This document shows, piece by piece, positions 1-64,000 of a DNA stretch of 64,000 nucleotides. The position numbers and the translations under genes were made by a program. The notes under the pieces are model-generated. The model did not search any database and was not told where the DNA came from. It worked only from the letters and a program-made list of their open reading frames with translations. Source of the DNA: Bacteroidaceae bacterium (GTDB lineage Bacteria > Bacteroidota > Bacteroidia > Bacteroidales > Bacteroidaceae); contig JAFZSP010000033.1 in assembly GCA_017619335.1 (NCBI GenBank), forward strand, positions 1-64,000. Reading direction: 5' to 3'. Position 1 is the stretch's first letter; the number at the start of each line of letters is the position of its first letter.

Positions 1-894
1 GAGCAGGACGGGCCCGTCAGGAAGAACCTCCTGAAGAACGGCGACTTCGAGGGAGAGTACAACTTCTCCGAGGCCCAGAACATCACCAAGTTCATCGAGG
101 GATGGGACGTCTATCCCTACGACCAGTACAACTCCTACCAGGATATCGAGCGGGAGGAGCGCTCGAATGAGGTTGACCAGAACAACCACGTACTCTCCAT
201 CCACCGATACATGTGGAACGACGGATGGGCGGATGCGGAAATCTCACAGATCGTGGATGTGGCCTCGGACGATATCTATACCTTCTCGGCTTTGGCAAAA
301 GGCGGTCAATACAACGGTTCGGCACTCGGCAGCATCCGCATCCAAGACCTCCAGAACGACAACAACAGTGCACGCCTCAACGTCACCAGCGACAGCTATG
401 AGAAGTACAGCGTTGATTTTGAGACAAAGGCGAACACCAAACAGATTCGCATCACTTTCCAGTTGGCCCGTGCCAAGTGGGGTGCCAGCACCAGTGCATT
501 CAAGATTGACAACGCCCGTCTCGTGGGCACCAGCCGCATCCCCACTGCACAGGTGGGCTTTGAGAACTTGGGTGCAGACATCGATTATTTCGCCATCGAT
601 CCTTCCGGTGCATACGCTCCCGTCTTGCCTGGCCTCACTGTCAAAGACATCAACGATGCCATTCAGACAGCCCGTTCCACCGACGGTCAACTTCACGGAC
701 GCATCGTCGGGCGTCAACTTGAACTCCTTGGCGTTGAGGACCATTCGCGTGTAGTCGTCTATGAAGCAGACGGCAAACAAGTGGCCGCCTTCAACGATTA
801 CTCAGGCCAAGGCAACATCGCTCTGCCTCGCCGCGGCCTCTACATTGTGGCGGTGTTCAAGGACGGCAAGAAGAAGGTGATAAAGGTGATGTAA
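1..894 (+). CDS. C-terminal part of a secreted/surface protein with carbohydrate-binding-like fold and sorting tail (5' partial)
   Basis: The reading frame is open from the first base of the window to the TAA at 892-894, so the gene begins upstream and only 297 codons are visible. The visible part contains a segment typical of galactose-binding-like or CBM4/9-like beta-sandwich modules (LLKNGDFEG, a GWDVYP stretch, then KIDNARLVG near residue 175). It ends with a probable type A sorting domain: residues such as VVVYEADGKQVAAF followed by RRGLYIVAVFKDGKKK and a basic end. This suggests export to the cell surface by type IX secretion. A catalytic domain may lie upstream but cannot be seen. The next gene starts 29 bases on, in the same direction, so the two are probably co-transcribed. 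Confidence 0.75.
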   Translation, partial: EQDGPVRKNLLKNGDFEGEYNFSEAQNITKFIEGWDVYPYDQYNSYQDIEREERSNEVDQNNHVLSIHRYMWNDGWADAEISQIVDVASDDIYTFSALAKGGQYNGSALGSIRIQDLQNDNNSARLNVTSDSYEKYSVDFETKANTKQIRITFQLARAKWGASTSAFKIDNARLVGTSRIPTAQVGFENLGADIDYFAIDPSGAYAPVLPGLTVKDINDAIQTARSTDGQLHGRIVGRQLELLGVEDHSRVVVYEADGKQVAAFNDYSGQGNIALPRRGLYIVAVFKDGKKKVIKVM

Positions 895-923
895 GACCCA
901 CCGTCTTCTAACGGAACAATCTT

Positions 924-2594
924 ATGAGAACAAGATATATACGGATATTTATCATGGCCATAGCCCTTCTCCCCTTCCTTCACGGGAGGGGACAAGGTGT
1001 CATCAAACCCGGCGAGACTTGGAACGATGTGAATGGTTCTGCCATCAATGCCCACGGCGGCTGTGTGGTCTTTCACGACGGCTTCTACTATTGGTTTGGT
1101 GAGCAGCGCAACGGCAACAAGAGTGACGGCATCAGTTGTTACCGCAGCAAAGACCTCTATACCTGGACAAAGCTCAGCCGTGCCGTAACTCCCACCGGCA
1201 CCAAGACCGACGAGAACCGTGACATCGCCAGTGGTCGCACCCTCGAACGCCCGAAAGTAATCTTCAATGAGCAGACGGGCAAGTGGGTGATGTGGATTCA
1301 TTGGGAGAACGGTAACGACTACGGACAGGCCAAATGCGCCGTCTGCACCGCCGACAAGGTCGAAGGCCCCTACACCCTCGTGGATGTCTTCCGACCCAAT
1401 GGCTGCGACTCCCGTGACCAGACAGTCTTCGTGGACACCGACGGCACCGCTTACCATGTCTATTCCACCAATATGAACAGCAACACCAATTGCGAACGCC
1501 TTTCCGAGGATTATCTGACTCCAGAAGCAGACTTCGCCGTGCAGTTGAAAGGCCGCCGTTTCGAGGCTGCTGCGCTGTTCAAGGTGGGTGACATCTACTA
1601 CGGTCTCTTCTCCGGCTGCACTGGTTGGGATCCTAACCCCGGACGCTATATGTGGACCTACAACCTCATGCAGGAAACCTGGCACGCCCCCGCCGACTTC
1701 AAGGCCAGCGACGGCAGCACCGGCATCAATTTCTGCATCGACAACGGTAAAAACAACTCCTATCAGAGTCAGAGTAACTTCGTCTTCCCAGTACCTGGCA
1801 AGGACAAGTGCTTCATCTACATGGGGGACCGCTGGAACAGCTCCAACGTGCAGTCCAGCAAGCACGTATGGCTTCCACTGAGTGTCCGTTCCGGCTACCC
1901 AACCGTGCGCTGGTACGACTCTTGGACGCTCTCTGTCTTCGATGAGATGTACCGCATGAAACGCATGAAAGCCATTGAGGACGGCACCGAAGGCTACCTT
2001 CTGGAGAAATACAGCAACCGCATCATCTCCCGTCCAAAGAGTTCGCTGACCATCGAGAACGACGGAGCCTCCAACCTTACCCTCGTCTTCCATAAGACCA
2101 GCAAGCCCTACACTTTTAAGATAGAGGACAAGGCCACCGGCAAGTTCCTTGAAAGCGTCTTCGGCACCACCCGTTGGCAAGCCGCCGCCGACACCACCAC
2201 ACAAGAGTGGGTCTTTTGGCTCGAAGAGGACGGGTATTTCCGCATCGAGAATGCCGACGACGGTGTATGCCTCTCCGTTTCCGGCAACACTACCGAAGCG
2301 GGCACCACTATCTATCTGGCCACGGCCTCCAAGAACGTCCACCAGAGCTTCGCCCCCTACTTCGATTCCGTGACCCATCCCGAATATGAGGAAGCGAAAA
2401 TGTGGAGCCGCGCTTATCTCGAAGCCAATCGAGAGGAAATGAAGCGACAGCAAGAGACGGTAGGAGTTAAGAGCCTATTCGACGAACACATCGAACACCC
2501 GACCCTACGTTATGATCTCAGTGGACGACAGATTCAGGGAAACCTTACTCGCGGCCTCTTCATCATCAACGGGAAGAAAAACGTCATTAAATGA
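924..2594 (+). CDS. GH43 exo-beta-1,3-galactanase-like enzyme with ricin-type lectin domain
   Basis: 556 residues with signal peptide. Residues about 25-330 match the GH43 branch of exo-beta-1,3-galactanases (subfamily 24 and relatives such as 34): the INAHGG motif, YYWFGE, LERPKVIFN, a DSRDQ segment, WDPNPGRYMW and YMGDRW. As in characterised members of that branch, the usual N-terminal aspartate base is replaced by the NAHGG sequence. Candidate catalytic residues are Glu214 in FEAAALF and Gln283 in YQSQSNF. Residues about 365-475 look like a ricin-B beta-trefoil (repeated W, F and IEN-type strands). The tail DLSGRQ...GLFIINGKK is a sorting-type C-terminus. The probable substrate is beta-1,3-galactan of arabinogalactan side chains, but related subfamilies act on arabinofuranosides or galactofuranosides, so the exact linkage is uncertain. 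Confidence 0.82.
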   Translation: MRTRYIRIFIMAIALLPFLHGRGQGVIKPGETWNDVNGSAINAHGGCVVFHDGFYYWFGEQRNGNKSDGISCYRSKDLYTWTKLSRAVTPTGTKTDENRDIASGRTLERPKVIFNEQTGKWVMWIHWENGNDYGQAKCAVCTADKVEGPYTLVDVFRPNGCDSRDQTVFVDTDGTAYHVYSTNMNSNTNCERLSEDYLTPEADFAVQLKGRRFEAAALFKVGDIYYGLFSGCTGWDPNPGRYMWTYNLMQETWHAPADFKASDGSTGINFCIDNGKNNSYQSQSNFVFPVPGKDKCFIYMGDRWNSSNVQSSKHVWLPLSVRSGYPTVRWYDSWTLSVFDEMYRMKRMKAIEDGTEGYLLEKYSNRIISRPKSSLTIENDGASNLTLVFHKTSKPYTFKIEDKATGKFLESVFGTTRWQAAADTTTQEWVFWLEEDGYFRIENADDGVCLSVSGNTTEAGTTIYLATASKNVHQSFAPYFDSVTHPEYEEAKMWSRAYLEANREEMKRQQETVGVKSLFDEHIEHPTLRYDLSGRQIQGNLTRGLFIINGKKNVIK

Positions 2595-2639
2595 TGATGA
2601 ATGTAAAATGTAGAATGTATAATAGACAATCATTGCAAA

Positions 2640-4412
2640 GTGTCCAATAGTAAAGCATACCTCACCCTCGTCTTCGCGGCCTTCACGCTGTTCCTGCTGC
2701 TTGGCCCGTTGCAACCGTTCCTCCGGGAGACGGCAGCACTAACGCCATTTTATGCTACAGGCGTCTCTTTGGGCAAGCTTATGGGTCGTCCCTGCGGGCT
2801 GCTTCTTTATGTTGCCTCGGGTTTGCAGAGCTGCTTCGCCATCCCTTGGTTGGGTGCAGGCCTCTTCACGATCCTCCTTGTAGCAGTGGCTTTTGCTTTG
2901 AAGTGGGCTTTCCGCGTGAGCGATGCGTGGTTTGGACTTTGTTGGGTTCCCTCCTTTGCTTTGTTGGTCAACTTCACACAGTTAGGCTATCTCATCTACA
3001 CCCTGAAGCACCCAGCTGTGGCCTTTGCCGATCCTTTGGGATTCCTTACAGCCTTCTGCCTGATGGGCCTCTGGTATCGTCTGAAGGACTGGCAATGGAA
3101 GTTGGTTTTCCTATTGTTGGTTCCCACGGTTGGCTACTGGCTATTGGGGTTCTTTGGTGCATTGGTGGCACCATTCTTGGGCTTCTGTGAACTTGCTATT
3201 GCCCGTTTTAGTTTGTTCGACCACCCTTCCGAGAAACGAGGAGGTACTCACTGGGTGTGGGGCGTGCTGCTCTTCTTTGTCGGTTGCCTCCTGACCGCCT
3301 TCACGCGTGCCATCATCTTCCCATCATTTTCTTATGAGGTAGGTCATCTTGCTTTCACCAACGCCCAGCGCGACTTCCGCATCCCGGGAATCATCGCGTT
3401 GGTCTATCCCTCGCTGTTCGCCTGTTTCCGTTTCAGGGGGAAGAAGCCATGGATGACAACGGTGGCAGCCGTCGTATTCGCTGTGGCGGGATTGGCCACA
3501 TTCTATTATTCTTTCCGTGACCCCAATTTCCTCAACATCTTGCGAATGAAGCACGCGGCCGAAGCAGGACAATGGGAGCAGGTCTTGAAAATCGCCAAGA
3601 CAGGGAAAGAGGAACCCACGCGGGCGCAGGTCTGCCTCACCCGCCTCGCTCTCTTCAAGACGGGACGCATGGGTGACGAACTCTTCACCTTCCCCGAAGG
3701 CTCTGCTGCCTACAACGCCCCGCAGAACCAGTGGCTGCGCCTGATGATTGGCCCGCTGCTGTATTACCATTACGGCAAACTCGGCTTTGCCTACCGCTGG
3801 GCCATGGAAGATTTGGTGGAGTACGGTGAACGGCCGGCCTACCTCCGTTACCTGCACCGCGTTGCACAGCTCAACGGCGAGGAAGCCCTTGCCCGCCGTT
3901 ATGAGCGCACCCTCGCGCGTACATTATTATATAGGTTGAGTGTCGCGCATACCTGCGCGAACCAAGACGCCGACTCATCCTCCATCCGCCCCCTGCTGAA
4001 CTACACCGACCAACTGGACGGTGACAACGGCCTCGTGGAATTTTACCTTCTCAACAGCTTTGCCCTCAGCGAAGGAGGTTCGCGCGAGATGGTGGAACTC
4101 TCTCTGATGGACGGCCTCATCACCAAGAACCTCACGGGTTTTTGGTCCCGTTTTCTGGCCTTGCTTCCCACGTGGGAAGACCACATCCCCACTCATTATC
4201 AGGAGGCAGCCCTCATGGTGGCACAGTTGCAAGGCGGTGCTCCCGTTTCCAATCTCCCCATAGACCCCGTTATTCAACAGCGTTTCCAGCGGTTAGTAGA
4301 GGCCTCGGCCCGTAATGGCGACAATGCCGCCAACGCCTTCGCTCTCCGACCCGAGTTCGGAGACACATACTGGTACTATTACTTCTTTGTGGAAGGATTA
4401 AAAACAAACTGA
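2640..4412 (+). CDS. Polytopic membrane protein with C-terminal helical repeat region (resembles DUF6057)
   Basis: 590 residues. The N-terminal half (residues about 8-310) has roughly nine to ten hydrophobic segments. The C-terminal half (about 320-590) is soluble and helical, with TPR-like spacing of Ala, Leu and Tyr. This is the layout of the DUF6057 family of Bacteroidales, whose function is unknown to me. The start is GTG at 2640: the frame has a stop (TAA 2604-2606) upstream and no ATG in between. The next gene begins 3 bases after the stop, so the two are probably translated together; the partner is a CxxCH beta-propeller lipoprotein. A joint role at the envelope is an inference. Confidence 0.7.
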   Translation: MSNSKAYLTLVFAAFTLFLLLGPLQPFLRETAALTPFYATGVSLGKLMGRPCGLLLYVASGLQSCFAIPWLGAGLFTILLVAVAFALKWAFRVSDAWFGLCWVPSFALLVNFTQLGYLIYTLKHPAVAFADPLGFLTAFCLMGLWYRLKDWQWKLVFLLLVPTVGYWLLGFFGALVAPFLGFCELAIARFSLFDHPSEKRGGTHWVWGVLLFFVGCLLTAFTRAIIFPSFSYEVGHLAFTNAQRDFRIPGIIALVYPSLFACFRFRGKKPWMTTVAAVVFAVAGLATFYYSFRDPNFLNILRMKHAAEAGQWEQVLKIAKTGKEEPTRAQVCLTRLALFKTGRMGDELFTFPEGSAAYNAPQNQWLRLMIGPLLYYHYGKLGFAYRWAMEDLVEYGERPAYLRYLHRVAQLNGEEALARRYERTLARTLLYRLSVAHTCANQDADSSSIRPLLNYTDQLDGDNGLVEFYLLNSFALSEGGSREMVELSLMDGLITKNLTGFWSRFLALLPTWEDHIPTHYQEAALMVAQLQGGAPVSNLPIDPVIQQRFQRLVEASARNGDNAANAFALRPEFGDTYWYYYFFVEGLKTN

Positions 4413-4415
4413 TCA

Positions 4416-6155
4416 TTGAAAGTTAAGGTCTCCATATACTGTATTGTAGCAACCGTTTCAACCATGGTTATGCTGTTGTGCGGCTGCTCGCCTTCCCTAC
4501 CCGACCAGTATGAGGAAGCCACCTGGCAGCTGCCTCCCGATTATTTCTCACCCAACAACTTCGGCGCCACACTGCCGCCGAACGTCGCGCCCCTGAACTT
4601 CCGCATCATGCAGGGGGATGCAAGCAAGGCTGTGTCGCGCATCCATTCCGCGAAAGGCGGTGAAATCATTGTCGGCGGATGGGACGTCAACATTGACGAA
4701 GAAGACTGGCACCATCTCCTTGACAAGACACGCGGCGACACCCTCTTCTGCGACATCTATCTGAAAGCATACGGTAAGTGGGAACATCTGCCCACGCAGC
4801 ATTTCCTCATTGCCGAGGAACCCATTGACCCCTACATCACCTACCGCCTCATCCGCCCCTCCTACGTCACCTACGAGGAGCTGACCATCAACGAGCGCTG
4901 CCTGGAAAACTTCGATGAGCGCGTTGTTTATGAAAACATGCGCTTCGAGGACAGCGACCAAGGGCAGTGCATCAACTGCCATCTGCCACGCGACTGGAAC
5001 CGTCAGAAGGAGAGCCAGTTCCATGTGCGTCAGGCCCTCGGAGGCACCGTCTTCATTCACGGCGACCAAGTCACCAAGGTCAACCTTAAGACCGACTCCA
5101 CACTCTCCGCCGGCGTCTATCCAGCCTGGCACCCCACGCTAAACCTTATTGCCTATTCCGTCAACGAGACGGGACAGGTCTTCCACACCCTCGACCCGCA
5201 GAAGGTGGAAGTCATCGACTATGCCAGCGACCTCATTCTCTACGATCTTGATTCCAACACCGTCCAACACATAGACCACACGGCCTCGGAGTTCGAGTCG
5301 TTTCCCACCTGGAGCCCCGACGGCCGCACACTCTACTACATCTCTGCCCACTACACCCCTCGGGCTGAGAACATTGATGCCGACTTGGATGCCAACTATG
5401 ACCAGCTGCATTACAACCTCTTTGCCCGTGACTTCGATCTCCAGAGCCACCGCTTCGGCCCTCGCCGTCTCGTCTTCGATGCCGAAGCCATCGACAAGAG
5501 TGCCAGCCAGCCCCGCGTCTCGCCCGATGGCCAATACTTGCTCTTCACCCTTGCCGACTACGGGCAGTTCCACATTTGGCACAAAAGTGCAGAGTTATGG
5601 CTATTAAGACTCAACAGCCTCACCCCAGACCTCTCCAGCCTCACCCCCGACCCCTCTCCGAATGGAGAGGGGAGTAGTTACTTTTTCAGCTGCATTCTCG
5701 CCCCTCAGGTAATCACTCCCCTCTCCATTCGGAGAGGGGTTGGGGGTGAGGCTGCTCCTCTGGAGACAGGGGTCGGGGGTGAGGCTGGGGCAGACAGCTA
5801 CCACTCCTGGTCCTCCAACGGCCGGTGGATTCTCTTCTCCTCCCGCCGAGACGACGGCAACTATACCCGTCTGTACATCAGTTACTTCGACAAAGATGGC
5901 CAAGTCCACAAGCCTTTCCGTCTGCCACAACGTTCCCCTGATAACGACGACCTGCTGCTCCGCAGCTACAACGTCGCCGAGTTCCTCTTGCAACCCGTGC
6001 AGCCCACAGAGCGCCAACTCCGCCGAGCCATCAAGTCCGATGCACACCCCGCCACCTACACCGGCTCAGCTCTCCTTCACCCTGAGGCCGACAGCACCGC
6101 CGTCCTCCCTGCAAGACCCGCCGAAGAACGCCGCGGAGAATCCATCGCCTATTAA
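4416..6155 (+). CDS. Beta-propeller (PD40/TolB-like) lipoprotein with a CxxCH motif and an in-frame palindromic-repeat insertion
   Basis: 579 residues. The likely start is TTG at 4416, 3 bases after the upstream stop; it gives a lysine-containing lipoprotein signal ending in MLLCGC. An in-frame ATG at 4464 would leave no n-region. Repeated blades read PAWHPTLNLIAYS, FPTWSPDGRTLYY, QPRVSPDGQYLLF and YHSWSSNGRWILFSS, as in TolB/PD40 propellers. Cys185-Ile-Asn-Cys188-His189 is a canonical covalent haem-c binding motif placed before the propeller, so the protein may be a c-type cytochrome; no accessory genes are visible. Residues about 402-458 come from a repeat element (see 5620-5790) that splits one blade but keeps the frame. 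The coupled membrane protein upstream is the likely partner. Confidence 0.72.
   Translation: MKVKVSIYCIVATVSTMVMLLCGCSPSLPDQYEEATWQLPPDYFSPNNFGATLPPNVAPLNFRIMQGDASKAVSRIHSAKGGEIIVGGWDVNIDEEDWHHLLDKTRGDTLFCDIYLKAYGKWEHLPTQHFLIAEEPIDPYITYRLIRPSYVTYEELTINERCLENFDERVVYENMRFEDSDQGQCINCHLPRDWNRQKESQFHVRQALGGTVFIHGDQVTKVNLKTDSTLSAGVYPAWHPTLNLIAYSVNETGQVFHTLDPQKVEVIDYASDLILYDLDSNTVQHIDHTASEFESFPTWSPDGRTLYYISAHYTPRAENIDADLDANYDQLHYNLFARDFDLQSHRFGPRRLVFDAEAIDKSASQPRVSPDGQYLLFTLADYGQFHIWHKSAELWLLRLNSLTPDLSSLTPDPSPNGEGSSYFFSCILAPQVITPLSIRRGVGGEAAPLETGVGGEAGADSYHSWSSNGRWILFSSRRDDGNYTRLYISYFDKDGQVHKPFRLPQRSPDNDDLLLRSYNVAEFLLQPVQPTERQLRRAIKSDAHPATYTGSALLHPEADSTAVLPARPAEERRGESIAY
5620..5790. repeat. GC-rich nested palindromic element inserted in frame in the beta-propeller gene
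   Basis: Two 42-base arms, 5640-5681 and 5709-5750, are inverted copies with three mismatches. Each arm also folds on itself (CCCCTCTCC-GAAT-GGAGAGGGG and its mirror). Further out, CAGCCTCACCCC-type sequence on the left is mirrored by GGGGTCGGGGGTGAGGCTG on the right, so the element is nested. The encoded peptide has the signature LTPDPSPNGEGS ... PLSIRRGVGGEA, which I recognise as a recurrent insertion in Bacteroidetes proteins. Related short copies occur in the spacers at 18551-18617 and 19671-19738. Confidence 0.85.
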
Positions 6156-6188
6156 CCCTTAACCATTAATCATCAACCCCTCACCAAT

Positions 6189-9100
6189 ATGAAGCACTTC
6201 CTCCTTTCCCTGCTGGCTGCCTTGGCCACTATCCTGCCGCAACACACGACAGCCCAGAACGTTATGCCGCAAACGGGCGACAAGATCACCACTGCTGACG
6301 GCATCTACGTCGTCTCTGGACAGAACATCATCCAGAATCCCTCCTTCGACGATGGCTTCACGGGCTGGCTGGCCGCCGACGGCAATGAACCCACCACCGA
6401 CAACTTCGCTCTGGAATCCTCTGGCGGTGCCGACGGTGGCGCCTTCATCCGTGCCCTCGGCAGTGCAGGCAGCAGCTCCAGTAAATCCATTCTCACGGGT
6501 TGGCCCGTGACAGCCGGCAAGACCTACCTCTTCTCCGTGTGGGCCAACCGTCCCAGCACCGACGGCAACATGCAGTGGAGCCTCGTCTTCAATTCAGAGG
6601 CCCTGACAGGAAGAGACTTGCAGCTGGGTACTGTCAACTTCGAGGCCAACAAGTGGGTGCAGACTGAAATCGTATTCACCGCCGAGCACCCATTTCTCAT
6701 CGCCAACTTCGCATGGCTCAACCAGGCGAGCTTTGATGCCTTCTTCCTTGGTGAGCTGACCCTCACCGACGAGTTGGCCACCACCGCCTTGGAAGCCACC
6801 ATCGCCGACGGCAAATACCAGTTGGAGAACACCGAGGAAGGCGATGCCCGTGGGCAGTACAGCAGCGAGGTGCGCGCCACCCTGCAAGCCGCCATCACCG
6901 CAGCCGAGACCGTTCTGGCCACTGCCACCACCCAGGCCGAGATCAACGCCGCCACCGCCACGCTGAAGACCGCCATCAACACCTACGTCGCCAGCGCTAA
7001 CGCCCCCTTCAAGGTGGGTGTGAAATATAACATCGTCCACAGCTCTGGCTACCTGATGACCACCACGGGCGGCACCGTCAAGGTGGTCAGTGAGGACGTG
7101 GATGACGCGGGACAGGTCTTCACCTTCGTTCCCGTACCTGCCGACGCTGCCACCGCCGGTTTTAACCTGCAGGCCGACGACGGCACCTTCGTGCATCGCA
7201 GCGGTTCCTGGGACACCAAGGCCGACGCCAGCTACGACCTCACCCAGGCCAACGCCATCTTCCAGGTCGTGGATCAGGGCACCTACATCCAACTGAAAAA
7301 TATGGGTAGCGGCAGCGTCCTCGGAACAGACAACAACAACGACGGCAGCACCGTCTATAGCAACAAGAACGGCACCGACGGCAAATACCGTTGGACGCTC
7401 AAGGAGTTCATTCCCAAGGACCAACGAGACGATGAGTACAACTTCCGTGTACTCTTGGAGAAGGCCCAGCGCACCTTGGCAGACATTGAGCCGAGCACCA
7501 TCGGCACCGACATCTTCATGACTTCCCGCGAGGCCTACGACACCTTCGCAGCTGCCGTCGCTGCTGCCGAAGCCGTCACCGCCGACTACAAAGCTGCCAC
7601 CGAGACCCTGCAAGCAGCCCTCGATACCTTCACCGCCAACAAACAGGTGATGCCTGACCCCACCAAGAACTACATCATCACCCAGAACGCCGGCGGCAAC
7701 CGCATCGCTTACACCGAGGGCGAGAACCTCGCCACCGTTCGCACCCCCTCCACCGAAGCCACCCAGCAGTTCACCTTCGCACAGATCGCTGCCACGGGCA
7801 ACTTCGCCCTGAAGAACGTGGGTGCCGGCAAGTTCCTGGCCAAGAGTGCCAACAGCAACTGGAACACCTCCTGGGCCGAGGACGAGAGCGAGACACTGGC
7901 ACAGTGGCTCATCGCTCGCCGCAGCGACGGCACCTACACCCTGCAGAACGCTTCGGGCAAGGGTTATCTGGGCAGTGACGCCATCACAGACGGTGCCCTG
8001 CTCTACTGCGACAAGTCCAGCAGTGCCACCAACTCCCGCTGGATCATTGAGGAATACACCGCCACAGCGACCCTTGAGAAAGCCATTGTCCAAGCCAAGG
8101 AGCTGGCCGCCAGCACCCCTGTTGGCAGTGCCTACTATGAAGTGCCGCAGTCTGCCATGGATGCATTGAACGCAGCCATTGCCGCTGCCGAAGCCGCCCT
8201 CAACACCGTCACCACCTTTGAGCAGGGCGCTGCAGAGGCCGAGAAGCTCAACGCCGCCATCGCCACCTTCAATGCCAGCTTCAATCCCCTCCCGCCCTTC
8301 GATGAAGGCGTGACCTACACCATCGCCCACTATGGCGGTGCCCTGCTGACCGCCACCGAGAGCGGCAACGCCAGCATCACCACCCTGGCCGAGGAAGGAG
8401 CCACAGAGTCGCAACTGGTGATGTTTGAGCCTGTAGAAGGTGGGTATTACATCAAGTCTGTGGCCCTCGGCACCTACTTTGCCCGCACCGGCGATTACAA
8501 CACCTGCTGGCAAGCCGAGAAGGACGAGGCCGCACAGGTGGAAATCCTGTCCATCGACGGCAAGTGGTTGGGACTGCGCTTTGTGGCCACGGGGCGTTAC
8601 GCTGGAACCGATGGTGCCACCAACGGCATGCTCGTCTATAGCGACAAGAGCGGCACAGGAAACACCATGGCCTACTGGCTGATAGACACTTACGTCACTG
8701 TGGTGCTGGACCGCACCGCCTTCAATGCAGCAATGGAAGCTGCCAACGCCCTGCTGGCCGAGATGCAGCCCGGCTACCTCACGGGACAGTACTTCCCAGA
8801 GGACATTGCAGCCTTCCGCAACACCGTCAGTGCAGCCCGCTCTGCCGCTTCCAAAGCAAAGAATCAGGAAGAACTCGACGCCGTGACAGCACAACTCGTT
8901 GCCGACACCGAGGCAGCCCGCGCCAAGGTACATTCCGAAGACCTCATCAACCACAGCGAGCTGACCGCCGCCATCCAGACTGCCACCACTGCCACCGCCG
9001 CTGCTGTTGCAGGAGACTGCAACGGACAATATCCGGCCGAAGCCATTGAGGCCTACAAACAGGCGCTTTCCGTTGCCGAAGCCGTGAACAACAAGCCTGA

Positions 9101-9791
9101 TAACGAACTGACCCAAGCCGAGATAGATGCCGCCACCGCTGCCCTGAAGGAAGCCGCCGCTGCCTTCAACGCCGCCCGCGTCGTCATCGACCTCACCCAG
9201 CTGAAAGCCGCCATTACTGCCGCGCAAGCTGCGATGACAGCCTCCCAAAGCGCCCGCGGCGACGGCCCCGGAATGATTCCCGATGCTGCCTTCACCGCCC
9301 TGCAGGAAGAGGTGGCCAAGGCACAGAATATGGTGGCACAGAATACTGTGAACCAGGCGACTATCGATGCCGAGACGGCAGCGCTCAATGCAGCCACAGA
9401 TGCCTTCAACGCAGCCCGCATCCCCAATGACTACAGCGAATTGCAAGCCCTCGTGGATGAAGCCACCCAGCTCATCGCCGACGCTCTGGCCGGCAAGATA
9501 CCCTACGAGCAGGAAGACCTGGACGAACTGCGTGCCTCCCTTGAGAAGAACGCCGCCGCCCTTGAGAGCACCGATCAGACAGTCATCGACCGCGCCGTGA
9601 AGCTCCTGCGCCGTGACATCGCCCTCTTCCGCAACCTCACCGACGGCATCGCCTCAACTCTAAACTCTAAACACTCCACTCTAAACGCTCCCGTCCACGA
9701 CCTGCAGGGCCGCCGCGTGGCTGCCTCCCTCCAGGATCCCCACCTGCCCCAAGGCCTGTACATCGTCAACGGAAAGAAAGTGCGCAAATAG
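6189..9791 (+). CDS. Large modular surface protein with FIVAR-like helical repeats and beta-trefoil/CBM-like domains
   Basis: 1200 residues with signal peptide (cleavage near TTAQ, residue 22). Residues about 45-190 form a CBM4/9-like module (IIQNPSFDDGFTGW). Three beta-trefoil-like modules follow near 280-410, 490-620 and 705-835, with repeated elements such as FALKNVGAGKFL, YIKSVALGTYF and LLYCDKS/LVYSDKS. Between and after them lie Ala-rich three-helix FIVAR-type repeats (AAITAAETVLATATTQAEINAATATLK-like), five or more copies, most dense at 840-1150. The tail VHDLQGRRV...GLYIVNGKK is a sorting-type C-terminus. It is probably a cell-surface glycan-binding or spacer protein; I see no catalytic domain. 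A heptamer repeat lies just before the tail (9654-9688). Confidence 0.75.
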   Translation: MKHFLLSLLAALATILPQHTTAQNVMPQTGDKITTADGIYVVSGQNIIQNPSFDDGFTGWLAADGNEPTTDNFALESSGGADGGAFIRALGSAGSSSSKSILTGWPVTAGKTYLFSVWANRPSTDGNMQWSLVFNSEALTGRDLQLGTVNFEANKWVQTEIVFTAEHPFLIANFAWLNQASFDAFFLGELTLTDELATTALEATIADGKYQLENTEEGDARGQYSSEVRATLQAAITAAETVLATATTQAEINAATATLKTAINTYVASANAPFKVGVKYNIVHSSGYLMTTTGGTVKVVSEDVDDAGQVFTFVPVPADAATAGFNLQADDGTFVHRSGSWDTKADASYDLTQANAIFQVVDQGTYIQLKNMGSGSVLGTDNNNDGSTVYSNKNGTDGKYRWTLKEFIPKDQRDDEYNFRVLLEKAQRTLADIEPSTIGTDIFMTSREAYDTFAAAVAAAEAVTADYKAATETLQAALDTFTANKQVMPDPTKNYIITQNAGGNRIAYTEGENLATVRTPSTEATQQFTFAQIAATGNFALKNVGAGKFLAKSANSNWNTSWAEDESETLAQWLIARRSDGTYTLQNASGKGYLGSDAITDGALLYCDKSSSATNSRWIIEEYTATATLEKAIVQAKELAASTPVGSAYYEVPQSAMDALNAAIAAAEAALNTVTTFEQGAAEAEKLNAAIATFNASFNPLPPFDEGVTYTIAHYGGALLTATESGNASITTLAEEGATESQLVMFEPVEGGYYIKSVALGTYFARTGDYNTCWQAEKDEAAQVEILSIDGKWLGLRFVATGRYAGTDGATNGMLVYSDKSGTGNTMAYWLIDTYVTVVLDRTAFNAAMEAANALLAEMQPGYLTGQYFPEDIAAFRNTVSAARSAASKAKNQEELDAVTAQLVADTEAARAKVHSEDLINHSELTAAIQTATTATAAAVAGDCNGQYPAEAIEAYKQALSVAEAVNNKPDNELTQAEIDAATAALKEAAAAFNAARVVIDLTQLKAAITAAQAAMTASQSARGDGPGMIPDAAFTALQEEVAKAQNMVAQNTVNQATIDAETAALNAATDAFNAARIPNDYSELQALVDEATQLIADALAGKIPYEQEDLDELRASLEKNAAALESTDQTVIDRAVKLLRRDIALFRNLTDGIASTLNSKHSTLNAPVHDLQGRRVAASLQDPHLPQGLYIVNGKKVRK
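9654..9688. repeat. Five-unit heptamer array in the linker before the sorting tail
   Basis: Units TCAACTC, TAAACTC, TAAACAC, TCCACTC and TAAACGC run head to tail and encode STLNSKHSTLN directly before the DLQGRR sorting domain. The unit length is not a multiple of three, so gain or loss of one unit would shift the sorting tail out of frame. Confidence 0.8.
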
Positions 9792-9888
9792 AAAAATGGT
9801 TTATTTTACAATCTTCCTGCCATCAATGATTTTACCTTTTCTTTCACCCTTTTCTCGGGAAAAGACGCACCTTTCTTTCATTCTGCCC

Positions 9889-10174
9889 ACGACTTTGGTC
9901 CAACAAATCTCCGGCTCTGGCATTTCGAGTTTACCCCTTTGGTCTCTCGAACCTACCCCTTTGGACGACTTGGCACTTTCCTTTGGACGACTTGGCACTT
10001 TCCTTTATTCGCGTGACCTCGAAACACCAGACGCTGCGCAAATACCGCAGTAGCCTTTCCATTGTCCAACCTTTGTTGGACAATCCGAACCCTTGGCCTC
10101 TTCTTCACCAGTGCTTGGCCTCATCCCATCCAAGGCTTAAGGGTTGGTGCCGTAGGGCTTAAACCTCATCCCGT
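9889..10174. repeat. Degenerate tandem array, 22-bp period, about 13 units
   Basis: Cutting the sequence every 22 bases from 9889 keeps a TTTGG/CTTGG core at the same offset in units 1-5 (one reads CTCTGG) and again in units 10-11, with decayed units between. Units starting at 9955 and 9977 share 18 of 22 bases, and the 22-base stretch 9959-9980 is repeated exactly at 9981-10002. Later units (starting 10087, 10109, 10131, 10153) carry CTTGGCCTC, CTTGGCCTC, CTTAAGGG and CTTAAACCTC at the same offset. Spacing of about two helical turns has been kept although the sequence has drifted. Confidence 0.7.
10061..10084. other. Perfect 10-bp hairpin within the 22-bp array
   Basis: ATTGTCCAAC - CTTT - GTTGGACAAT forms a perfect stem with a four-base loop. 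No T-run follows on either strand, so it is not an obvious terminator. Confidence 0.6.
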
Positions 10175-10188
10175 TCAGGGCTTAACCC

Positions 10189-10288
10189 ATGAAAAACTTT
10201 TTTTTTTCGAAAAACACTACACTCTACACTGAACCGCACTTTTTAGTGTAGAGTGTAGTGTTTTTCGAAAAAAAAAAGTTTTTTTCAT
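10189..10288. terminator. Long inverted repeat, probable bidirectional terminator
   Basis: Arms 10189-10230 and 10245-10288 are inverted copies, differing by a two-base length difference in the outer T/A run; the loop is 14 bases. The inner stem has AGTGTAGAGTGTAGTG paired with its complement, followed by long T and A tracts on both sides. It lies between converging genes, and both strands end the stem with a T-run, fitting a two-way transcription stop. The stem of about 42 bp is much longer than a typical terminator. Confidence 0.75.
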
Positions 10289-10306
10289 CACTGCGGGTGA
10301 CAGCCA

Positions 10307-12253
10307 CTAAGGAACCATCGGTGGGACGCCTGCAGTAGTGGGCGGGATGGGACGGATGGTGCCGCCGGGATTGTAGTGCATGGGTTCTGCGATGATGCTG
10401 CGGCTGTAGCTGGTGCCGTCGGGCAGGCCGCCGTTGTGGGAGAAGAAGAGCCACTGACCACGGAACTGGACGATGGCGGGATGCGTGGTGTTGGAGTTGC
10501 CTGCGATCTCGCTGATGATGCCCATGGGGGTGTAGGGGCCTCCGATGTGGTCACTGACGGCGTAGGCAATCTTCTCGGGCCATTCGGTGGCGTAGGTCAG
10601 GTAATATTTGCCGCCGTACTTGTGCACCCAGGGTGCTTCTGTGAAGCGGGGTACTTCGATCTGACGGATGTCGCCGTCGATTTCTGTCATGTTGTCCTTC
10701 AGGCGGGCGTAGTAGCACTGTCCGTTGCCCCATATAATATAAGGTGTGCCGTCGTCGTCGATGAGGATGGCGGGGTCAATGACACACCAGCTGTGCTTGG
10801 AGGCGAAGCAGTCTTCCTTGGTGAGCAGCGGTTTGCCGAGGGCGTCCCGATAGGGACCCTTGATGTTGTCTGCCACCGCCACGCCGATGCCGCACCAGTT
10901 GGTGGAGACATACCAGTAGTAGCGCCCGTCCCGTCCCCGCACCACGTGTCCGGCGTAGGCCTGATGGCTGCTGGCCCAGGAGAATTCGTCGATGCGCAGG
11001 GGTGAGGGGTGCTCGGTCCAGTGCTTCATGTCGGTGGTGGAATAGAGCAGCCAGTCTTTCATCACATAATTGCTCTGGCCGCCAGCGGCATCGTGTCCGG
11101 CAAAGAGCCACAGCGTGTCGCCCTCCACCAGCACGGCGGGGTCGGCGGTGTGCTTGTCGCGGATGATGGGGTTGCCGGTGCTCTCGAATTCGTGGGTGAG
11201 CACCCAGCCCCACTTCTGCTGCACACGCTCCAGTTCTTCCTGGGTCACAGAGATCACGGAGCCGTGACGGGGGAAGAAGTCCTTGCGGAAGGACTGCGGT
11301 TCTGCTGTCCAGTTGATCAAGTCTGTGGAGGTTTGGTATTCGTAGCGGCCGGAGCTATAAAGATCATACATCAAGACCCAAGTGGGAGCCCCCCCTACTG
11401 CCCCCGAGGGGGCTTCTTTACCCTTGCTGGCAGTCTTCGAAGGTGCCGTGGCCCCCTCGGGGGCCGAATGGGGGGCCAGGGCCTGGCTGTTGAGCCTGAA
11501 CACACTACTGCCCTCCACATGTGTCCGTGTGCCGGCGTAGGCGTCCAAGTATTTGAAGTCCTCTTTCCAGGGGCCTGTGAGTTTCTTGGAGAAAGCCTGC
11601 TGGATGCCGTTCTTGACTTCTTTGCCGTTCTCGTCCTTCGTGTTGCCTATATAGAAGAGGTGATACTTGCCGTCGTAGTAGATGATGTCATTATCGATGC
11701 TGCCGTACTTGGCTGCGAAGAGCTGTTTGGGTTCGCTCTCGAAGGCGGTGAAGTCCTTGTTCGCGTAGGCATAATAGGTAATGAGGCTCTTGCGGCCGTC
11801 ACCTGTGCGCTGCAAGGTGAAGTAGATCATGTACTTCTTCGCCTTGCGATCATAGATGGTCTGTGGCGCCCACACCCAGTAGGCATCGCTGAAAGCGGGC
11901 CAGTCCCGCCCCAGGTTGATCTTTCCGTGGGTCCAGTTGATCAGATCCTTTGACTTCATCAGGACGATACCTGGATTCTCCTTCCACCCGTTCTTGGCCA
12001 CCATCATATCCGTGGCCACGATGTAGTAGCAGCCGTCCTCGCCCCGGAGGATATGCGGGTCACGGATGCCGCCGCTCTCGCTGATGCTGTCACTGGCGAT
12101 GATCGGACGGTTGCCGTTCAGGGCATACCAGTTCCGTGCGTCCTCGCTCACGGCGAAGCGCAGCTGCTCCTGCAGGTTCTTGTCACCTCCACCCTCGAAG
12201 TAGGCGAAGAGGTAGCCGGTGAAATCCTGCGACTGCGCCATGGCTGGCGCCAA
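10307..12253 (-). CDS. Tandem GH43 arabinosidase with out-of-frame signal peptide and repeat insertion
   Basis: Two GH43 five-blade propellers lie in one chain. The first (residues about 10-310) carries candidate catalytic Asp65 in GGIRDPHIL and Glu247 in HVEGSSVF. The second (about 350-640) carries Asp371 in HTADPAVL, Asp in VIDPAILIDDDG, and Glu539 in FTEAPW. The likely role is removal of arabinofuranosyl or xylosyl units. The only start in frame is TTG 12253. A normal signal peptide starting with ATG 12342 is present upstream but in another frame, because the heptamer array at 12253-12273 has three units where the two neighbouring genes have four. As it stands the enzyme would not be exported, or is switched off. 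Residues between FRLN and WVLMYD are encoded by a palindromic insertion (11388-11476). It is the last gene of the minus-strand operon. Confidence 0.8.
   Translation of the reverse strand: MAPAMAQSQDFTGYLFAYFEGGGDKNLQEQLRFAVSEDARNWYALNGNRPIIASDSISESGGIRDPHILRGEDGCYYIVATDMMVAKNGWKENPGIVLMKSKDLINWTHGKINLGRDWPAFSDAYWVWAPQTIYDRKAKKYMIYFTLQRTGDGRKSLITYYAYANKDFTAFESEPKQLFAAKYGSIDNDIIYYDGKYHLFYIGNTKDENGKEVKNGIQQAFSKKLTGPWKEDFKYLDAYAGTRTHVEGSSVFRLNSQALAPHSAPEGATAPSKTASKGKEAPSGAVGGAPTWVLMYDLYSSGRYEYQTSTDLINWTAEPQSFRKDFFPRHGSVISVTQEELERVQQKWGWVLTHEFESTGNPIIRDKHTADPAVLVEGDTLWLFAGHDAAGGQSNYVMKDWLLYSTTDMKHWTEHPSPLRIDEFSWASSHQAYAGHVVRGRDGRYYWYVSTNWCGIGVAVADNIKGPYRDALGKPLLTKEDCFASKHSWCVIDPAILIDDDGTPYIIWGNGQCYYARLKDNMTEIDGDIRQIEVPRFTEAPWVHKYGGKYYLTYATEWPEKIAYAVSDHIGGPYTPMGIISEIAGNSNTTHPAIVQFRGQWLFFSHNGGLPDGTSYSRSIIAEPMHYNPGGTIRPIPPTTAGVPPMVP
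11388..11476. repeat. GC-rich palindromic element inserted in frame in the first GH43 domain
   Basis: Arms 11388-11413 and 11451-11476 are inverted copies matching at 23 of 26 bases. Each contains its own palindrome (GCCCCCGAGGGGGC at 11400-11413; GGCCCCCTCGGGGGCC at 11450-11465). The encoded stretch APHSAPEGATAPSKTASK... lies in a loop between two propeller strands (FRLN before, WVLMYD after). It differs in sequence from the 5620-5790 element but has the same design. Confidence 0.82.
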
Positions 12254-12273
12254 TGAAACCTGAAACTTGAAAC
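12253..12273 (-). repeat. Heptamer GTTTCAN x3 in signal-peptide region (frame-shifting)
   Basis: On the minus strand the sequence reads GTTTCAA GTTTCAG GTTTCAT. The homologous signal peptides at 15326-15353 and 18484-18511 have four units and stay in frame. The three-unit state joins the ATG at 12342 (MKRLLHLPF, then ILLCAVIVSSF) to the wrong frame. This array spans the point at which the frame is lost. Confidence 0.85.
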
Positions 12274-12356
12274 TATGACTGCGCAGAGCAGGATTTTTAC
12301 ACCACGACTAATCGTAAATGGTAAATGCAGAAGACGTTTCATGATTAAATAGTTAC

Positions 12357-15300
12357 TTAGTATTTGAGGTTTACAGATTTTCCTGTGGCAGTCAGGCGCT
12401 TCGCCCGTTTGCCTTTCACGATGAATACCCAGTCGGCGGGGACGTCTGACGTGAGGGTGATACGTCTGGTCTTGGCATCACAGGTCACCTGGCAGTCGAA
12501 GTAGTCAGTGCCTTCTCCCACAGGCAGGTGGAACTGTCGTGACGACAGACCGTCGGGATGGATGATGAAGGTGCGCTGCCCCTCTCTATTGACGGGGATG
12601 ATGGCTCCTGCCCGGACAAAGAGCGGGAAACGATTGAGGGAGTAGGTCTGGGTCAACGCTGTTCCACCGGCATGGCGTTCACCCGTCCAATAATCCAACC
12701 ATTCGCCTTCAGTGGGCAGATGGAAAGACTCCTCGTTATTATCGGAAGTGATGGCTTTGGTGAAGAGGTCGCGGCCCAGCAGGTGACTCTCCTCCTGCAG
12801 CGACGTCTGGGGCATCAGCGTGCCTCCGCTGAAATGGGTGTCCACGACGTTGGAGAAGATATAGGGCACCAGTTCGCGATGAAGCGTCACGCAGTCGCGG
12901 TAGATATCGGTGGTCTCTGCATCGTGCCACCAGGGCAGGTGGTTGGTCCAGCCGCCGTTCTCGCCGCCATTGATCATGCAGGCGGTGAGGGCTCCGAACT
13001 GGGCGTAGCGGATGAAATGCTGTTTGCTGGATTTGGCTCCCATGAAGCCTGCAATCTCCGTGCCCACGGCACCGAATCCCATCTGTGCCGAACGATAGAT
13101 GTTGTCTATCTGCAACTTCAAGCCCTTCCAGTCGCCACCGAAGTCACCGCACCAACCCATGCTCATCTTCTGAACGCCAGCGTGCCGGCCTCCCTGATGG
13201 GAGTAGGGTCGTGCCACAATGCCGCCAACGCCCGGTTTGCGGGTGGTGACGTAGTCATACATGGCATCATAGTAGTACTGGCGGAACTGCTCGTTGGGCA
13301 TACGTCCGATGGAGGTGGTCACCGTGTCGCCGAAATACACCTCTCCCTGATCCACCTTGAAGCCATAGAAGCTGTCGGTGAAAGCGCGGTCCAGTCGATT
13401 GTAGAACCATTCCTTGGCCTTGGGATTGGTGAAATCCGTCTGCAGGCCAGTGCCCTTCCACCACTTGGAGGGCTGCCCGCCGTTGATGGCATAGCCGAGG
13501 CGGAGCATCTCGTCATAGTCGTCGCACTTGTTCTGCGGCACTCCGTCCGAGGTCAGATTCACATTGCTGGTCTGCCAGAGGATGGGTTTCACGCCCCACT
13601 CCTTCAGCTGTGCGGCCATCGCCTCTGCATCAGGATAGCGCTGCTTGTCCCAGATGAAGTCATTGTAACTCATGCTCCAGGGGCTGTCAATGAACACACC
13701 ATCCACGGGTATCTCGTGCTCACGGTACTGACGGATCAGCTCCAGTGTGGCCTCCTGCGTGTTGCGGTTGTCCTCCCAGGCAATATGCCCAAGCATCCAG
13801 GCGGGTGTCAGCGGTGGCACCCTGGAGGACAGCCCTTCTTGTGTCAGCGGGACGAACTGGATGGTGCCGTCGGCATTGAAGTGCAGGTACTCTGCACAGA
13901 CGCTGCGGCGGCAGTCTCCGCCCGGGGCGCCAGCGAGGTTGTAGGAACCGTCATGATAGATGTAGTACCACTCTCCCTGGAACTGGATGACAGAGGGGTG
14001 AATGGTGAAGCCGTGGTTGGCCGAGGTGCTGACGAAGCCGCCGTAGGTCCAGGGACCCTCGATGCTCGGAGCCATCGAATAGGCAATCTGCTCGGGTTGC
14101 ACGTCGGGCGCATCCGATGCATATACATTATAATATATAGAGCCGCGCTTGAAGAGCCAAGGGCCTTCGCTGTAGTTGCGCAGCGGCACTTTCCGGATCT
14201 CGCCGTCCAGCTCTATCATATTCCGTTTCAGGCGCACCATGTAGCAGTCGCCGTTGCCCCAGGCCATCCAAGGTGTGCCGTCGTCATCTATCAGCACCGT
14301 GGGGTCGATGTCGGCATTGCGACGATGAGAGTCGCGTGTCATGCCATCAGTGATGAGAGGCGTGCCGTCCTTGCGGGCAGGAAGGAAGGGTCCCGTGGGC
14401 GAGTCGCTCACCGCCACATCGATGGCGTGCTCCCGCTTGTCCTTGCGATCCACAGTCACATAGAAGTAGAACTTCCCATCCTTCTCCACCACCTGTGCGG
14501 CCCAGGCACTGCCTGGTGTGGCGTAAGGGAAGGCTTCTGACTTGAGCACGGGGCCGTGCGCCGTCCAGTGTTTCATATCGGTGGAGGAATAGCAGAGCCA
14601 ATGGGGCATATTGAACCAACCGCCAGGAGCGGCCTGGTCTTCACCCACGTAGGCATATACCGTGTTGCCCACCACCGTGAAGGCGGGGTCAGCAGTGAAG
14701 CAATCTGTGAAGAGCGGATTCTGCCCAGCCACACGCGGCAGGGGTTCTCCACTGATTTCGAGGTTACGGATGGCGCCACCTCTCACCTGCAGCGCATTGG
14801 GAAAGCCGCCGGGGAAGCCGTGACCAATCACCCAGAGGGACGCATTGTGGCGCAGCGCCTTGCCGGGATAACGCAACTGTTCATTATCCTCATTCACCGT
14901 CAGCTGCAGGACTGATTCGTCCGTCTTCACATCGTATTGTGCTGTGGCACACACCTGATACCATTGGCCGGCCTCCACTCGGGGTCCAGCCCACAGACGA
15001 TGCGGGTTCTCGTCCCGATCCAGCACCTCCACAAAGAAACGCCCTGCCGTATTGTCATAACCCAGGGAGATATCGCCGTGGAGGGAGTTCTTGCCGATGA
15101 GATGGCTGGCCTTGCCCTCCTTGCAGACAAAGACCTGTTCAGTGCCCAGCGTGCCGCACTGGAGTTCCGCTTTTACCGTCCACTGCTTCTGCATATCAGC
15201 ATACGGCAGCGGGTGGTTGTAGTCCAGCTTATACTCGCTGACGTTCAGTTTTAGCACCGTATCGGCAGTCAGCCCCTTCCAGTCGGCCAGGGAGAAGGGC

Positions 15301-15398
15301 TGCGACTGCGCCATGGCTGGCGCCAATGAAACCTGAAACTTGAAACTTGAAACTATGACTGCGCACAGCAGCGCCTTTTTCCAAAATCTCTTGATCAT
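12357..15398 (-). CDS. LamG-GH43-GH31 fusion glycosidase
   Basis: 1013 residues with signal peptide (ends LAPAMAQ). Residues about 35-205 look like a concanavalin/LamG sandwich (FFVEVLDRDENPHRLWAGP, QWYQVCATAQYD). Residues about 212-525 are a GH43 propeller with Asp237 in FTADPAF, Asp in DIDPTVLIDDDG and Glu411 in YSEGPWLF. Residues about 530-1013 are a GH31 (alpha-glucosidase/alpha-xylosidase clan) TIM barrel: GVFIDSPW, WDKQRYPDAEAM, and GFKVDQGE with Asp683 as candidate nucleophile, then HLPWWHDAETT. The usual GH31 N-terminal sandwich is absent, with GH43 in its place. The combination suggests one protein removing both an arabinofuranosyl cap and an alpha-linked sugar. The start overlaps the GH127 stop as ATGA. 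The tail ends VFIVKGKRAKRL without a clear DLSGRR motif. Confidence 0.85.
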   Translation of the reverse strand: MIKRFWKKALLCAVIVSSFKFQVSLAPAMAQSQPFSLADWKGLTADTVLKLNVSEYKLDYNHPLPYADMQKQWTVKAELQCGTLGTEQVFVCKEGKASHLIGKNSLHGDISLGYDNTAGRFFVEVLDRDENPHRLWAGPRVEAGQWYQVCATAQYDVKTDESVLQLTVNEDNEQLRYPGKALRHNASLWVIGHGFPGGFPNALQVRGGAIRNLEISGEPLPRVAGQNPLFTDCFTADPAFTVVGNTVYAYVGEDQAAPGGWFNMPHWLCYSSTDMKHWTAHGPVLKSEAFPYATPGSAWAAQVVEKDGKFYFYVTVDRKDKREHAIDVAVSDSPTGPFLPARKDGTPLITDGMTRDSHRRNADIDPTVLIDDDGTPWMAWGNGDCYMVRLKRNMIELDGEIRKVPLRNYSEGPWLFKRGSIYYNVYASDAPDVQPEQIAYSMAPSIEGPWTYGGFVSTSANHGFTIHPSVIQFQGEWYYIYHDGSYNLAGAPGGDCRRSVCAEYLHFNADGTIQFVPLTQEGLSSRVPPLTPAWMLGHIAWEDNRNTQEATLELIRQYREHEIPVDGVFIDSPWSMSYNDFIWDKQRYPDAEAMAAQLKEWGVKPILWQTSNVNLTSDGVPQNKCDDYDEMLRLGYAINGGQPSKWWKGTGLQTDFTNPKAKEWFYNRLDRAFTDSFYGFKVDQGEVYFGDTVTTSIGRMPNEQFRQYYYDAMYDYVTTRKPGVGGIVARPYSHQGGRHAGVQKMSMGWCGDFGGDWKGLKLQIDNIYRSAQMGFGAVGTEIAGFMGAKSSKQHFIRYAQFGALTACMINGGENGGWTNHLPWWHDAETTDIYRDCVTLHRELVPYIFSNVVDTHFSGGTLMPQTSLQEESHLLGRDLFTKAITSDNNEESFHLPTEGEWLDYWTGERHAGGTALTQTYSLNRFPLFVRAGAIIPVNREGQRTFIIHPDGLSSRQFHLPVGEGTDYFDCQVTCDAKTRRITLTSDVPADWVFIVKGKRAKRLTATGKSVNLKY
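15326..15353 (-). repeat. Heptamer GTTTCAN x4 in signal peptide (in frame)
   Basis: Four units encode VSSFKFQVSL in the hydrophobic core of the fusion enzyme's signal peptide. Loss of one unit would reproduce the frame-shifted state seen at 12253-12273. Confidence 0.85.
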
Positions 15399-18300
15399 GG
15401 ATTCTTGATGTATTTCTTTCCGTTTTGGATATAAAGTCTGTTGTCTGGACGTTGGACACGCAAGCCCTGCAGCGTGTAGGCAGCATCATAAGCAGGAGCC
15501 TTACAGATAGGGGCTATGTGGGTGGCAATGATGTAGTCCTCCACACTGCTGGCGAAGTTGATATCATATATTTCACAGGAACCGTCGGTATTCGAGGAGG
15601 TCAGGCCGAAAATGGTCTGACCCATACACACATTGGGCCGGTCACCCGTGAAATTGTCATAGAGTCCGCTTTTTGTCATGTTCCAGGCAATCAGCGTCTG
15701 GGACTGTCCGTCCACCTTGATGGATTTCTTGGTGGTCGGTTCCACCTGTGAGGCTCTGTTCTTGCCGTTCAACCACCACAGATAGGACGCTCCAGTGGCA
15801 GTCCGCAGTCCTGTTCCCCGAACGACCAGAAAGACCTGGCTCTTGTCAATGTCATAATCCAGGTTCTGGTACTTCATCATCAGCGCGATATTGTTGTTCC
15901 CGGTGCTTTTGGCCTTGATCACATTGCGTTCCGTGTCATAGGTGATGTTGGAAGCAGCAATGCGGTTGGGGTCGCCCGTGGTCCAGTCCTGCGCCCTAAA
16001 CTGGTAGGCATGAGCATTTTCCACATATCCTCGCATCAGTCTCAAATAGTAGAGTCCAGGATTGAGAGTGCCTTCCGTTGCGGCCAGACGCACCGTGAAC
16101 TGCGTCTTCACCTGGCCGCCGGCATCATGAACCAGCGAAGCCGGAATGGGATATTCGATGTTGTAGAAGCCGTTCTCGCTGTTCTTCACCGAGGAGGGAA
16201 TCTCAATTTTGGCGATCTGGACACCATCCACCCACAGCGTGGCCTTGCGTCCGTGGTCGGCTGTCGTGAAACGGCAGAGAATAGAGAGGGCATCATCCGC
16301 CCCATCTGGATTAAATAAGGTATATTGCACGTGTCCGCCGGCACGGGCATCGCGGTAGTTTTCACCATTATAGCTACCCTTGCTGGAATCACTGGAGAAG
16401 TTATACTCGTGCCCTGCCTCACTCTGCTGTTCACCCGGTGCCACGAAGTCCAGCGTGCGTGCCAGCAACGCTTCATTGGCGGCCTCGGTCTGTGCCATCG
16501 AACTGTTGGCAAAGTTCTCTGCCGTCTGCTGGTACCAGTAGCAGGAATAGCGAGCATGATGTATCTGGTAGAAAGGTTGCAGCGTCAGCGTCTTCCACTT
16601 ATACGTCTCCACCCCCTCACGACTGGCATCCAGCGTGAAGGTGAGCTTGGAGAGATCCTGTGCTTGGATGCGGCTGAGCACGTCGGCACGTTCGCCAATA
16701 AGCAGGGGAGCCGACAGGAGGTTCTTCGATGATGCCATGGAACCAGGCGCATGATCCATGCGACCTGCACCAGCATATTCATTGGGCAATGTCTCTCCGT
16801 CTGATGAGACGTTGGCAGCCAACAGGATGGGGCCGTACTTGAAGGCGATATAATCGGTGTAGTTGGGACAAACCTCATAACGCAGCTCCATCGGCAGGCT
16901 CACTTCTATCTTGTCTCCCTCGGACCACGTGCGGTGGACAGTCACGTAGGATGCAGTGCCCTTGGTCACAGCAACATTCACAGCAGCCCCGTTGACAGAG
17001 ACCTGATAATCACTGCCCACCCAAGCCGGATGACGCACGGCCACAGTATAGGTGCCAGCCTTGCCGATGGTCAGAGTGGTCTTGGACTCGAAGGGGAACT
17101 GGGTCTCTTGGGTGACGACGAAATCGTCACTTAAGAGACGGGACGGGGTGAAGAGATTCACGTAGAGGGTCTCCTTTCCGTCGTGGGCATAGATGAAATG
17201 TCCGTACTTCGAGTGGTTTTCCATCCCTGTGCCCACACAGCACCACATCCCCTGATTCACCTGAGAATAAATACGATAGGCCTGTGGGCGCAAGGTGGTG
17301 AAATAGACATAACCACCCGTCACAGGGTCTTGTGTGGAGAGGATGTGATTCCATATAGCTTGCTCATAGAAATCCACATACTTGGCGTCACCTGTGCGGT
17401 CGCCCATCATCTCCGAGAGCTTCAGCATATTGTTGGTATTGCAAGACTCCGGACCGTCCAGGTGATCTATATACCGATTGCTGCTGGCCACCGTCAGAAA
17501 ATGCTCTGCCACAGAGTTGCCGCCAATGCAGACCGTCCGATTCTTGGCCACATCCGTCCAGAAGTTCTCGGCGGCAGTGATGAACTGTGAACTTTGAACT
17601 TTGAACTTTGAACTTTCAAGTTCCCCGATTCTCTCCATTCCTATATACTTCGGCACCTGCGTGTTGGCGTGTTTGTTGTCCAGGAACGTGGTGTTGAGCG
17701 TTTGCATACCATTCAGCATCGTCTGATGGGTGTAACGCTTAGCGGCCTTCAGGTATTTCTCGTCACCGAACAGCTGGTAGGCATCCAGCAACGACTCATT
17801 CATTCCTCCGTGCTCACAGTTCAGGAAGCCCTGCAAGTCGGTGTCACTCACCTTGGCGATGAGATTCACGCTCCAGTCTGCCAACTTACGGAACATCTCA
17901 CGAGCATCAGCGTTGCCACCATAGATATAAGCATCACGCACGCCAGCCAGGATCTTATGCTGACAATAGAATGGCACCCAGCCCCAGTTCTTCCCAATCG
18001 CCTCTGTACTACCCTGATACATCTGTTTCCAAGAGTCGTTGATGGGTTGACCGCCGATGAAACCATACAGGCCCTCGGTATTATCATCATAGGCACTCTG
18101 ACAGTCTTTCATCACACGAACCATATATTCCATGTGTTCCTTCAGATGTTCCTTCATGCTGGCTTCGCTACAGGCTGCATAAGCCAACGACAGCGCCGTG
18201 AGGTAGTGACCTCCCACGTGTCCGTCCAAGTTGAAATTGCCGCTACCCCAGTTCGGAAACGAAGGGTGCTTCTGCTCCCAACGGTAATAGGGACTGCGCG

Positions 18301-18550
18301 TGTCGGTGGTGGCAGCAAGACCGGACTGACGCACGAAGGGTGTCAGCAACCGATCCACGTCATACTGCATCAGCACCTTGAAATTCAGCTCCATCGCTGT
18401 CTTCATCGGGCCGTCCAGCAGGGTCACCTCCGTCAGATCAAAGTGCTTGGGATAAAGCAGGCTTTGCGCAGACGCAGTGGACAATGAAACCTGAAACTTG
18501 AAACTTGAAACTATAACTGCGCACAGCAGCATGAGGGCAAGACGTTTCAT
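15395..18550 (-). CDS. GH127/GH146 beta-L-arabinofuranosidase with C-terminal accessory domains
   Basis: 1051 residues with signal peptide (ends TASAQ). Residues about 30-640 are the (alpha/alpha)6 domain once called DUF1680: FDLTEVTLLDGPM, DRLLTPFVRQSGL, GHVGGHYLTALSLAYA, GPESCNTNNMLKL and GMWCCVGTGMENH. By analogy with HypBA1, Glu368, Cys370, Cys437 and Cys438 are the zinc ligands, with one of the paired cysteines as nucleophile. Residues 640-1010 add beta-sandwich modules, one with TLWVDGVQIAKIEIP. The tail LYIQNGKKYIKNP resembles a sorting end. GH127 and GH146 cannot be separated here. The enzyme releases beta-L-arabinofuranose, as found in extensin, rhamnogalacturonan II and arabinan caps. 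A heptamer array interrupts it at 17581-17615. Confidence 0.88.
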   Translation of the reverse strand: MKRLALMLLCAVIVSSFKFQVSLSTASAQSLLYPKHFDLTEVTLLDGPMKTAMELNFKVLMQYDVDRLLTPFVRQSGLAATTDTRSPYYRWEQKHPSFPNWGSGNFNLDGHVGGHYLTALSLAYAACSEASMKEHLKEHMEYMVRVMKDCQSAYDDNTEGLYGFIGGQPINDSWKQMYQGSTEAIGKNWGWVPFYCQHKILAGVRDAYIYGGNADAREMFRKLADWSVNLIAKVSDTDLQGFLNCEHGGMNESLLDAYQLFGDEKYLKAAKRYTHQTMLNGMQTLNTTFLDNKHANTQVPKYIGMERIGELESSKFKVQSSQFITAAENFWTDVAKNRTVCIGGNSVAEHFLTVASSNRYIDHLDGPESCNTNNMLKLSEMMGDRTGDAKYVDFYEQAIWNHILSTQDPVTGGYVYFTTLRPQAYRIYSQVNQGMWCCVGTGMENHSKYGHFIYAHDGKETLYVNLFTPSRLLSDDFVVTQETQFPFESKTTLTIGKAGTYTVAVRHPAWVGSDYQVSVNGAAVNVAVTKGTASYVTVHRTWSEGDKIEVSLPMELRYEVCPNYTDYIAFKYGPILLAANVSSDGETLPNEYAGAGRMDHAPGSMASSKNLLSAPLLIGERADVLSRIQAQDLSKLTFTLDASREGVETYKWKTLTLQPFYQIHHARYSCYWYQQTAENFANSSMAQTEAANEALLARTLDFVAPGEQQSEAGHEYNFSSDSSKGSYNGENYRDARAGGHVQYTLFNPDGADDALSILCRFTTADHGRKATLWVDGVQIAKIEIPSSVKNSENGFYNIEYPIPASLVHDAGGQVKTQFTVRLAATEGTLNPGLYYLRLMRGYVENAHAYQFRAQDWTTGDPNRIAASNITYDTERNVIKAKSTGNNNIALMMKYQNLDYDIDKSQVFLVVRGTGLRTATGASYLWWLNGKNRASQVEPTTKKSIKVDGQSQTLIAWNMTKSGLYDNFTGDRPNVCMGQTIFGLTSSNTDGSCEIYDINFASSVEDYIIATHIAPICKAPAYDAAYTLQGLRVQRPDNRLYIQNGKKYIKNP
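17581..17615 (-). repeat. Five-unit heptamer array within the GH127 coding sequence
   Basis: TGAACTG followed by four exact TGAACTT units (plus-strand sense) encode SSKFKVQSSQF between conserved parts of the catalytic domain. As the unit is 7 bases, a change of one copy would truncate the enzyme. Confidence 0.85.
18484..18511 (-). repeat. Heptamer GTTTCAN x4 in GH127 signal peptide (in frame)
   Basis: Same four-unit array as at 15326-15353, with nearly the same flanks (GCGCAGT before it). Confidence 0.85.
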
Positions 18551-18617
18551 AAAAGTATGTATTTATTTTGCTAAAGTATCTACTCCCTCCCTTAGGGAGG
18601 GTTAGGGGTGAGTCTAT
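18551..18617 (-). repeat. 67-bp intergenic spacer with hairpin, copy 1
   Basis: This spacer lies before the GH127 start. On the coding strand it has CTCACCCCTAACCC, a hairpin CCTCCC-TAA-GGGAGG, then GTAGATAC and an AT-rich stretch up to the ATG. It is a close duplicate of 19671-19738 and shares its CTCACCCC...GGGAGTAG layout with the palindrome at 5640. It may be a processing or stability hairpin; no T-run follows it. Confidence 0.7.
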
Positions 18618-19670
18618 TTATTTCTTCCAGTACTTGATGAGGCGTTTCAGTTCCTTCTTCGTCACCTGTATCACGGCACCGTGTTTCTGCTCGGAGAACC
18701 CTTCACGCTGTGTGCCGCCTTCGCCGAAGTGGCCGAGGTGGCGGAAATTCTGGAAGTCGGTGGTCTCCATGAAACCGAAGTTGTGGGGCTTGATGCTGAA
18801 GATGTCGTACATCAGGATCCACTTGTTCTGACCGATGATTTTGTACATCGTGGGGGCTTCACAGGAACCTTTTTCTGCATCAATCTGCTGAGGCTGATAG
18901 ACATAACCGCGATTGATATGGTCGCTGATGGCCATCTTGATGCCAGCAGGCCCTTCCTGTGCACAGTACGTCATGCAGTAGCGTCCATCAGGCATTGGAA
19001 TAATGTCGGCATCGAGGATTTGCTTGCTCTCGTCGGGGTATTCAAAGAGCAGTTTGGGTTCTGTCACGAGGGCGGTGAACTCGTCGTTGGCATAGGCATA
19101 GAAGAGCTGGGTCTTGCCCTTGCCGGTGGGTCGGATGGTGAAATAGACCATCAGTTTGCCCTCCTCAGGATCGTAGATGGTTTCGGGTGCCCAGGCACAG
19201 CCCAACTCGCCGAAGCGTTCGGGGAAGGACTCGTCAATACGAACGACCGTGTGGGTCCAGTGGATGAGGTCTTTAGACTTCATCAGCACCAGTCCACGAT
19301 TATTGCCCCAGCCATACAGCTTGCCGTCACGTTCCCATTCGGTATCACGGTAGCCCTCACGCTGTGCAAAGATATGCAGGTCTGTCATAGCAATGTAGAA
19401 AGTGCCATCCGGGCCACGATAGATATGCGGGTCACGGATACCCCGCTGCTGGGCAATGGTGTCGCCCCGCACCACAGCTTCATCGTTGTTCAGGGCCTTC
19501 CAGGAGTAACCGTCCCAGCTGTAGGCCATGTGCAGGCTGTGGTCGGCATCCTTGTGATAAACCATCACATAGCCGGACATTTTTTGCGCCATAGCTGGCG
19601 CAATGAAAAATGAAAAATTAAAACATAAAAATTGGACTGCGCACAGCAGCGTGAGTGTGAAGCGTTTCAT
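18618..19670 (-). CDS. GH43 arabinofuranosidase/xylosidase
   Basis: 350 residues, a single five-blade GH43 propeller after a signal peptide (ends IAPAMAQ). The catalytic set is visible: Asp80 in RGIRDPHIYRG, a middle Asp in ILDADIIPM, and Glu271 in GSCEAPTMYK. It resembles the first half of the tandem GH43 gene (shared LVLMKSKDLIHWTH, WAPETIYD and YFTIRPTGKGKT patterns), so the two are probably paralogues. The signal peptide has the same layout as its neighbours, but the heptamer array is replaced by diverged AATGAAAAATG-type repeats (19604-19637). The exact sugar and linkage cannot be told. Confidence 0.85.
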   Translation of the reverse strand: MKRFTLTLLCAVQFLCFNFSFFIAPAMAQKMSGYVMVYHKDADHSLHMAYSWDGYSWKALNNDEAVVRGDTIAQQRGIRDPHIYRGPDGTFYIAMTDLHIFAQREGYRDTEWERDGKLYGWGNNRGLVLMKSKDLIHWTHTVVRIDESFPERFGELGCAWAPETIYDPEEGKLMVYFTIRPTGKGKTQLFYAYANDEFTALVTEPKLLFEYPDESKQILDADIIPMPDGRYCMTYCAQEGPAGIKMAISDHINRGYVYQPQQIDAEKGSCEAPTMYKIIGQNKWILMYDIFSIKPHNFGFMETTDFQNFRHLGHFGEGGTQREGFSEQKHGAVIQVTKKELKRLIKYWKK

Positions 19671-19738
19671 AAATGTATGTATTTAATTATCAAATGTATC
19701 TACTCCCTCCCTACAGGGAGGGTTAGGGGTGGGCCTAT
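19671..19738 (-). repeat. 68-bp intergenic spacer with hairpin, copy 2
   Basis: Near-duplicate of 18551-18617, including the CATAAA.GTATGTATTTA flank next to the start codon and the hairpin CCTCCC.TG.AGGGAGG in the middle. It separates GH30 from the GH43 gene. Confidence 0.7.
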
Positions 19739-21265
19739 TTATTTAGCAACAAACGAGTGCATCGAATGTGCCGGCAAGGTCATATTCAGGTATTTCTTGC
19801 CCAACTTCACAGTGGCGGTGCGCTGCTCGTCGGTCTGGTTGCCAGCGATGACGACGTACTTCTGGTCGGGACGCTGGAAGATGATGAGGGGCAGGCCCTG
19901 GGTCTTTTCACGAGGCACATAGCCCTGCATACGACTGCCGGGGGTGACGAGGTTGGAGAAATGCTTGACAGCGTAGAACTCAGGCGTGTAACGGTGGCTG
20001 AGGTTGGCAGACTTCACCTGAATCAGTGCATTCTGCTTCCAGCCCCACGGGCTGCGGCCCTGGTCACAGAGGATGAAGTTCCATATATAATATTCGTCAC
20101 AGCCGCGTCCCACGTAGTCACAGAGCAGGTGGAAGGTGTGCTCGCCGGCACGCCAGTTCATCTGTCCGTTGCCGCACTCGCTCTCAGAGGAAATCAGGTG
20201 CAGATCAGGATAACGCTGACGCATGTCGTCGAGGTTCTCTCGGCCTTCCCACTGGAAACCCAAGCCCTCCACACAATCCTTGGTGCCATCCACGATCTTC
20301 CGCACATAGTCATTGCGGTTGGTATTGAAGGTGCCCAGATAGAGCTTTACGTTGGGATGTTTCGTCTTCAGCGTGGGAGCCAGGTATTCCTTGTTGAACT
20401 TGATGGTGCCCTCTGCTAACCAGGCACATCCGGGATAGGGCGTATAGCTGTAAGCCTCATTCTGATACATCACCATATCGATGGGAATATTCTCTTCGGC
20501 GTAGAGGTCGATGAAGCGGCAGAACATATTGGCGTAGGCCTGTAAATAACGCGGGTCCTGAATAAAGTAGTTCTGCGAAGCCAACTTGCGGGGGAACTTG
20601 CCGCGTGTCTCACCCAGGAATTGCATCTCGTTGGGATCGGGCGTGCCGCCGTCATCGAAGAGCAGATAGTCCTTCTCCTTGGCCTGTGTGTTGAAGGGAC
20701 TGCTGGCCACGCAGTACTCCTGGTTGATCTTCATCCAGGCGGGTGGCGACCAGGGTGACACCCAGAAAGTTAGCTGCGGCTGGTACTTCTGTGCCTTCTT
20801 GATCAGGCGGATCACGTTGGCCTTGTCATGTTCGATATTGAAGTATTTCAGTTGGAAGTCGCCCGCCACGGTGTCGCAGGAGTACCAGGCACGCGAGTAA
20901 TCGTTGGCATTCATGGTCAGGCGGCCACGGGTGAACTTCAGGTCGCCGTCGGGAGCGAACAGTCGGCGCATGGCTTCCTCCTGCTCCTCGGGTTTCAGCA
21001 GCTCCAGTGCGTCCAGATCCAGTTCATTGAAGCACGTGCCCCAAGCGCAGAACACATGTCCCTGCTCTGCACCCGTGAGGGTCAACAGCGGCTCTGCTGC
21101 TGCCTTGCCGCTGAGGTTTTGGCTACTCTCCTGCCACTCCTTTCCTTCCGTCGTGGTGTAGTGGGTGAAACGCTGTGCCGCCGCCCCCATACTGACTGCA
21201 CAGGCGATGACTGCCAGCAAGAAGCGAGACTTGCATTGAAGATTGAGTCCTGCAAAATAATTCAT
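19739..21265 (-). CDS. GH30 family glycosidase, first gene of the arabinoside operon
   Basis: 508 residues from ATG 21265. A TTG further upstream is in frame but lies inside the promoter, so ATG is preferred. Signal peptide ends near SMGAAAQ. The (beta/alpha)8 domain has FNELDLDAL, TFWVSPWSPPAWMK, acid/base Glu270 in MYQNEAYSY, and a nucleophile in ISSESECGNG (Glu361 or Glu363). A short beta side domain follows (residues about 430-508). GH30 includes beta-glucosidases, beta-1,6-glucanases, beta-xylosidases and beta-fucosidases; the subfamily cannot be fixed here. Four glycosidase genes follow on the same strand. Confidence 0.87.
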   Translation of the reverse strand: MNYFAGLNLQCKSRFLLAVIACAVSMGAAAQRFTHYTTTEGKEWQESSQNLSGKAAAEPLLTLTGAEQGHVFCAWGTCFNELDLDALELLKPEEQEEAMRRLFAPDGDLKFTRGRLTMNANDYSRAWYSCDTVAGDFQLKYFNIEHDKANVIRLIKKAQKYQPQLTFWVSPWSPPAWMKINQEYCVASSPFNTQAKEKDYLLFDDGGTPDPNEMQFLGETRGKFPRKLASQNYFIQDPRYLQAYANMFCRFIDLYAEENIPIDMVMYQNEAYSYTPYPGCAWLAEGTIKFNKEYLAPTLKTKHPNVKLYLGTFNTNRNDYVRKIVDGTKDCVEGLGFQWEGRENLDDMRQRYPDLHLISSESECGNGQMNWRAGEHTFHLLCDYVGRGCDEYYIWNFILCDQGRSPWGWKQNALIQVKSANLSHRYTPEFYAVKHFSNLVTPGSRMQGYVPREKTQGLPLIIFQRPDQKYVVIAGNQTDEQRTATVKLGKKYLNMTLPAHSMHSFVAK

Positions 21266-21295
21266 AACGGTGATAGATTTTGTTGTTTGGCGCTG

Positions 21296-21303
21296 CAAAG
21301 ATA
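21296..21303 (-). promoter_or_regulatory. Bacteroidetes -7 element TATCTTTG for the GH30 operon
   Basis: TATCTTTG on the minus strand matches TAnnTTTG and lies 30 bases before the GH30 ATG. It forms a divergent promoter region with 21441-21448. Confidence 0.65.
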
Positions 21304-21440
21304 GTGAAGTTTCCGTGAATGACGGACTGTTTAGCCAGGTTTTTCTGTCACCGGAGGCTCGTTTTGCCGTTTTTTGCGGTTTTTTCGGGGGAAAGAAGAA
21401 AATATTTCAGAGGATTGGGCGATAATTGTGATTTAAAGTG

Positions 21441-21448
21441 TAACTTTG
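21441..21448 (+). promoter_or_regulatory. Bacteroidetes -7 element TAACTTTG for the second modular surface operon
   Basis: TAACTTTG matches TAnnTTTG and lies 42 bases before ATG 21491. It argues against an in-frame TTG at 21446 as the start. Confidence 0.65.
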
Positions 21449-21490
21449 TCCCCGAAATCACAACCAACATCATTTTTTACACTAAAAACT

Positions 21491-24400
21491 ATGTTTATGA
21501 GACACTTTATACGCCCTCTTCTCTACCTGGCCGCGCTGACGTTCAGCCTCTGCGCTGTGGCCTGGGACGAACCCGTCAAGCCCGAACGTTCTCAATTCCC
21601 GGACGGCAGCTGGGCAACGCCATCTGTTGGCAACAAATACTATATTTATAATGTGGGCGCAAGCCAGTTCCTGGGCACCGGCCTGGATTGGGGCACACGC
21701 ACCGTCACCACCGTGGATAGCGTGGTCTTCGTCAGCCAAGCCAAAGTGGCAGTGGCCCTGAACCGCAACTACGTGGTGCCGTTCTCCATCGAGAACAGCG
21801 ACATCGAAGGCACCTTGTACATCCGCACGCTGAACACCAACAAAGGTGAGCAAGCCTATGTGACCGCCGAGGGCAACGCCTCCTGGAGCGACGGTGACAC
21901 AGGTCGCGCCGGACACTGGGAAATCACGGCGGTGGAAAACGGTGAATACCAGTTGACGGTGGCCGACGCTGGCGTCTGTCTGGGTGTGGACGGTATCGGA
22001 CTCACCACGTCCTACACGTGGGCCGATGCCATCACAGGTGCCCAGTACAGCACCAACTGGAAGTTCATCGAGGCCTCCGACGAGAACGCCCAACTGGTGC
22101 GGGACTACTGCCGGGGACACTATCAGGTATATCTCTATGAGATGGAGGTCTATGATGTGCGTAAGTCGCTGTATGACTACCTCTTGGAATCCCAGGAATT
22201 GGGTATTGACAACACGGCTGCCGCCACCGTCTATGAGAGTGAGACTGCCACGCTGGAAGAGCTGAAAGCCGCATTAGATGCTTTGAAGACCGAGGTAGAT
22301 AGCAAGGCTTTCTGGAAAGGCATCGCCGAGTCCAGCGAGGACAACCCCTTCGACGTCACCAAGTATGTGATGCAGAACCCCGACTTCTCTGCCTCCTGCG
22401 AGAACGGCAAGACGCCTCCGGGATGGGAAATCACCGCCACGGGCACCAACATCGGACAAATGAACCGCAAGGACACGAACCCCGCCGACGAGACGCTCTA
22501 CCTGAGCAACTTCGTGGAGTGCTGGACGCCTGCTCCCGCCACCATTGGCGACGGCTACATAGGACAGTGGGTGACGGGTCTGCCTCAGGGCCGCTACCGC
22601 CTGACGATGGAGGCTGCGGCCTGTAACCAGAGCGACGGCTTCGACCCCTCAACCATCACGGGTGTTTATCTCTTTGCCGGCAACGGACAGTTCAACATGC
22701 ACAGCGAGGAGTCTGTGGCCGGCGCAGCCTACGACATCCGACACTATGAATGGGACTTCGACTTCAATGCCGAGAGGCTGCTGCTGGGACTGCTCTTCGA
22801 GAAGACCAACGCCAACTGGATCTCGGCAGACAATTTCCACCTCCTGGCCATCGGTTCCATGCAGGAAGACCCCAACCGCGTGGCCCTGATGGATGCGGTC
22901 GAAGCCGCAGAACTGGTCAACGAGCAGCTGGGCGAGAACCGCATAGACGATGAATATGCCATGAATGTGGAAAAGGCAGCAGCAGAAGCCTTCACAACAG
23001 CCTTGGACGCTGCCTATAATGCGCTGAACAACAGCGATGCAGACCATTATGCCGATGCACTGGCACAGTTGCAGCAGGCACAGGAGGCTGTCCTCAAGTC
23101 CGCTGACGTTTACGAGCAGTTCCAGCAGCTGTATGAGGACGCCCTGATGATGGCCCAACAGCTCAAAGACCAGGGACAGTGGGAACCGCTACAGACCGCC
23201 CTCCTGGAGTGGGCCGGCGGCGAGCTGACAGACGCCTTTGAAGCAGGCGCACTCACTGCAGACGACCTGCCCGCAGCCCGCGAGAAGGCCGACGGAATCG
23301 TTAACGAGTTCGTGGCTGTGGAAGGCAACGTCCAGCCAGGCGACAACCTCACCGTGCTCATCAAGAACGCCGACTTCTCCCGCGGACAGTACGGCCGCAC
23401 AGATGCCGGCACCTTCGACGGGGACGAGAACAGCATACCGGGATGGAACATCAGCAGCGGCAACGTCACAGAGCTGAGCGGAGACTACCATAATATAGAG
23501 GTATATGGCAAGGCCTTCGATTTCAACCAGACCATCAAGAACCTGCCTGCTGGCACCTACCAGCTGACCGTGCAGGGTTATGTGCGTGTGGATAGGGGGG
23601 AGAATGATATGGCACTCTATGCCGGTGTCTCCTCCAAGAAATTCATGGAAATCACCGACGAGTACAGCGAGACCGCCCTGCTGACCGACCAGGAAGACGG
23701 CACCTCCACCGGCAGCTGGCCCTACGACAGCCCACGCGGCGACGGACAGGGCTACCAGCCCAACTCCATGCAGGGAGCCATGATCTACTTCAGCAACATC
23801 AACCCCGCAACGGGTAAACCCTTCTACCTCAATGATGTCACCATCGGCCACACAGGCGGCGACCTCACCATTGGCGTGCGCAGTGACGCCAAGGACAACG
23901 CCCTCTGGATCCTCTGGGACAACTTCACCCTCACCTACCTCAGCGCTGAAGCCATTCAGCCGATCCTGGATGAAATAGACGAGCTGCGTGCACAGGTGGA
24001 AGAGTTGCTGGGCACCCACAACACCACGATGTTCACCCGTGAAATGATAGATTATGTATTCTCCCGCGTGGACGAGAAGGAAAGCATCACTACCGAGGAA
24101 GCTGCCATGGAGCTGCTCAACGCCGTGAAGCACCTGATTCAGGATATTCAGGACGACCATGTGGCATACCTGGAAGTGATGGAAATCTATGACAACTACC
24201 TGAACAAAGCCGCCGAAATCTCCAATGACGAGTACCAGGCACTGCTGGACGAGGTGGGTTCCAAAATCTCCATGATGGAGTTCCAGACGATCAATGACAT
24301 CTATGATGCCTGCGAGAAGATGGAGAACGAGTGGGTTCCCGCTGTGATGAAGGACGTGCAGGACGGCGACAACGTGACGCTGCTGCTGAACAATCCTGAC

Positions 24401-25021
24401 TTTGAGACTCTGAACGACAAATTCTGGACCATCGTGCCTGAATTGGACGGCGGACGCATTGGCGACAACCAAGGCTACCAAGCCAACGCCATCTACAACA
24501 ACGAGGCAGCCGGCATCCATGTGGAACACTTCATCGAGGCATGGCGCGCCGACAGCCAGCCCCTCTTCAACGGCCTCATCTGTCAGGAGATAGCCGGCAC
24601 ACTGCCCGAGGGTTACTATCGTCTGGAGGCCGACGGATTCGCCACCAACCAGGCCGGCGAGCCCGACGGCGGCATACAAGGTATCTACCTCTTCGCACAG
24701 AACGGCGAGAAAGAACGCCTCTCAGCCTTCCAGCCCGAAGCAGACTGGATCCCGCAGACCACCAGCGTCAGCTTCCACGCCGACGGCCAGAGCACGACCA
24801 CCGTGGGCATCTGCGTCAAGGAAACCAACTCCAACTGGTTCCTGGCCGACAACTTCCGCCTCACCTGGCTGGGCAAGACAGCACCCGACGCCGTGCGTGA
24901 CCTCACCGCCCGCAGTGCCGCTGCCAACACCGTCTTCACGCTGGACGGCAGGCAAGTCGGCACCCGGCAACTGGCCAAGGGACTGTACATCATCAACGGA
25001 AAGAAAGTCATCATCCGATAA
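21491..25021 (+). CDS. Modular surface protein with several carbohydrate-binding-like beta-sandwiches and helical linkers
   Basis: About 1176 residues. ATG 21491 and ATG 21497 are both possible; the second gives MRHFIRPLL and a clean signal peptide ending CAVAW. An N-terminal trefoil-like module (YIYNVGASQFLG) is followed by three galactose-binding-like modules that begin alike: VMQNPDFSASCENG, VLIKNADFSRGQYG and LLLNNPDFETLN. The first and third share GLPQGRYRLTMEA/TLPEGYYRLEADG, GIYLFAQNG and NSNWFLADNF-type strands. FIVAR-like helices separate them. The tail VFTLDGRQVG...GLYIINGKK is a sorting-type C-terminus. It is probably a cell-surface glycan-binding protein. It starts a three-gene plus-strand unit that ends at 27739. 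Confidence 0.75.
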   Translation: MFMRHFIRPLLYLAALTFSLCAVAWDEPVKPERSQFPDGSWATPSVGNKYYIYNVGASQFLGTGLDWGTRTVTTVDSVVFVSQAKVAVALNRNYVVPFSIENSDIEGTLYIRTLNTNKGEQAYVTAEGNASWSDGDTGRAGHWEITAVENGEYQLTVADAGVCLGVDGIGLTTSYTWADAITGAQYSTNWKFIEASDENAQLVRDYCRGHYQVYLYEMEVYDVRKSLYDYLLESQELGIDNTAAATVYESETATLEELKAALDALKTEVDSKAFWKGIAESSEDNPFDVTKYVMQNPDFSASCENGKTPPGWEITATGTNIGQMNRKDTNPADETLYLSNFVECWTPAPATIGDGYIGQWVTGLPQGRYRLTMEAAACNQSDGFDPSTITGVYLFAGNGQFNMHSEESVAGAAYDIRHYEWDFDFNAERLLLGLLFEKTNANWISADNFHLLAIGSMQEDPNRVALMDAVEAAELVNEQLGENRIDDEYAMNVEKAAAEAFTTALDAAYNALNNSDADHYADALAQLQQAQEAVLKSADVYEQFQQLYEDALMMAQQLKDQGQWEPLQTALLEWAGGELTDAFEAGALTADDLPAAREKADGIVNEFVAVEGNVQPGDNLTVLIKNADFSRGQYGRTDAGTFDGDENSIPGWNISSGNVTELSGDYHNIEVYGKAFDFNQTIKNLPAGTYQLTVQGYVRVDRGENDMALYAGVSSKKFMEITDEYSETALLTDQEDGTSTGSWPYDSPRGDGQGYQPNSMQGAMIYFSNINPATGKPFYLNDVTIGHTGGDLTIGVRSDAKDNALWILWDNFTLTYLSAEAIQPILDEIDELRAQVEELLGTHNTTMFTREMIDYVFSRVDEKESITTEEAAMELLNAVKHLIQDIQDDHVAYLEVMEIYDNYLNKAAEISNDEYQALLDEVGSKISMMEFQTINDIYDACEKMENEWVPAVMKDVQDGDNVTLLLNNPDFETLNDKFWTIVPELDGGRIGDNQGYQANAIYNNEAAGIHVEHFIEAWRADSQPLFNGLICQEIAGTLPEGYYRLEADGFATNQAGEPDGGIQGIYLFAQNGEKERLSAFQPEADWIPQTTSVSFHADGQSTTTVGICVKETNSNWFLADNFRLTWLGKTAPDAVRDLTARSAAANTVFTLDGRQVGTRQLAKGLYIINGKKVIIR

Positions 25022-25024
25022 AGA

Positions 25025-26098
25025 ATGAACCTACGACACGCGCTATTGCTGGCCCTGACATTCACGGCCAGCCACACGCTGACAGGGCAGACCAGACAGT
25101 CTGCCCTTGTCGGCGCCAAGAACCTGGTGATCACCACCAATAAAGGCACCACCTATTATTATTTGGTGACCTCCCTGCAGTCACCCGTCATGCATCTGGA
25201 GGACGGCACCGTGGTTATCGGAACCGACAAGTTCCAGCGCCAGGACATCAAAGCCATGCGTTTCCGCTCTCTCAAGCGCGCCGTCCTGAACGAGGACAGC
25301 ACCACCTTTGACAAGACAATGGCGCTGGACCACTCCCTGTTGGCACTGCGACGACACCTGAACACGGGCAAGTGGAACTCGCTGGTGCTGCCCTTTGACC
25401 TGACGGGACGGCAGCTGCTGGACGTCTTCGGCGATGAGACACAGCTGGCCACACCACGCGCCATCAGTGAGGACGGGCAGACCACGGTGGAGTTCGCTAC
25501 TATGGACCTGCAGACAGACGATGTCGTCCTGCGGGCCAACTTCCATTACCTCGTCAAGCCCACGCGGGAACCTGACGTGGAGGAAGGAAAGCGCCTGACC
25601 AACTTCGGCAGCAGCCAGCTCTACGGACCCATTTACTTCATTCCCAACGTCTCCATGAAGGCCAACCAAGCGCCTCGTTTCCAGACGCTGCAGAACGAGG
25701 ACGGCAGCACCAAGGTGAGACTGCGCGGCACCTATCTGCGATTGGACGACTCGGTGGTCAACGGCAAGATTATCAAGAACCGCCGCGCAGCACCGGGAGC
25801 CTACCTGCTGGACGACGGTCTGATGACACAGCACACGGACTCTGCCATCGTCAGCGCCTTCCAGTCGTGGATTGAAGACATCAGCGAAAACGCACAGCCG
25901 CTGCATTTCTATGTGGATGGCATCAACGAAGATATTACCTCGGGAATTGCGGATTTCACAATGCAGAATTCCCAATTCAGAATGTACAATTCAGAATTGG
26001 AAGATGCCATCTTTGACTTGAGCGGCCGCAGAATGGAGAAACGCTCATTGCCAGCGGGAATCTACGTCCGAGGTGGACATAAATTCATTGTTAAATAA
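25025..26098 (+). CDS. Secreted protein of unknown function with sorting tail
   Basis: 357 residues with signal peptide (ends LTGQ). I do not recognise a domain. The middle has beta-rich segments such as WNSLVLPFDLTGRQLLDVFG and NFHYLVKPTREP, found in surface proteins of this group. The tail AIFDLSGRRM...GIYVRGGHKFIVK is a sorting-type C-terminus. Just before it, MQNSQFRMYNSELED is encoded by CAGAATTC/CAATTCAGAAT microrepeats of a kind usual between genes in this window. The start is 3 bases after the upstream stop. Confidence 0.7.
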   Translation: MNLRHALLLALTFTASHTLTGQTRQSALVGAKNLVITTNKGTTYYYLVTSLQSPVMHLEDGTVVIGTDKFQRQDIKAMRFRSLKRAVLNEDSTTFDKTMALDHSLLALRRHLNTGKWNSLVLPFDLTGRQLLDVFGDETQLATPRAISEDGQTTVEFATMDLQTDDVVLRANFHYLVKPTREPDVEEGKRLTNFGSSQLYGPIYFIPNVSMKANQAPRFQTLQNEDGSTKVRLRGTYLRLDDSVVNGKIIKNRRAAPGAYLLDDGLMTQHTDSAIVSAFQSWIEDISENAQPLHFYVDGINEDITSGIADFTMQNSQFRMYNSELEDAIFDLSGRRMEKRSLPAGIYVRGGHKFIVK

Positions 26099-26116
26099 AG
26101 AAAGGAGGACAAAGAC

Positions 26117-27694
26117 ATGAGACAGTACATTCGCCTTTTCTGCACGCTTGCCCTCCTCACAGCGCCAGCCCTCTGGACGGCCGCCCAAGACTCCCTGTGG
26201 GTGCGCTATGATGACCGTTTCAAACCCAACGCCATCATTTCCCTGAAGAATGTGGACTCCATAGAGGTCAGGCCCACGCAGCTGCGCCTCTACACGACCA
26301 CCGCTGCCACCGGCTACATCAACAAAGCCACCGCCCAGCTCATCCCCACCGACGAGGCCGAGATGCATTTCACCGACCCGGGACGTTACCTGCTGAAACC
26401 TAATACCTACAGCGGAACCAACTACACCAACGACGCTGCCACCTCGGGCTACAACTTCGCCCACTCCATGGAGAGCGAACACTACGCCCTCTTCTGGGAC
26501 GTCCGTTACGGGAACAACCCCGCCAAGCTTCAGTACCCGGGCGACGGCAACGTGGCCAACGCCAGTACCATCCTCTCCATCTGTGAGAAGTGCTGGGACA
26601 AGTATGTGGAACTTGGCTTCATCATCCCCGGCAAATCCACCACCGACAAATACAAGATCCAGCTCTACATTCCCTACCAGAAGGAATGGCGCGCCGACGC
26701 TTCCGGCACGGATGGTGTCTCGGGCGGCAAGACAGGCATCGGACACTTCAACCCCTGGGCCGCCACCGCCCGCAATGGTCACACGGTGGCCCACGAGGTG
26801 GGACACACGTTCCAATATCTGGTCTCCGCCGACCTGGGCGAGAGCCACGGATACAAATGGGGCTTCAACGGCGACGGCTGGGGCGACTGCGGCTGGTGGG
26901 AAAGCTGTGCCGACTGGCAGGCCTACCAGATCTTCCCGGAACGGCAATTCACTGACGGCGAATACTTTGAGCAGCATCTGACTGCCCACCACCTCAACCT
27001 CCTTCACGAGGACTGGCGCTACGCCTGCTGTTACATCCAGGACTGGTGGTGCATGAAACACGGCACAGACTTCATCGGCCGTCTGTGGCGCGAAAGCCGC
27101 AAATCCGAAGACCCGGTGGAAACCTACAAACGCATGAACGGCCTCACCCAAGAACAGTTCTGTGACGAGATGATGGAGGGATACATGCGTATGGCCACCT
27201 GGGACATCGATGGAGTGCGCGAGCGGGCCAAAAGCCGCATCGGCCAGCACAAGACCTACCTCAACAAGGTCGCTGGCACCACAGACACCTGGCAGAGTGA
27301 CGTGGAGCACTGCATTCAGAACTATGGTTACGCCATTATTAATATGAAAGCGCCCAAGGCCGGCACAGAGGTCAAGGCTCATTTCCAAGGACTTACAGAT
27401 GCCGCAGGCTACAAATACGTCTATCACCAGCGGGCTGGATGGCGCTATGCTTTCGTGGCCTACACCAGCGCCGGAGAGCGCATCTACGGGGAAGTGCAGC
27501 GTGACCGTGAAGGCACCGCCTCCCTGACGATTCCGGACCGCTGCTCCCGACTCTTCTTTGTCGTGATGGGAGCTCCGACGCAACACTGGCAGCACCCCTG
27601 GGACCGCAACCGCAGCGCCGACTCCTGGTCACAAAACGGGGAACAGTGGCCCTTCCGAGTCCGTTTTGAGGACACCAACCTGTTAGGAAAGTAA
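26117..27694 (+). CDS. Secreted putative zinc metallopeptidase (HExxH; DUF6055-like)
   Basis: 525 residues with signal peptide (ends TAAQ). A strand-rich N-terminal part (FKPNAIISLKNVDSIEVR) precedes the core. His226-Glu-Val-Gly-His230 in TVAHEVGHTFQYL is a gluzincin zinc site, and WWESCADW about 40 residues on may give the third ligand, a glutamate. The core also has MESEHYALFWDVRYG and WRYACCYIQDWW. The pattern recalls the DUF6055 group. It is the last gene of the unit with two surface proteins and ends at a perfect terminator. It could trim host or plant glycoproteins such as extensin, but no substrate is shown. No clear sorting tail is present. Confidence 0.65.
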   Translation: MRQYIRLFCTLALLTAPALWTAAQDSLWVRYDDRFKPNAIISLKNVDSIEVRPTQLRLYTTTAATGYINKATAQLIPTDEAEMHFTDPGRYLLKPNTYSGTNYTNDAATSGYNFAHSMESEHYALFWDVRYGNNPAKLQYPGDGNVANASTILSICEKCWDKYVELGFIIPGKSTTDKYKIQLYIPYQKEWRADASGTDGVSGGKTGIGHFNPWAATARNGHTVAHEVGHTFQYLVSADLGESHGYKWGFNGDGWGDCGWWESCADWQAYQIFPERQFTDGEYFEQHLTAHHLNLLHEDWRYACCYIQDWWCMKHGTDFIGRLWRESRKSEDPVETYKRMNGLTQEQFCDEMMEGYMRMATWDIDGVRERAKSRIGQHKTYLNKVAGTTDTWQSDVEHCIQNYGYAIINMKAPKAGTEVKAHFQGLTDAAGYKYVYHQRAGWRYAFVAYTSAGERIYGEVQRDREGTASLTIPDRCSRLFFVVMGAPTQHWQHPWDRNRSADSWSQNGEQWPFRVRFEDTNLLGK

Positions 27695-27705
27695 GTGTTA
27701 AAACT

Positions 27706-27739
27706 AAAAGAGCCCACCTTTTTGGAGGTGGGCTCTTTT
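27706..27739. terminator. Perfect bidirectional rho-independent terminator
   Basis: AAAAGAGCCCACCT - TTTTGG - AGGTGGGCTCTTTT: a 14-bp perfect stem with T-runs on both strands, between the converging stops at 27694 and 27752. Confidence 0.93.
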
Positions 27740-27751
27740 GATATATATACC

Positions 27752-30133
27752 TTAGATATTTGGGGTGTCCCAGACCTTGGTGGCGGTGCAGTTGACCTTC
27801 AGGCTCTGCCGACCCACGGAAGCCATGAACTCGCCCTCTTCCAGACGCCATTTGAGATCGGAACCCACGAAGGCCAGGTCCTTGGCCGCGATGGCCAGAC
27901 GGACGGTCTGCTGCTCGCCGGGCTGCAGTTCTATTTTTTGGAACGTGCGCAGGCGCGTGTTGTCGGGAGTGAGCGTGGCCACAAGGTCGCTGACAAAGAG
28001 CAGCACGGCCTCCTTTCCAACGCGGTCGCCGCTGTTACGCACATCCACTGTGAATACAAGGCTGTCTGCGGCAGTGAAGTCGGTCTTGTCCACCTGCAGG
28101 TTGGAGTAGTCGAAACGGGTGTAGGACAGCCCGTGACCGAAGGGATAGAGCACATCCATCACGGCATCATAGTTGTAGTTGCCGTCCATCTGTCCGCGGT
28201 TCTCACAAGGCTTGAAGTCGTAGGTAACCAGGCTGCCGGAGTACTTGGGATAGGTGTAGGGCAGACGGGCGCTGAAGTTGGCGTCGCCAGCCAGGAGGCG
28301 TGCCAGTGCCGGTCCGCCGTAGTTGCCGGAGAGGAAGGTCTGCACAGTGGCTGCACAGAGGGGCTCGATCTCGGTGATGAGGCGCGGACGTCCCTCTGCC
28401 AGCACCAACACGATGGGTTTGCCCGTGGCGGCCAGTGCCTTCACCAACTGCTGCTGGTTCTGGCTGATGGTGAGGTCGTCAATGTTGCCCACGGTCTCGC
28501 AGTAGGAGTTCTCGCCCACGCAAGCGATGATGACATCAGCCGAGCGGGCTGCAGCCACAGCTGCCTGAATATCAATAGCCTGATCGAGATTGAAGTTCTC
28601 TTCACTCCAACGCACGCCTTCCACAAATCGGACGTTGCCCTCGCCGAAGCGCTCTGCAAGTGCAGCAGCAAACGACTTGTAATCACCCATTTGCGGAGCC
28701 AGCGTGTTGGTGCGGTGACCCTGCCAGGTGTAGGTCCAGCCACCGTTCTGTCCACGCAGATTGTCGGCGTTGGGGCCGCAGACGAGCAGGCGCGTGCCTT
28801 CCTTCAGAGGCAGCACGGGAGCGCCGTTCACGCTGTCATTGCGCAGCAGGGCTATGCATTCCTCGGCGATGGCTGTAGCCTCGGCAGCAAAGGCGGGACT
28901 GGCGAAGTCGGGGAACTGCTGGGCAAGCTGTTCGGGCGTGAAGTCCCACGTGGTCTTGTCCATCAGACCCAGACGCACCTTCAGGCGGAGCACACGGCGA
29001 ACGGCATCGTCAATGCGGCTCTTGCTGACGCGACCCTCATCGACAAGTTCACGCAGCAGGTCACAGAAATCGACCTCATAAGGCACCATAGACATATCGA
29101 TTCCAGCGTTGATGGCCATGCAGATGGCATCCTTCTTGGTGGCCGCGATGTGGTCGCGGTCCCAGATGTTGTTGATGTCGGCCCAGTCGGTGACAATCAT
29201 ACCGTCCCAGCCCAGTTCGTCCTTCAGCCAGGTGGTGAGAAGCTCATAGTTGGCGTGGAAGGACTCACCATCGTTGACAGAAGAGTTTACCATGAGGGAG
29301 AGTGCACCAGCCTCAATGGCGGCACGGAAGGGCTGGAAGAACTTCTCGCGCAGCTCACGACGTGTCACATAGCTGGGCGTGCGGTCCTTGCCGGTGCGGG
29401 CAGCACCGTAGGCCATGTAGTGTTTCAGACAGGCAGCCACGTTCTGAGGGCCGATGTGGTTGGGGTCTTCGCCCTGATAGCCCAGCACGGCCTCACGGGC
29501 CATTGTGGCATTCACCACCACATCCTCGCCATAGCTCTCCCACATGCGGCTCCACAGCGGCAGGCGGGCCAGGTCCATCACGGGTGAATAGACCCAGGGG
29601 ATGAGGCAGGCGCGAGTCTCGTAGGCAGAGATCTGGCTGACGCGACGCGGAATAGCGGGGTTGAACGAGGCACCCTGACCCACTTCCTGCGGGAAGAGCG
29701 TGCCGCCCCAAGTGTAGGAGGCACCGTGAATCTGATCGACGCCATAGATCTGCGGCACACCGGCGCAGGCTTCCATCGACAGCTCATTCAGCCGACGAAT
29801 AATGCGAGCCCACTCGGCTGGCGGAATGGCGGTGCCGGTGGGCACATTGAGAATGCTGCCCACTTTATACTTCTTGAACACCTGCTCCAGGGCTTCCTCG
29901 TTGAACGTGAAGTGCTCGGGTTTTGACAGGTCAGCAATCACGTCAATGGTCAGCTCACACATCTGACCTATTTTCTCGTCCAGCGTGAGCTTACCCAACA
30001 GTTGTTCCACCTGTGCCTCCACGTCTTTGTCCTCAGCAATGGCACGCTGTGACGATGCGGGTGAGGAACAGGAATGTAGGCCAAGCGCAGCAGTGGCGAT
30101 GGCCAGCAATGATGTCATAGATTTGTACTTCAT
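27752..30133 (-). CDS. GH3 beta-glycosidase lipoprotein
   Basis: 793 residues from ATG 30133. The signal ends in LGLHSC, a lipobox, so the enzyme should be lipid-anchored. It has a GH3 barrel (EKIGQMCELTID, LPLWSRMWESYGEDV, GYQGEDP, CLKHYMAYG), nucleophile Asp316 in GMIVTDWADI, the GH3 C-terminal sandwich (GTRLLVCGPNADNLRGQNGG) and a fibronectin-III-like end (SVGRQSLKVNCTATKVW). This full three-domain layout is typical of beta-glucosidases and beta-xylosidases. It stands alone, with its own promoter. Confidence 0.92.
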   Translation of the reverse strand: MKYKSMTSLLAIATAALGLHSCSSPASSQRAIAEDKDVEAQVEQLLGKLTLDEKIGQMCELTIDVIADLSKPEHFTFNEEALEQVFKKYKVGSILNVPTGTAIPPAEWARIIRRLNELSMEACAGVPQIYGVDQIHGASYTWGGTLFPQEVGQGASFNPAIPRRVSQISAYETRACLIPWVYSPVMDLARLPLWSRMWESYGEDVVVNATMAREAVLGYQGEDPNHIGPQNVAACLKHYMAYGAARTGKDRTPSYVTRRELREKFFQPFRAAIEAGALSLMVNSSVNDGESFHANYELLTTWLKDELGWDGMIVTDWADINNIWDRDHIAATKKDAICMAINAGIDMSMVPYEVDFCDLLRELVDEGRVSKSRIDDAVRRVLRLKVRLGLMDKTTWDFTPEQLAQQFPDFASPAFAAEATAIAEECIALLRNDSVNGAPVLPLKEGTRLLVCGPNADNLRGQNGGWTYTWQGHRTNTLAPQMGDYKSFAAALAERFGEGNVRFVEGVRWSEENFNLDQAIDIQAAVAAARSADVIIACVGENSYCETVGNIDDLTISQNQQQLVKALAATGKPIVLVLAEGRPRLITEIEPLCAATVQTFLSGNYGGPALARLLAGDANFSARLPYTYPKYSGSLVTYDFKPCENRGQMDGNYNYDAVMDVLYPFGHGLSYTRFDYSNLQVDKTDFTAADSLVFTVDVRNSGDRVGKEAVLLFVSDLVATLTPDNTRLRTFQKIELQPGEQQTVRLAIAAKDLAFVGSDLKWRLEEGEFMASVGRQSLKVNCTATKVWDTPNI

Positions 30134-30182
30134 AAATGCTAATTGTTTTAAAATGATTATTGTATTTTCCATTTTTGCGGCG

Positions 30183-30190
30183 CAAAGTTA
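30183..30190 (-). promoter_or_regulatory. -7 element TAACTTTG for GH3
   Basis: Matches TAnnTTTG, about 50 bases before the GH3 ATG. Confidence 0.6.
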
Positions 30191-30369
30191 GTGAAAAAAC
30201 TCCTACTTCCACCATTTTTCCCAACAAAAGCATCCTCTCCCCCACCATTTTACCGCATATTTTCCACATTTGGTGCGTTTTTGACACTCGCTGCTTGAAA
30301 AATACTTTTTTTTCACCCTATTCCATCACTTTTTTCCCTTCTCTGTACAACTCTTTTAAATCTTTTCAT

Positions 30370-30377
30370 TAATTTTG
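30370..30377 (+). promoter_or_regulatory. -7 element TAATTTTG for the PEGA-like pair
   Basis: Matches TAnnTTTG, about 60 bases before GTG 30437. The rest of the divergent region 30191-30369 is pyrimidine-rich and shows nothing else I can name. Confidence 0.55.
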
Positions 30378-30436
30378 TGCCCAAAAGCTAAAAAAGTGCT
30401 TCCAGTTATTCTTTCATATTACAAAATTCTACAATT

Positions 30437-31945
30437 GTGAACTACCAGAAATTACACCTTACTCTTTTAGCCATCTTGCTTATTTCTTCGCTGAAGGCTC
30501 AACGTTTGCAGGTGGTGAGTTTCACAGAGTTGGGCAACGACTTAACAGCTCAACAGGCAGCCACCTCCAAGCTGGACCAAAATGGCGAGGTGACCGCACT
30601 GATAAAGATTCTCACACCGGAATTGCAAGACTTGTCTTTTGACGGAGGGTCATTAGGGGTTGTCGGCACGGAATTGAAAGGCGGTGAGTGGTGGCTTTAT
30701 GTGCCTGCTGATGCCCAACGCCTCACGATTACCCATCCTCTGTATGGAGTTCTTCGCAACTACATCTATCCCCAACCCATCCTTCAGGGTCACACCTACC
30801 GGATGGTACTGGACATAGGATTAGGTTGTTATGTAACCATTCAGAGTCCTGCCGACAATACAGAAGTGGAAATAGACGGGCGCCCCATGGGCAAGGCGCC
30901 GCTTGTGCAACAGTACCTGCTCTATGGCATTCACACGATTCAAGCGACAAGCGGTCAACAAGAAGCCGTTGACACCATCTTCCTGTCCAGCAAACAGGAG
31001 AAGGAACAGACCTTCCAGCTCCGGATGCACGAGGCCATCAACCACTTCGGCAATGTCCGCGTCACTGTGGCCGACAATGCAGACATCTTTTTTCATAACG
31101 AGTTGGTGGGGAAGGGCACTTGGCAACAGTCGTTGCGTGAAGGGACCTACGAGATAGAGACCCGTCGCGAAAACTGTAACCCCGCTAAGACGACTTTCAG
31201 CGTCACAGCAGGAATAGACAACCTGATTGAAGCCAATCCGCCCACAGAGCACCTCGGCTGGCTGAGTATTTATACGCGTCCCAAGAAAGTGGAAGCCTTA
31301 TTCCCTGACGGCTCCAAGGCCGACCTGCGCAGAACTGTCAGCAAACCCGCAGGAATTTATAAAGTGAAGATGAGCAATCCTTATTATTTCCCGGAGAAAC
31401 GCACCTACACAATTGAGAACCAACGTATCACAATAGACACCCTGGAATTTACATCAAAGTACTCTTCTTTTTATTTTGGTTATAACGGAAAACTGTTTGG
31501 CAGTCAGTTGTGGCATGGTGGCACATTAGGTTTCAACACATGGTTCGGTTTTGATCTGTGTGCGGAAGGCTATCCACAACACATTTTCACAAAAGGTGAA
31601 GAAAGTGCCAAGGTGTTTTGTTTTAGTGGAAAAACCGGGTGGCGCTTTAGTCTCAGCAAAGAGGTGGCAGTCACTCCACAGATAGGTTGGTTGGGGGTCT
31701 TCATCGATGAGAAGGGGGGAAAAGACGCATCCACAGGGCACCTTAATAACCTCTTTGGGGGAGTGCGATTGGATTATTCACCCATTAAAGCCTTCCGCCT
31801 TCACTTCGCTGCTTATTATTCAGAGAAATTAGCAAATGATGATGTGGCTCGCAAATTTGATGTCAAAAGCACAGGTTTCTCTTTAGATTTTGGAGCCGTC
31901 ATTTGTATCAATGCCAAAGCAAAAAGTAACAAATACACAAAATGA
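30437..31945 (+). CDS. PEGA-like envelope protein with C-terminal beta-barrel-like region, paralogue 1
   Basis: 502 residues from GTG 30437; the signal peptide ends LKAQ. Residues about 20-130 are a conserved unit (ELGNDLTAQ, GVVGTELKGGEWWLYVP, RLTITHPLYG). Residues about 135-265 hold PEGA-type repeats (VEIDGRPMGKAPL, and IFFHNELVGKGTWQQSLREG). From about 345 the protein has alternating strands with aromatic residues, ending LDFGAVICINAK, as in outer-membrane barrels. The function is unknown. It overlaps its paralogue by 4 bases (ATGA), so translation is coupled. Confidence 0.72.
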   Translation: MNYQKLHLTLLAILLISSLKAQRLQVVSFTELGNDLTAQQAATSKLDQNGEVTALIKILTPELQDLSFDGGSLGVVGTELKGGEWWLYVPADAQRLTITHPLYGVLRNYIYPQPILQGHTYRMVLDIGLGCYVTIQSPADNTEVEIDGRPMGKAPLVQQYLLYGIHTIQATSGQQEAVDTIFLSSKQEKEQTFQLRMHEAINHFGNVRVTVADNADIFFHNELVGKGTWQQSLREGTYEIETRRENCNPAKTTFSVTAGIDNLIEANPPTEHLGWLSIYTRPKKVEALFPDGSKADLRRTVSKPAGIYKVKMSNPYYFPEKRTYTIENQRITIDTLEFTSKYSSFYFGYNGKLFGSQLWHGGTLGFNTWFGFDLCAEGYPQHIFTKGEESAKVFCFSGKTGWRFSLSKEVAVTPQIGWLGVFIDEKGGKDASTGHLNNLFGGVRLDYSPIKAFRLHFAAYYSEKLANDDVARKFDVKSTGFSLDFGAVICINAKAKSNKYTK

Positions 31946-33432
31946 TTACCAGGATTTTCATCATATCACTATCACTGCTCACATGTAGCTATTGCGCTGA
32001 AGCTCAAGATATGAGCGTGGCACAATTCAAGTTACTGGAAAATGACCTGACCGCCAACACTCATGGAACAGAGCGCAAAGATCAATTCGGTAACACTGCA
32101 GCCATCATCAAGATTTCAGCCCCAATGGTGGATGGTTATACCTTTGACGGAGGACAACAGGGAATCGTTGCCACTGAACAGAAAGGCGGTGAGCTTTGGC
32201 TCTATGTCCCCGCTGGTTCACAGCGTCTTACCATCAGTCACCGTCTGTTTGGGAAATTAGAAAACTATCACTATCCTATCTCCATTCAATCCGCCCGCAC
32301 CTACGAGATGCTGTTGGATATTGGAACCGGACGATTCGTGACCATAACCAGCAGTCAGGCCAAGGCCGACATTGAAGTGGATGGACAATTCATTGGTCGC
32401 TCTCCTGTGATGCATTATTACCTCCCTTTCGGAAATCACACCTTAAAGGCTATCAGTGATAACCAAGAAGGCCTGTTGCAGGTGTTCCATTCCAGTAATG
32501 ACAGCATTGATGCCCCACTTTATCGCATAGAAATGCAAAGCACCACGCCTCGAACAGGCACCGTCTTCCTCACTGTGGATGACAATGCTGCCATCTATTT
32601 TAGAGGAGAGCATGTGGGCAATGGAAGATGGCGTACACAACTTAGAGAAGGAGAGTACGAGGTGGAAACAAGAAATGCTGATTGCGAGCCTGCTCGAACA
32701 TCCTTCAAGGTCGTTGCCAATCAGGAAAACCATGTTCCTGCACAAGTGCCTAAACAACTGATGGGAAAGTTGAACATCATTTCTAAAGTCCGACGTTTGA
32801 AAGTGAGGCTGGATGGAGAACCATTCATGACAGGCACCCCTGTAGAAATACCCTGTGGAACCTATCAATTGGAAATGAAGAACATCATTTATAGGACTAT
32901 CAGAAAAGAATATCGAGTGGATCAAGACAAACTCTTAGTAGATACCTTGAAGGTGCGTCCACGAGTCAGTTTCCACATAGGAATAGGCTATGGCCCCATC
33001 GGGAATCTCAGTACCTTCCGTGCCATTTATGGGCTCCAAATAGGACATCACGAATTTGGACTCACTCACACATTCGAGGATTCAAAATCAATTCCGTTTT
33101 CTTACCGAGAAATAAACCACCAAGCTTTTACCGGTTTTTATGGATATCGTTTCGTTGTAAACAACATGTTTACCATTACTCCCAAATTTGGCATTACAGC
33201 TGCATCGATAAATGTGACAGATACATACGATATTGAAGATACCCAAGCTATCTTAGGCTACCTCGGCTGTACCTTCTTACTGACAAGTCGTCATTTAGGC
33301 CTTTATGTCACACCCGAAGTCAACATCCCATTCTCCAAAGGAGCAGGATATGAAGAATATACCTCCAAGAATAGAGGAGACATCAATATCAGTGGCTTGG
33401 GAATTTCTGCCGGCGTGCTGTTGAGCCTATAA
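31942..33432 (+). CDS. PEGA-like envelope protein, paralogue 2
   Basis: 496 residues with signal peptide (ends AEAQ). The same order of parts as the upstream gene (LENDLTANTHGTERKDQFG, GIVATEQKGGELWLYVP, VEVDGQFIGRSPVMHYYLPFG, IYFRGEHVGNGRWRTQLREG), then a barrel-like end finishing ISGLGISAGVLLSL. The pair arose by tandem duplication and then diverged, most strongly in the C-terminal barrel. Its stop overlaps tail-to-tail with cutC on the other strand (6 bases). Confidence 0.72.
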   Translation: MITRIFIISLSLLTCSYCAEAQDMSVAQFKLLENDLTANTHGTERKDQFGNTAAIIKISAPMVDGYTFDGGQQGIVATEQKGGELWLYVPAGSQRLTISHRLFGKLENYHYPISIQSARTYEMLLDIGTGRFVTITSSQAKADIEVDGQFIGRSPVMHYYLPFGNHTLKAISDNQEGLLQVFHSSNDSIDAPLYRIEMQSTTPRTGTVFLTVDDNAAIYFRGEHVGNGRWRTQLREGEYEVETRNADCEPARTSFKVVANQENHVPAQVPKQLMGKLNIISKVRRLKVRLDGEPFMTGTPVEIPCGTYQLEMKNIIYRTIRKEYRVDQDKLLVDTLKVRPRVSFHIGIGYGPIGNLSTFRAIYGLQIGHHEFGLTHTFEDSKSIPFSYREINHQAFTGFYGYRFVVNNMFTITPKFGITAASINVTDTYDIEDTQAILGYLGCTFLLTSRHLGLYVTPEVNIPFSKGAGYEEYTSKNRGDINISGLGISAGVLLSL

Positions 33433-34110
33433 AGTCAGTGCATCCAGGACGGCACGGACTTCCTCGGGTGAGGTTTCACGGAGGCCATTGGGGAGGAGGA
33501 CGGAGCAGGAGCCGTGTATTTCTGTGGCGCCCGTTTCCTGGAGGATGCGGCGGGCGTTATGACGATTGACGCCACCGCCTGGGAGGATGATGATGTCGTC
33601 TTGGGCCTGCTGGACGAGCTGACGCAGAGCAGGGATGCCGGCTTCTGCTGTGGGCGCGCCACCAGAAGTGAGGACGCGACGGACGCCGAGGACTCTGAGC
33701 TGTTCAAGAGCGGCGGACTGGTCGGGAACGAGGTCAAAGGCACGATGGAAAGTGAAGGGCAGCCCACCAGCAGCGCTGACGAGGCGGGCCGTGACGGGCA
33801 AGTCAATCGTGTTGTCTGGAAGGAGGGCACCACTGACAATGGCGGTAGCACCAGCCTGCACGGCGGCATGAATGTCCTGCTCCATCACGAGGACTTCTGC
33901 CTCATCATACACAAAGTCGCCTTCACGAGGCCGGATGAGGACGTGAATGCGCAGCGACGGGAAACGTCGGCGCAGCTCTGCGATGGTGGCGACAGAGGGT
34001 GTGAGACCGTCCAGCGAGAGGGCGGAACAGAGTTCTATGCGGGTGGCGCCGCCAGCGACGGCGGCCAGGGCACTGCGGAGCGTGCCTGAGCAGACTTCAA
34101 GTGTATTCAT
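33427..34110 (-). CDS. cutC: CutC family protein
   Basis: 227 residues, the usual CutC length, with TIM-barrel signatures LEVCSGTLRSALAAVAGGATRIELC, HVLIRPREGDFVYDE, FHRAFDLV, VRRVLTSGG, ILPGGGVNRHNA and EIHGSC. CutC was first linked to copper tolerance in E. coli, but its biochemical role is not settled. The ATG overlaps the stop of the fucosidase gene by one base (TGATG), so it is translated from the same message. The metabolic link between them is unknown. Confidence 0.93.
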   Translation of the reverse strand: MNTLEVCSGTLRSALAAVAGGATRIELCSALSLDGLTPSVATIAELRRRFPSLRIHVLIRPREGDFVYDEAEVLVMEQDIHAAVQAGATAIVSGALLPDNTIDLPVTARLVSAAGGLPFTFHRAFDLVPDQSAALEQLRVLGVRRVLTSGGAPTAEAGIPALRQLVQQAQDDIIILPGGGVNRHNARRILQETGATEIHGSCSVLLPNGLRETSPEEVRAVLDALTL

Positions 34111-35405
34111 CAGCGTTGGATTTCCACCACGAAGTCGTCGGCAGCACGGTTGGCGGGCAGCTGAACGGTGAGGGTGGCAGTTTTCTTGTTAAATGTGAAG
34201 GTGAGGCGTTCTCCCGAGGCGAGTGCACGGACGGCCTTGGGCTTGGCAGTCCAGGGAAGCGTGAGACGCTGGACGCCGTTGTCAAAGACGTGGAGGAAGA
34301 GGCGGTTGTCCTTCTGTGTCATCACGCCCCACTCCACAGCAGGCAGTTGGACAGCCTGTGTGCCATAGATGCTCTCGCCATTGGCCTCCATCCAGCGACC
34401 AATGCCTTTCAGACGGTCCAGGGCTGTGGCAGGCAATTCGCCATTGGGCTGAGGACCTATATTGAGGAGGAGGTTGGAGCCTTTGGCGGCAGCACGCACG
34501 ATGAGTTGTATGAGTTCGCGGGTGGATTTGTAGTTTTGGTCGGCCACTTTGTAGCCCCACATTCCATTCATAGTTTGACACATCTCTAATGGCAAATGGC
34601 TGATTTCCTGCCCAGAAAGTCCTGCGGTGTTTTCGCCTGGGAGATCACGCTCGAACATCTGGAAGTCCTCGCCCTCAATGGGAGTGATATGGTGGTTGTT
34701 GCCAATGAGACAAGAGGGCTTCAATTGATGGATGTAACGGTAGAACTCCGGCATTCGCCAGTCAAAGGGAATGCTGTCTGAATCGTGATCCCAGTAACCG
34801 TCGAACCAGAGGCCTCCTATATCTCCGTAATCCGTGAGCAGCTCCGTGACTTGCGTCTTCATGAACTCAAAATATGTATCATAGTTCGGCCGCAGCGTGC
34901 GCCCCGTCTTCTGACCCGTGCGCCCCACGGGATAGTCAGGACGCATCCAGTCCAGGATAGAATAGTAGAGATGCAGTCGGATGCCCTCCTTCTCGCAGGC
35001 CTCGGACAATTCCTTGATGACATCACGATGGAAGGGCGTGCCGTCAAAGATATTATAGGTACCCGTGCGCGTGCGGAACATCGAGAAGCCGTCGTGGTGA
35101 CGGCTGGTGAAGGTGATGTAACGGGCGCCAGAGCCTTTGATGGCCTTCACCCACTCAGAGGCATCGAAACGAATGGGATAGAAACAGGAAGCCGCCTTGC
35201 TATATTCCTCGTGGGTCAGGCCGCTGTTGAGATACCACTCTCCCTGAGCGAACTCACTGTAGATGCCCCAATGGATGAAAATGCCGAAGCGAAAGCCCTC
35301 GAACGCTCGACGGGCTGCGAGGTTGTCTTCACTGGGAATGTATTGTGCAGAAACCGAAACCAGAGCGGCCAAGCACACGAAAAAAGAGAGAAAAACGCGT
35401 TTCAT
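34110..35405 (-). CDS. GH29 alpha-L-fucosidase
   Basis: 431 residues with signal peptide (ends VSVSAQ). The barrel shows GIFIHWGIYS, ARYITFTSRHHDGFSMF, LHLYYSILDWM and GGLWFDGYWD with Asp202 as candidate nucleophile, then FERDLPGEN and NLLLNIGPQPNGELP. A C-terminal sandwich follows from about residue 345. It removes terminal alpha-L-fucose from glycans. The gene is the first of a two-gene unit with cutC, and the -7 element lies directly against the start codon. Confidence 0.92.
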   Translation of the reverse strand: MKRVFLSFFVCLAALVSVSAQYIPSEDNLAARRAFEGFRFGIFIHWGIYSEFAQGEWYLNSGLTHEEYSKAASCFYPIRFDASEWVKAIKGSGARYITFTSRHHDGFSMFRTRTGTYNIFDGTPFHRDVIKELSEACEKEGIRLHLYYSILDWMRPDYPVGRTGQKTGRTLRPNYDTYFEFMKTQVTELLTDYGDIGGLWFDGYWDHDSDSIPFDWRMPEFYRYIHQLKPSCLIGNNHHITPIEGEDFQMFERDLPGENTAGLSGQEISHLPLEMCQTMNGMWGYKVADQNYKSTRELIQLIVRAAAKGSNLLLNIGPQPNGELPATALDRLKGIGRWMEANGESIYGTQAVQLPAVEWGVMTQKDNRLFLHVFDNGVQRLTLPWTAKPKAVRALASGERLTFTFNKKTATLTVQLPANRAADDFVVEIQR

Positions 35406-35409
35406 GCGG

Positions 35410-35417
35410 CAAAGTTA
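35410..35417 (-). promoter_or_regulatory. -7 element TAACTTTG abutting the GH29 start codon
   Basis: It lies only 4 bases before the ATG (35405), which predicts a nearly leaderless message. Confidence 0.55.
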
Positions 35418-35460
35418 GAAAAAAGTTGGGAGTTTAGTGGTTAAACTACATTATTTTTTG

Positions 35461-35468
35461 TATTTTTG
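35461..35468 (+). promoter_or_regulatory. -7 element TATTTTTG for the TerB-J gene
   Basis: Matches TAnnTTTG. The leader to ATG 35600 is about 125 bases and contains the heptamer array at 35553-35594. Confidence 0.5.
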
Positions 35469-35552
35469 CCCCCGAAAACAAAGAAATTTCACAATTCTTC
35501 AAGTGTGACGCGACAAAAGTCGAGTGCACAATGCATAATTCACCATTATCTC

Positions 35553-35594
35553 TAAACTTTAAACTCTCAACACTAAACTTTAAACTCTAAACTC
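35553..35594. repeat. Six-unit heptamer array directly before a start codon
   Basis: TAAACTT, TAAACTC, TCAACAC, TAAACTT, TAAACTC, TAAACTC. It ends 5 bases before the ATG at 35600, so it occupies the translation initiation region. Confidence 0.8.
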
Positions 35595-35599
35595 AACTC

Positions 35600-36424
35600 A
35601 TGTCCCATGCTAAATGGATAGGCGGACTCTTAGGATTACTCTCCAAAGGCCCGATAGGAGCACTGGCAGGTTTTGTGCTGGGCAATTTGTTTGATACCCT
35701 GTACAAAGACGACGGCTTTGCCTCCGACACATACGAACAATATTCCAACGGCAGTTACGCCAACGATGGTTACACCGACGCCGAAGCCAATCGCGTCAGT
35801 CAAAACACAAACCGCAACGGCTTCCTCTTCTCCCTCTTAGCTCTGTCCAGCTACATCATCAGGGCCGACGGCAAGATCATGCACAGTGAGATGGAAACCA
35901 TCCGACGGGCCATGCGGATGAACTTCGGAGAAGCCGCAGCAGTGCAGGGCGAACAGATCCTGCGACAACTCTTCGAGCGCCAGAAGCAGATGGACGCAGA
36001 GCAGCCGGGCGCATTCCGCAGCACCATTTTCGACTGCTGTCACCAACTGCGCATGGTACTCAACACGAGCCAGCGACTGCAACTGCTTTCACTCTTGGTT
36101 TCCCTGGCCAAGGCCGATGGCAACGTGGCTCCCGAGGAGATAACAGCCCTGCGGGAAATGGTCGTGGAATTGGGACTCTCCGAGGCAGAGCTGAACTCCA
36201 TGCTGAACCTGGGCAGCACCACGCTGGCTGATGCATACGCCGTGTTGGAAATCAGTGAATCTGCCACAGACGACGAAGTGCGCGCCGCCTACAAGCGCAT
36301 GGTGGTGAAACATCATCCCGACCGGGTGGCCTCTCTTGGCGACGACATCAGAGCCGCTGCCGAGAAGAAGATGCGAGAAATCAACGAGGCGAAGGAGCTG
36401 ATCTACAAAGCCAGAGGAATGTGA
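35600..36424 (+). CDS. DjlA-like TerB/J-domain protein
   Basis: 274 residues. A Gly-rich hydrophobic N-terminus (LLGLLSKGPIGALAGFVLGNLFD) can anchor the protein. Residues about 75-195 are a TerB-like helical domain (LLALSSYIIRADGKIMHSE, then LVSLAKADGNVAPEEI). Residues about 210-274 are a J domain with HPD in VKHHPDRV, so it should recruit DnaK. The order membrane anchor-TerB-J is that of DjlA. It has no operon partner on this strand. Confidence 0.87.
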   Translation: MSHAKWIGGLLGLLSKGPIGALAGFVLGNLFDTLYKDDGFASDTYEQYSNGSYANDGYTDAEANRVSQNTNRNGFLFSLLALSSYIIRADGKIMHSEMETIRRAMRMNFGEAAAVQGEQILRQLFERQKQMDAEQPGAFRSTIFDCCHQLRMVLNTSQRLQLLSLLVSLAKADGNVAPEEITALREMVVELGLSEAELNSMLNLGSTTLADAYAVLEISESATDDEVRAAYKRMVVKHHPDRVASLGDDIRAAAEKKMREINEAKELIYKARGM

Positions 36425-36487
36425 GGCCTTAATGAAAAATGAAAAGTGAATAATTAATAGTTAAAAATGATAAATGATAAGTTGCTT

Positions 36488-38347
36488 ATGAAGAATACTT
36501 TACTACTGACCCTTGCACTGCTGACCAGCGTGTTTGCCAGTGCACAGAACGAGATGCTCTATGGCATCTATCAGGGGACAGGCACCCTCAAAGGTGTCGG
36601 CACACAGAAAGCCGAGACCTATGATGTGGCCATGTACCTGAACGACCCCACCCTCGCAGGACTGGAAATCCGAGGTATTAACGTCCCTCTCAACTCCAGC
36701 GCCGCCTCCCTCACCGACTGCAAAGTCTGGCTTACCAAGGAGCTGACGCTTGACGGCAGCAAGGTGGTGCCAGATATCGCCAGCGTGAATTTCACCGCCG
36801 ACGGCAAATGGGCTGAGGTGACGTTTGAAACGCCCTATGTGATAACCTCGGAAGGCATCTATGCGGGTTATTCCATCACGGTGCCCAGCGTGGATACCGA
36901 CAATGACAACGACCCCGCCAAGAAGCCCATCGTCTGCATCAGCAGTTCCAACACCGAAGGGCTGTACCTCCACACCTCACGCACCTTCCGCAAGTGGAAA
37001 CCCATCGACGAGTGTCTCTCCAACCTCAAGGAAACCAGCCCCGTGGCCTTCGCGTTCGTCGTCCGTCTGAGCGGTGACCGCATCAAGCAGAACGCCGCAC
37101 AGTTCTCGGCACCCGAGGCCATGACCAACTACGCTTTTGTGAAGCAGTCCAAGACCTTCAACCTCAAGTTGAGCAACCATGGCACCAACAACATCTCAAA
37201 AATCGAATACACGCTGTCAATCGGTGGAGAAGTGGTGGACAAACAGACCAAGACGGTCAACCTGAAAGGCACCTACTATGGTCAGAGCACGTCCATGAAA
37301 GTCACTATTCCTGCTCAGGAAGAAGCTGGTTCACAGCCCGTTTCGCTGCGCGTCACCAAGGTGAACGACGTGGAAAACGAGGACGTGGAACCCGCCACCA
37401 ACTTTATGATGGCCTTCCTCGCTGAGATGCCCAAGCACAAACCGCTGATGGAAGAATATACGGGAACGTGGTGCGGATGGTGCCCCCGAGGAATGGCGGC
37501 CATGGAAGCAATGACTGAAAAATACGGCGATGACTTCGTGGGCGTGGCCTATCACAACGGCGACCCGATGACCATCACCAACAGCACACCCAACAGCCCG
37601 AGTGGTTATCCCCACGGCTACATCGACCGCGTGATAGACACCGACCCGTTCATGGGAACCAGCGGCAGCAGCCTCGGCATAGAAAAAGACTGGAAGAGCC
37701 GTCAAGCGCTGTTCACGCCGGCCACACTGGAGCTGGAAGCCGTCTTCAAGGACCAGAACCTGAGCGCTATCGAAGTGACTTCTCGCACCCATTTCGTGCT
37801 GGCCACAGACCACAATCCCATGCAGTTAGCCTACGTCCTGCTGGCCGACGACCTGCACAGCACCAGCACCAAGTGGAACCAGGCCAACTATTACAACAGC
37901 AACCCCAGCAATGATCCCTATCTGAAATGGTGGAGCCAGCAGCCGGCACAGATCCGCGACCTGCACTTCAACGATGTGGCCATCCAGATGTCCAATCTTG
38001 GCAACACCGCCATCGCTGGCAGCCTGCCCGAACAGGTGACAGACGAGGCACCCTACACGCACACCTACACCTTTGATGTCCAAGAGAATAAGCTCATCCA
38101 GAATCCTGAGAATCTCCGGGTTGTGGTGGTGCTTCTGAACACCGAGACGGGTGAAGTCATCAATGCCCAGAAGTGCAACGTCCTCCTGCCCACCGCCGTG
38201 CGTTCCATCCAGGACGGTGCCGCAGAGCACGTCAGTTACACCGACTTGAGCGGGCGCCGTGTCAGCAGCCTTGGACAAGGGATCTACATCAAGACCGTCC
38301 GCCTGGCTGATGGCACCACCCAAAGCCAGAAAGTAATTCACAATTGA
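36488..38347 (+). CDS. Omp28-like secreted protein with thioredoxin-like CxxC domain
   Basis: 619 residues. ATG 36488 (MKNTLLLTLALL) is chosen over an in-frame ATG 21 bases upstream because it gives a compact signal peptide ending FASAQ. Residues about 20-190 are a beta-rich N-domain (YGIYQGTGTLKGVGTQKAE). Residues about 310-480 are Omp28/thioredoxin-like: EYTGTWCGWCPRGMAAME with Cys329 and Cys332, then YHNGDPM and GYPHGYIDR. The end is a sorting-type tail (TDLSGRRVSSLGQGIYIK). It may have redox or adhesion functions, but none is shown. Confidence 0.8.
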   Translation: MKNTLLLTLALLTSVFASAQNEMLYGIYQGTGTLKGVGTQKAETYDVAMYLNDPTLAGLEIRGINVPLNSSAASLTDCKVWLTKELTLDGSKVVPDIASVNFTADGKWAEVTFETPYVITSEGIYAGYSITVPSVDTDNDNDPAKKPIVCISSSNTEGLYLHTSRTFRKWKPIDECLSNLKETSPVAFAFVVRLSGDRIKQNAAQFSAPEAMTNYAFVKQSKTFNLKLSNHGTNNISKIEYTLSIGGEVVDKQTKTVNLKGTYYGQSTSMKVTIPAQEEAGSQPVSLRVTKVNDVENEDVEPATNFMMAFLAEMPKHKPLMEEYTGTWCGWCPRGMAAMEAMTEKYGDDFVGVAYHNGDPMTITNSTPNSPSGYPHGYIDRVIDTDPFMGTSGSSLGIEKDWKSRQALFTPATLELEAVFKDQNLSAIEVTSRTHFVLATDHNPMQLAYVLLADDLHSTSTKWNQANYYNSNPSNDPYLKWWSQQPAQIRDLHFNDVAIQMSNLGNTAIAGSLPEQVTDEAPYTHTYTFDVQENKLIQNPENLRVVVVLLNTETGEVINAQKCNVLLPTAVRSIQDGAAEHVSYTDLSGRRVSSLGQGIYIKTVRLADGTTQSQKVIHN

Positions 38348-38380
38348 CAATTCATAATTCACAATTGACAATTAACAATC

Positions 38381-39907
38381 ATGAAACGAACAATATTCCT
38401 CCTGGTCACACTGCTGGCCACCACCTTTGCCTTCGGGCAAACCCGTGACAAGCACGGCATCATCACTGCACCGCCTGCCGGCGAAGTGCGCTACTACACC
38501 CGCACTGGCGGAGCCACCTTCGCATCACAGTATTTCCAAAACGACACCCAGAGCGGGATGGCCACGGAAATCGTCTTCTCAGAAGATGGCGCGAAAGTCT
38601 ATATCAAGAATTTCATCTCACACGCCGCATCCGGCACTTGGGTGGAAGGCGATGTCGATGGACACACCATCACCATCCCACTGGGACAAATGGTGTATTG
38701 GTTTTCCACATACGGCCTGCAACTCGCACAGGTGAAAGTCAATGGAGACATCCAGAAACCCGCTTCCGTCACCACGAAGGGCAACATCACCTTCACCATC
38801 GAGGGCGACAACCTGGTGATGCAGGGAACAAGCGGCGACGCAGAGGCCTACACCTATGACGGCGCAGGACTGGTATATACAGATGCCTACGCCAATGAAT
38901 GGAGCTACTACATTGATTATCAAACCGTCTTTGCCTACAAGAAAGTGACAATGGTCACACCGCCCGAGGAACTGGAGACTGAAATCTATTCCCTGGAACA
39001 TGACAACACCGGACACCTCGTCACGGTGGGGTTCGACGGTGATGACGTCTATGTGCAGGGCGTCTCCGAAAACCGCATCCCCGACGCCTGGATGAAAGGT
39101 ACCATCAAGGGCAAGAAAATCACCTTCCCCGTTCAGTTCGCAAGCCTCTTCAGCACCTATCTGCTTTTCTTCAACGGCGTGGATGGAGTCTATACCAAGG
39201 ACGAATCCGGCTACTGGAACTGGCTCTATTACTGGACAGACGGCAACCTCACCTGTGATTATGATGCCAAGACACAGAGCTTCTCCTCTGAGCAGACGCT
39301 CCTCGTGAGCAATGCCGATGACAAAGTGGGACAGGGCGAACAATTCCACGCCCCACTCTTCCGCCCCTTCACAGAGGTGCCCGCCACCCCCGCCAACCCC
39401 AGCATCCTCTCCCACTGGGACCTGACGACATTCACGATGCTGGCACTCAACGTCCCTCTGAAGGACACAGAAGGCCGCTTCCTCAATCCGGCCAAGGTGG
39501 CCTATCGACTCTATGTGGATGATGACGATCCCTTCCTTCTCTACAAGGATGAATATAAGCAGCTGCCTGTGGAGTATATAGAAGAGGTGCCCTATCTGTT
39601 CTCCGATGACATCTACGAAGCCTACAACCGTTCCTACATCTATGAGAAGGCTTCCTATCTCTACCTCTTCCAGCGAGACCTGGACCGCTTAGGCATCCAG
39701 ACCATCTATCGTGGCGGCGGTGAGGAACATCGCTCGGAGATTGTCTATTACTACTTCAATTCAGACGGCGTTCAGACCCCAGCAGTGGCCGCTGGCAAGC
39801 ATGCACAGCACTTCGACCTCACCGGTCGGCAGGTACCCGCCGACCATAAGGGCCTGACTATCACCCGCAATGCAGACGGACGCGTGGTAAAACGCCTCCA
39901 ACGATAG
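38381..39907 (+). CDS. Secreted beta-rich protein of unknown function
   Basis: 508 residues with signal peptide (ends FAFGQ). Two repeats of a beta unit can be seen (VYIKNFISHAASGTWVEGDVDGH and VYVQGVSENRIPDAWMKGTIKGK), each followed by a PL/PVQF strand. I do not recognise the family. The end FDLTGRQVPADHKGLTITRNADGR resembles a degenerate sorting tail. It follows the Omp28-like gene after a 33-base spacer made of ACAATTGACAATTC repeats, and is probably co-transcribed. Confidence 0.7.
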   Translation: MKRTIFLLVTLLATTFAFGQTRDKHGIITAPPAGEVRYYTRTGGATFASQYFQNDTQSGMATEIVFSEDGAKVYIKNFISHAASGTWVEGDVDGHTITIPLGQMVYWFSTYGLQLAQVKVNGDIQKPASVTTKGNITFTIEGDNLVMQGTSGDAEAYTYDGAGLVYTDAYANEWSYYIDYQTVFAYKKVTMVTPPEELETEIYSLEHDNTGHLVTVGFDGDDVYVQGVSENRIPDAWMKGTIKGKKITFPVQFASLFSTYLLFFNGVDGVYTKDESGYWNWLYYWTDGNLTCDYDAKTQSFSSEQTLLVSNADDKVGQGEQFHAPLFRPFTEVPATPANPSILSHWDLTTFTMLALNVPLKDTEGRFLNPAKVAYRLYVDDDDPFLLYKDEYKQLPVEYIEEVPYLFSDDIYEAYNRSYIYEKASYLYLFQRDLDRLGIQTIYRGGGEEHRSEIVYYYFNSDGVQTPAVAAGKHAQHFDLTGRQVPADHKGLTITRNADGRVVKRLQR

Positions 39908-39963
39908 GGAAAATCCTCTGCACGTTTAGGGAACTTCTGCCTCCACATGTCAACGATTTGTCC

Positions 39964-39971
39964 TACCTTTG
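39964..39971 (+). promoter_or_regulatory. -7 element TACCTTTG for the small lipoprotein
   Basis: Matches TAnnTTTG, 29 bases before ATG 40001. It shows that the start is not at an upstream in-frame ATG. Confidence 0.6.
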
Positions 39972-40000
39972 CAGCATCAAAACCCAAAAACAGTACAATT

Positions 40001-40555
40001 ATGAAACGTTTTTACAAGAAATTTTGGATGCTGAGCATGATGCTCTTCATCGTTGTCGGACTCCAGAGTTGCATGGATGATGACGAGCGCATAGGTTACG
40101 AGATTACGGGACACTGGTTCGGTGACATGGACATGTGGTATAATGGCGAGCGGGCCAAAGGTTCGGAAATTGAGTTCACCAGTGGTTGGGGCTACGACCA
40201 CGGCACGGGCGTGGAGGTGGATTACTACCGTTACCACGCAGTGACCAGCTACTTCAACTGGCGCGTGAGAGACCGCATCCTCTATCTGACCTTCGATGAC
40301 GCCAATCTGGACTGCGCCATCGTGGATTACACCCTCGGTGCCGACTACTTCCGAGGCTACATCGCCAACCCCTACTCGCTGGAGAATGAGACCTATTTCA
40401 GCCTCCGCAATTATGACCGTTACTGGGAGCGTTACGGCTATGGCGACTACGATTACTACTATGTCAAAGGTATGACGAGAGCAGCCACATCAGACAGCCT
40501 CGCTGTAGAAGACACGACCTATCACGGAATACGCGGCGTGAACAAGGAGCCCTGA
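40001..40555 (+). CDS. Small lipoprotein of unknown function
   Basis: 184 residues. The lipobox is GLQSC, followed by acidic MDDDERIG. The mature part is rich in Tyr, Trp and Asp (YWERYGYGDYDYYYVKG) with probable beta strands; ITGHWFGDMDMWYNGERAKG is typical of small lipocalin-like lipoproteins of Bacteroidetes, but the match is weak. It is an outer-membrane-attached protein with no known role. Confidence 0.7.
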   Translation: MKRFYKKFWMLSMMLFIVVGLQSCMDDDERIGYEITGHWFGDMDMWYNGERAKGSEIEFTSGWGYDHGTGVEVDYYRYHAVTSYFNWRVRDRILYLTFDDANLDCAIVDYTLGADYFRGYIANPYSLENETYFSLRNYDRYWERYGYGDYDYYYVKGMTRAATSDSLAVEDTTYHGIRGVNKEP

Positions 40556-40592
40556 TTCACAATTCAGAATTCATAATGCATCATTTAACAGC

Positions 40593-41288
40593 ATGATACA
40601 TATTGAAGTCTCAGAAGAAATCCGGCAGCGGTGTCCCGAATTTGTGGGCACCGCTGTCCTTGCCACGGTACAGAACAGCGAGTATAGCGAGCCTTTGTGG
40701 CAGGAAATAGAGCGCTTCATTGCAGATTATCGTCAGCGCTACACCGTAGATAGCATCAAGGAGATGCCCTCCATCGAAGCCACACGCACCGCCTACCGCC
40801 GCTGCGGCAAAGATCCCAGCCGCTACCGTCCCAGCGGAGAGGCACTCGTCCGTCGCACCCTCAAGGGCAACGATTTATATAAGGTGAACACCCTGGTGGA
40901 TCTCATCAACCTCGCCAGCATTGCCTACGGTTACAGCATCGGAGGCTTTGATGCCGACAAGATCTGTGTGCCCAGCAGTTCTCCCGCAGGGACACCAGTG
41001 GCTACCCTCACCCTCGGCATCGGTCAGGAAGGTGAACCCTACGAAGGCATTGGCCGCGGCCCCCTCAACATCGCCGGTCTGCCCGTCTATCGTGACGCCC
41101 TCGGCGGAATAGGCACACCCACCAGCGACCACGAGCGCACCAAGCTTTCCCTGCAGACAACCCGTCTCCTCGCCATCGTCAACGGCTACGACGGCAACCG
41201 CCAGAATGTCAACGCCTGTGCCCGTTACATCCAGGAACTCCTACTGCATTTCGCCGCCAGCGACGGCGGCTCCCTCATCCAGTTCTGA
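40593..41288 (+). CDS. B3/B4 tRNA-binding domain protein
   Basis: 231 residues without signal peptide. It matches stand-alone B3/B4 domains related to the phenylalanyl-tRNA synthetase beta chain: TRTAYRRCGKDPSRYRPSGEALVRR, VNTLVDLINLASI and YRDALGGIGTPTSDHERTKL. Stand-alone members may edit or bind tRNA. A weak hairpin follows (GACGGT-GAA-ACCGTC, 41313-41327). It is the last ordinary gene before the accessory island. Confidence 0.87.
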   Translation: MIHIEVSEEIRQRCPEFVGTAVLATVQNSEYSEPLWQEIERFIADYRQRYTVDSIKEMPSIEATRTAYRRCGKDPSRYRPSGEALVRRTLKGNDLYKVNTLVDLINLASIAYGYSIGGFDADKICVPSSSPAGTPVATLTLGIGQEGEPYEGIGRGPLNIAGLPVYRDALGGIGTPTSDHERTKLSLQTTRLLAIVNGYDGNRQNVNACARYIQELLLHFAASDGGSLIQF

Positions 41289-41634
41289 GAGAACCATTTG
41301 ACTGGAGTCCAAGACGGTGAAACCGTCAGTTCATTCTCACCGATCACTGAATGGCCGTTCCCGCGTTCCCGAAACGAAAGAGAACGAAGAAGACAGAGAA
41401 AACGGAAGACACGGAGGAAACAGAAAAAACAAGCCTGAAAAAGAAGAAAAGAAAAAAGAACCAAAAAAGAAAAAAAGAAAAAGAATCCTCCCCTATAGCC
41501 ACGCTGCCAACGTGCCCGTTGGCGGCTGCTGCTGACCCTTTTTCCATCGTTTTTGAGTACTTTTTTGCGTAAAAAGAAGCGTGTCGTCGTTGTAGTGCAC
41601 CTGATGGTCAATGAGTTAAAGCGAAAAAACCGCC

Positions 41635-41664
41635 ATAAGTGACGTTAAATGACCTTAAGTGACA
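41635..41664. repeat. Three 10-bp direct repeats
   Basis: TAAGTGACGT TAAATGACCT TAAGTGACAT: one helical turn apart. Confidence 0.7.
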
Positions 41665-41725
41665 TTAGCGGTACATCATTATTTCCAGAAACTGTTCCTT
41701 TGCACCGCGAATGAGAGAGAAACCA

Positions 41726-41857
41726 GCATCTCGAGTTCCAGATAACCGTTGCTGAACCTCCAGATAACCGTTCCTGAAGCCCCAGATAAAGGCATCTAAC
41801 CGCGGAGATGCCCGCATCTAACGCTCCAGACACCAATACCTCGGACGCCACGAACCA
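41726..41857. repeat. Degenerate tandem array, 22-bp period, six units
   Basis: Units begin at 41726, 41748, 41770, 41792, 41814 and 41836. CCAGATAA occurs at the same offset in the first three; GCATCTAAC or GCATCTC opens units 1, 4 and 5; the ends AACC/ACCA recur. The unit differs from that at 9889-10174, but period and setting (between converging genes) are the same. Confidence 0.65.
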
Positions 41858-42084
41858 TTTTCTCTCTCACCAGCAATCATTCCCTGAAGGGAACCAGCGT
41901 TCTTTGACATATTGAAGCCCGAAACCTTATTTCTTGAAGGCAGAAAGCAGGCACTTTACACTTTCTTTCAGTTTTTTCTCAAGAAAAACATCATTTCACA
42001 AGGCTTGTGAAAGTAATTTGTTTGTGTTTCTTGCGTGACTTAACGGATAGAATAGAACACCATCTGCTCACGGAAACGCGGAAT

Positions 42085-42117
42085 ATTCCGTGAAAATTCC
42101 GTGAGATTTCCGTGAGA
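42085..42117. repeat. Three 11-bp direct repeats with an inverted copy
   Basis: ATTCCGTGAAA ATTCCGTGAGA TTTCCGTGAGA, with the inverse CTCACGGAA just before at 42068-42076. Confidence 0.7.
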
Positions 42118-42267
42118 TTTACAAGAAGATGTTCTATAAATCATTAAAAATCAAAAACGTATGTTTCGTCATTAGCGTGAGATTTAAGAGAACTTTGAGA
42201 GGAGTATATCAGAACTATACGAGACAGGTTCCTTACCATTTAGCCAATAACCCATAAAAATACTTGA

Positions 42268-42297
42268 AGCGCAGCTGTCCTCGCGGACGACTGCGCT
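42268..42297 (-). terminator. Hairpin downstream of the repeat-protein gene
   Basis: AGCGCAG-CT-GTCC-TCGC-GGAC-GA-CTGCGCT: a 7-bp and a 4-bp stem separated by a 2x2 mismatch. On the minus strand it lies 24 bases past the stop of the gene at 42321 and is followed by AAGTATTTTTA. Confidence 0.5.
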
Positions 42298-42320
42298 CAC
42301 AACGTTTAAGATAAGTTTCT

Positions 42321-42857
42321 TTACCATGACCATATTTCCATATCTGGATCATTACTACGCTGTTGGGTGGTGCGATTTCCAAAGCAATCTATTGAGGAGC
42401 TGGAAGTTCCAAAGGTATAACCAGACTGATTGCGATGAACGCTTGTTGTATTCCCGAAGTAATCGGTTGAGGTCGATGAAGAGCCAGTGGAGCGTCCATA
42501 AGGGTCTGAGTATCGGGTGGTAGTGGTTCCGAAATAATCAGTGCTTGAATTAGCGGTACCTGTTGTGTTGCCGTAGCGGTCATGATGTGTGGTTACTGTG
42601 TTGCCGAAACAATCAGTGGAAGATTTGGAGGAGCCGATGGTGTTTCCATAGCTGTCTCTGTGGGTTGTGGTTGTGATTCCGAAGTAGTCGGTGGAAGAAA
42701 CAGACGTGCCAGTTGTTTGTCCGTACTGGTTCCGATGTGTGGTTGTTCGGTTGCCGTAGTAGTCGGATGTTGAGTGAGATGTTCCGACATTGTAACGTTG
42801 AGCACTTGCGGTGATGGCAAAAGCGACTGCCAAGAGGATTAATGAACACTTTTTCAT
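42321..42857 (-). CDS. Secreted protein made of 25-residue repeats (STDYFGNTTTTHR type)
   Basis: 178 residues. After a signal peptide (ends ITASAQ) the whole protein is six tandem units of 25 residues. Each has S-T/S-D-Y/C-F/Y-G-N near its start, then TTTTHRD, YGN and TGTS. Histidines recur at the same place, and two units have Cys instead of Tyr. I know no family for it. The regular Thr/Ser/Tyr pattern suggests a beta-solenoid or an extended surface protein. Its upstream region carries the GGTTAC...GTATAAA site shared with two other units of the island, so it probably belongs to the same regulon. Confidence 0.78.
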   Translation of the reverse strand: MKKCSLILLAVAFAITASAQRYNVGTSHSTSDYYGNRTTTHRNQYGQTTGTSVSSTDYFGITTTTHRDSYGNTIGSSKSSTDCFGNTVTTHHDRYGNTTGTANSSTDYFGTTTTRYSDPYGRSTGSSSTSTDYFGNTTSVHRNQSGYTFGTSSSSIDCFGNRTTQQRSNDPDMEIWSW

Positions 42858-42907
42858 AATTGTTGTTTGTTTAATGATTAATAATGAAGTTTTTTTTGTT
42901 GTTTCTA

Positions 42908-42940
42908 CCCTTTATACCTGGACATATAGAAAAGGTAACC
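42908..42940 (-). promoter_or_regulatory. Island promoter motif, copy A (GGTTAC-N17-GTATAAA)
   Basis: On the minus strand: GGTTACCTTTT ... GTATAAAGGG, with 17 bases between GGTTAC and GTATAAA. It lies about 50 bases before the start of the repeat protein. No TAnnTTTG element was seen there. Confidence 0.7.
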
Positions 42941-42957
42941 GGAAGATGAAGAAAAAA

Positions 42958-44217
42958 TTACAAAATTATGTGAGTTTGAGTGAAAATGTATATTGCTATC
43001 GCAGCGGACAACGCAGAGAAGAGGATGACTATGAACCAATTAGGTCTGGATTTTAGTTGATTCTCCAATTCTTCTATACGCGAAGAACTATTGGCCACTT
43101 GAAGAGCATATTCTGAGTTTTTCTTGGTTAACTCCGTAATAGAACCGTTTATCTTGCCGATGCTTTTCTGTAATTCGGCGTTTTGTTCATTGGCTTTCCT
43201 CAATTGCTGATCATGCAACTTCTGGCCCTCTTCCTGTGCTTTCGTCAATGCTTTCATCTGTTCTGTCAGGGCGGCGTTCTGCTTGCGTGCCTGCGTGAGT
43301 TCTTGCTCATATTGTTTCTTCACCTCATTGACCAGTGCTGCTTTTGATTTTGCACGCTGTTCTATGATGTCATTCACCATATTACTGAAATAAGAACCCA
43401 AGGCGAAAGGTACGTCCACCTCTTTATCCACCAGTTTCTTGATAAATGCAGCCTCATCCGGGTGACCCACTGCTGATATAACAGGAGTCTTCATCTGCAC
43501 GATTGTCTTCAATACATCTAAGTTGTCAAGTGCTCCCCAATCTTTCTCGCCTCCACCACCTCTCACGAGGGCTATAGCATCGTACCCTTTAAGGTCTTGT
43601 TGTTTCAGCATGTTTATCAGATCCAACGCTCGCGCAAAGCTACAACGCATTCTCACAAACTGCACTTTTTCCTTAGCCGCTGCATTCAGTCCTCTGTTAA
43701 AATCTGTCTCTGTAATTGCGGTTTCTGCGATAATCAGTCCAATCACTGGCCGCCTGTCCTCATACAGTATGCTTTCCAGAATCGTATCCACATTCTTGCC
43801 CTTGCTCTTGTTTTTAATCAGAAGTAGCTCGTTTCTCTTGGCATCCTCTTCTGAAACCACATTCGTTTGTACTGTCTCGGCCCAAGTCACTCCAAGAATC
43901 AGCTGGATGGAGCTATAGGCATTCTGCACATTGTATTCTAGGATACCTGCCACATTAACCAAACTTCCCGACTGGAGTTGACTGTGCAAGGCCAATGGAA
44001 TCTTAATGTTCAGATAACTATTGCTGGAGGCATCCTTCAAAAAATCGAAACAATACCCTTGATAAACCTGTCCTTTACCAAGAATGAAAATACCCTGCAT
44101 ATAAATCCTCAGTTGTCCCTGCCGACAAGTGTAATAATCTGTCGTCAGTTTTCCTTTATAGATATTCAGTATCTCCGAAGGCGCATAATAGCGCGCTAAA
44201 GTTGTTTGTTGAGTCAT
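42958..44217 (-). CDS. Membrane-anchored exonuclease VII large-subunit (XseA)-like protein
   Basis: 419 residues. Residues about 10-110 form an OB-fold-like N-domain (RIYMQGIFILGKGQVYQGYCFDFL). Residues about 150-290 match the XseA catalytic core: PVIGLIIAETAI, ALVRGGGGEKDWGALDN, TPVISAVGHPDE and VPFALGSYFSNMV. Residues about 300-390 are a long coiled coil, and 395-419 a C-terminal transmembrane helix (FIVILFSALSAAIAIYIF). Normal XseA is soluble and pairs with small XseB; no XseB is next to it here. The membrane tail makes this a separate version, perhaps cutting DNA at the inner membrane. Its start is about 19 bases from the shared promoter motif. Confidence 0.8.
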   Translation of the reverse strand: MTQQTTLARYYAPSEILNIYKGKLTTDYYTCRQGQLRIYMQGIFILGKGQVYQGYCFDFLKDASSNSYLNIKIPLALHSQLQSGSLVNVAGILEYNVQNAYSSIQLILGVTWAETVQTNVVSEEDAKRNELLLIKNKSKGKNVDTILESILYEDRRPVIGLIIAETAITETDFNRGLNAAAKEKVQFVRMRCSFARALDLINMLKQQDLKGYDAIALVRGGGGEKDWGALDNLDVLKTIVQMKTPVISAVGHPDEAAFIKKLVDKEVDVPFALGSYFSNMVNDIIEQRAKSKAALVNEVKKQYEQELTQARKQNAALTEQMKALTKAQEEGQKLHDQQLRKANEQNAELQKSIGKINGSITELTKKNSEYALQVANSSSRIEELENQLKSRPNWFIVILFSALSAAIAIYIFTQTHIIL

Positions 44218-44235
44218 AATAAGGTTGTCTTTTTG

Positions 44236-44269
44236 CCCTTTTATACGAGGAAATAGAAGAAAAGTAACC
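44236..44269 (-). promoter_or_regulatory. Island promoter motif, copy B (GGTTAC-N17-GTATAAA)
   Basis: On the minus strand: GGTTACTTTT ... GTATAAAAGGGC, spacing 17, directly before the XseA-like gene. Confidence 0.72.
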
Positions 44270-44331
44270 TAAAAGTGGTTTCCAAATGCATTTTTATGTA
44301 ACAAGAGGACTAATCTTAGTATAAAATCATT

Positions 44332-44339
44332 TATCTTTG
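44332..44339 (+). promoter_or_regulatory. -7 element TATCTTTG for the TPR-CHAT gene
   Basis: Matches TAnnTTTG, 18 bases before the ATG. The CHAT gene therefore seems to use the housekeeping sigma factor, not the island motif. Confidence 0.6.
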
Positions 44340-44357
44340 TAGCAAAAAATCAATACA

Positions 44358-47162
44358 ATGAGACGTTTTTGGTTCTTTATTCTTTTCATCCTGTCTGTGG
44401 ATTATTCCTTTTCTATAAAATATATTCGTCCTGTTTTTGATAGGACAGATAACTATGTCTTACATTTAGATAGTGTTGAACAAACTAAAGACTCGATATT
44501 TCTCTTCTTTACTTATGATGCTGAAGCAGGCTCATGGGCCAATATCTCTATACATTCGTTTATCCGAGATTGTGAAACTAATCAAGAGTACCAAATCCAA
44601 AATGTTTCAGGCATCCCATTTACTCCAAACAAACGTCATTTCTCGAGTAGCTGTAAATTGTTGGTCAGGATGAGTTTTAATGCAGGTAATTTTGATAGAT
44701 TTGATTTTATTGAGAATGAATCTGATAGTTTGGCTTTTAATATTCGAGGTATTAATTTGCTGGAAAAGAACCCAGAATCTGCAAGTCAATCTAACTTAGA
44801 AAAGGCTGCATCAAATTCATCAAGAGCCGACTTTTACTTTCGTATAGACGATTATAAAAAAGCCTTTGAACTGGAATTAGAAGCTATGCCAATATATATG
44901 GCACACTTAGGAAAGAAAAGTGTGAGATATGCTATTTCGGTTATGAATCTCGCCTTATATTCATGGAAGATGGGCAATTATGAGAAAGCCATTTATTATG
45001 GTAAAGAAGACCTATCTTTAAGTTTGTTTTTTTATGGCAAGGAGCATGAAACATATGCTAATTCTTTGTCATCTTTAGCTATCTATTATCAGTCTGTTGG
45101 AGATTTTATCCAATCTAAGGCGCTGAATGAAGAGGTCTGTAAGATACGCAAGAAGCTATTCGGAGATAAAAGCCCAGAATATGCAAACGCATTAACTCAG
45201 CTAGCTAAAGACTATCAAGGAATAGGGGACATTATACAAGCCATCGAATACACCGAACAATCATTAGCAATTACTAACAAGGAGGACATCCTATACCTTT
45301 TGAACCTCAACAACTTAGCCTCTCTATATTCTCATCTTCACCAAATCGAGCGAGCTGATAGCATCGAAACAGAGGTTGTTAAAATGGCGGAGAGTGTATT
45401 TGGTAAGCATCATAGTGAATACGCTACATATTTAGGCAATCTAGCAGGATATAAAGCTTTGCAAGGAGACTATTTCAATGCAATACAATTAGCTAAAGAA
45501 TCATTACATATTGACGAGGCGTTCGGCCCAAAAAGTCCTAAATACAAAAAGGGACTAAATAATTTAGCATATTTATATTATCATAGTGGTGATATTGATT
45601 CTGCTTTGAGTACATTACATAAGTGCTATAATTTATATGAGATTGACGATAAAATCACAGATAGAATCAATTACGTTTCCATTCTCCAGAGTTTAGCAGA
45701 GTGTTATGCTTCTAAAGGCAATTTTCAAAAGGCTGTTTCCTTTTCCAAAGAAGCCATAGAATCTTCACGTGAATATTTGGGTACTACTACTGGATATATG
45801 ACAATTAATGAAAAATACTTTTATTGGCAACAGTATCATGGTTTATTTGATGACAACTTTCCATATTATGTTGCTAAGCTAAAAGATGATTCACATATTC
45901 CCTATCTATATGACGTGGTATTATATTCTAATGGTTTTTCTTTTAGAAATAATAATGCTGATTGTTCTTGGGTGAACATCCAGAAGAGTCTAACAAAAGA
46001 TGATGTCGCAATTGAGTTTTTGTCACCTACGATTACATTAAACCAGCAGATGAGCATGATCTTTTATGCGCTTATTTCAGACTGTAGTAATTCTCCACAA
46101 ATGGTCGAATTATTTGATTTGAATCAATTGAGCAATGCGTTGTCGCAATCAACCAATAAAGATTCCACACTAGCAGAGCTTATATGGAAACCTATTCTTC
46201 CCCAAATAACGAAATACAAAAGAATTTTCTTTTCTCCAACATTTATATTTGATGCAATAGGAATCGAATATTTCCCAATTGCCGAAAACTACATCTGTGA
46301 TATGTTTCAAATGTATCGTATGTCTTCTACAAGAGAGATTATACGGATGCACTCCAAAAATAGTTCTTTCAGAAATTCTGTTTTATATGGTTCTTTAGAT
46401 TATGATAACGATGATTATTCACAAGTGATTGAAGGAATAAATAGTAGTAGAGTACACCGAGGAAGTTATGATCCATTACCTCATACACAAAAAGAAATCA
46501 CAGACATAGCGAAAATTCTAAAATCTAATAGCATTGATTGTAAGATTTTATCTGGAAATGAAGGAACAGAGGAATCTTTTAAGGCTTATTCAGGCCAGTC
46601 ACCTGATATCATTCATTTTGCAACTCATGGTAGTTATCTAAATAGTAATAAAGCAGCAACGGAGAAAAGTAAAAACAACTTGTCATTTATTTCTTCTGAT
46701 GTAGAAAATAGTCCTATGAACAAAGAGAAGGTTTTAACTCGTTCATTTTTGATTCTCTCGGGGGGCAACCGACTCATCCAACGTGAACCGATTTCTGCAG
46801 AACATGATGATGGAATTCTTACTGCAGCTGAAATCTCTCATTTGGATTTAAGTAAAACAGATCTTGTTGTTTTATCTGCTTGCGAAAGTGGTCTAGGCGA
46901 TTGGAGTGTGGACGGTGGACTTATGGGATTGCAGCGTGGATTCAAAGAAGCAGGAGTTAAGACCATTCTCATGAGTTTACGTAAAGTTGATGATGAAGCA
47001 ACACAAATACTGATGGTCGAGTTCTACAAAAATCTGATGAGTGGCAAGTCAAAACACCTATCTCTCAAAGATGCACAAAAGTATTTGCGCCAATATGAGG
47101 ATGGTAAATATGATGACCCGAAGTACTGGGCGGCGTTCATATTGTTAGATGGGTTAGACTAA
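44358..47162 (+). CDS. TPR-CHAT caspase-like protease
   Basis: 934 residues with probable signal peptide (ends SVDYSFS). Residues about 25-145 form a beta-rich N-domain. About 155-480 hold eight or so TPR units of the kinesin-light-chain type (YANALTQLAKDYQGIGDIIQAIEYTEQSL). About 620-930 are a CHAT domain with His757 in IIHFATHGSY and Cys842 in VVLSACESGLGDW, then GGLMGLQRGFKEAGVKTILMSL. CHAT proteases are separase/caspase relatives, and TPR-CHAT proteins work in several defence and death pathways. The gene is clearly AT-richer than the flanks, in line with transfer. It ends at a perfect 10-bp terminator. Confidence 0.88.
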   Translation: MRRFWFFILFILSVDYSFSIKYIRPVFDRTDNYVLHLDSVEQTKDSIFLFFTYDAEAGSWANISIHSFIRDCETNQEYQIQNVSGIPFTPNKRHFSSSCKLLVRMSFNAGNFDRFDFIENESDSLAFNIRGINLLEKNPESASQSNLEKAASNSSRADFYFRIDDYKKAFELELEAMPIYMAHLGKKSVRYAISVMNLALYSWKMGNYEKAIYYGKEDLSLSLFFYGKEHETYANSLSSLAIYYQSVGDFIQSKALNEEVCKIRKKLFGDKSPEYANALTQLAKDYQGIGDIIQAIEYTEQSLAITNKEDILYLLNLNNLASLYSHLHQIERADSIETEVVKMAESVFGKHHSEYATYLGNLAGYKALQGDYFNAIQLAKESLHIDEAFGPKSPKYKKGLNNLAYLYYHSGDIDSALSTLHKCYNLYEIDDKITDRINYVSILQSLAECYASKGNFQKAVSFSKEAIESSREYLGTTTGYMTINEKYFYWQQYHGLFDDNFPYYVAKLKDDSHIPYLYDVVLYSNGFSFRNNNADCSWVNIQKSLTKDDVAIEFLSPTITLNQQMSMIFYALISDCSNSPQMVELFDLNQLSNALSQSTNKDSTLAELIWKPILPQITKYKRIFFSPTFIFDAIGIEYFPIAENYICDMFQMYRMSSTREIIRMHSKNSSFRNSVLYGSLDYDNDDYSQVIEGINSSRVHRGSYDPLPHTQKEITDIAKILKSNSIDCKILSGNEGTEESFKAYSGQSPDIIHFATHGSYLNSNKAATEKSKNNLSFISSDVENSPMNKEKVLTRSFLILSGGNRLIQREPISAEHDDGILTAAEISHLDLSKTDLVVLSACESGLGDWSVDGGLMGLQRGFKEAGVKTILMSLRKVDDEATQILMVEFYKNLMSGKSKHLSLKDAQKYLRQYEDGKYDDPKYWAAFILLDGLD

Positions 47163-47163
47163 A

Positions 47164-47187
47164 ATCGGAGAGGTTGCCCTCTCCGAT
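47164..47187. terminator. Bidirectional terminator hairpin
   Basis: ATCGGAGAGG - TTGC - CCTCTCCGAT: a perfect 10-bp stem between the CHAT stop (47162) and the zinc-ribbon stop (47191). T-runs are weak. Confidence 0.7.
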
Positions 47188-47190
47188 AAG

Positions 47191-47346
47191 TTACCCTTCA
47201 TAGGGTTCGTCAAGAACCTTTTGATTTCCGCAATTAGGATTGGTGCAGACATACTCAGTAAGTATGCGAGCCATTCCGTCTCGGACTTCACTTCCTGACT
47301 TTATCGCTGTCATTGGATGACCGCAAAAAAAACATTTATGAAACAT
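47191..47346 (-). CDS. 51-residue zinc-ribbon protein, Ogr/Delta-like
   Basis: Translation from ATG 47346 gives a 51-residue protein with CFFCGHPMTAIKSGSEVRDG and YVCTNPNCGN. The pattern C-x2-C ... Y-x-C-x4-C with an Arg-containing centre is that of the Ogr/Delta zinc fingers, late-gene activators of P2-type phages, and also of small host relatives. It has its own promoter and a leader of about 100 bases (47347-47449). It may be a transcription activator or adaptor. It ends 4 bases from a terminator stem. Confidence 0.7.
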   Translation of the reverse strand: MFHKCFFCGHPMTAIKSGSEVRDGMARILTEYVCTNPNCGNQKVLDEPYEG

Positions 47347-47449
47347 ATTGTTATGTTTTTTGTGGAGGCATACCTCTAGCCACCATTAAACTTAGCAGTT
47401 TACGTGGCAGGAGGCACTTGTAAAAAGGAGGTCGAGGTGAACCTCGCCG

Positions 47450-47457
47450 CAAAGGTA
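47450..47457 (-). promoter_or_regulatory. -7 element TACCTTTG for the zinc-ribbon gene
   Basis: Matches TAnnTTTG. The leader that follows begins with GAGGTTCACCTC, a small inverted repeat. Confidence 0.55.
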
Positions 47458-47542
47458 TTAAAGAATTTCTAAATTGCCAAATATTTAACGTTTTTTATTA
47501 TCTAAGATGGTCTCCAAGATTTTTAAAGTCACGCACGAAATG

Positions 47543-48157
47543 TCAATCTCTCGGCAGAATCATCTTGTACATTCGCCGCGTGGTTGTCTGATTACCATAC
47601 ATGGCCTCGTAATTGTATTTGTTCTGTGCCACCTCGCTGAATTCAAAGTCACAGCTGCGATAGAATTTGACGGCACTGTATTCTCTTGTGTCCAATGCTT
47701 CAACGGTCAGAAACATCGTGGCAGAAAAGGTGTCAGCCTTGGACATCTTCCGAATCTCTTCGATGATGTATGTGCCCAAATGGTCATCAGGGTTGTTCCG
47801 TTTTTCTTCACAGACAGCCAGATAGTCGATTTCATAAGCGGGATATTTCTCTTTGTCCCAGAACATCTCAGCATCTTCTGGATTCGGCAGGACTGAGGCG
47901 TTTTGCTCCTTACGCTCAATGATTCGTCTATCTTCACTGTTGAGCACTAAAGCATCCTTGCTGAGCGCAAAGAATGCTACGGCCTTTTCCCCCTCGAATA
48001 CAATCCAAAGGTTGGAAAGCCGTAACTGAATGAATTTGTCCAGACCTTTCTCTTTGTCGTGGATGAAGTCATCCATGGACTTCACCCCACACTTGAAATC
48101 AGAAAGAGCCGAAGTGTCTAAAGCCCTCTCAATACGGATGCTGTATCTCTTTTCCAT
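47543..48157 (-). CDS. GNAT acetyltransferase, possible toxin of a two-gene module
   Basis: 204 residues from ATG 48157. It has a GNAT fold: LSDFKCGVKSMDDFIHDKE near the N-terminus, a strand YEIDYLAVCEEKRNNPDDHLGTYIIEEI with the acetyl-CoA loop near DDHLGTYI, FLTVEALDTREYSAVKFYRSCDF, and a C-terminal strand. The CGVKSMDDF start resembles GNAT toxins of the TacT/AtaT type (usually C-G-xx-xLDxFL). An upstream small gene overlaps it by 29 bases, as toxin-antitoxin pairs do. It could instead modify a small molecule. Confidence 0.7.
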   Translation of the reverse strand: MEKRYSIRIERALDTSALSDFKCGVKSMDDFIHDKEKGLDKFIQLRLSNLWIVFEGEKAVAFFALSKDALVLNSEDRRIIERKEQNASVLPNPEDAEMFWDKEKYPAYEIDYLAVCEEKRNNPDDHLGTYIIEEIRKMSKADTFSATMFLTVEALDTREYSAVKFYRSCDFEFSEVAQNKYNYEAMYGNQTTTRRMYKMILPRD

Positions 48158-48326
48158 CAAGTCCGAACCAATGTGCTTCGTACTGTTCGCTTAATCGCTT
48201 GGAACGTTCCACTTGAGCCCTTTCGCGCTCATTAAGTTGCCCGGTGGCGACACGGGCAACGGCATCACGAATCTGATCCGCAATGTCTCCTCCAATAGGG
48301 GCGCGCCTTGTCTTAATTCCTAACAT
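48129..48326 (-). CDS. 65-residue protein, putative antitoxin partner of the GNAT gene
   Basis: It starts at ATG 48326, 28 bases after a TACCTTTG promoter. It is helical and charged (DQIRDAVARVATGQLNERER, then QVERSKRLSEQYE) and ends DGKEIQHPY. I do not recognise it as a ribbon-helix-helix or other known antitoxin. The 29-base overlap with the GNAT gene in another frame suggests coupled expression. Confidence 0.6.
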   Translation of the reverse strand: MLGIKTRRAPIGGDIADQIRDAVARVATGQLNERERAQVERSKRLSEQYEAHWFGLDGKEIQHPY

Positions 48327-48354
48327 AATGGTACAATGACACTTGGTTTGGCTG

Positions 48355-48362
48355 CAAAGGTA
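48355..48362 (-). promoter_or_regulatory. -7 element TACCTTTG for the GNAT pair
   Basis: Matches TAnnTTTG. It separates the pair from the anti-sigma gene just upstream. Confidence 0.6.
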
Positions 48363-48402
48363 GCCACTTGCATTTGAATGAACAAATATTTTGATGAAAA
48401 TC

Positions 48403-49089
48403 TTACTTTGAGTGTAGCTTTTTTAATAATTCTTGTGCTTTTGCAGCTATTGGTGAACCCAAATTGTCTTGATAAAGGCTTTCTAAGAGAGGAATAGCTT
48501 TATCCGTCTGGTCATCTTTAATGTATGCCAATGCGAGATTCCAAACGATATCATTATCATATTGATAATAGGTAAACTCATCGGTCAATGATTGATGGAT
48601 GGATTCAAGTTCTGCTATGATGTCTTTCATATCCTTCTCTTCGTGAATACGATTGAAGAGTGAATAGAGTTCGGCAATGATGACAGAGTCTGTATCACCT
48701 CGTGACAGTTCATCAACATCGTAATGCTCATAGTAAGGAGTAAGCATCTCATTGATTCTGGCATATCTCACATTTTCTGCATGATAGCTATAACCAAAGT
48801 AGATGGCCAGGACGGCTGCAATAGAAGCTGCCCAGAGAGCAAGTCGTCGGACGCTGGAAGGACGCTTTGTCGCTGTGACTTCATTTATGATTACCTGATC
48901 GTGGGTGCTTTCTTTCTCTTTCAGGCCTTTTAGAAGAGCAGAGACAGCACGTGCTTGTTCTCTGAGGTCGGAATTCGACTTTAACTCCTCATGAAACAGT
49001 TCCTCTTCTTCTGGAGTCATTTCTCCTCGTAGGAAGCGCTCTATGAGTTCGTCCATTTCCTGGAACTTGATATCTTCTGTATTATTCAT
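48403..49089 (-). CDS. Anti-sigma-like protein, one transmembrane helix, TPR-like periplasmic part
   Basis: 228 residues. The N-terminus (about 1-75: MDELIERFLRGEMTPEEEELF) is the short helical region typical of anti-sigma factors of Bacteroidetes, without a zinc HxxxCxxC site. One transmembrane helix is near 82-100 (LALWAASIAAVLAIYFGYSY). The periplasmic part (about 105-228) ends in TPR-like helices (IVWNLALAYIKDDQTDKAIPLLESLY). The start overlaps the sigma gene by 8 bases. The layout fits a sigma factor held at the membrane and freed by a periplasmic signal. Confidence 0.75.
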   Translation of the reverse strand: MNNTEDIKFQEMDELIERFLRGEMTPEEEELFHEELKSNSDLREQARAVSALLKGLKEKESTHDQVIINEVTATKRPSSVRRLALWAASIAAVLAIYFGYSYHAENVRYARINEMLTPYYEHYDVDELSRGDTDSVIIAELYSLFNRIHEEKDMKDIIAELESIHQSLTDEFTYYQYDNDIVWNLALAYIKDDQTDKAIPLLESLYQDNLGSPIAAKAQELLKKLHSK

Positions 49090-49666
49090 AGTGCCTGCGG
49101 ATTAGTTCTTGATACTTTTGCTTGAATTTGCTGACGCACTTGTATTTCTGTGTCTTTACGGAATTGGCATTTGCGAAACCAAAGACGTCTGCAATAGTAC
49201 TCGTGGTATAGTTGTTCCAGTAATAGCCCAGAAAGATGTTGCGACAAGTTTCTGGCAGCGCGTCAATCACAGCTTGAACGATTCTCTCTGAATATGATTT
49301 TTCTTCCTGAGCCAGATCTTCCGTTGACCAATTGTATAGCGTGTCTATTTTGTCGGCCAGGAATTCGTCTTTTATTGTTACTGTTGCTTCATCAAACAAC
49401 GGAACCGTCCTTTTCTTCTGGCTGAGGAACTTCAAAGTCTGATTGATGCATACGCGGAGGAAGTAGGTGGAAAGAGAACTTGTCAATGTGGAGAGCTTGC
49501 CTTCTTTTATATTAAGGTATAGAGCGACAGAGGCGTTCTGGAAAATGTCATCCAAATCGGCATCATCCACAATGAAGGACTTACTCAGAAAAGAAAGAAC
49601 CTTTGGACGCTCCTCTGTAAGGAAAGCATTGAAGGCATGATGGTCTTGGGGTATCGTTATCTTCAT
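49082..49666 (-). CDS. ECF-type RNA polymerase sigma factor
   Basis: 194 residues from ATG 49666, which overlaps the caspase stop as ATGA. Region 2 is near 15-85 (RPKVLSFLSKSFIVDDADLDDIFQNASVALYLN), and region 4 near 125-190 (IDALPETCRNIFLGYYWNNYTTSTIADVFG, then SVKTQKYKCVSKFKQKY, the recognition helix). There is no region 1 or 3. It is the likely reader of the GGTTAC-N16/17-GTATAAA site found three times in the island, but this link is inferred from co-location only. No copy of that motif was found before its own operon. Confidence 0.88.
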   Translation of the reverse strand: MKITIPQDHHAFNAFLTEERPKVLSFLSKSFIVDDADLDDIFQNASVALYLNIKEGKLSTLTSSLSTYFLRVCINQTLKFLSQKKRTVPLFDEATVTIKDEFLADKIDTLYNWSTEDLAQEEKSYSERIVQAVIDALPETCRNIFLGYYWNNYTTSTIADVFGFANANSVKTQKYKCVSKFKQKYQELIRRHYE

Positions 49667-50538
49667 TGCTGCAAACTCGTTTCTATGACAATATTCTGAT
49701 TGTTGGGCCATCGCCCTTGTTGACGAATCATTTGTTTAAGCCTTTCTATGAATGATTGGGGCTGAGTTGAAAGTGGCTCTTCCTGCATCGTCTTTGCCAG
49801 ATGATAGGATAATGCACCATAACGAATACTCTCAACCCGGATCTCTGTATTCAATTGGTCTGCCCTGCATGCTTCCAGAAAGACAACATCTGACCATTTG
49901 GCATTATGCTCGACCTTAAAATGAGAACGTTTGTCTTTGATTGGTTTGAAGACTTTTCCATTTGGAGAGAAACCCACATGAGTTCCTCTCACCACGTCAT
50001 CATTACCACGAGAAGCAGTCCCGGCATGACAAGCATCGATGACAACATACACCATCCCATTCTTGCCGATCTTGGAGCGCAGTTGCTGGAGATACTTGTT
50101 CAGTTGGTCGTCCAAAAGATGGCGTTCACCTTGATAAACGCCTCTCCGATAGAGCTTGTATGCATCAATAGGTATGACGGCTTCATCCCAACCATCTTCT
50201 TCATCGCCGTCGAAGTCTTCTACAGGTTGACCATGAGTAGAGAAATGGAGGTAAACAATATCTCCCTTTTTACTTCCTCGGATGAACTGTTCCAGTTGTT
50301 TCGTGATTTGCAGATAGGTGGCTGCATCGTCAATGATTGCCGATATTTGAAAACCCTGTTTCTCTAAAATTGGTTTCAGGAGCTGGATGTCAGCAACCCC
50401 GTTGATGTTATTCCATTGATAGCTTGTAAGTGCAGTGTCATAATTGGATACACCAACCATAAACGCTCTCTTTCTCTGTGCTGAAACAGATAAAGAAGCG
50501 AACAATAACAGACAATATATCAACGACCTATAACTCAT
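49663..50538 (-). CDS. Exported caspase-like (metacaspase) protease
   Basis: 291 residues from ATG 50538, with signal peptide ending SVSAQ. Caspase fold: KRAFMVGVSNYD, DIVYLHFSTHGQP with His102, an acidic DFDGDEEDGWDEAVIPID, YVVIDACHAGTA with Cys170, and VVFLEACRADQ. Both catalytic residues are present. The signal peptide places it in the periplasm or beyond, opposite to the usual cytoplasmic caspases. Its gene opens an operon with the sigma and anti-sigma genes (4- and 8-base overlaps). I infer that it may cut the periplasmic part of the anti-sigma protein. Confidence 0.87.
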   Translation of the reverse strand: MSYRSLIYCLLLFASLSVSAQRKRAFMVGVSNYDTALTSYQWNNINGVADIQLLKPILEKQGFQISAIIDDAATYLQITKQLEQFIRGSKKGDIVYLHFSTHGQPVEDFDGDEEDGWDEAVIPIDAYKLYRRGVYQGERHLLDDQLNKYLQQLRSKIGKNGMVYVVIDACHAGTASRGNDDVVRGTHVGFSPNGKVFKPIKDKRSHFKVEHNAKWSDVVFLEACRADQLNTEIRVESIRYGALSYHLAKTMQEEPLSTQPQSFIERLKQMIRQQGRWPNNQNIVIETSLQQ

Positions 50539-50555
50539 TATTGGTTTTTTCTGCG

Positions 50556-50563
50556 CAAAAGTA
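50556..50563 (-). promoter_or_regulatory. -7 element TACTTTTG for the caspase-sigma operon
   Basis: Matches TAnnTTTG, 18 bases before the caspase start. It lies back to back with motif C (50584-50616). Confidence 0.55.
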
Positions 50564-50583
50564 CACAAATTATTTGAATTATC

Positions 50584-50616
50584 GGTTACCTTTTAGGAAT
50601 TTATGGTATAAAAGGA
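50584..50616 (+). promoter_or_regulatory. Island promoter motif, copy C (GGTTAC-N16-GTATAAA)
   Basis: GGTTACCTTTT ... GTATAAAAGG, spacing 16, 44-47 bases before ATG 50660. It faces the five-gene operon. Confidence 0.72.
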
Positions 50617-50659
50617 CGAAAAGAAACTCATTTTATTAACTTTTAAATCCTATTTAACA

Positions 50660-50908
50660 ATGAATCTGGACTTAGATGGCTCATTAGAGCGCCCCTTTAT
50701 GGAAGAGAATAACAACATTTCAGATTACATCGAGGATAAAGAGGTCCTCCTTGATGGAATGGAAGTGTACGAAACTGAAACAATCGAAGAAGATCGGTGT
50801 GTGTGGACAGAAGAAGACTCTTGGGAAGTTCTATCAGACGGTATGTATGAAGAAATGCCACGCAATCCGATTGCATATGATACTGCACTGGAAGCAATGG
50901 GGTATTAA
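50660..50908 (+). CDS. Small acidic protein, first gene of the vWA operon
   Basis: 82 residues, strongly acidic (MEENNNISDYIEDKEVLLDG, VWTEEDSWEVLSDG). No signal peptide, no known domain. It has a real promoter motif and a gap of 19 bases to the next gene, so it is probably a true gene. Acidic small proteins often mimic DNA or act as inhibitors, but nothing shows that here. Confidence 0.6.
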   Translation: MNLDLDGSLERPFMEENNNISDYIEDKEVLLDGMEVYETETIEEDRCVWTEEDSWEVLSDGMYEEMPRNPIAYDTALEAMGY

Positions 50909-50927
50909 TTCAAAAAAGTATAAAAAG

Positions 50928-51383
50928 ATGGATCAATGGCCCAATTTTCAAGTATTCACATTCAGAGAGTTTTCCTTCTCAGTTGAAAGTTATAAAGAAT
51001 ACATTTGTGGCTGTTTAGTGAACTCAGGTTATGTGAACTGTGTCGTTACTTTTAAACAGCACAACAATGGTAATTATCATTTAGGAGGAGTCATCTCTGT
51101 TCAGATTAGAAACAATCCTTTGAAAGACAAGATCCTTTCCTCTTTTGAATTCGACTCTTGCGTTACAATGGGTGACCGATTAATGATGTATATAGGTGCC
51201 AATCACTCTAACGTGGATGATACTTCATTACACATGATGACTTCCTTTATGGGTTACACAAGAGAAAGGAAAGACTATGTAACAAATGAACCCACAGTTG
51301 GTAATATATTTACTACCAATCAACAAATTGTCCGAATCGCATTCAAATTTGTGAATCCAGACAGACTGATAGAATTCTATTAA
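50928..51383 (+). CDS. Unknown soluble protein of the vWA operon
   Basis: 151 residues from ATG 50928; an earlier in-frame ATG would overlap the acidic gene by more than 150 bases and reads as a non-coding start. The protein looks beta-rich (FQVFTFREFSFSVESY, GYVNCVVTFKQHNNGNYHLG, RIAFKFVNPDRLIEFY). I do not recognise the family. Ten bases separate it from the next gene. Confidence 0.62.
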   Translation: MDQWPNFQVFTFREFSFSVESYKEYICGCLVNSGYVNCVVTFKQHNNGNYHLGGVISVQIRNNPLKDKILSSFEFDSCVTMGDRLMMYIGANHSNVDDTSLHMMTSFMGYTRERKDYVTNEPTVGNIFTTNQQIVRIAFKFVNPDRLIEFY

Positions 51384-51393
51384 AATCACCATT

Positions 51394-51861
51394 ATGACGA
51401 ACTACGAATACATTTTGATTGAGTGCAAGAATGCACATTACCATCAGTGGACACCGACGGCTGTAGAGGCATGTGTGAAGAAACTGAAAGGGTTAACGCG
51501 GGAAGAACTGGTGAGACTTTTCACTTCTCGTTGGCTGGACAAGAAGGATGAACTGCGGCAGGTCATCTTTGCCATACTGTTCCAGAATGAGAAAGAGCAG
51601 TTGGAAGCGATGATTCATAATGCGAGCGTTGAGGACCTGGGAAAGATGCTCATCGAGAAGAATGGCAAGTATGTCAAGTGGGCACGTCAGGAACTGAAAG
51701 AGCGGTACCAGCGCGTTGACCACGATACACAAATGAGCATCATCAGCTTTTTCATGAGAGGGCAAACGAAGACTGATGTGAAGTGGGGACAAGTGCGTGA
51801 GAAATGGCAGAAGCGCGGCTTCGCTAATCCTCCAAGTATCTTTGATTCATGGGGGAAGTAA
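51394..51861 (+). CDS. Unknown helical protein of the vWA operon
   Basis: 155 residues, helical and charged (VEACVKKLKGLTREELVRLF, LDKKDELRQVIFAILFQNE, GKYVKWARQELKERYQ), with the look of HEAT-like hairpins. No family is recognised. Confidence 0.62.
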   Translation: MTNYEYILIECKNAHYHQWTPTAVEACVKKLKGLTREELVRLFTSRWLDKKDELRQVIFAILFQNEKEQLEAMIHNASVEDLGKMLIEKNGKYVKWARQELKERYQRVDHDTQMSIISFFMRGQTKTDVKWGQVREKWQKRGFANPPSIFDSWGK

Positions 51862-51902
51862 TAACAAATATCGATTATTAACCATTATAAAAGAGTAGAA
51901 AC

Positions 51903-52601
51903 ATGAAACAAAAAGTTTACAATCTGATCATTCTCGACGAGAGTGGATCAATGACTACAATTCAAGGTGTAGCCGTGAGCGGTGTCAATGAGACGCTTCA
52001 AACAATAAAAAATGCGCAGAGAGAGCATCCTGAAATCCAGCAATTTGTAACATTGGTGCCGTTTAATTCGATTCGGATTCATAGTCCATTCTTCCTGAAA
52101 GAAGTTGATGTGGAGGAGCCTTTGAACTGGACGGATTATATGCCAGATGGTTGTACTCCCTTATATGATGCGATGGGAATGTCCATTCAGAAGTTAAGGG
52201 AAGTCGTTACCGATGAGGATGTGGTACTGGTAACCATTATCACCGATGGTCTGGAAAATGCTTCAAGAGAATACTCAGGAAGTATGATTCGTCATCTGGT
52301 CTGTGAATTGAAGGAGAAAGGCTGGGTCTTTGCATACATCGGAACTAATCATGATGTAGATGCAGTTGCAGATAATCTGGACATCCATAGCAGAGCGAGC
52401 TACGATTGTTCTCTCAAGGGTGCTGGTGAAATGTTCGAAATGGAGAATCGCAGCAGAAGAACCTTCTATGAAAGATTGTCATCCGTGGGAAGATGCTTTC
52501 TTATAGAGGAAGACATTGACTATTTCAATCAGGACAATGGGAATAAAGAAAAAAGTAAGTGTAATATTAACTGGAACCAAATAGATTCTATATCATTTTA
52601 A
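51903..52601 (+). CDS. Von Willebrand factor A domain protein
   Basis: 232 residues. A cytoplasmic vWA domain fills most of the protein. The metal-ion site is complete: Asp12-x-Ser14-x-Ser16 in ILDESGSM, the Thr in DGCTPLYDA, and the Asp in IITDGLEN. Later strands include GWVFAYIGTNHDVDAVAD, as in TerY-like stress vWA proteins. The last 60 residues (RRTFYERLSSVGRCF) are a short tail. It may act as a scaffold that binds another gene product of the operon. Confidence 0.85.
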   Translation: MKQKVYNLIILDESGSMTTIQGVAVSGVNETLQTIKNAQREHPEIQQFVTLVPFNSIRIHSPFFLKEVDVEEPLNWTDYMPDGCTPLYDAMGMSIQKLREVVTDEDVVLVTIITDGLENASREYSGSMIRHLVCELKEKGWVFAYIGTNHDVDAVADNLDIHSRASYDCSLKGAGEMFEMENRSRRTFYERLSSVGRCFLIEEDIDYFNQDNGNKEKSKCNINWNQIDSISF

Positions 52602-52615
52602 TCTGATTGTGAATT

Positions 52616-53029
52616 ATGAAACGTATTGAAACACTGAAATGTAACCATCCCAGAATCTTTTGGGTGAGTTGGGGCGCAACCCTATTATGGATGGTTACGG
52701 TTACTATCAATTATGCCAGCGGGTACACGCTCATCTTCCAATATTTGTTGGATGACTTGGGATTTTTACTATTGCCAACGGGTATGTTCTTCATGTTCAG
52801 CTCACTCGATTGGAGCGAGGTAGAGAACTTTGCCTTTTTCCTTCATCCTGGCCGTTTAAAGCAGATAGGATTTGACTACCTTGCCATGTTCATACTTCTT
52901 TGCTTTTTCAGAGAGTATACGGAGTGGCTGCGAAATGCACTCATTATGCTATCACTCACAAAATATCTTTATGATATGATTAAACTGGCAGATATGAAGA
53001 AAGTGGAAAGAGAGATAGTAATAGAATGA
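52616..53029 (+). CDS. Small multi-pass membrane protein, last gene of the vWA operon
   Basis: 137 residues with three or four transmembrane helices (WVSWGATLLWMVTVTI, LGFLLLPTGMFFMFS, YLAMFILLCFF, and a weaker one near the C-terminus). The N- and C-termini are basic and charged. No family is recognised. It could be the membrane effector or anchor of the operon. Confidence 0.62.
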   Translation: MKRIETLKCNHPRIFWVSWGATLLWMVTVTINYASGYTLIFQYLLDDLGFLLLPTGMFFMFSSLDWSEVENFAFFLHPGRLKQIGFDYLAMFILLCFFREYTEWLRNALIMLSLTKYLYDMIKLADMKKVEREIVIE

Positions 53030-53169
53030 CGGCAAAAAGCACAGCCTTCACCCATTTAAAAGAATGATATGCTGTGCGTTATCCCCTGCAAGTTGACAGC
53101 AATATCAAATTCATCATAGAAAAAAGTTGAGTGCCGTAGTCTCTCTCATAGGCAGCAGATCAAAGTGTA

Positions 53170-54312
53170 TTATTGGGGGGTATGCAGCGTGAAAACGATG
53201 ATTTCCGGGGTGGCTCCGAGACGGAAAGGGATGCTGCCGCCAGTGCCTTCACTGACATATAGTCGTTGCTTGCCTTGCTGGTACAGCCCACCCCATTCGC
53301 TATACATCCACTGAGATGGTGACCAGGAACCTATTTTCAGTTGTGCAGCGTGTGTGTGTCCCGCCAACATGAGGGGTATATCGGTATCTGGCAGCACCTC
53401 CATGCGCCAGTGCGACGGGTCGTGCGAGAGCAGTATCTTGAAGGTGCTGTCGGGCAATCCCTCCATGGCACCACGCAGGTCGCCAATCTCCGGGAAGGGC
53501 GGTTTGCCCGTGTTTTCAACTCCGATGACGGCCATCTGAGCACCACCGCGTGTGACGAGACGATGCTCATTCAACAGCACCTGCCAGCCCATGCGTCGTT
53601 CTGCATCCACCACTTGATGGGTTCCTTCTCGCGGGGAGGCTGGTCGTTCGCCAAAGCCATACAGGCAGTAGTCGTGGTTGCCCAAGACTGCCATCACGCC
53701 GTCTTTAGCTTGCAGACGTGACAACGTCTGCTCGAAAGGTGCTATCTCGTCAGGCGAGGTATTGATGAGGTCACCAGTGAAGACCACGAGATCGGGTTGC
53801 TCATCGTTCACGCGCTGCACCACATTCTCGAGAAAGGCTGTGTCGCCGCCGTAACTGCCCACATGAAGGTCACTCAGCTGAACGAAACGATAACCATCGA
53901 ATTCCGCAGGCAGGTTTTCAAATGTTAAGTCCACATACCTGACCTTCAGTTGCTTCCAACCGCACAGCAAGCCATACAGCATGGCCACAGAGACAACAAC
54001 GCCGACAGCAACGCCGATGTAATTGAAAAGGGAAGATGGACAATGGACGATGGAAAGGAGTTTCCCCACCAACGAAAAAACGACGAAGAACAGCTGAGGA
54101 AGCGCCACACAGAGTAGCAGACCGATGAAGATTTCCATTTTAACGCTGCTGAGTCCACCGAAGCGGACGGATACCAACAGTCCGATGGCAACGATGGCCG
54201 GAAGCCACACCAACGCATGTGCCCACCATGCCGAGCCGCGCATCAGCGCCAGCGAAATATACAGGTCTGGCAGAAGAAACAGCAGTGATAATATGAATAT
54301 TACGAGGGTCAT
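53170..54312 (-). CDS. Membrane-bound calcineurin-like metallophosphoesterase
   Basis: 380 residues. Four helices in the first 115 residues anchor a metallophosphoesterase with all metal motifs: LSDLHVG, FTGDLIN, LGNHDY, LLSHDPS and LAGHTHAAQ. Members of this YkuE/YaeI-like group cleave lipid-linked pyrophosphates or other phosphoesters, e.g. UDP-diacylglucosamine. It starts 12 bases after the fusion glycosidase and probably closes this minus-strand operon. Confidence 0.87.
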   Translation of the reverse strand: MTLVIFILSLLFLLPDLYISLALMRGSAWWAHALVWLPAIVAIGLLVSVRFGGLSSVKMEIFIGLLLCVALPQLFFVVFSLVGKLLSIVHCPSSLFNYIGVAVGVVVSVAMLYGLLCGWKQLKVRYVDLTFENLPAEFDGYRFVQLSDLHVGSYGGDTAFLENVVQRVNDEQPDLVVFTGDLINTSPDEIAPFEQTLSRLQAKDGVMAVLGNHDYCLYGFGERPASPREGTHQVVDAERRMGWQVLLNEHRLVTRGGAQMAVIGVENTGKPPFPEIGDLRGAMEGLPDSTFKILLSHDPSHWRMEVLPDTDIPLMLAGHTHAAQLKIGSWSPSQWMYSEWGGLYQQGKQRLYVSEGTGGSIPFRLGATPEIIVFTLHTPQ

Positions 54313-54324
54313 GGCATTGACGAA

Positions 54325-57300
54325 TTATTTGGCATAAAGATATACAGAGGAATTCAAGCCGCTTTTCATAAGAGGCCAGTCACCGTAGGTCGTGTTGCGG
54401 TAGTTAATATCCACTATGTTGATTTCATTGAACTTGCGCCACTTCACGCCTCGACGGTCAAGATCCCTGATGCGATTGGCAGGCAGGTTGGTCACCTCTA
54501 TGCGAAGCTGGTTGTCACCCTGACGCAGCGCGTCACGGCAGTCCAGCACGAAGGGCGCTGCCCACGCACAACCGAGAAACTGCCCATTGATATAGACACG
54601 GGCCGATTCACGAACGTCGCCGAGGTCTATCATCCATTGCTGGCGAGCCTGCTCCCGCGTGAGGCAGAAGGTGGTCTCGTAAATGCCGGTTCCCATGGTG
54701 ACGGCAGCGGAGTCGCTGAGCGTTTCCCAAGTTTGTGGGCGCTCCAGATGGAACGTTCCTTCCACGCGAGGGGTTTCATCGGTGAAAGTGAGGGTCCAGA
54801 AACTTTCTACTTCCAGCTCGTCTGCTGCACCGACCTGAACGTCACGAATTAAGCTGTTAGTTCCATTTGCATGAGCCGTTACAGCAGTCGTCAGTATCCG
54901 ACTTTCTCCGGAACGGAGGCTGATGACGATTTTTCCATCCCTGACAGCAGCAGGCGTGATGTCGCCATTCATGGGATTATACCATGTGGCCTGTGCTGCT
55001 GGCACAGCAAGAGACACGGTCTCTTCAATATCTCGCGGCGTGAGATTCGCAATAAAATAATGGTGGCCTTCATCGTTTCTGCGACGAATGGCACGCAGCC
55101 CCAACGTCGTTCGCATCGGTTCCGCCTTGGCCAAAGCAGCCAACGAGCTGGCGTCCTCACCCATGATGACCAGCGTCTGCAGACGATTGATCTCTGCTTG
55201 CAGCCGTGCATCAATGGTTGTCCCGGAAGGTATAATCAATCCCCGATAGCGCGTGCCGCCTTCTGTGACGAGGCAGCCGTCCTCTATCCTCACCTTCTGC
55301 AACTGGCGGTCACTGATGTAGTCACAGTCATAGCCTAAACTGTCAATACTCAAGATACTACGGATGAACTCGGGTGCCTTCTGCCCCATGGAATGAATGT
55401 CAAACTGCATCAAAAGATCGTCACCCAGGGTGCCGTTCTTTTTCGGAAAGCGTTTGCGCCACATATCGCGGACAGGCAGATAAACCAGGAAGTCATTGTC
55501 GGGCTGCCCCATCTGCAAGAAACTCTGACAGCGCTCGATGTACTGCATCAAATAAGGCGCATCGCGCCAGATGCTATTGGTGGGACTCATATCCACGCTG
55601 GCATAGAACTTCCACCCTGGCCAGGGGTCTTCCTTCGGCGAGTAACAGGTGCCATGAAAGAAAACGCGGTTGACACCGCAGGTGAACATCAGGTCCAGGT
55701 CGGGTTTCATCTGGGAAAGGCTGGTGCGGAAATGCTCTGTCAGCCAAGTGAACGTCTCGCTGGAGGTGAAGGGCTTGCCCGTGACGTGGGCCGCAGAAGA
55801 GGCATACTTCAGCATAGACACATCACTATCATTCTTTCTCGTCATTCCAGAATCCTGTCGCAAGCCCCTGATGCCAAATTCAGAAAGGCCAAAACCCTCT
55901 ATCTCAGGAATATCCACTGCAGCATAAATGTCTAAGAGGTTGGCAGGCGATCCATGGGCCTGGTTGCGAACCTTGACCCCGTGACAATGGGCCCACGAGA
56001 CCCACTGCTGGGTGAAGTTTTCCAAGAGCAGGTCGCTCAGCGTCTCCCGATAGTCACAGAGTGTCTGATTGCCGTCATCTGCAAGGCCTAAAAGCTCAGG
56101 GAGTTTCGTCCGAAGGTCATAACCGCGCCTACGCTGGAACTCATCAAAAAGCCTGGGCGTCCAGTTGGCGTTATAGACCTCGTAGGAATCATTGAAGAAA
56201 GTGGCCGGAAAGGGAGTGGAAGAGGCTGCGAAGGCACTGTCAAAGCGGGCGAGATAGTGGGCCACTGCAGTGGAATCAAAATGATCAATGACCCAACCCT
56301 CGCCGCCAGGAGCAGCACGCTTCACTCGTTGGCGAGTGGGAAGACAATGAACCCAGCGGGAGAAACGCTGGGCATCATTGGATTGTGGGGAAAAGAACTG
56401 CGTGATGCTGTCACTGAAGACGGCCTTGCAGGCGGCTTCGGACAGGGGAACACTGGGACCACCAAAGGGCCAACCTGTGCCACAGTTCATGTCGATTTGG
56501 ATGTCATGGCGGCGGCCTGTGTCCTCACAGTAATGCAGCATCTCCATCCAGTGGTCCGAGAGAAAAGGGATGTTGTTGGCATCGTTTCCCTGTACGCCAT
56601 AAATGGGTGTTATCTCCAGTGTACCAATACCATGACTGGCATACTGAGACAGATTCCAGCGCAGGTTCTCAGCATCCACAGCCGAACCGAGCCACCACCA
56701 ACGACTGCCAGCCCGAGCCTGTCGGCCAGCCTGAGGCCAAGTGCCTGTCTGCCAGGGGTCACGGCGACGACCGTTGATTTCCACATTCCTGACCGTTGTA
56801 TTCTGAATGAGATGGGGATCAAAGGCATCCTTACCATCTTCCACTCGAATATTCTCAAACATGAAATCATGTAGCGAGTACTTGTCAGACGTGCCCACAG
56901 CAAAGAAGTTGTCGCAGCGCATATCAATATTCCTGATGGTCACGTTGTTGCACTCAGAGAGTGGCATATCCTCACGTTCCTCGGCCTTGAAGAACTGTGT
57001 CCAAGGGCGTATCAGCAGGAAGTTACGGCAGTAGCCAGTCAGGCCTTCTACAGTAATCTGCTCGTAGTGTTGGGGGGTATCGGGACGCATCTTCAACCAA
57101 AGAACGTTGGACGCCTCTTCCACATGGCAGTTGCGCAGAATCACATTCCAGTCGTGGAGTGACTCGCTGCCAAGCGTCACGCAACCGTGCACAAAGCCAT
57201 AGTTACAGTTTTCCACGAGCACGTGGGAGTTCGGGCCGTTGTCGGGGTTCTTGTCGGCCCAAGTTCCCTTGCCGCCCTTCAGCACCACGGCATCATCGTT

Positions 57301-59160
57301 GACGCTGATGTTACAATACCTGACGACCACATCCTGACACACATCCAGGTCCAGCGCATCACTGCTGGGAGCCTTGGCGTACTCCGGCGTGTGGGGAGCA
57401 TAAATGGTGCAACCCAAGTAGCGCGCTCGCCGACAACGATAGAGATGATTGGTCCAGAAGGGACTGTTCTGCAGATGCACATCTTGTACTGTGACATCGT
57501 TGGAATTGGAGATATATACCAGCCTCGGACGCATGGCTTCGAGGTTGGTACACTGAGGGTTATATCTGCGCCGAATCCAGAATTCCTCCCAGAAGCGCCG
57601 TCCGTTGCCGTCAATGGTGCCAGGCCCCGTGATGGTGAAACCGTCACAATGGTCGGCGTTCACCAAGGCGGCGAAGTAGTTGAGCGTCTGCCCCTCCATG
57701 CGTGTCTTCACCACAGGGTAGTACTTGATATTGTCGATGCCTTTCAGACCGGCACCGCGCTGCAGGTGCAGGTGTGTCCCTGGACGGAAGAAGAGGGCAC
57801 CGCTGAGGAACACGCCCTCCGGGATGACCACCACACCGCCGCCATCACGTGCCACACTGTCAATAACGGCTTGCAGGGCCTCGGTCTGCAACAGCGTGCT
57901 GTCATTTTTCACGCCACAGTCAGTGACCACGAACTGTCGGCCAAGACGGTTGACATCCACACGGCCAGGCTCTGTGAACCAGCTGCTGAGGGGAGTGCCA
58001 TCGGGCCAGGCCCCTGCTCCGACACCGGCTGTGGTTCTGGTCTCCTTTCCCTTCAACAGTTTGTAATACTCCACACCTCCGAGCAGGAAACAGCCTGTGC
58101 CATAATCCTCGAAGTCCGGTTCGGAGCTGAACGTCACCGGTTGGCCTGCCGACGGATCTTTGCCCGTGCCCTGATTCCAGCCTAAGAAGCCGTCCTCATG
58201 CACACAACTGGCCAATGCCTGCCACGCTTTCTCGCAGGCGGCACGATATGTTTTCTCACTCAGCAGTCCGTGACGGATTCCCCAGCTCATTCCATACAGG
58301 AACAGCGCTGTGCCCGTCATTTCAGGGTCGGGATATTCCGCATCAGAGAGCAGGCTGGCCCGCCAGAAACCGTCGGTGTGCTGACAAGCCAGCAACGCGC
58401 GGCTCATCATCAGGAAGTCCCTGCTCAGCGTCTTATATTCCTTACTCTCAGCAGGCAGCTGTTCCATGGACCGCACAAGTGCCGCATAAACCCAACCGTT
58501 GCCACGACTCCAATAACAATGATTGCCGTCTTTCTCCTGATAGGGCGGCACATAATCCTTGTCGCGCCACCACAGACCGCCATTCTTCCGCTCCTTCACA
58601 TTCAGCAGACCTCCACCACACACATTCCTCGTCCACTCATAGCACTTCAATCCGTAATCCAGGTACCGGCGGTCACCCGTCACCGCATACATCTTTATAT
58701 ATACGGGCAACGCCATCTGAATGGCGTCAATCCAGGTCCAGTAATCCACCCGTCCCGTCTGCATCTGCATCTCTAAGTTCTGCCGCACAGGCTCCAGTGT
58801 CCCCTGTCCTGTCAGCAGGTGGTACTCAATATAGGTCTGGGCGCAGCATTGGTTGTCGGCATCCGTTGTCTTGATGTCCCGAGCCGGTGACCACCGATGG
58901 AAGTCCGCCCAGCGAAAGACATAATTCAAATACTGCTGCCGAGGATCCACGCTGAAGAGCGCCATCAATCCCTCATAATACACGCCACGCGTCCAGATAT
59001 TGCTGGGACGACGCTTGCGGTGGACAAAACTGTCTGCCGTGGGATCCTCATACTTCGCCATGAAATAGTCATTGGTGCACCGAAGCGTTTGGAGCACTTC
59101 GTCCTGCGCAACAGCCGTCAGGACCGTCATTAGCGCAATGAACAGGCATAACTTTCGCAT
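54325..59160 (-). CDS. GH105-GH28-GH106 three-enzyme fusion for rhamnogalacturonan
   Basis: 1611 residues from ATG 59160 (MRKLCLFIALM, signal peptide ends AVAQ); the frame is open further up but lacks a sensible start. Residues about 20-375 are GH105, an (alpha/alpha)6 unsaturated rhamnogalacturonyl hydrolase (IWTRGVYYEG, DYWTWIDAIQMALPVY, YWSRGNGWVYAAL). About 385-790 are a GH28 beta-helix (SSDALDLDV with Asp601, VNDDAVVLKGG with Asp622/623, VHGCVTLGSES). About 800-1611 are GH106 alpha-L-rhamnosidase (SRWWWLGSAVDAENL, IDMNCGTGWPFGGPSV, and a late lectin-like sandwich). These three activities act in turn on rhamnogalacturonan I oligosaccharides. They are usually separate genes. Confidence 0.88.
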   Translation of the reverse strand: MRKLCLFIALMTVLTAVAQDEVLQTLRCTNDYFMAKYEDPTADSFVHRKRRPSNIWTRGVYYEGLMALFSVDPRQQYLNYVFRWADFHRWSPARDIKTTDADNQCCAQTYIEYHLLTGQGTLEPVRQNLEMQMQTGRVDYWTWIDAIQMALPVYIKMYAVTGDRRYLDYGLKCYEWTRNVCGGGLLNVKERKNGGLWWRDKDYVPPYQEKDGNHCYWSRGNGWVYAALVRSMEQLPAESKEYKTLSRDFLMMSRALLACQHTDGFWRASLLSDAEYPDPEMTGTALFLYGMSWGIRHGLLSEKTYRAACEKAWQALASCVHEDGFLGWNQGTGKDPSAGQPVTFSSEPDFEDYGTGCFLLGGVEYYKLLKGKETRTTAGVGAGAWPDGTPLSSWFTEPGRVDVNRLGRQFVVTDCGVKNDSTLLQTEALQAVIDSVARDGGGVVVIPEGVFLSGALFFRPGTHLHLQRGAGLKGIDNIKYYPVVKTRMEGQTLNYFAALVNADHCDGFTITGPGTIDGNGRRFWEEFWIRRRYNPQCTNLEAMRPRLVYISNSNDVTVQDVHLQNSPFWTNHLYRCRRARYLGCTIYAPHTPEYAKAPSSDALDLDVCQDVVVRYCNISVNDDAVVLKGGKGTWADKNPDNGPNSHVLVENCNYGFVHGCVTLGSESLHDWNVILRNCHVEEASNVLWLKMRPDTPQHYEQITVEGLTGYCRNFLLIRPWTQFFKAEEREDMPLSECNNVTIRNIDMRCDNFFAVGTSDKYSLHDFMFENIRVEDGKDAFDPHLIQNTTVRNVEINGRRRDPWQTGTWPQAGRQARAGSRWWWLGSAVDAENLRWNLSQYASHGIGTLEITPIYGVQGNDANNIPFLSDHWMEMLHYCEDTGRRHDIQIDMNCGTGWPFGGPSVPLSEAACKAVFSDSITQFFSPQSNDAQRFSRWVHCLPTRQRVKRAAPGGEGWVIDHFDSTAVAHYLARFDSAFAASSTPFPATFFNDSYEVYNANWTPRLFDEFQRRRGYDLRTKLPELLGLADDGNQTLCDYRETLSDLLLENFTQQWVSWAHCHGVKVRNQAHGSPANLLDIYAAVDIPEIEGFGLSEFGIRGLRQDSGMTRKNDSDVSMLKYASSAAHVTGKPFTSSETFTWLTEHFRTSLSQMKPDLDLMFTCGVNRVFFHGTCYSPKEDPWPGWKFYASVDMSPTNSIWRDAPYLMQYIERCQSFLQMGQPDNDFLVYLPVRDMWRKRFPKKNGTLGDDLLMQFDIHSMGQKAPEFIRSILSIDSLGYDCDYISDRQLQKVRIEDGCLVTEGGTRYRGLIIPSGTTIDARLQAEINRLQTLVIMGEDASSLAALAKAEPMRTTLGLRAIRRRNDEGHHYFIANLTPRDIEETVSLAVPAAQATWYNPMNGDITPAAVRDGKIVISLRSGESRILTTAVTAHANGTNSLIRDVQVGAADELEVESFWTLTFTDETPRVEGTFHLERPQTWETLSDSAAVTMGTGIYETTFCLTREQARQQWMIDLGDVRESARVYINGQFLGCAWAAPFVLDCRDALRQGDNQLRIEVTNLPANRIRDLDRRGVKWRKFNEINIVDINYRNTTYGDWPLMKSGLNSSVYLYAK

Positions 59161-59173
59161 AACCTCTTGATTG

Positions 59174-61135
59174 TTATTCTGATGTAATGGGCTGGTGAGA
59201 GAAGGTTTGGAAGTAATGGAGGCAGGTATCACGCCACTCACGGGCGTTTTCCTGTTGGTGCTGTAGGCGTTCTTCCACCGCCAGCCAACGCAGATTATTG
59301 CCATCAACCCGACAGACGATGGGGCGCATCTGCAGCCACACTTGATGGAAGCGATCCACCTCTGAGACACCGTGGTTATAATGATTGTTCAGTTCCTGCC
59401 ATAGCGTCTGACCGCTCTTCATCGGGTGATTCCAAGGCACATGATGGAACCAGAGCAGCAGGTTCTCTGGACAGGTTTCCAGACTGTCATACAGGGAACA
59501 GAAAGGCTCACGGTACTGAGCCGTGGCACCTGTTCCAGTGCTACTGCGGTCAAATCCCACGCCGATGCTATCGACCTGATGGTAATAGACAGGACACCAC
59601 TCCAGCGGATAGTTGGCTTTGAAGCCGTCGGGTTCGGGCCCGTAGTGATGGTCGAACTTGAAGATATGATGCAGACCCAGCGGCATCATATAATCCACAC
59701 AGGCTTCGCGGCTGGCCATCATCACCTCTGTCATGGGTTTGACAAAGTCCTCTTCTCCGGTGAAGGTGAGCTGCAGCCATTCGCTGGCAATCTCCTCGGA
59801 GGTGAGCTGTGGGTTCCAGGCCAGACGACCGAAGGCATACCAGTTGGCCTGGGAGAAATGATGTCCGCACCAATTGGCATCGTCACCGATATTTGCCACG
59901 CCTGCAATGCCTGCGAGGCTGTCGGGGGAGACAAAGGAGAAGAATTCCTTCCACATCGGAGCCAGATAAACCAGATGGCGGGACTGACCCGTATATTCCT
60001 GAGTGATTTGCAGTTCTACCATATTAGGTGTCTGCGTGATCTGGTCGAAGATGGGACTATATGGCTCGCGTGGCTGGAAGTCCAGCGGTCCGTTCTTTGT
60101 TTGCAAGATGACGTTCTCACGGAACTGCCCGTCTAAGGGTTTAAATTCTGAAACGGCCTGCTTCACACGGTCTTCTCCCTTGTGGTTGGCACCATAGACG
60201 AAACAACGCCACATGACAATGCCACCGTGCGGTGCCAAAGCGTCGGCCAACATATTGGCTCCATCGGCATGGGTGCGGTGATAATCGCCAGGACCGGGCT
60301 GTCCCTCACTGTTGGCCTTCACCAAGAATCCTCCGAAATGGGGCATCAACTCATAAACCTCATCCACTTTCACCTGCCACCACTGCTGCACCTGTTCATT
60401 AAGCGGGTCGGCTGTGGGCAGACCGCCGAGCACCTTGGGAGAGGCAAAGTTGATGCTCAAATAGGTCTTGATGCCGTATGCTTCCAAAAGCTGACTGATT
60501 ACCTTTACCTTTTTCAGAATCTCTGTAGAAAGCATCTTCGGAGAAGCATTGACATTGTTGAGAACCACACCGTTGATACCGATACTGGCATTCGCGCGGG
60601 CATATTCTTCCACTCGCATGTAAAGTTCTGGAGACATGACCGCTGGCACCGTATCCACATTGATCTCATCCCACTTCCAAATGCTCTTGCCAGCATAGCC
60701 GCGCTCCACACTGCCATCCAAGTTATCCCAGTGGTTGAGCAGTCGCAGCGCAAAAGCAGGCCGCTGTTCCGTGGAATGAATATTACCCAACTGCTGCATC
60801 CGAAGCAGGTCAAAAGCGCCGTAGAGCAGACCGTTTGTGGTGGAAGCATCAATGATGATGCGACGGTCGTTCACCGCAATGCTGTAGGCATCACTGTCCG
60901 CAGCCTTTCCGTTCAATTGCACTATTACGGGTTTCTCTCCTCGATAGTAATGCTGGAGTTCTGTCAGGGCCTTGCACTTGGTGCCGGACAAATTATTGGA
61001 AGGTACCTCGTTACGTTCACGTGGCAACCACAAAGATGAACCAAGTTCTTCCTGCTGTTTCGGATGCTGGGAGCAGGCACCGGTAAGCATCAAGATGAGG
61101 GCGAAGCCCCATGAAAGGAATAGTTTTCTGTCCAT
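59174..61135 (-). CDS. GH67 alpha-glucuronidase lipoprotein
   Basis: 653 residues with a lipobox (MLTGACS). GH67 signatures: RLLNHWDNLDGSVERGYAG, WKWDEINV, ASIGINGVVLNNVNA, LSINFASPKVLGGL, GGFLVKANSEGQPGPGDY, and late LGLHHIFKFDHHYGPEP and FHHVPW. The candidate catalytic acids are in SEGQPGPGDY and in the downstream segment VELQITQEY. It removes (4-O-methyl)glucuronic acid from xylooligosaccharides. It starts between the two transporters and the rhamnogalacturonan fusion gene (gaps of 9 and 13 bases), so it is in one operon with them. Confidence 0.9.
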   Translation of the reverse strand: MDRKLFLSWGFALILMLTGACSQHPKQQEELGSSLWLPRERNEVPSNNLSGTKCKALTELQHYYRGEKPVIVQLNGKAADSDAYSIAVNDRRIIIDASTTNGLLYGAFDLLRMQQLGNIHSTEQRPAFALRLLNHWDNLDGSVERGYAGKSIWKWDEINVDTVPAVMSPELYMRVEEYARANASIGINGVVLNNVNASPKMLSTEILKKVKVISQLLEAYGIKTYLSINFASPKVLGGLPTADPLNEQVQQWWQVKVDEVYELMPHFGGFLVKANSEGQPGPGDYHRTHADGANMLADALAPHGGIVMWRCFVYGANHKGEDRVKQAVSEFKPLDGQFRENVILQTKNGPLDFQPREPYSPIFDQITQTPNMVELQITQEYTGQSRHLVYLAPMWKEFFSFVSPDSLAGIAGVANIGDDANWCGHHFSQANWYAFGRLAWNPQLTSEEIASEWLQLTFTGEEDFVKPMTEVMMASREACVDYMMPLGLHHIFKFDHHYGPEPDGFKANYPLEWCPVYYHQVDSIGVGFDRSSTGTGATAQYREPFCSLYDSLETCPENLLLWFHHVPWNHPMKSGQTLWQELNNHYNHGVSEVDRFHQVWLQMRPIVCRVDGNNLRWLAVEERLQHQQENAREWRDTCLHYFQTFSHQPITSE

Positions 61136-61144
61136 GGCGTGAAG

Positions 61145-62404
61145 TTATTGTTCTTTTTTACCGTATGAAGGGTCGATTTTGATGAAGGCAGAAACCGCAA
61201 AAGTGACCAGACAGCAGGCCACCACCCACCAGAAGAAGTTCAGGTAACCCAAGTGGTCAGCCATCCAACCGGCTATCATTCCGGGCAGCATCATACCTAA
61301 TGCCTGCAAGGCTGTGCAGATGCTGAAGACTGCAGTACTGCGCTCTCCCTGAGAGAAATAGACCAGGAAAAGCATATAGGCAGTGAAGCCAAAGCCGTAG
61401 CCAAACTGTTCAATGAAAACACAAAGGTTGACCACGAAGAAGGAAGTATCTCCCACAGAGGCTAAATAAACATAAACAAGGTCGGGAAGGGAGATGCAGA
61501 GAACCATGGGCCACAACCAACGTTTCAGGCCGTGGCGGGAGACGCACCAACCACCGAGCAAACCGCCAACGGTGAGACCGATAATGCCAATGGTTCCATA
61601 GACAAAGCCCACTGCTTCGGTGCTCAGCGCCAAACCGCCCGCTTCTGCACTGTCCAGCAAGAAAGGATTAGCAATCTTCACCAACTGCCCCTCTGGGAAA
61701 CGGAAAAGCAACATAAACAATAGGGCAGAAAGGATGTGAGGTTTAGTGAAGAACGTCTTCAGGGCGAGCCAAAAGTCCCCCAGAAAGCCTGTCGGTTGAC
61801 TGGCTTTTTGGGGAACTTTTGGCAAAGCTATGTTATGCCACAACCACAGGGCAATGAAAAGTCCCATCAACACTAAGAAAGTGATACTCCATGCCATAGG
61901 CACTGTCTGAGACTTCTCCAGCCAGCCGGCAAGCATGACTAATAAGCCCTGTCCTGCGATTGTACCGACACGGTAAAACGTACTGCGGATGCCCACGTAC
62001 AAGCTCTGGTCATGTGTGTCAAGACCAAGGATGTAAAGGCCGTCAGCTGCAATATCGTGGGTGGCACTGGCGAAAGCCAACAGCCAAAAGAAAGCCAACG
62101 AACCTTGTAACCACGTACTTGTGGGCAGGGTGAAGGCGATGCCCGCGAAGCCGGCACTGATACACAATTGCATCAGGAGCACCCACCACCGTTCCGTCTT
62201 AATGGCCGCGATGAAAGGGCTCCACAGGGGTTTGATGACCCAAGGCAGGTAGAGCCAAGAGGTATAGAGGGCCAGGTCGGTGTTGGAGAGCCCCATACGT
62301 TTGTACATTGTCGTGGCAATAACCATGACTGCCACGTAAGGCAAAGCCTCCGCAAAGTAAAGGGAGGGTACCCAGGCGTATGGTCGAGAGGAGTTTGTTT
62401 GCAT
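61145..62404 (-). CDS. MFS transporter, AmpG-like (PAT family)
   Basis: 419 residues with about 12 helices. The start PSLYFAEALPYVAVMV and the segments KRMGLSNTDLALYTSWLYLPWVIKPLW, DIAADGLYILG and RFPEGQLVKIANPFLLD are those of AmpG/PAT permeases, which bring muropeptides or acetyl-CoA through membranes. In carbohydrate loci of Bacteroidales such carriers are thought to take up oligosaccharides; with GH67 next door, a glucuronoxylan or pectin product is likely. Start 62404 gives a short cytosolic N-terminus. Confidence 0.85.
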   Translation of the reverse strand: MQTNSSRPYAWVPSLYFAEALPYVAVMVIATTMYKRMGLSNTDLALYTSWLYLPWVIKPLWSPFIAAIKTERWWVLLMQLCISAGFAGIAFTLPTSTWLQGSLAFFWLLAFASATHDIAADGLYILGLDTHDQSLYVGIRSTFYRVGTIAGQGLLVMLAGWLEKSQTVPMAWSITFLVLMGLFIALWLWHNIALPKVPQKASQPTGFLGDFWLALKTFFTKPHILSALLFMLLFRFPEGQLVKIANPFLLDSAEAGGLALSTEAVGFVYGTIGIIGLTVGGLLGGWCVSRHGLKRWLWPMVLCISLPDLVYVYLASVGDTSFFVVNLCVFIEQFGYGFGFTAYMLFLVYFSQGERSTAVFSICTALQALGMMLPGMIAGWMADHLGYLNFFWWVVACCLVTFAVSAFIKIDPSYGKKEQ

Positions 62405-62422
62405 GATGGGAGGTGATGGGAG

Positions 62423-63697
62423 TTATGGGAGGGATGGGAATTGATGGGAGGGATGGGAAGCTATGTTTGTCCAGCCGATGTAGCCGGCAAGCCAGGCAGG
62501 CAAGGCCAGCAGGGCGTTGAGAGTGAAGAACTGTTCAAAGCCCAAGCGCGCCACGAGCCAGCCCGAGGCAGCCATTGCTGGAAGCATCACCAGCGAGATG
62601 AGGGGGACAAAGAGATAGTTGATGGTACCAGCATAGCGTTCTCCAAAGAGGTGACGCAGGAAAAGCGAACAACCGTTCAGGCCAAAACCGAAACAGAACT
62701 GCGCTGTGCCGGTAGCCACACAAAGCCAGAAGAGATTGGCGGGAGGATACTGCGTCATCAGCCAATAGACCAGTGGCGACAGTCCCAGTGGAATGACGAA
62801 CTTAAACAGTTGAGGGCAAGAAACATCAATCGAGGCGCGCTGTCTGCGCAGCATCTGATAACCCCAGATGAGCCCCGCCGAGAAAGCGATTACGCCCACC
62901 GTTCCCTGAGCCAGACCTATCCACTGCAGCGAACAACCCAGTCCGCCCTCACTCTGAGAGGCAAATAAATAAAGTACGCGCGCGTGAAAAAGGAGGGCTT
63001 GGGGGAGGAGGAGGATAAAGAGGGAGAAAGCCCCTCCCCATACCCCTCCCCTGTTAGGGAGGGGAGAAAGATTCGTTTCGTTGACTGCAACGCCCCCCTC
63101 CACTGGAGAGGAGCTGTGAGAGAGGCTTACCAAATTCCAAAGAAGCAGGCACAGATAGACACCCGCCAAAAGATAGACTGCTGTGCTCCATGACTCTGTG
63201 ATGGCGTGGGAACGATGATGGAAGAAGACTTCCAAAGACCCGACAACCACAATCATCACGCCGTATGTCAGCACCACGCCCGACTGGGTAAAGAACATCT
63301 TCTGTCCCGAGTAGAACCGCTGCTGGGGGCGGCGCAGCCGCTGTTCATAGTACATGCGCGCCACCAACTCGTGCCACGCGGTACAGAGACAGAGGACAAA
63401 CAAGCTCAGAAAGACCCATAGCAGACGGTCTGTGCGGGCTGTGAACGAGAACGCCAAGGCCACCAACGACAGAAAAGTCAGCACCTCGGCCAGTCGCAGC
63501 TGCCAAACGAAATGACCCCAGCGACGTAGAGACGAACGCACCCAGGACTTCATCATCCAAGGAAGTGTCAGCAGTGCACAGAAAAGTGTACTACGCTCCC
63601 ACCCTACTCCCAATTGCAGAAACATCAGCAGTGCCACGAAAGTAATCATGGCACTGGGGATGGCTTCTGCTGCGAAAAGAGTGGGCAGCCACTTCAT
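62423..63697 (-). CDS. Second MFS/AmpG-like transporter, with repeat insertion in the central loop
   Basis: 424 residues from ATG 63697, one base after the proS stop. It is a distant paralogue of the next transporter (MKWLPTLFAAEAIPSAMI compares with YAWVPSLYFAEALPYVAV). Twelve helices. The loop after helix 6 contains SSSPVEGGVAVNETNLSPLP and NRGGVWGGAF, encoded by a palindromic element (63031-63115). The central loop is the point of an MFS protein most likely to accept extra residues. The C-terminus ends in SHPSHQFPSLP, encoded by a GGGATGGGA-type microrepeat. Confidence 0.8.
   Translation of the reverse strand: MKWLPTLFAAEAIPSAMITFVALLMFLQLGVGWERSTLFCALLTLPWMMKSWVRSSLRRWGHFVWQLRLAEVLTFLSLVALAFSFTARTDRLLWVFLSLFVLCLCTAWHELVARMYYEQRLRRPQQRFYSGQKMFFTQSGVVLTYGVMIVVVGSLEVFFHHRSHAITESWSTAVYLLAGVYLCLLLWNLVSLSHSSSPVEGGVAVNETNLSPLPNRGGVWGGAFSLFILLLPQALLFHARVLYLFASQSEGGLGCSLQWIGLAQGTVGVIAFSAGLIWGYQMLRRQRASIDVSCPQLFKFVIPLGLSPLVYWLMTQYPPANLFWLCVATGTAQFCFGFGLNGCSLFLRHLFGERYAGTINYLFVPLISLVMLPAMAASGWLVARLGFEQFFTLNALLALPAWLAGYIGWTNIASHPSHQFPSLP
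63031..63115. repeat. GC-rich palindromic element inserted in frame in an MFS transporter
   Basis: CCCCTCCC-CTGTTA-GGGAGGGG (63043-63064) is a perfect 8-bp stem. A second hairpin centres on TCCACTGGA (63099-63107). The element encodes the loop residues of the transporter and keeps its frame. Confidence 0.78.
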
Positions 63698-63698
63698 A

Positions 63699-64000
63699 TC
63701 AATAGGCGCGCGCAATGAGGACACGATACTTGGCAGGCTTGCCGCTCACCATATCCGTGCCAGGTGTTTGCTCAAAGTCGAAGGGCACGCAGCGGATGGT
63801 GGCCTGGGTGTCTTCCTTGATCTTAGCCTCGGTCTCGGCGGTGCCGTCCCAGTGGCAGAGGAAGAAGCCGCCGTCCTTGACGCGCTCCTTGAACTCTTCA
63901 TAGTTCTCACACTCGAAAATGTGCTCATCGCGGTACTTGCGAGCTTTCTCGAAGATGGCGGTCTGCATGTCATCCAACACCCTTTTAACGTGCTGGGCAA
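63699..64000 (-). CDS. proS: Prolyl-tRNA synthetase, C-terminal part (5' end outside window)
   Basis: The frame is open to the end of the window. The last 100 residues match the C-terminal domain of class II ProRS of the archaeal/eukaryote-like type: EKARKYRDEHIFECENYEEF, FFLCHWDGTAETEAKIKEDT, ATIRCVPFDFEQ, SGKPAKYRVLIARAY, with the conserved terminal tyrosine. The transporter gene begins one base after its stop, so it may be co-transcribed with this housekeeping gene. Confidence 0.9.
   Translation of the reverse strand, partial: AQHVKRVLDDMQTAIFEKARKYRDEHIFECENYEEFKERVKDGGFFLCHWDGTAETEAKIKEDTQATIRCVPFDFEQTPGTDMVSGKPAKYRVLIARAY

Follow-up and report, generated by a model that had tools for sequence, protein, structure and literature searches.

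The XseA-like gene of the window (the whole 64,000-nucleotide stretch of Bacteroidaceae DNA analysed here) lies under an ECF switch that is linked to caspase and CHAT genes, a broader island context than was described in an earlier note on this DNA. Judged by its sequence, the product is a tail-anchored relative of the exonuclease VII (ExoVII) large subunit and is distinct from the housekeeping enzyme. The preferred reading, which is given slightly less than an even chance, is that a local alarm circuit induces this ExoVII-like nuclease as its output, with defence against phages or mobile elements as the most likely purpose.

The XseA-like protein and the housekeeping enzyme

The XseA core that had first been recognised by eye is present in the 419-residue product (Table 1), which contains both of the motifs quoted at the time, ALVRGGGGEKDW and VISAVGHPDE. 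The Pfam model Exonuc_VII_L (PF02601) matches residues 186-389 (3e-18, 66.8 bits against a cut-off of 35.9), and the score of 65.5 bits against the xseA equivalog TIGR00237 does not reach its cut-off of 180. For the catalytic part only, profile-profile comparison with XseA by hhalign gives a probability of 98.4% and an E value of 7.9e-15. Residue-by-residue alignment places D172, R219, H252 and E255 opposite D155, R205, H238 and D241 of the E. coli enzyme. The mutagenesis of ExoVII by Poleszak et al. in 2012 reportedly identified these four E. coli positions as the catalytic residues. The title of PDB entry 8txr, ExoVII(H238A), is consistent with a catalytic H238. When the tailed family is aligned with E. 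coli XseA, every one of the 15 members has the same residues as E. coli at D155, R205 and H238; at the D241 position, ten members, the window clade among them, have Glu and five have Asp.

A coiled coil and a transmembrane tail had been described behind this core. Both elements are present, and the length of the coiled coil is corrected from 90 to about 105 residues (286-390), all of them free of proline. This is followed by a hydrophobic helix (395-413), which is preceded by KSR. As basic residues stand before the helix, the N-terminal part of the protein should be cytoplasmic under the positive-inside rule. The terminal hydrophobic helix is absent from the housekeeping XseAs in an alignment of eight of these with 14 homologues.

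Structure prediction, which the earlier note had proposed, agrees with an ExoVII-type fold at low model confidence. The full-length model (six close sequences, pLDDT 49) is of low confidence and was used only for its one long helix, 278-389. The AlphaFold2 domain model of residues 1-287 was built on seven sequences with a mean pLDDT of 65.7. Its best Foldseek match is to the 8txr chains of E. coli ExoVII (E 9e-10), though the two superpose poorly as a whole. In VIA-align, residues 6-117 of the model match OB-fold proteins with a Z of about 11.

The genome to which the window belongs (3.59 Mb; 3,593,010 bases in 103 contigs, 88.9% complete) also carries an ordinary XseA on a separate contig (C80:5959-6837, 257.6 bits), with an XseB ORF of 65 residues about 330 bp behind it. 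The single match to PF02609 (XseB) in the genome lies at this housekeeping locus (C80:7219), and no xseB adjoins the XseA-like gene, as had been stated from the window. The earlier note had named as a refutation a genome with no xseA but this one, and the second xseA/xseB locus rules that out. The protein resembles E. coli XseA (b2509; PDB 8txr) in its OB-like N-terminus, its D155/R205/H238 equivalents, its long coiled coil and its best fold match. It differs in the lack of an adjoining XseB, the transmembrane C-terminal segment, the change of D241 to Glu, an identity of about 20% in the core, and its place as an island gene behind an ECF-type promoter.

The island and its promoters

Table 1. 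Features of the island and of the XseA-like gene, in window coordinates
Feature	Position	Strand	Basis
Secreted repeat protein, 178 aa; adjoins XseA-like gene in most orthologous loci	42321..42857	-	
ECF-type promoter of 178-aa gene, GGTTAC-N17-GTATAAA	42911..42940	-	
XseA-like protein, 419 aa, C-terminal transmembrane tail	42958..44217	-	ORF list, Pfam, TIGR00237, alignment
Single C-terminal transmembrane helix, residues 395-413	42979..43035	-	Alignment; basic residues on N-side
Predicted coiled coil, residues 286-390	43048..43362	-	Modelled helix, composition
ExoVII catalytic domain, residues 150-285	43363..43770	-	hhalign alignment, Pfam
OB-like domain, N-terminal, residues 1-120	43858..44217	-	AlphaFold2 strands 37-117; VIA-align Z
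ECF-type promoter of XseA-like gene, GGTTAC-N17-GTATAAA	44240..44269	-	
TPR-CHAT protease, signal-peptide-like N-terminus, H757 and C842 present	44358..47162	+	Pfam CHAT 1.7e-53
Weakly GNAT-like protein, likely cargo	47543..48160	-	Profile search; L098 homologue
Predicted anti-sigma factor; N-terminus in cytoplasm, single TM starting at residue 83, C-terminus in periplasm	48403..49089	-	
ECF sigma factor; may in fact start at 49666	49082..49711	-	TIGR02937 4.9e-17
Secreted caspase (Peptidase_C14), HFSTHG and DACHAG motifs, ATG 50538	49663..50538	-	Pfam 7e-17
ECF-type promoter of cargo operon, GGTTAC-N16-GTATAAA	50584..50612	+	
Acidic protein, 82 aa, opens cargo operon	50660..50908	+	
Conserved island protein, 150 aa, without Pfam family	50931..51383	+	
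Conserved island protein, 155 aa, without Pfam family	51394..51861	+	
vWA-like protein by eye (LDESGSM), without Pfam match; L100 homologue beside cassette	51903..52601	+	

The orthologous loci hold a block in common, which consists of the genes for the 178-residue protein, the XseA-like protein, the TPR-CHAT protease, the anti-sigma factor, the ECF sigma, the caspase, the acidic protein and the conserved proteins of 150-151 and 155 residues. A few loci miss one piece of this block or meet a contig end, and the flanks differ among all of them except one pair. An orthologue of the sigma factor was found in 6 of 139 congeners; in five it lies beside an XseA-like gene and in one at a cut contig end. 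Compared with the window's protein, the CHAT proteins of other XseA islands show 40-52% identity in the CHAT domain and 20-32% in the TPR part, and in two loci (L033 and L037) their N-terminus has been replaced. The stronger divergence of the TPR part would suit a diversifying sensor.

The GNAT-like protein is probably cargo, since a homologue of 72% identity lies beside the cassette in another genus (L098 11554-12171). The 178-residue repeat protein is rich in Ser, Thr, Tyr and Gly, and has a homologue (L114 5417-6040) by a CHAT cassette of another genus. The island ORFs (42321-53029) include no CRISPR effector (Cas7-11 or Cas10) and no repair genes. No recognised defence system was found near the island, and the PADLOC models gave only coiled-coil and TPR matches to the XseA-like, CHAT and 178-residue proteins.

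Control by an island motif had also been claimed, and this is borne out by the whole genome. The pattern GGTTAC-N16-18-GTATAAA has three exact matches in 3,593,010 bases, all of them inside the island, and a reversed control pattern has one genomic match. All 11 exact matches in six island-bearing congeners fall in islands, with none in eight congeners that lack the island and none in a further congener whose island is cut by a contig end. The loose motif GTWACYTTTTCT is by itself too weak to use. Orthologous genes are preceded by the same promoter architecture with small changes. The sequence of the window locus contains ECF sigma domains, an adjoining one-TM partner and a bipartite promoter. 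The three promoters are probably read by the island ECF sigma factor, because of this co-occurrence and because caspase-linked sigma factors in other genera have similar motifs next to them. Together with the conserved anchor and catalytic residues, this favours the earlier picture of a nuclease domain that would be anchored to the inner membrane and produced when needed.

Relatives of the XseA-like protein and of the cassette

The core, the coiled coil and the single C-terminal transmembrane helix are kept in all 15 chromosomal members compared. The tailed family is separated from housekeeping XseA with a branch support of 100/100 in a tree whose long branches leave the placement of some rows unsure. 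It is proposed from these sequences that the tail-anchored XseA-like proteins make up a distinct Bacteroidota family. Homologues, full or partial, that score far above the XseA background occur in 8 of 139 congeneric genomes, including that of the window. At E 1e-15, six of the 399 genomes searched at the family level have a member, as have five of the 395 at the phylum level, and both counts include the window's own genome. Public genome contigs gave five loci in rumen Bacteroidaceae and Bacteroidales MAGs, which are probably the congener records themselves. One diverged fragment of 189 residues (L039 7797-8366 on G120:C13; about 34-36% identity) is found without the cassette and adjoins a gene of 1233 residues near a contig end.

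Relatives are also found on plasmids and on a viral-catalogue contig. Plasmid pE2-28 of Prevotella sp. E2-28 carries a homologue whose neighbours include type I restriction, GIY-YIG, WYL and AAA genes. A Bacteroides ovatus plasmid has a truncated copy that lacks the tail and lies beside a PADLOC candidate protein. On an IMG/VR contig (L075 5950-7290), the XseA-like gene follows closely behind BREX pglZ and brxL, and an in-frame TAG precedes its transmembrane tail. Among 50,697 phage records there was one near-full-length match, in an unannotated faecal contig. The gene was rejected as a typical phage gene, as its matches were that faecal contig and the BREX-carrying IMG/VR contig. Viral scans with housekeeping XseA and two further queries, L057 and L061, gave no relatives. 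Distant tailed XseA-like genes lie by a LigD-type fusion and a Y-family polymerase in L062 (8451-17252), and by UDG and a Y-family polymerase in L058 (6005-10251). In some other homologue loci the neighbours are uninformative.

The protease cassette is spread more widely. Of the 399 family genomes, 51 hold caspase homologues at E 1e-25, and 17 of 30 genera are represented. In the 20 loci with the best caspase scores (L097-L116), blastp placed CHAT near the caspase in all 20, a sigma factor in 18 and an anti-sigma factor in 17, and found no XseA-like gene. The cargo families of these 20 loci include AbiH, AbiGi, ART-like DUF3990, DUF2971 and DUF4407, an association that is given without a background rate. 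The caspase and CHAT proteins have hydrophobic, signal-peptide-like starts, and nearly all retain the catalytic His/Cys motifs; for the XseA islands, the His/Cys pair of CHAT was compared in a residue-by-residue alignment. The proteases are probably periplasmic, as suggested by these N-termini when judged by eye.

The proposed circuit, its rivals and known systems

Based on gene content, linkage, the promoter copies, and the conserved anchor and catalytic residues, the following circuit may be proposed. A signal at the envelope would enter a periplasmic relay of CHAT and caspase proteases, which would cut the anti-sigma factor on its periplasmic side. This would release the ECF sigma, and the free sigma would induce transcription from the three island promoters. 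The tail would keep the catalytic part of the nuclease at the inner membrane, on the cytoplasmic side, and the coiled coil of the protein may substitute for XseB in oligomerisation. If active, the nuclease would then degrade single-stranded or freshly injected DNA, of phage or conjugative origin, at the point of entry. The Abi cargo of sister cassettes and the BREX or restriction genes near some homologues make a defence purpose plausible. For the barrier against phages or DNA uptake that the earlier note had envisaged, this association speaks in favour and the Glu at the D241 position against. A wider proposal is that an immune chassis is widespread in Bacteroidota: an attack on the envelope would be sensed by secreted proteases of the caspase and CHAT types, which would free a dedicated ECF sigma and so induce interchangeable effectors. 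The effector of the rumen clade would be the tail-anchored ExoVII relative, destroying DNA during its passage across the inner membrane. This wider proposal is tentative and held to be somewhat unlikely.

The induced nuclease could instead attack the cell's own DNA, in abortive infection or altruistic death, and so would not act as an entry barrier. XseA without enough XseB is said to be toxic in E. coli (Jung et al. 2015). If an unpartnered XseA is harmful, the circuit would be one of abortive infection, to which the missing partner gene, the tight control through three promoters, and the AbiH and AbiGi families of sister cassettes would all be suited. A membrane tether would restrict access to the chromosome, and this suicidal role is considered unlikely.

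ECF/anti-sigma pairs are classical envelope-stress switches, and UDG, Y-family polymerases or a LigD-type cluster adjoin some family members. These features would agree with a repair exonuclease for envelope or DNA damage that is induced by stress, stays at the membrane and has no immune role. Such an explanation appears quite unlikely: the island of the window has no repair genes, the gene is an accessory one of scattered occurrence (8 of 139 congeners), and the surroundings of the island vary between genomes.

The Glu that replaces D241 in the window clade and the poor equivalog score raise the possibility of a weak or dead nuclease, which would bind nucleic acid and tether DNA or RNA to the membrane. 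This is improbable, as the D155, R205 and H238 equivalents persist in 15 of 15 members and the substitution by Glu is conservative. The gene is also under strong constraint, as shown by a dN of about 0.12-0.20 with a saturated dS. Identity with the housekeeping large subunit, which has the Exonuc_VII_L domain in common, has next to no chance and was ruled out by the full-scoring xseA with its xseB on contig C80 and by the split in the tree.

The proposed alarm circuit has counterparts among known systems. In the DegS/RseA/RpoE system, periplasmic proteolysis of a one-TM anti-sigma factor releases an ECF sigma. The window island has a one-TM anti-sigma factor, an ECF sigma and a proposed periplasmic proteolysis; its proteases, in contrast, belong to the caspase clan and are encoded in the locus, and its regulon is apparently local only. 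In type III CRISPR, a cascade runs from a SAVED-CHAT protein through a prokaryotic caspase to a sigma factor. CalpL carries a SAVED domain and responds to a cyclic nucleotide, whereas the window island has no SAVED domain. A similar logic of protease, anti-sigma and sigma is described for CalpL/CalpT/CalpS of type III CRISPR (PMC11417357).

In the type III-E Craspase, experiments have shown that Csx29 (TPR-CHAT) cuts Csx30, the inhibitor of CASP-sigma, and that sigma motifs lie inside the locus (PMC10028731). Common to both are a TPR-CHAT protease in linkage with an ECF sigma and an inhibitor of it, and the presence of sigma motifs within the locus. The window island, in contrast, has no CRISPR effector and encodes a second caspase; its proteases have signal-peptide-like N-termini, a membrane anti-sigma factor stands in the place of the inhibitor, and the output is a predicted nuclease. 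From genome context, CHAT genes have been linked with ECF54 sigma factors, which are proposed to be anti-sigma-independent (PMC8999054), and metacaspase-sigma70 operons have been reported, with mainly Deltaproteobacteria named (PMC3501461). In these reports, as in the window, sigma factors are paired with CHAT or caspase genes; the accessible parts of both reports mention no XseA-like cargo. The literature searched on XseA and defence held nothing on the tailed family. The combination of parts is new to the literature searched, and the single parts have precedents.

If the proposed circuit is correct, caspase-like proteases of gut and rumen Bacteroidota would be tied to the control of immune effectors at the level of transcription without CRISPR, and the ExoVII family would gain an inducible, membrane-anchored branch. 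With a regulon of three promoters, the circuit is small enough for transfer to a laboratory Bacteroides and study there. On Bacteroidota plasmids, the label “exodeoxyribonuclease VII large subunit” can conceal a different protein.

Follow-up and report, generated by a model that had tools for sequence, protein, structure and literature searches.

Regulated intramembrane proteolysis of anti-sigma factors is exemplified by RseA, DegS and RseP, and by RsiW. In type III-E CRISPR systems, the TPR-CHAT protease Csx29 cleaves Csx30, the inhibitor of CASP-sigma, and thus frees the sigma factor (PMC10028731); the cleavage sites in Csx30, at L-D, M-K and A-S bonds, are not conserved (PMC11106740). Predicted prokaryotic operons joining metacaspases with sigma-70 factors, in Myxococcus and others, were listed in 2012 (PMC3501461). 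The ECF54 group of sigma factors has CHAT, subtilase and carboxypeptidase genes as neighbors, and proteolysis has been proposed for it (PMC8999054).

Here we analyze a locus in a 64,000-nucleotide stretch of DNA from a Bacteroidaceae bacterium (contig JAFZSP010000033.1; hereafter the window). A preliminary description, made from the sequence, had recognized an exported caspase, an ECF sigma factor and an anti-sigma-like protein with one transmembrane (TM) helix, and had proposed that the caspase makes the first cut in the anti-sigma factor and so frees the sigma factor.

Results

The three genes were described as overlapping by 4 and 8 bases, and we confirmed their coordinates and both overlaps: the sigma and caspase genes share 4 bases (ATGA), and the anti-sigma-like and sigma genes share 8. 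A TPR-CHAT gene, absent from that three-gene description, is a conserved fourth partner; it is inverted relative to the operon and lies about 1.2 kb past the anti-sigma gene. The features of the locus are as follows.

44264-44292, plus strand: weaker copy of the GTAACC element, ahead of the CHAT gene, found with a relaxed pattern
44358-47162, plus strand: TPR-CHAT protease-like protein of 934 aa, exported (PF12770, E=1.7e-53, together with TPRs)
46458-46463, plus strand: R701-G702, candidate metacaspase site just N-terminal to the CHAT catalytic domain (codon checked)
47543-48326, minus strand: GNAT-like gene and overlapping small ORF, between the anti-sigma and CHAT genes
48403-49089, minus strand: anti-sigma-like membrane protein, 228 aa, with N-terminal helical domain, one TM helix and predicted periplasmic TPR
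48697-48702, minus strand: R130-G131, candidate cleavage site in periplasmic loop 120-132 of the AF2 model
49082-49666, minus strand: ECF sigma factor, 194 aa, ATG at 49666 (TIGR02937 sigma70-ECF, E=4.9e-17)
49663-50538, minus strand: exported metacaspase-like C14 protease, 291 aa, ATG at 50538, stop at 49663 (PF00656, E=6e-17)
49984-49989, minus strand: R184-G185 ("VRG"), candidate self-processing site 14 residues past Cys170
50029-50031 and 50233-50235, minus strand: codons of C170 and H102, the metacaspase catalytic dyad
50558-50590, minus strand: promoter-like element preceding the operon, GGTAACC-N18-TGTACTTT

Several other genes lie in or beside the module. The GNAT-like protein (205 aa; PF13508 only at E=0.067) and the overlapping 65-aa ORF upstream of it resemble a GNAT toxin-antitoxin pair inserted into the module. 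Beside the CHAT gene, 42958-44217 on the minus strand encodes a protein of 419 aa that carries the large-subunit domain of exonuclease VII (PF02601, E=3e-18), includes a stretch of coiled coil and ends in a hydrophobic C terminus. Just upstream of the operon, divergent small ORFs without Pfam matches occupy 50660-53029 on the plus strand; among them is a 232-aa protein starting "YNLIILDESGSM" that, judged by eye, resembles a von Willebrand A domain.

A relative of the protease was found in 27 of 151 genomes of the same family. The preliminary description had called for a search for co-occurrence of the three families; we ran it on 80 named relatives on genome contigs, mostly from Prevotella and Bacteroidaceae of gut and rumen, and found sigma and anti-sigma genes in the same locus as the protease in 75. 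CHAT is present in about 70 of the 80 loci, and some of the remaining loci are cut by contig ends. Cultured bacteria that carry the locus include Palleniella intestinalis PINT (L108) and Prevotella sp. P6B1 (L080) and MA2016 (L123). The order of the genes is not fixed: sigma, anti-sigma and caspase follow one another in L044 and L143, and sigma, anti-sigma, CHAT and caspase in L112 and L123. That the set stays together while its order varies argues for a functional link beyond shared descent, and the arrangement is not a chance neighborhood. Incomplete versions also occur. Two loci (L102 and L038) have metacaspase and CHAT without sigma, and six clade-3 loci (L051-L056) have metacaspase and sigma with a one-TM protein that cannot be aligned to the anti-sigma family. 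L051, L053 and L055 (with L054 and L056) also carry two sorts of exported protein that recur from genome to genome, one of about 600-625 aa and one of 210-240 aa.

The protease begins with a predicted signal peptide, read by eye as MSYRSLIYCLLLFASLSVSA-Q, in agreement with its description as exported. Its reportedly intact H102 and C170, the His-Cys dyad of metacaspases and orthocaspases (C14B), are invariant in a 25-row alignment (A1), as are D50, S100 and D168. When the A1 profile was run against PDB sequences with hmmsearch, it retrieved metacaspases (4f6o, 7.6e-20; 7qp0, 1.2e-19; TbMCA2, 4e-14). Foldseek with the AF2 model of the protease (pLDDT 89) returned 3bij, the Arg-specific paracaspase MALT1 and the plant metacaspase AtMC9 (prob 1.00), and also TbMCA2, a trypanosome metacaspase. 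On these profile and fold matches the enzyme is metacaspase/paracaspase-like and no true Asp-specific caspase, its subgroup within C14B being left unfixed because MALT1 ranks above the eukaryotic metacaspases in the Foldseek search. By motif position, the invariant D50, S100 and D168 correspond to Asp95, Ser156 and Asp211, the S1 residues of TbMCA2 (PMC4357240), and the protease should therefore cut after Arg or Lys. For the enzyme earlier labeled "caspase", the predicted P1 residue is Arg/Lys, not Asp. The enzyme itself carries a candidate self-processing site, R184-G185, found in 81 of 81 sequences of the nr90 set; R occupies the 184 column in 105 of 106 rows from linked proteins versus 4 of 36 from unlinked ones, and the nearest unlinked relatives (L207-L210) have RG, but shifted from the aligned column. 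The genome encodes four further Peptidase_C14 proteins (L001-L004, on contigs C85, C13, C48 and C22), which are unlinked to sigma factors. Against the NCBIfam EACC1-caspase model NF047832, the protease scored 20 bits, far below the cut-off of 140.

The sigma gene product scores 62.1 bits against TIGR02937, above the cut-off of 42.9, with Pfam r2 and r4 falling below their cut-offs; it has sigma2 and sigma4 without sigma3, as ECF factors do. The N terminus of the 228-aa protein resembles NF010501, "putative anti-sigmaE" (E=2.7e-5, far below that model's cut-off), and no Pfam anti-sigma domain (ASD) matched the protein. It has a single hydrophobic helix at about residues 83-103, and a profile search identified its C terminus as TPR. 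Like a transmembrane anti-sigma factor, it combines one TM helix with a predicted cytoplasmic N-terminal domain and a gene downstream of sigma. In its AF2 model (pLDDT 83), helix 79-119 includes the membrane segment and is followed by loop 120-132 and by TPR helices 133-227; compared with the PDB, the model gave only TPR matches, above E=0.04. The weak N-terminal similarity and the position of the gene suggest an anti-sigma factor, and this membrane protein probably holds the ECF sigma factor.

Upstream of the operon, the promoter-like element is the sole match to GTAACYN{17,19}TGTAYTTT in the 3.59-Mb assembly. A broader pattern, applied to 31 loci of the window's clade, matched 31 times against an expectation of 1.3; four of these matches precede CHAT, and the majority precede the caspase gene; clear copies of the GTAACC element precede CHAT in L033, L074, L084 and L087. 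The downstream (-10) half of the operon element also fits TAnnTTTG, the housekeeping Bacteroidetes -7 element. The distribution of the element suggests autoregulation by an ECF sigma factor, putatively the one encoded here.

R130 is the most conserved residue of the anti-sigma protein, with 75 Arg and one Lys among 76 nr90 homologues, in which the median periplasmic column is 41% conserved; the following residue is Gly in 71 of the 76. In the model, a single loop connects the membrane helix to the TPR domain on the periplasmic side; R130 sits in this loop, immediately ahead of the first TPR helix. Both R130 and R701 of the CHAT protein, which is described below, are candidate protease substrate sites.

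These observations lead us to a periplasmic proteolytic switch for the ECF sigma factor in which the metacaspase takes part directly or through CHAT, a reading that we consider about evenly poised between right and wrong. The anti-sigma factor would hold sigma at the inner membrane, with its TPR domain outside and joined by a short loop. The exported Arg/Lys-specific metacaspase, probably self-processed at R184-G185, would cut this loop after R130, either directly or by activating TPR-CHAT after R701, or both. An M50 (RseP-type) protease, one of which is encoded in the genome, would next cleave the shortened anti-sigma factor within the membrane, and clearance of the remainder would release sigma. 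Once free, sigma would drive its own operon through the GGTAAC promoter, and in some genomes the CHAT gene as well. The analysis shows the gene set and its co-conservation, a metacaspase-type fold with the S1 residues, the conserved Arg sites, the topology of the model, the promoter-like element and an M50 protease gene; we infer that the 228-aa protein is an anti-sigma factor, that it is cut, by which protease and on what trigger, and that this sigma factor reads the element. Against this reading stand the two loci with both proteases but no sigma gene, the occurrence of R701 in about half of the unlinked CHATs, an anti-sigma assignment based on gene position and weak N-terminal similarity, and the fit of the -10 half of the element to a housekeeping one.

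As to the proposal that the caspase makes the first cut, its co-occurrence with the anti-sigma gene, its export and the fit of the loop Arg to its predicted P1 preference speak for it; the same R130 site, however, also goes with CHAT where there is no metacaspase, and the metacaspase may therefore act through CHAT or share the job with it. The CHAT protein has a signal peptide, a PF12770 domain (182 bits) and the conserved catalytic His757 and Cys842 of a CHAT protease. Arg or Lys stands at position 701 in 78 of 80 metacaspase-linked CHATs. The corresponding figures are 18 of 33 for same-family CHATs that lack a linked metacaspase and 15 of 41 for CHATs from the rest of the phylum (Fisher p=5e-8 and 9e-14, respectively, in tests that ignore relatedness and so treat nonindependent sequences as independent). 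On the tree, linked CHATs do not form a group apart but lie scattered among the unlinked ones. One genome (G010, locus L204) has sigma, anti-sigma and CHAT without a metacaspase match, and there R130 is kept and the aligned R701 is absent; this single case favors a division of labor between the proteases. More specifically, the metacaspase could be an initiator that activates an executioner TPR-CHAT at R701, which in turn would cut the anti-sigma factor at R130 and turn on the ECF regulon in a non-CRISPR setting. A sigma/anti-sigma/CHAT core found across Bacteroidota would then have gained the metacaspase in the Bacteroidaceae/Prevotella lineage. We consider this cascade less likely than not. 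We also considered self-cleavage of CHAT at R701 as a prerequisite for cutting at R130; it is disfavored by CHAT-only modules that keep R130 without R701.

Two further sets of loci concern the CHAT gene. In family genomes without the metacaspase, L395-L424 carry TPR-CHAT genes, with no sigma in most of these loci; conserved ORFs of some 400-450 aa and 150-240 aa frequently flank them, and they probably represent a separate CHAT system. L209, L213 and L221, which come from other families of the phylum, encode long metacaspase-like proteins (about 680-750 aa) with CHAT adjacent or close and no sigma, so pairing of the two clan-CD proteases does not depend on sigma.

In the strongest competing explanation, the first cut at R130 is the work of TPR-CHAT alone, and the metacaspase either serves as an accessory that activates CHAT or belongs to the regulon without a part in the switch. 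Throughout Bacteroidota, sigma/anti-sigma/CHAT modules that lack the metacaspase keep an R130-type Arg or Lys, and R130 is accordingly not diagnostic of the metacaspase; the idea that it proves metacaspase cleavage was dropped, since the site is found more widely, in the metacaspase-free loci L204, L206, L255-L314 and L345-L364. Because CHAT-adjacent proteins from other genomes had gone into part of the anti-sigma profile, we tested the association in held-out genomes (about 148), where CHAT occurred in 39 of 43 with this anti-sigma protein versus 35 of 105 without it (p=1e-10). Cutting by a CHAT protease alone also has a precedent in Csx29 and Csx30 (PMC10028731). Yet the six metacaspase-sigma loci L051-L056, whose genomes (completeness 79-94%) gave no CHAT match at all, keep R-[SA] just before the TPR-like helices of their unalignable one-TM proteins. 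Moreover, the CHAT proteases of Craspase need no fixed P1 residue (PMC11106740), so that CHAT by itself would not obviously demand an invariant Arg. The R130 site, retained beside CHAT alone, metacaspase alone, or both, goes with clan-CD proteases in general. That CHAT alone makes the first cut we think rather unlikely.

R130 may still be structural. Under that explanation it would be a structural or binding residue, the proteases would be exported outputs of the sigma regulon, and the anti-sigma factor would be under a DegS- or Prc-type protease or under no proteolysis. Arg is present at this place in nearly all TPR anti-sigmas of the family, though a few family members lack an obvious Arg there (L305, L353 and L433). 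It persists even at several loci that have no gene for either protease next to them (L206 and L345-L347), which makes a structural role possible; the genome of L206 (G146) has neither a metacaspase nor a CHAT match, and those of L345-L347 have CHAT elsewhere. The operon's promoter-like element is, moreover, common to the proteases. Against this, four homologues (L047-L050) have lost the TPR part but kept the Arg, Lys is the usual replacement (L289, L304 and the one of 76), and parallel R-[GS] sites occur in the metacaspase itself and in CHAT. We regard a structural R130 as unlikely, and prefer a proteolytic switch in which the metacaspase takes part.

Export to the periplasm is unusual for caspase conflict systems. 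Comparative genomics has described caspase-like proteases with ECF sigmas as such systems (PMC8195603), but a cell-suicide or conflict role, with sigma switching on exported caspase-like effectors that attack envelope proteins, is highly improbable here given that export, the absence from the module of a toxin-like effector, NTPase switch or immune marker, and the return by PADLOC at this locus of only a generic caspase model and generic hits.

Discussion

For most bacterial metacaspases and CHAT proteases, we know of no substrate. The neighborhood analyzed here offers a specific candidate substrate, the anti-sigma factor, and a specific bond, R130-G131. If the proposed switch is real, caspase-type cascades would serve ordinary envelope-to-gene signaling, beyond cell death or CRISPR immunity, and the link between Craspase and CASP-sigma would be one branch of a wider joining of CHAT proteases to sigma factors.

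The preliminary description knew of no such arrangement in the literature. That calls for correction: the Csx29/Csx30/CASP-sigma system (PMC10028731) is a working precedent, and operons of metacaspases with sigma-70 factors were on record by 2012 (PMC3501461). Our search of the open-access literature, which left the main ECF classification outside its scope, returned no account of an exported and membrane-anchored form with both metacaspase and CHAT, and in the literature searched this two-protease form appears undescribed.

Among related systems, the caspase systems with EACC2 likewise have a caspase domain, an ECF sigma and a TPR gene in one neighborhood, whereas no EACC or TRADD-N domain is found at this locus (PMC8195603). 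ECF54 shares with our locus an ECF sigma with a CHAT protein in its gene neighborhood but, by description, has no anti-sigma factor, while a putative one is present here (PMC8999054). In the predicted operons of 2012 a metacaspase gene adjoins a sigma gene, as it does here; the consulted part of that survey gives no anti-sigma factor, CHAT partner, cleavage site, mechanism or Bacteroidetes sigma case (PMC3501461).

Two further systems invite comparison. The putative anti-sigma factor resembles RseA and RsiW in having one TM helix, with a side for sigma binding in the cytoplasm and a sensor side in the periplasm, together with an M50 protease in the genome; unlike in the RseA/DegS pathway, the site-1 protease is predicted to be the metacaspase, CHAT, or both, and no PDZ serine protease. 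With Craspase the locus shares a clan-CD TPR-CHAT protein encoded together with a putative ECF-sigma inhibitor and the sigma factor. It differs in having exported proteases, a putative inhibitor that spans the membrane and places its TPR domain in the periplasm, an additional metacaspase and, as the predicted site, a near-invariant Arg, in contrast to the unconserved sites of Csx30 (PMC11106740); no Cas7-11, other Cas-like protein or CRISPR component was seen among the neighboring window genes examined. The working principle is nonetheless a known one, both from Csx29, Csx30 and CASP-sigma (PMC10028731) and from RseA-type proteolysis.
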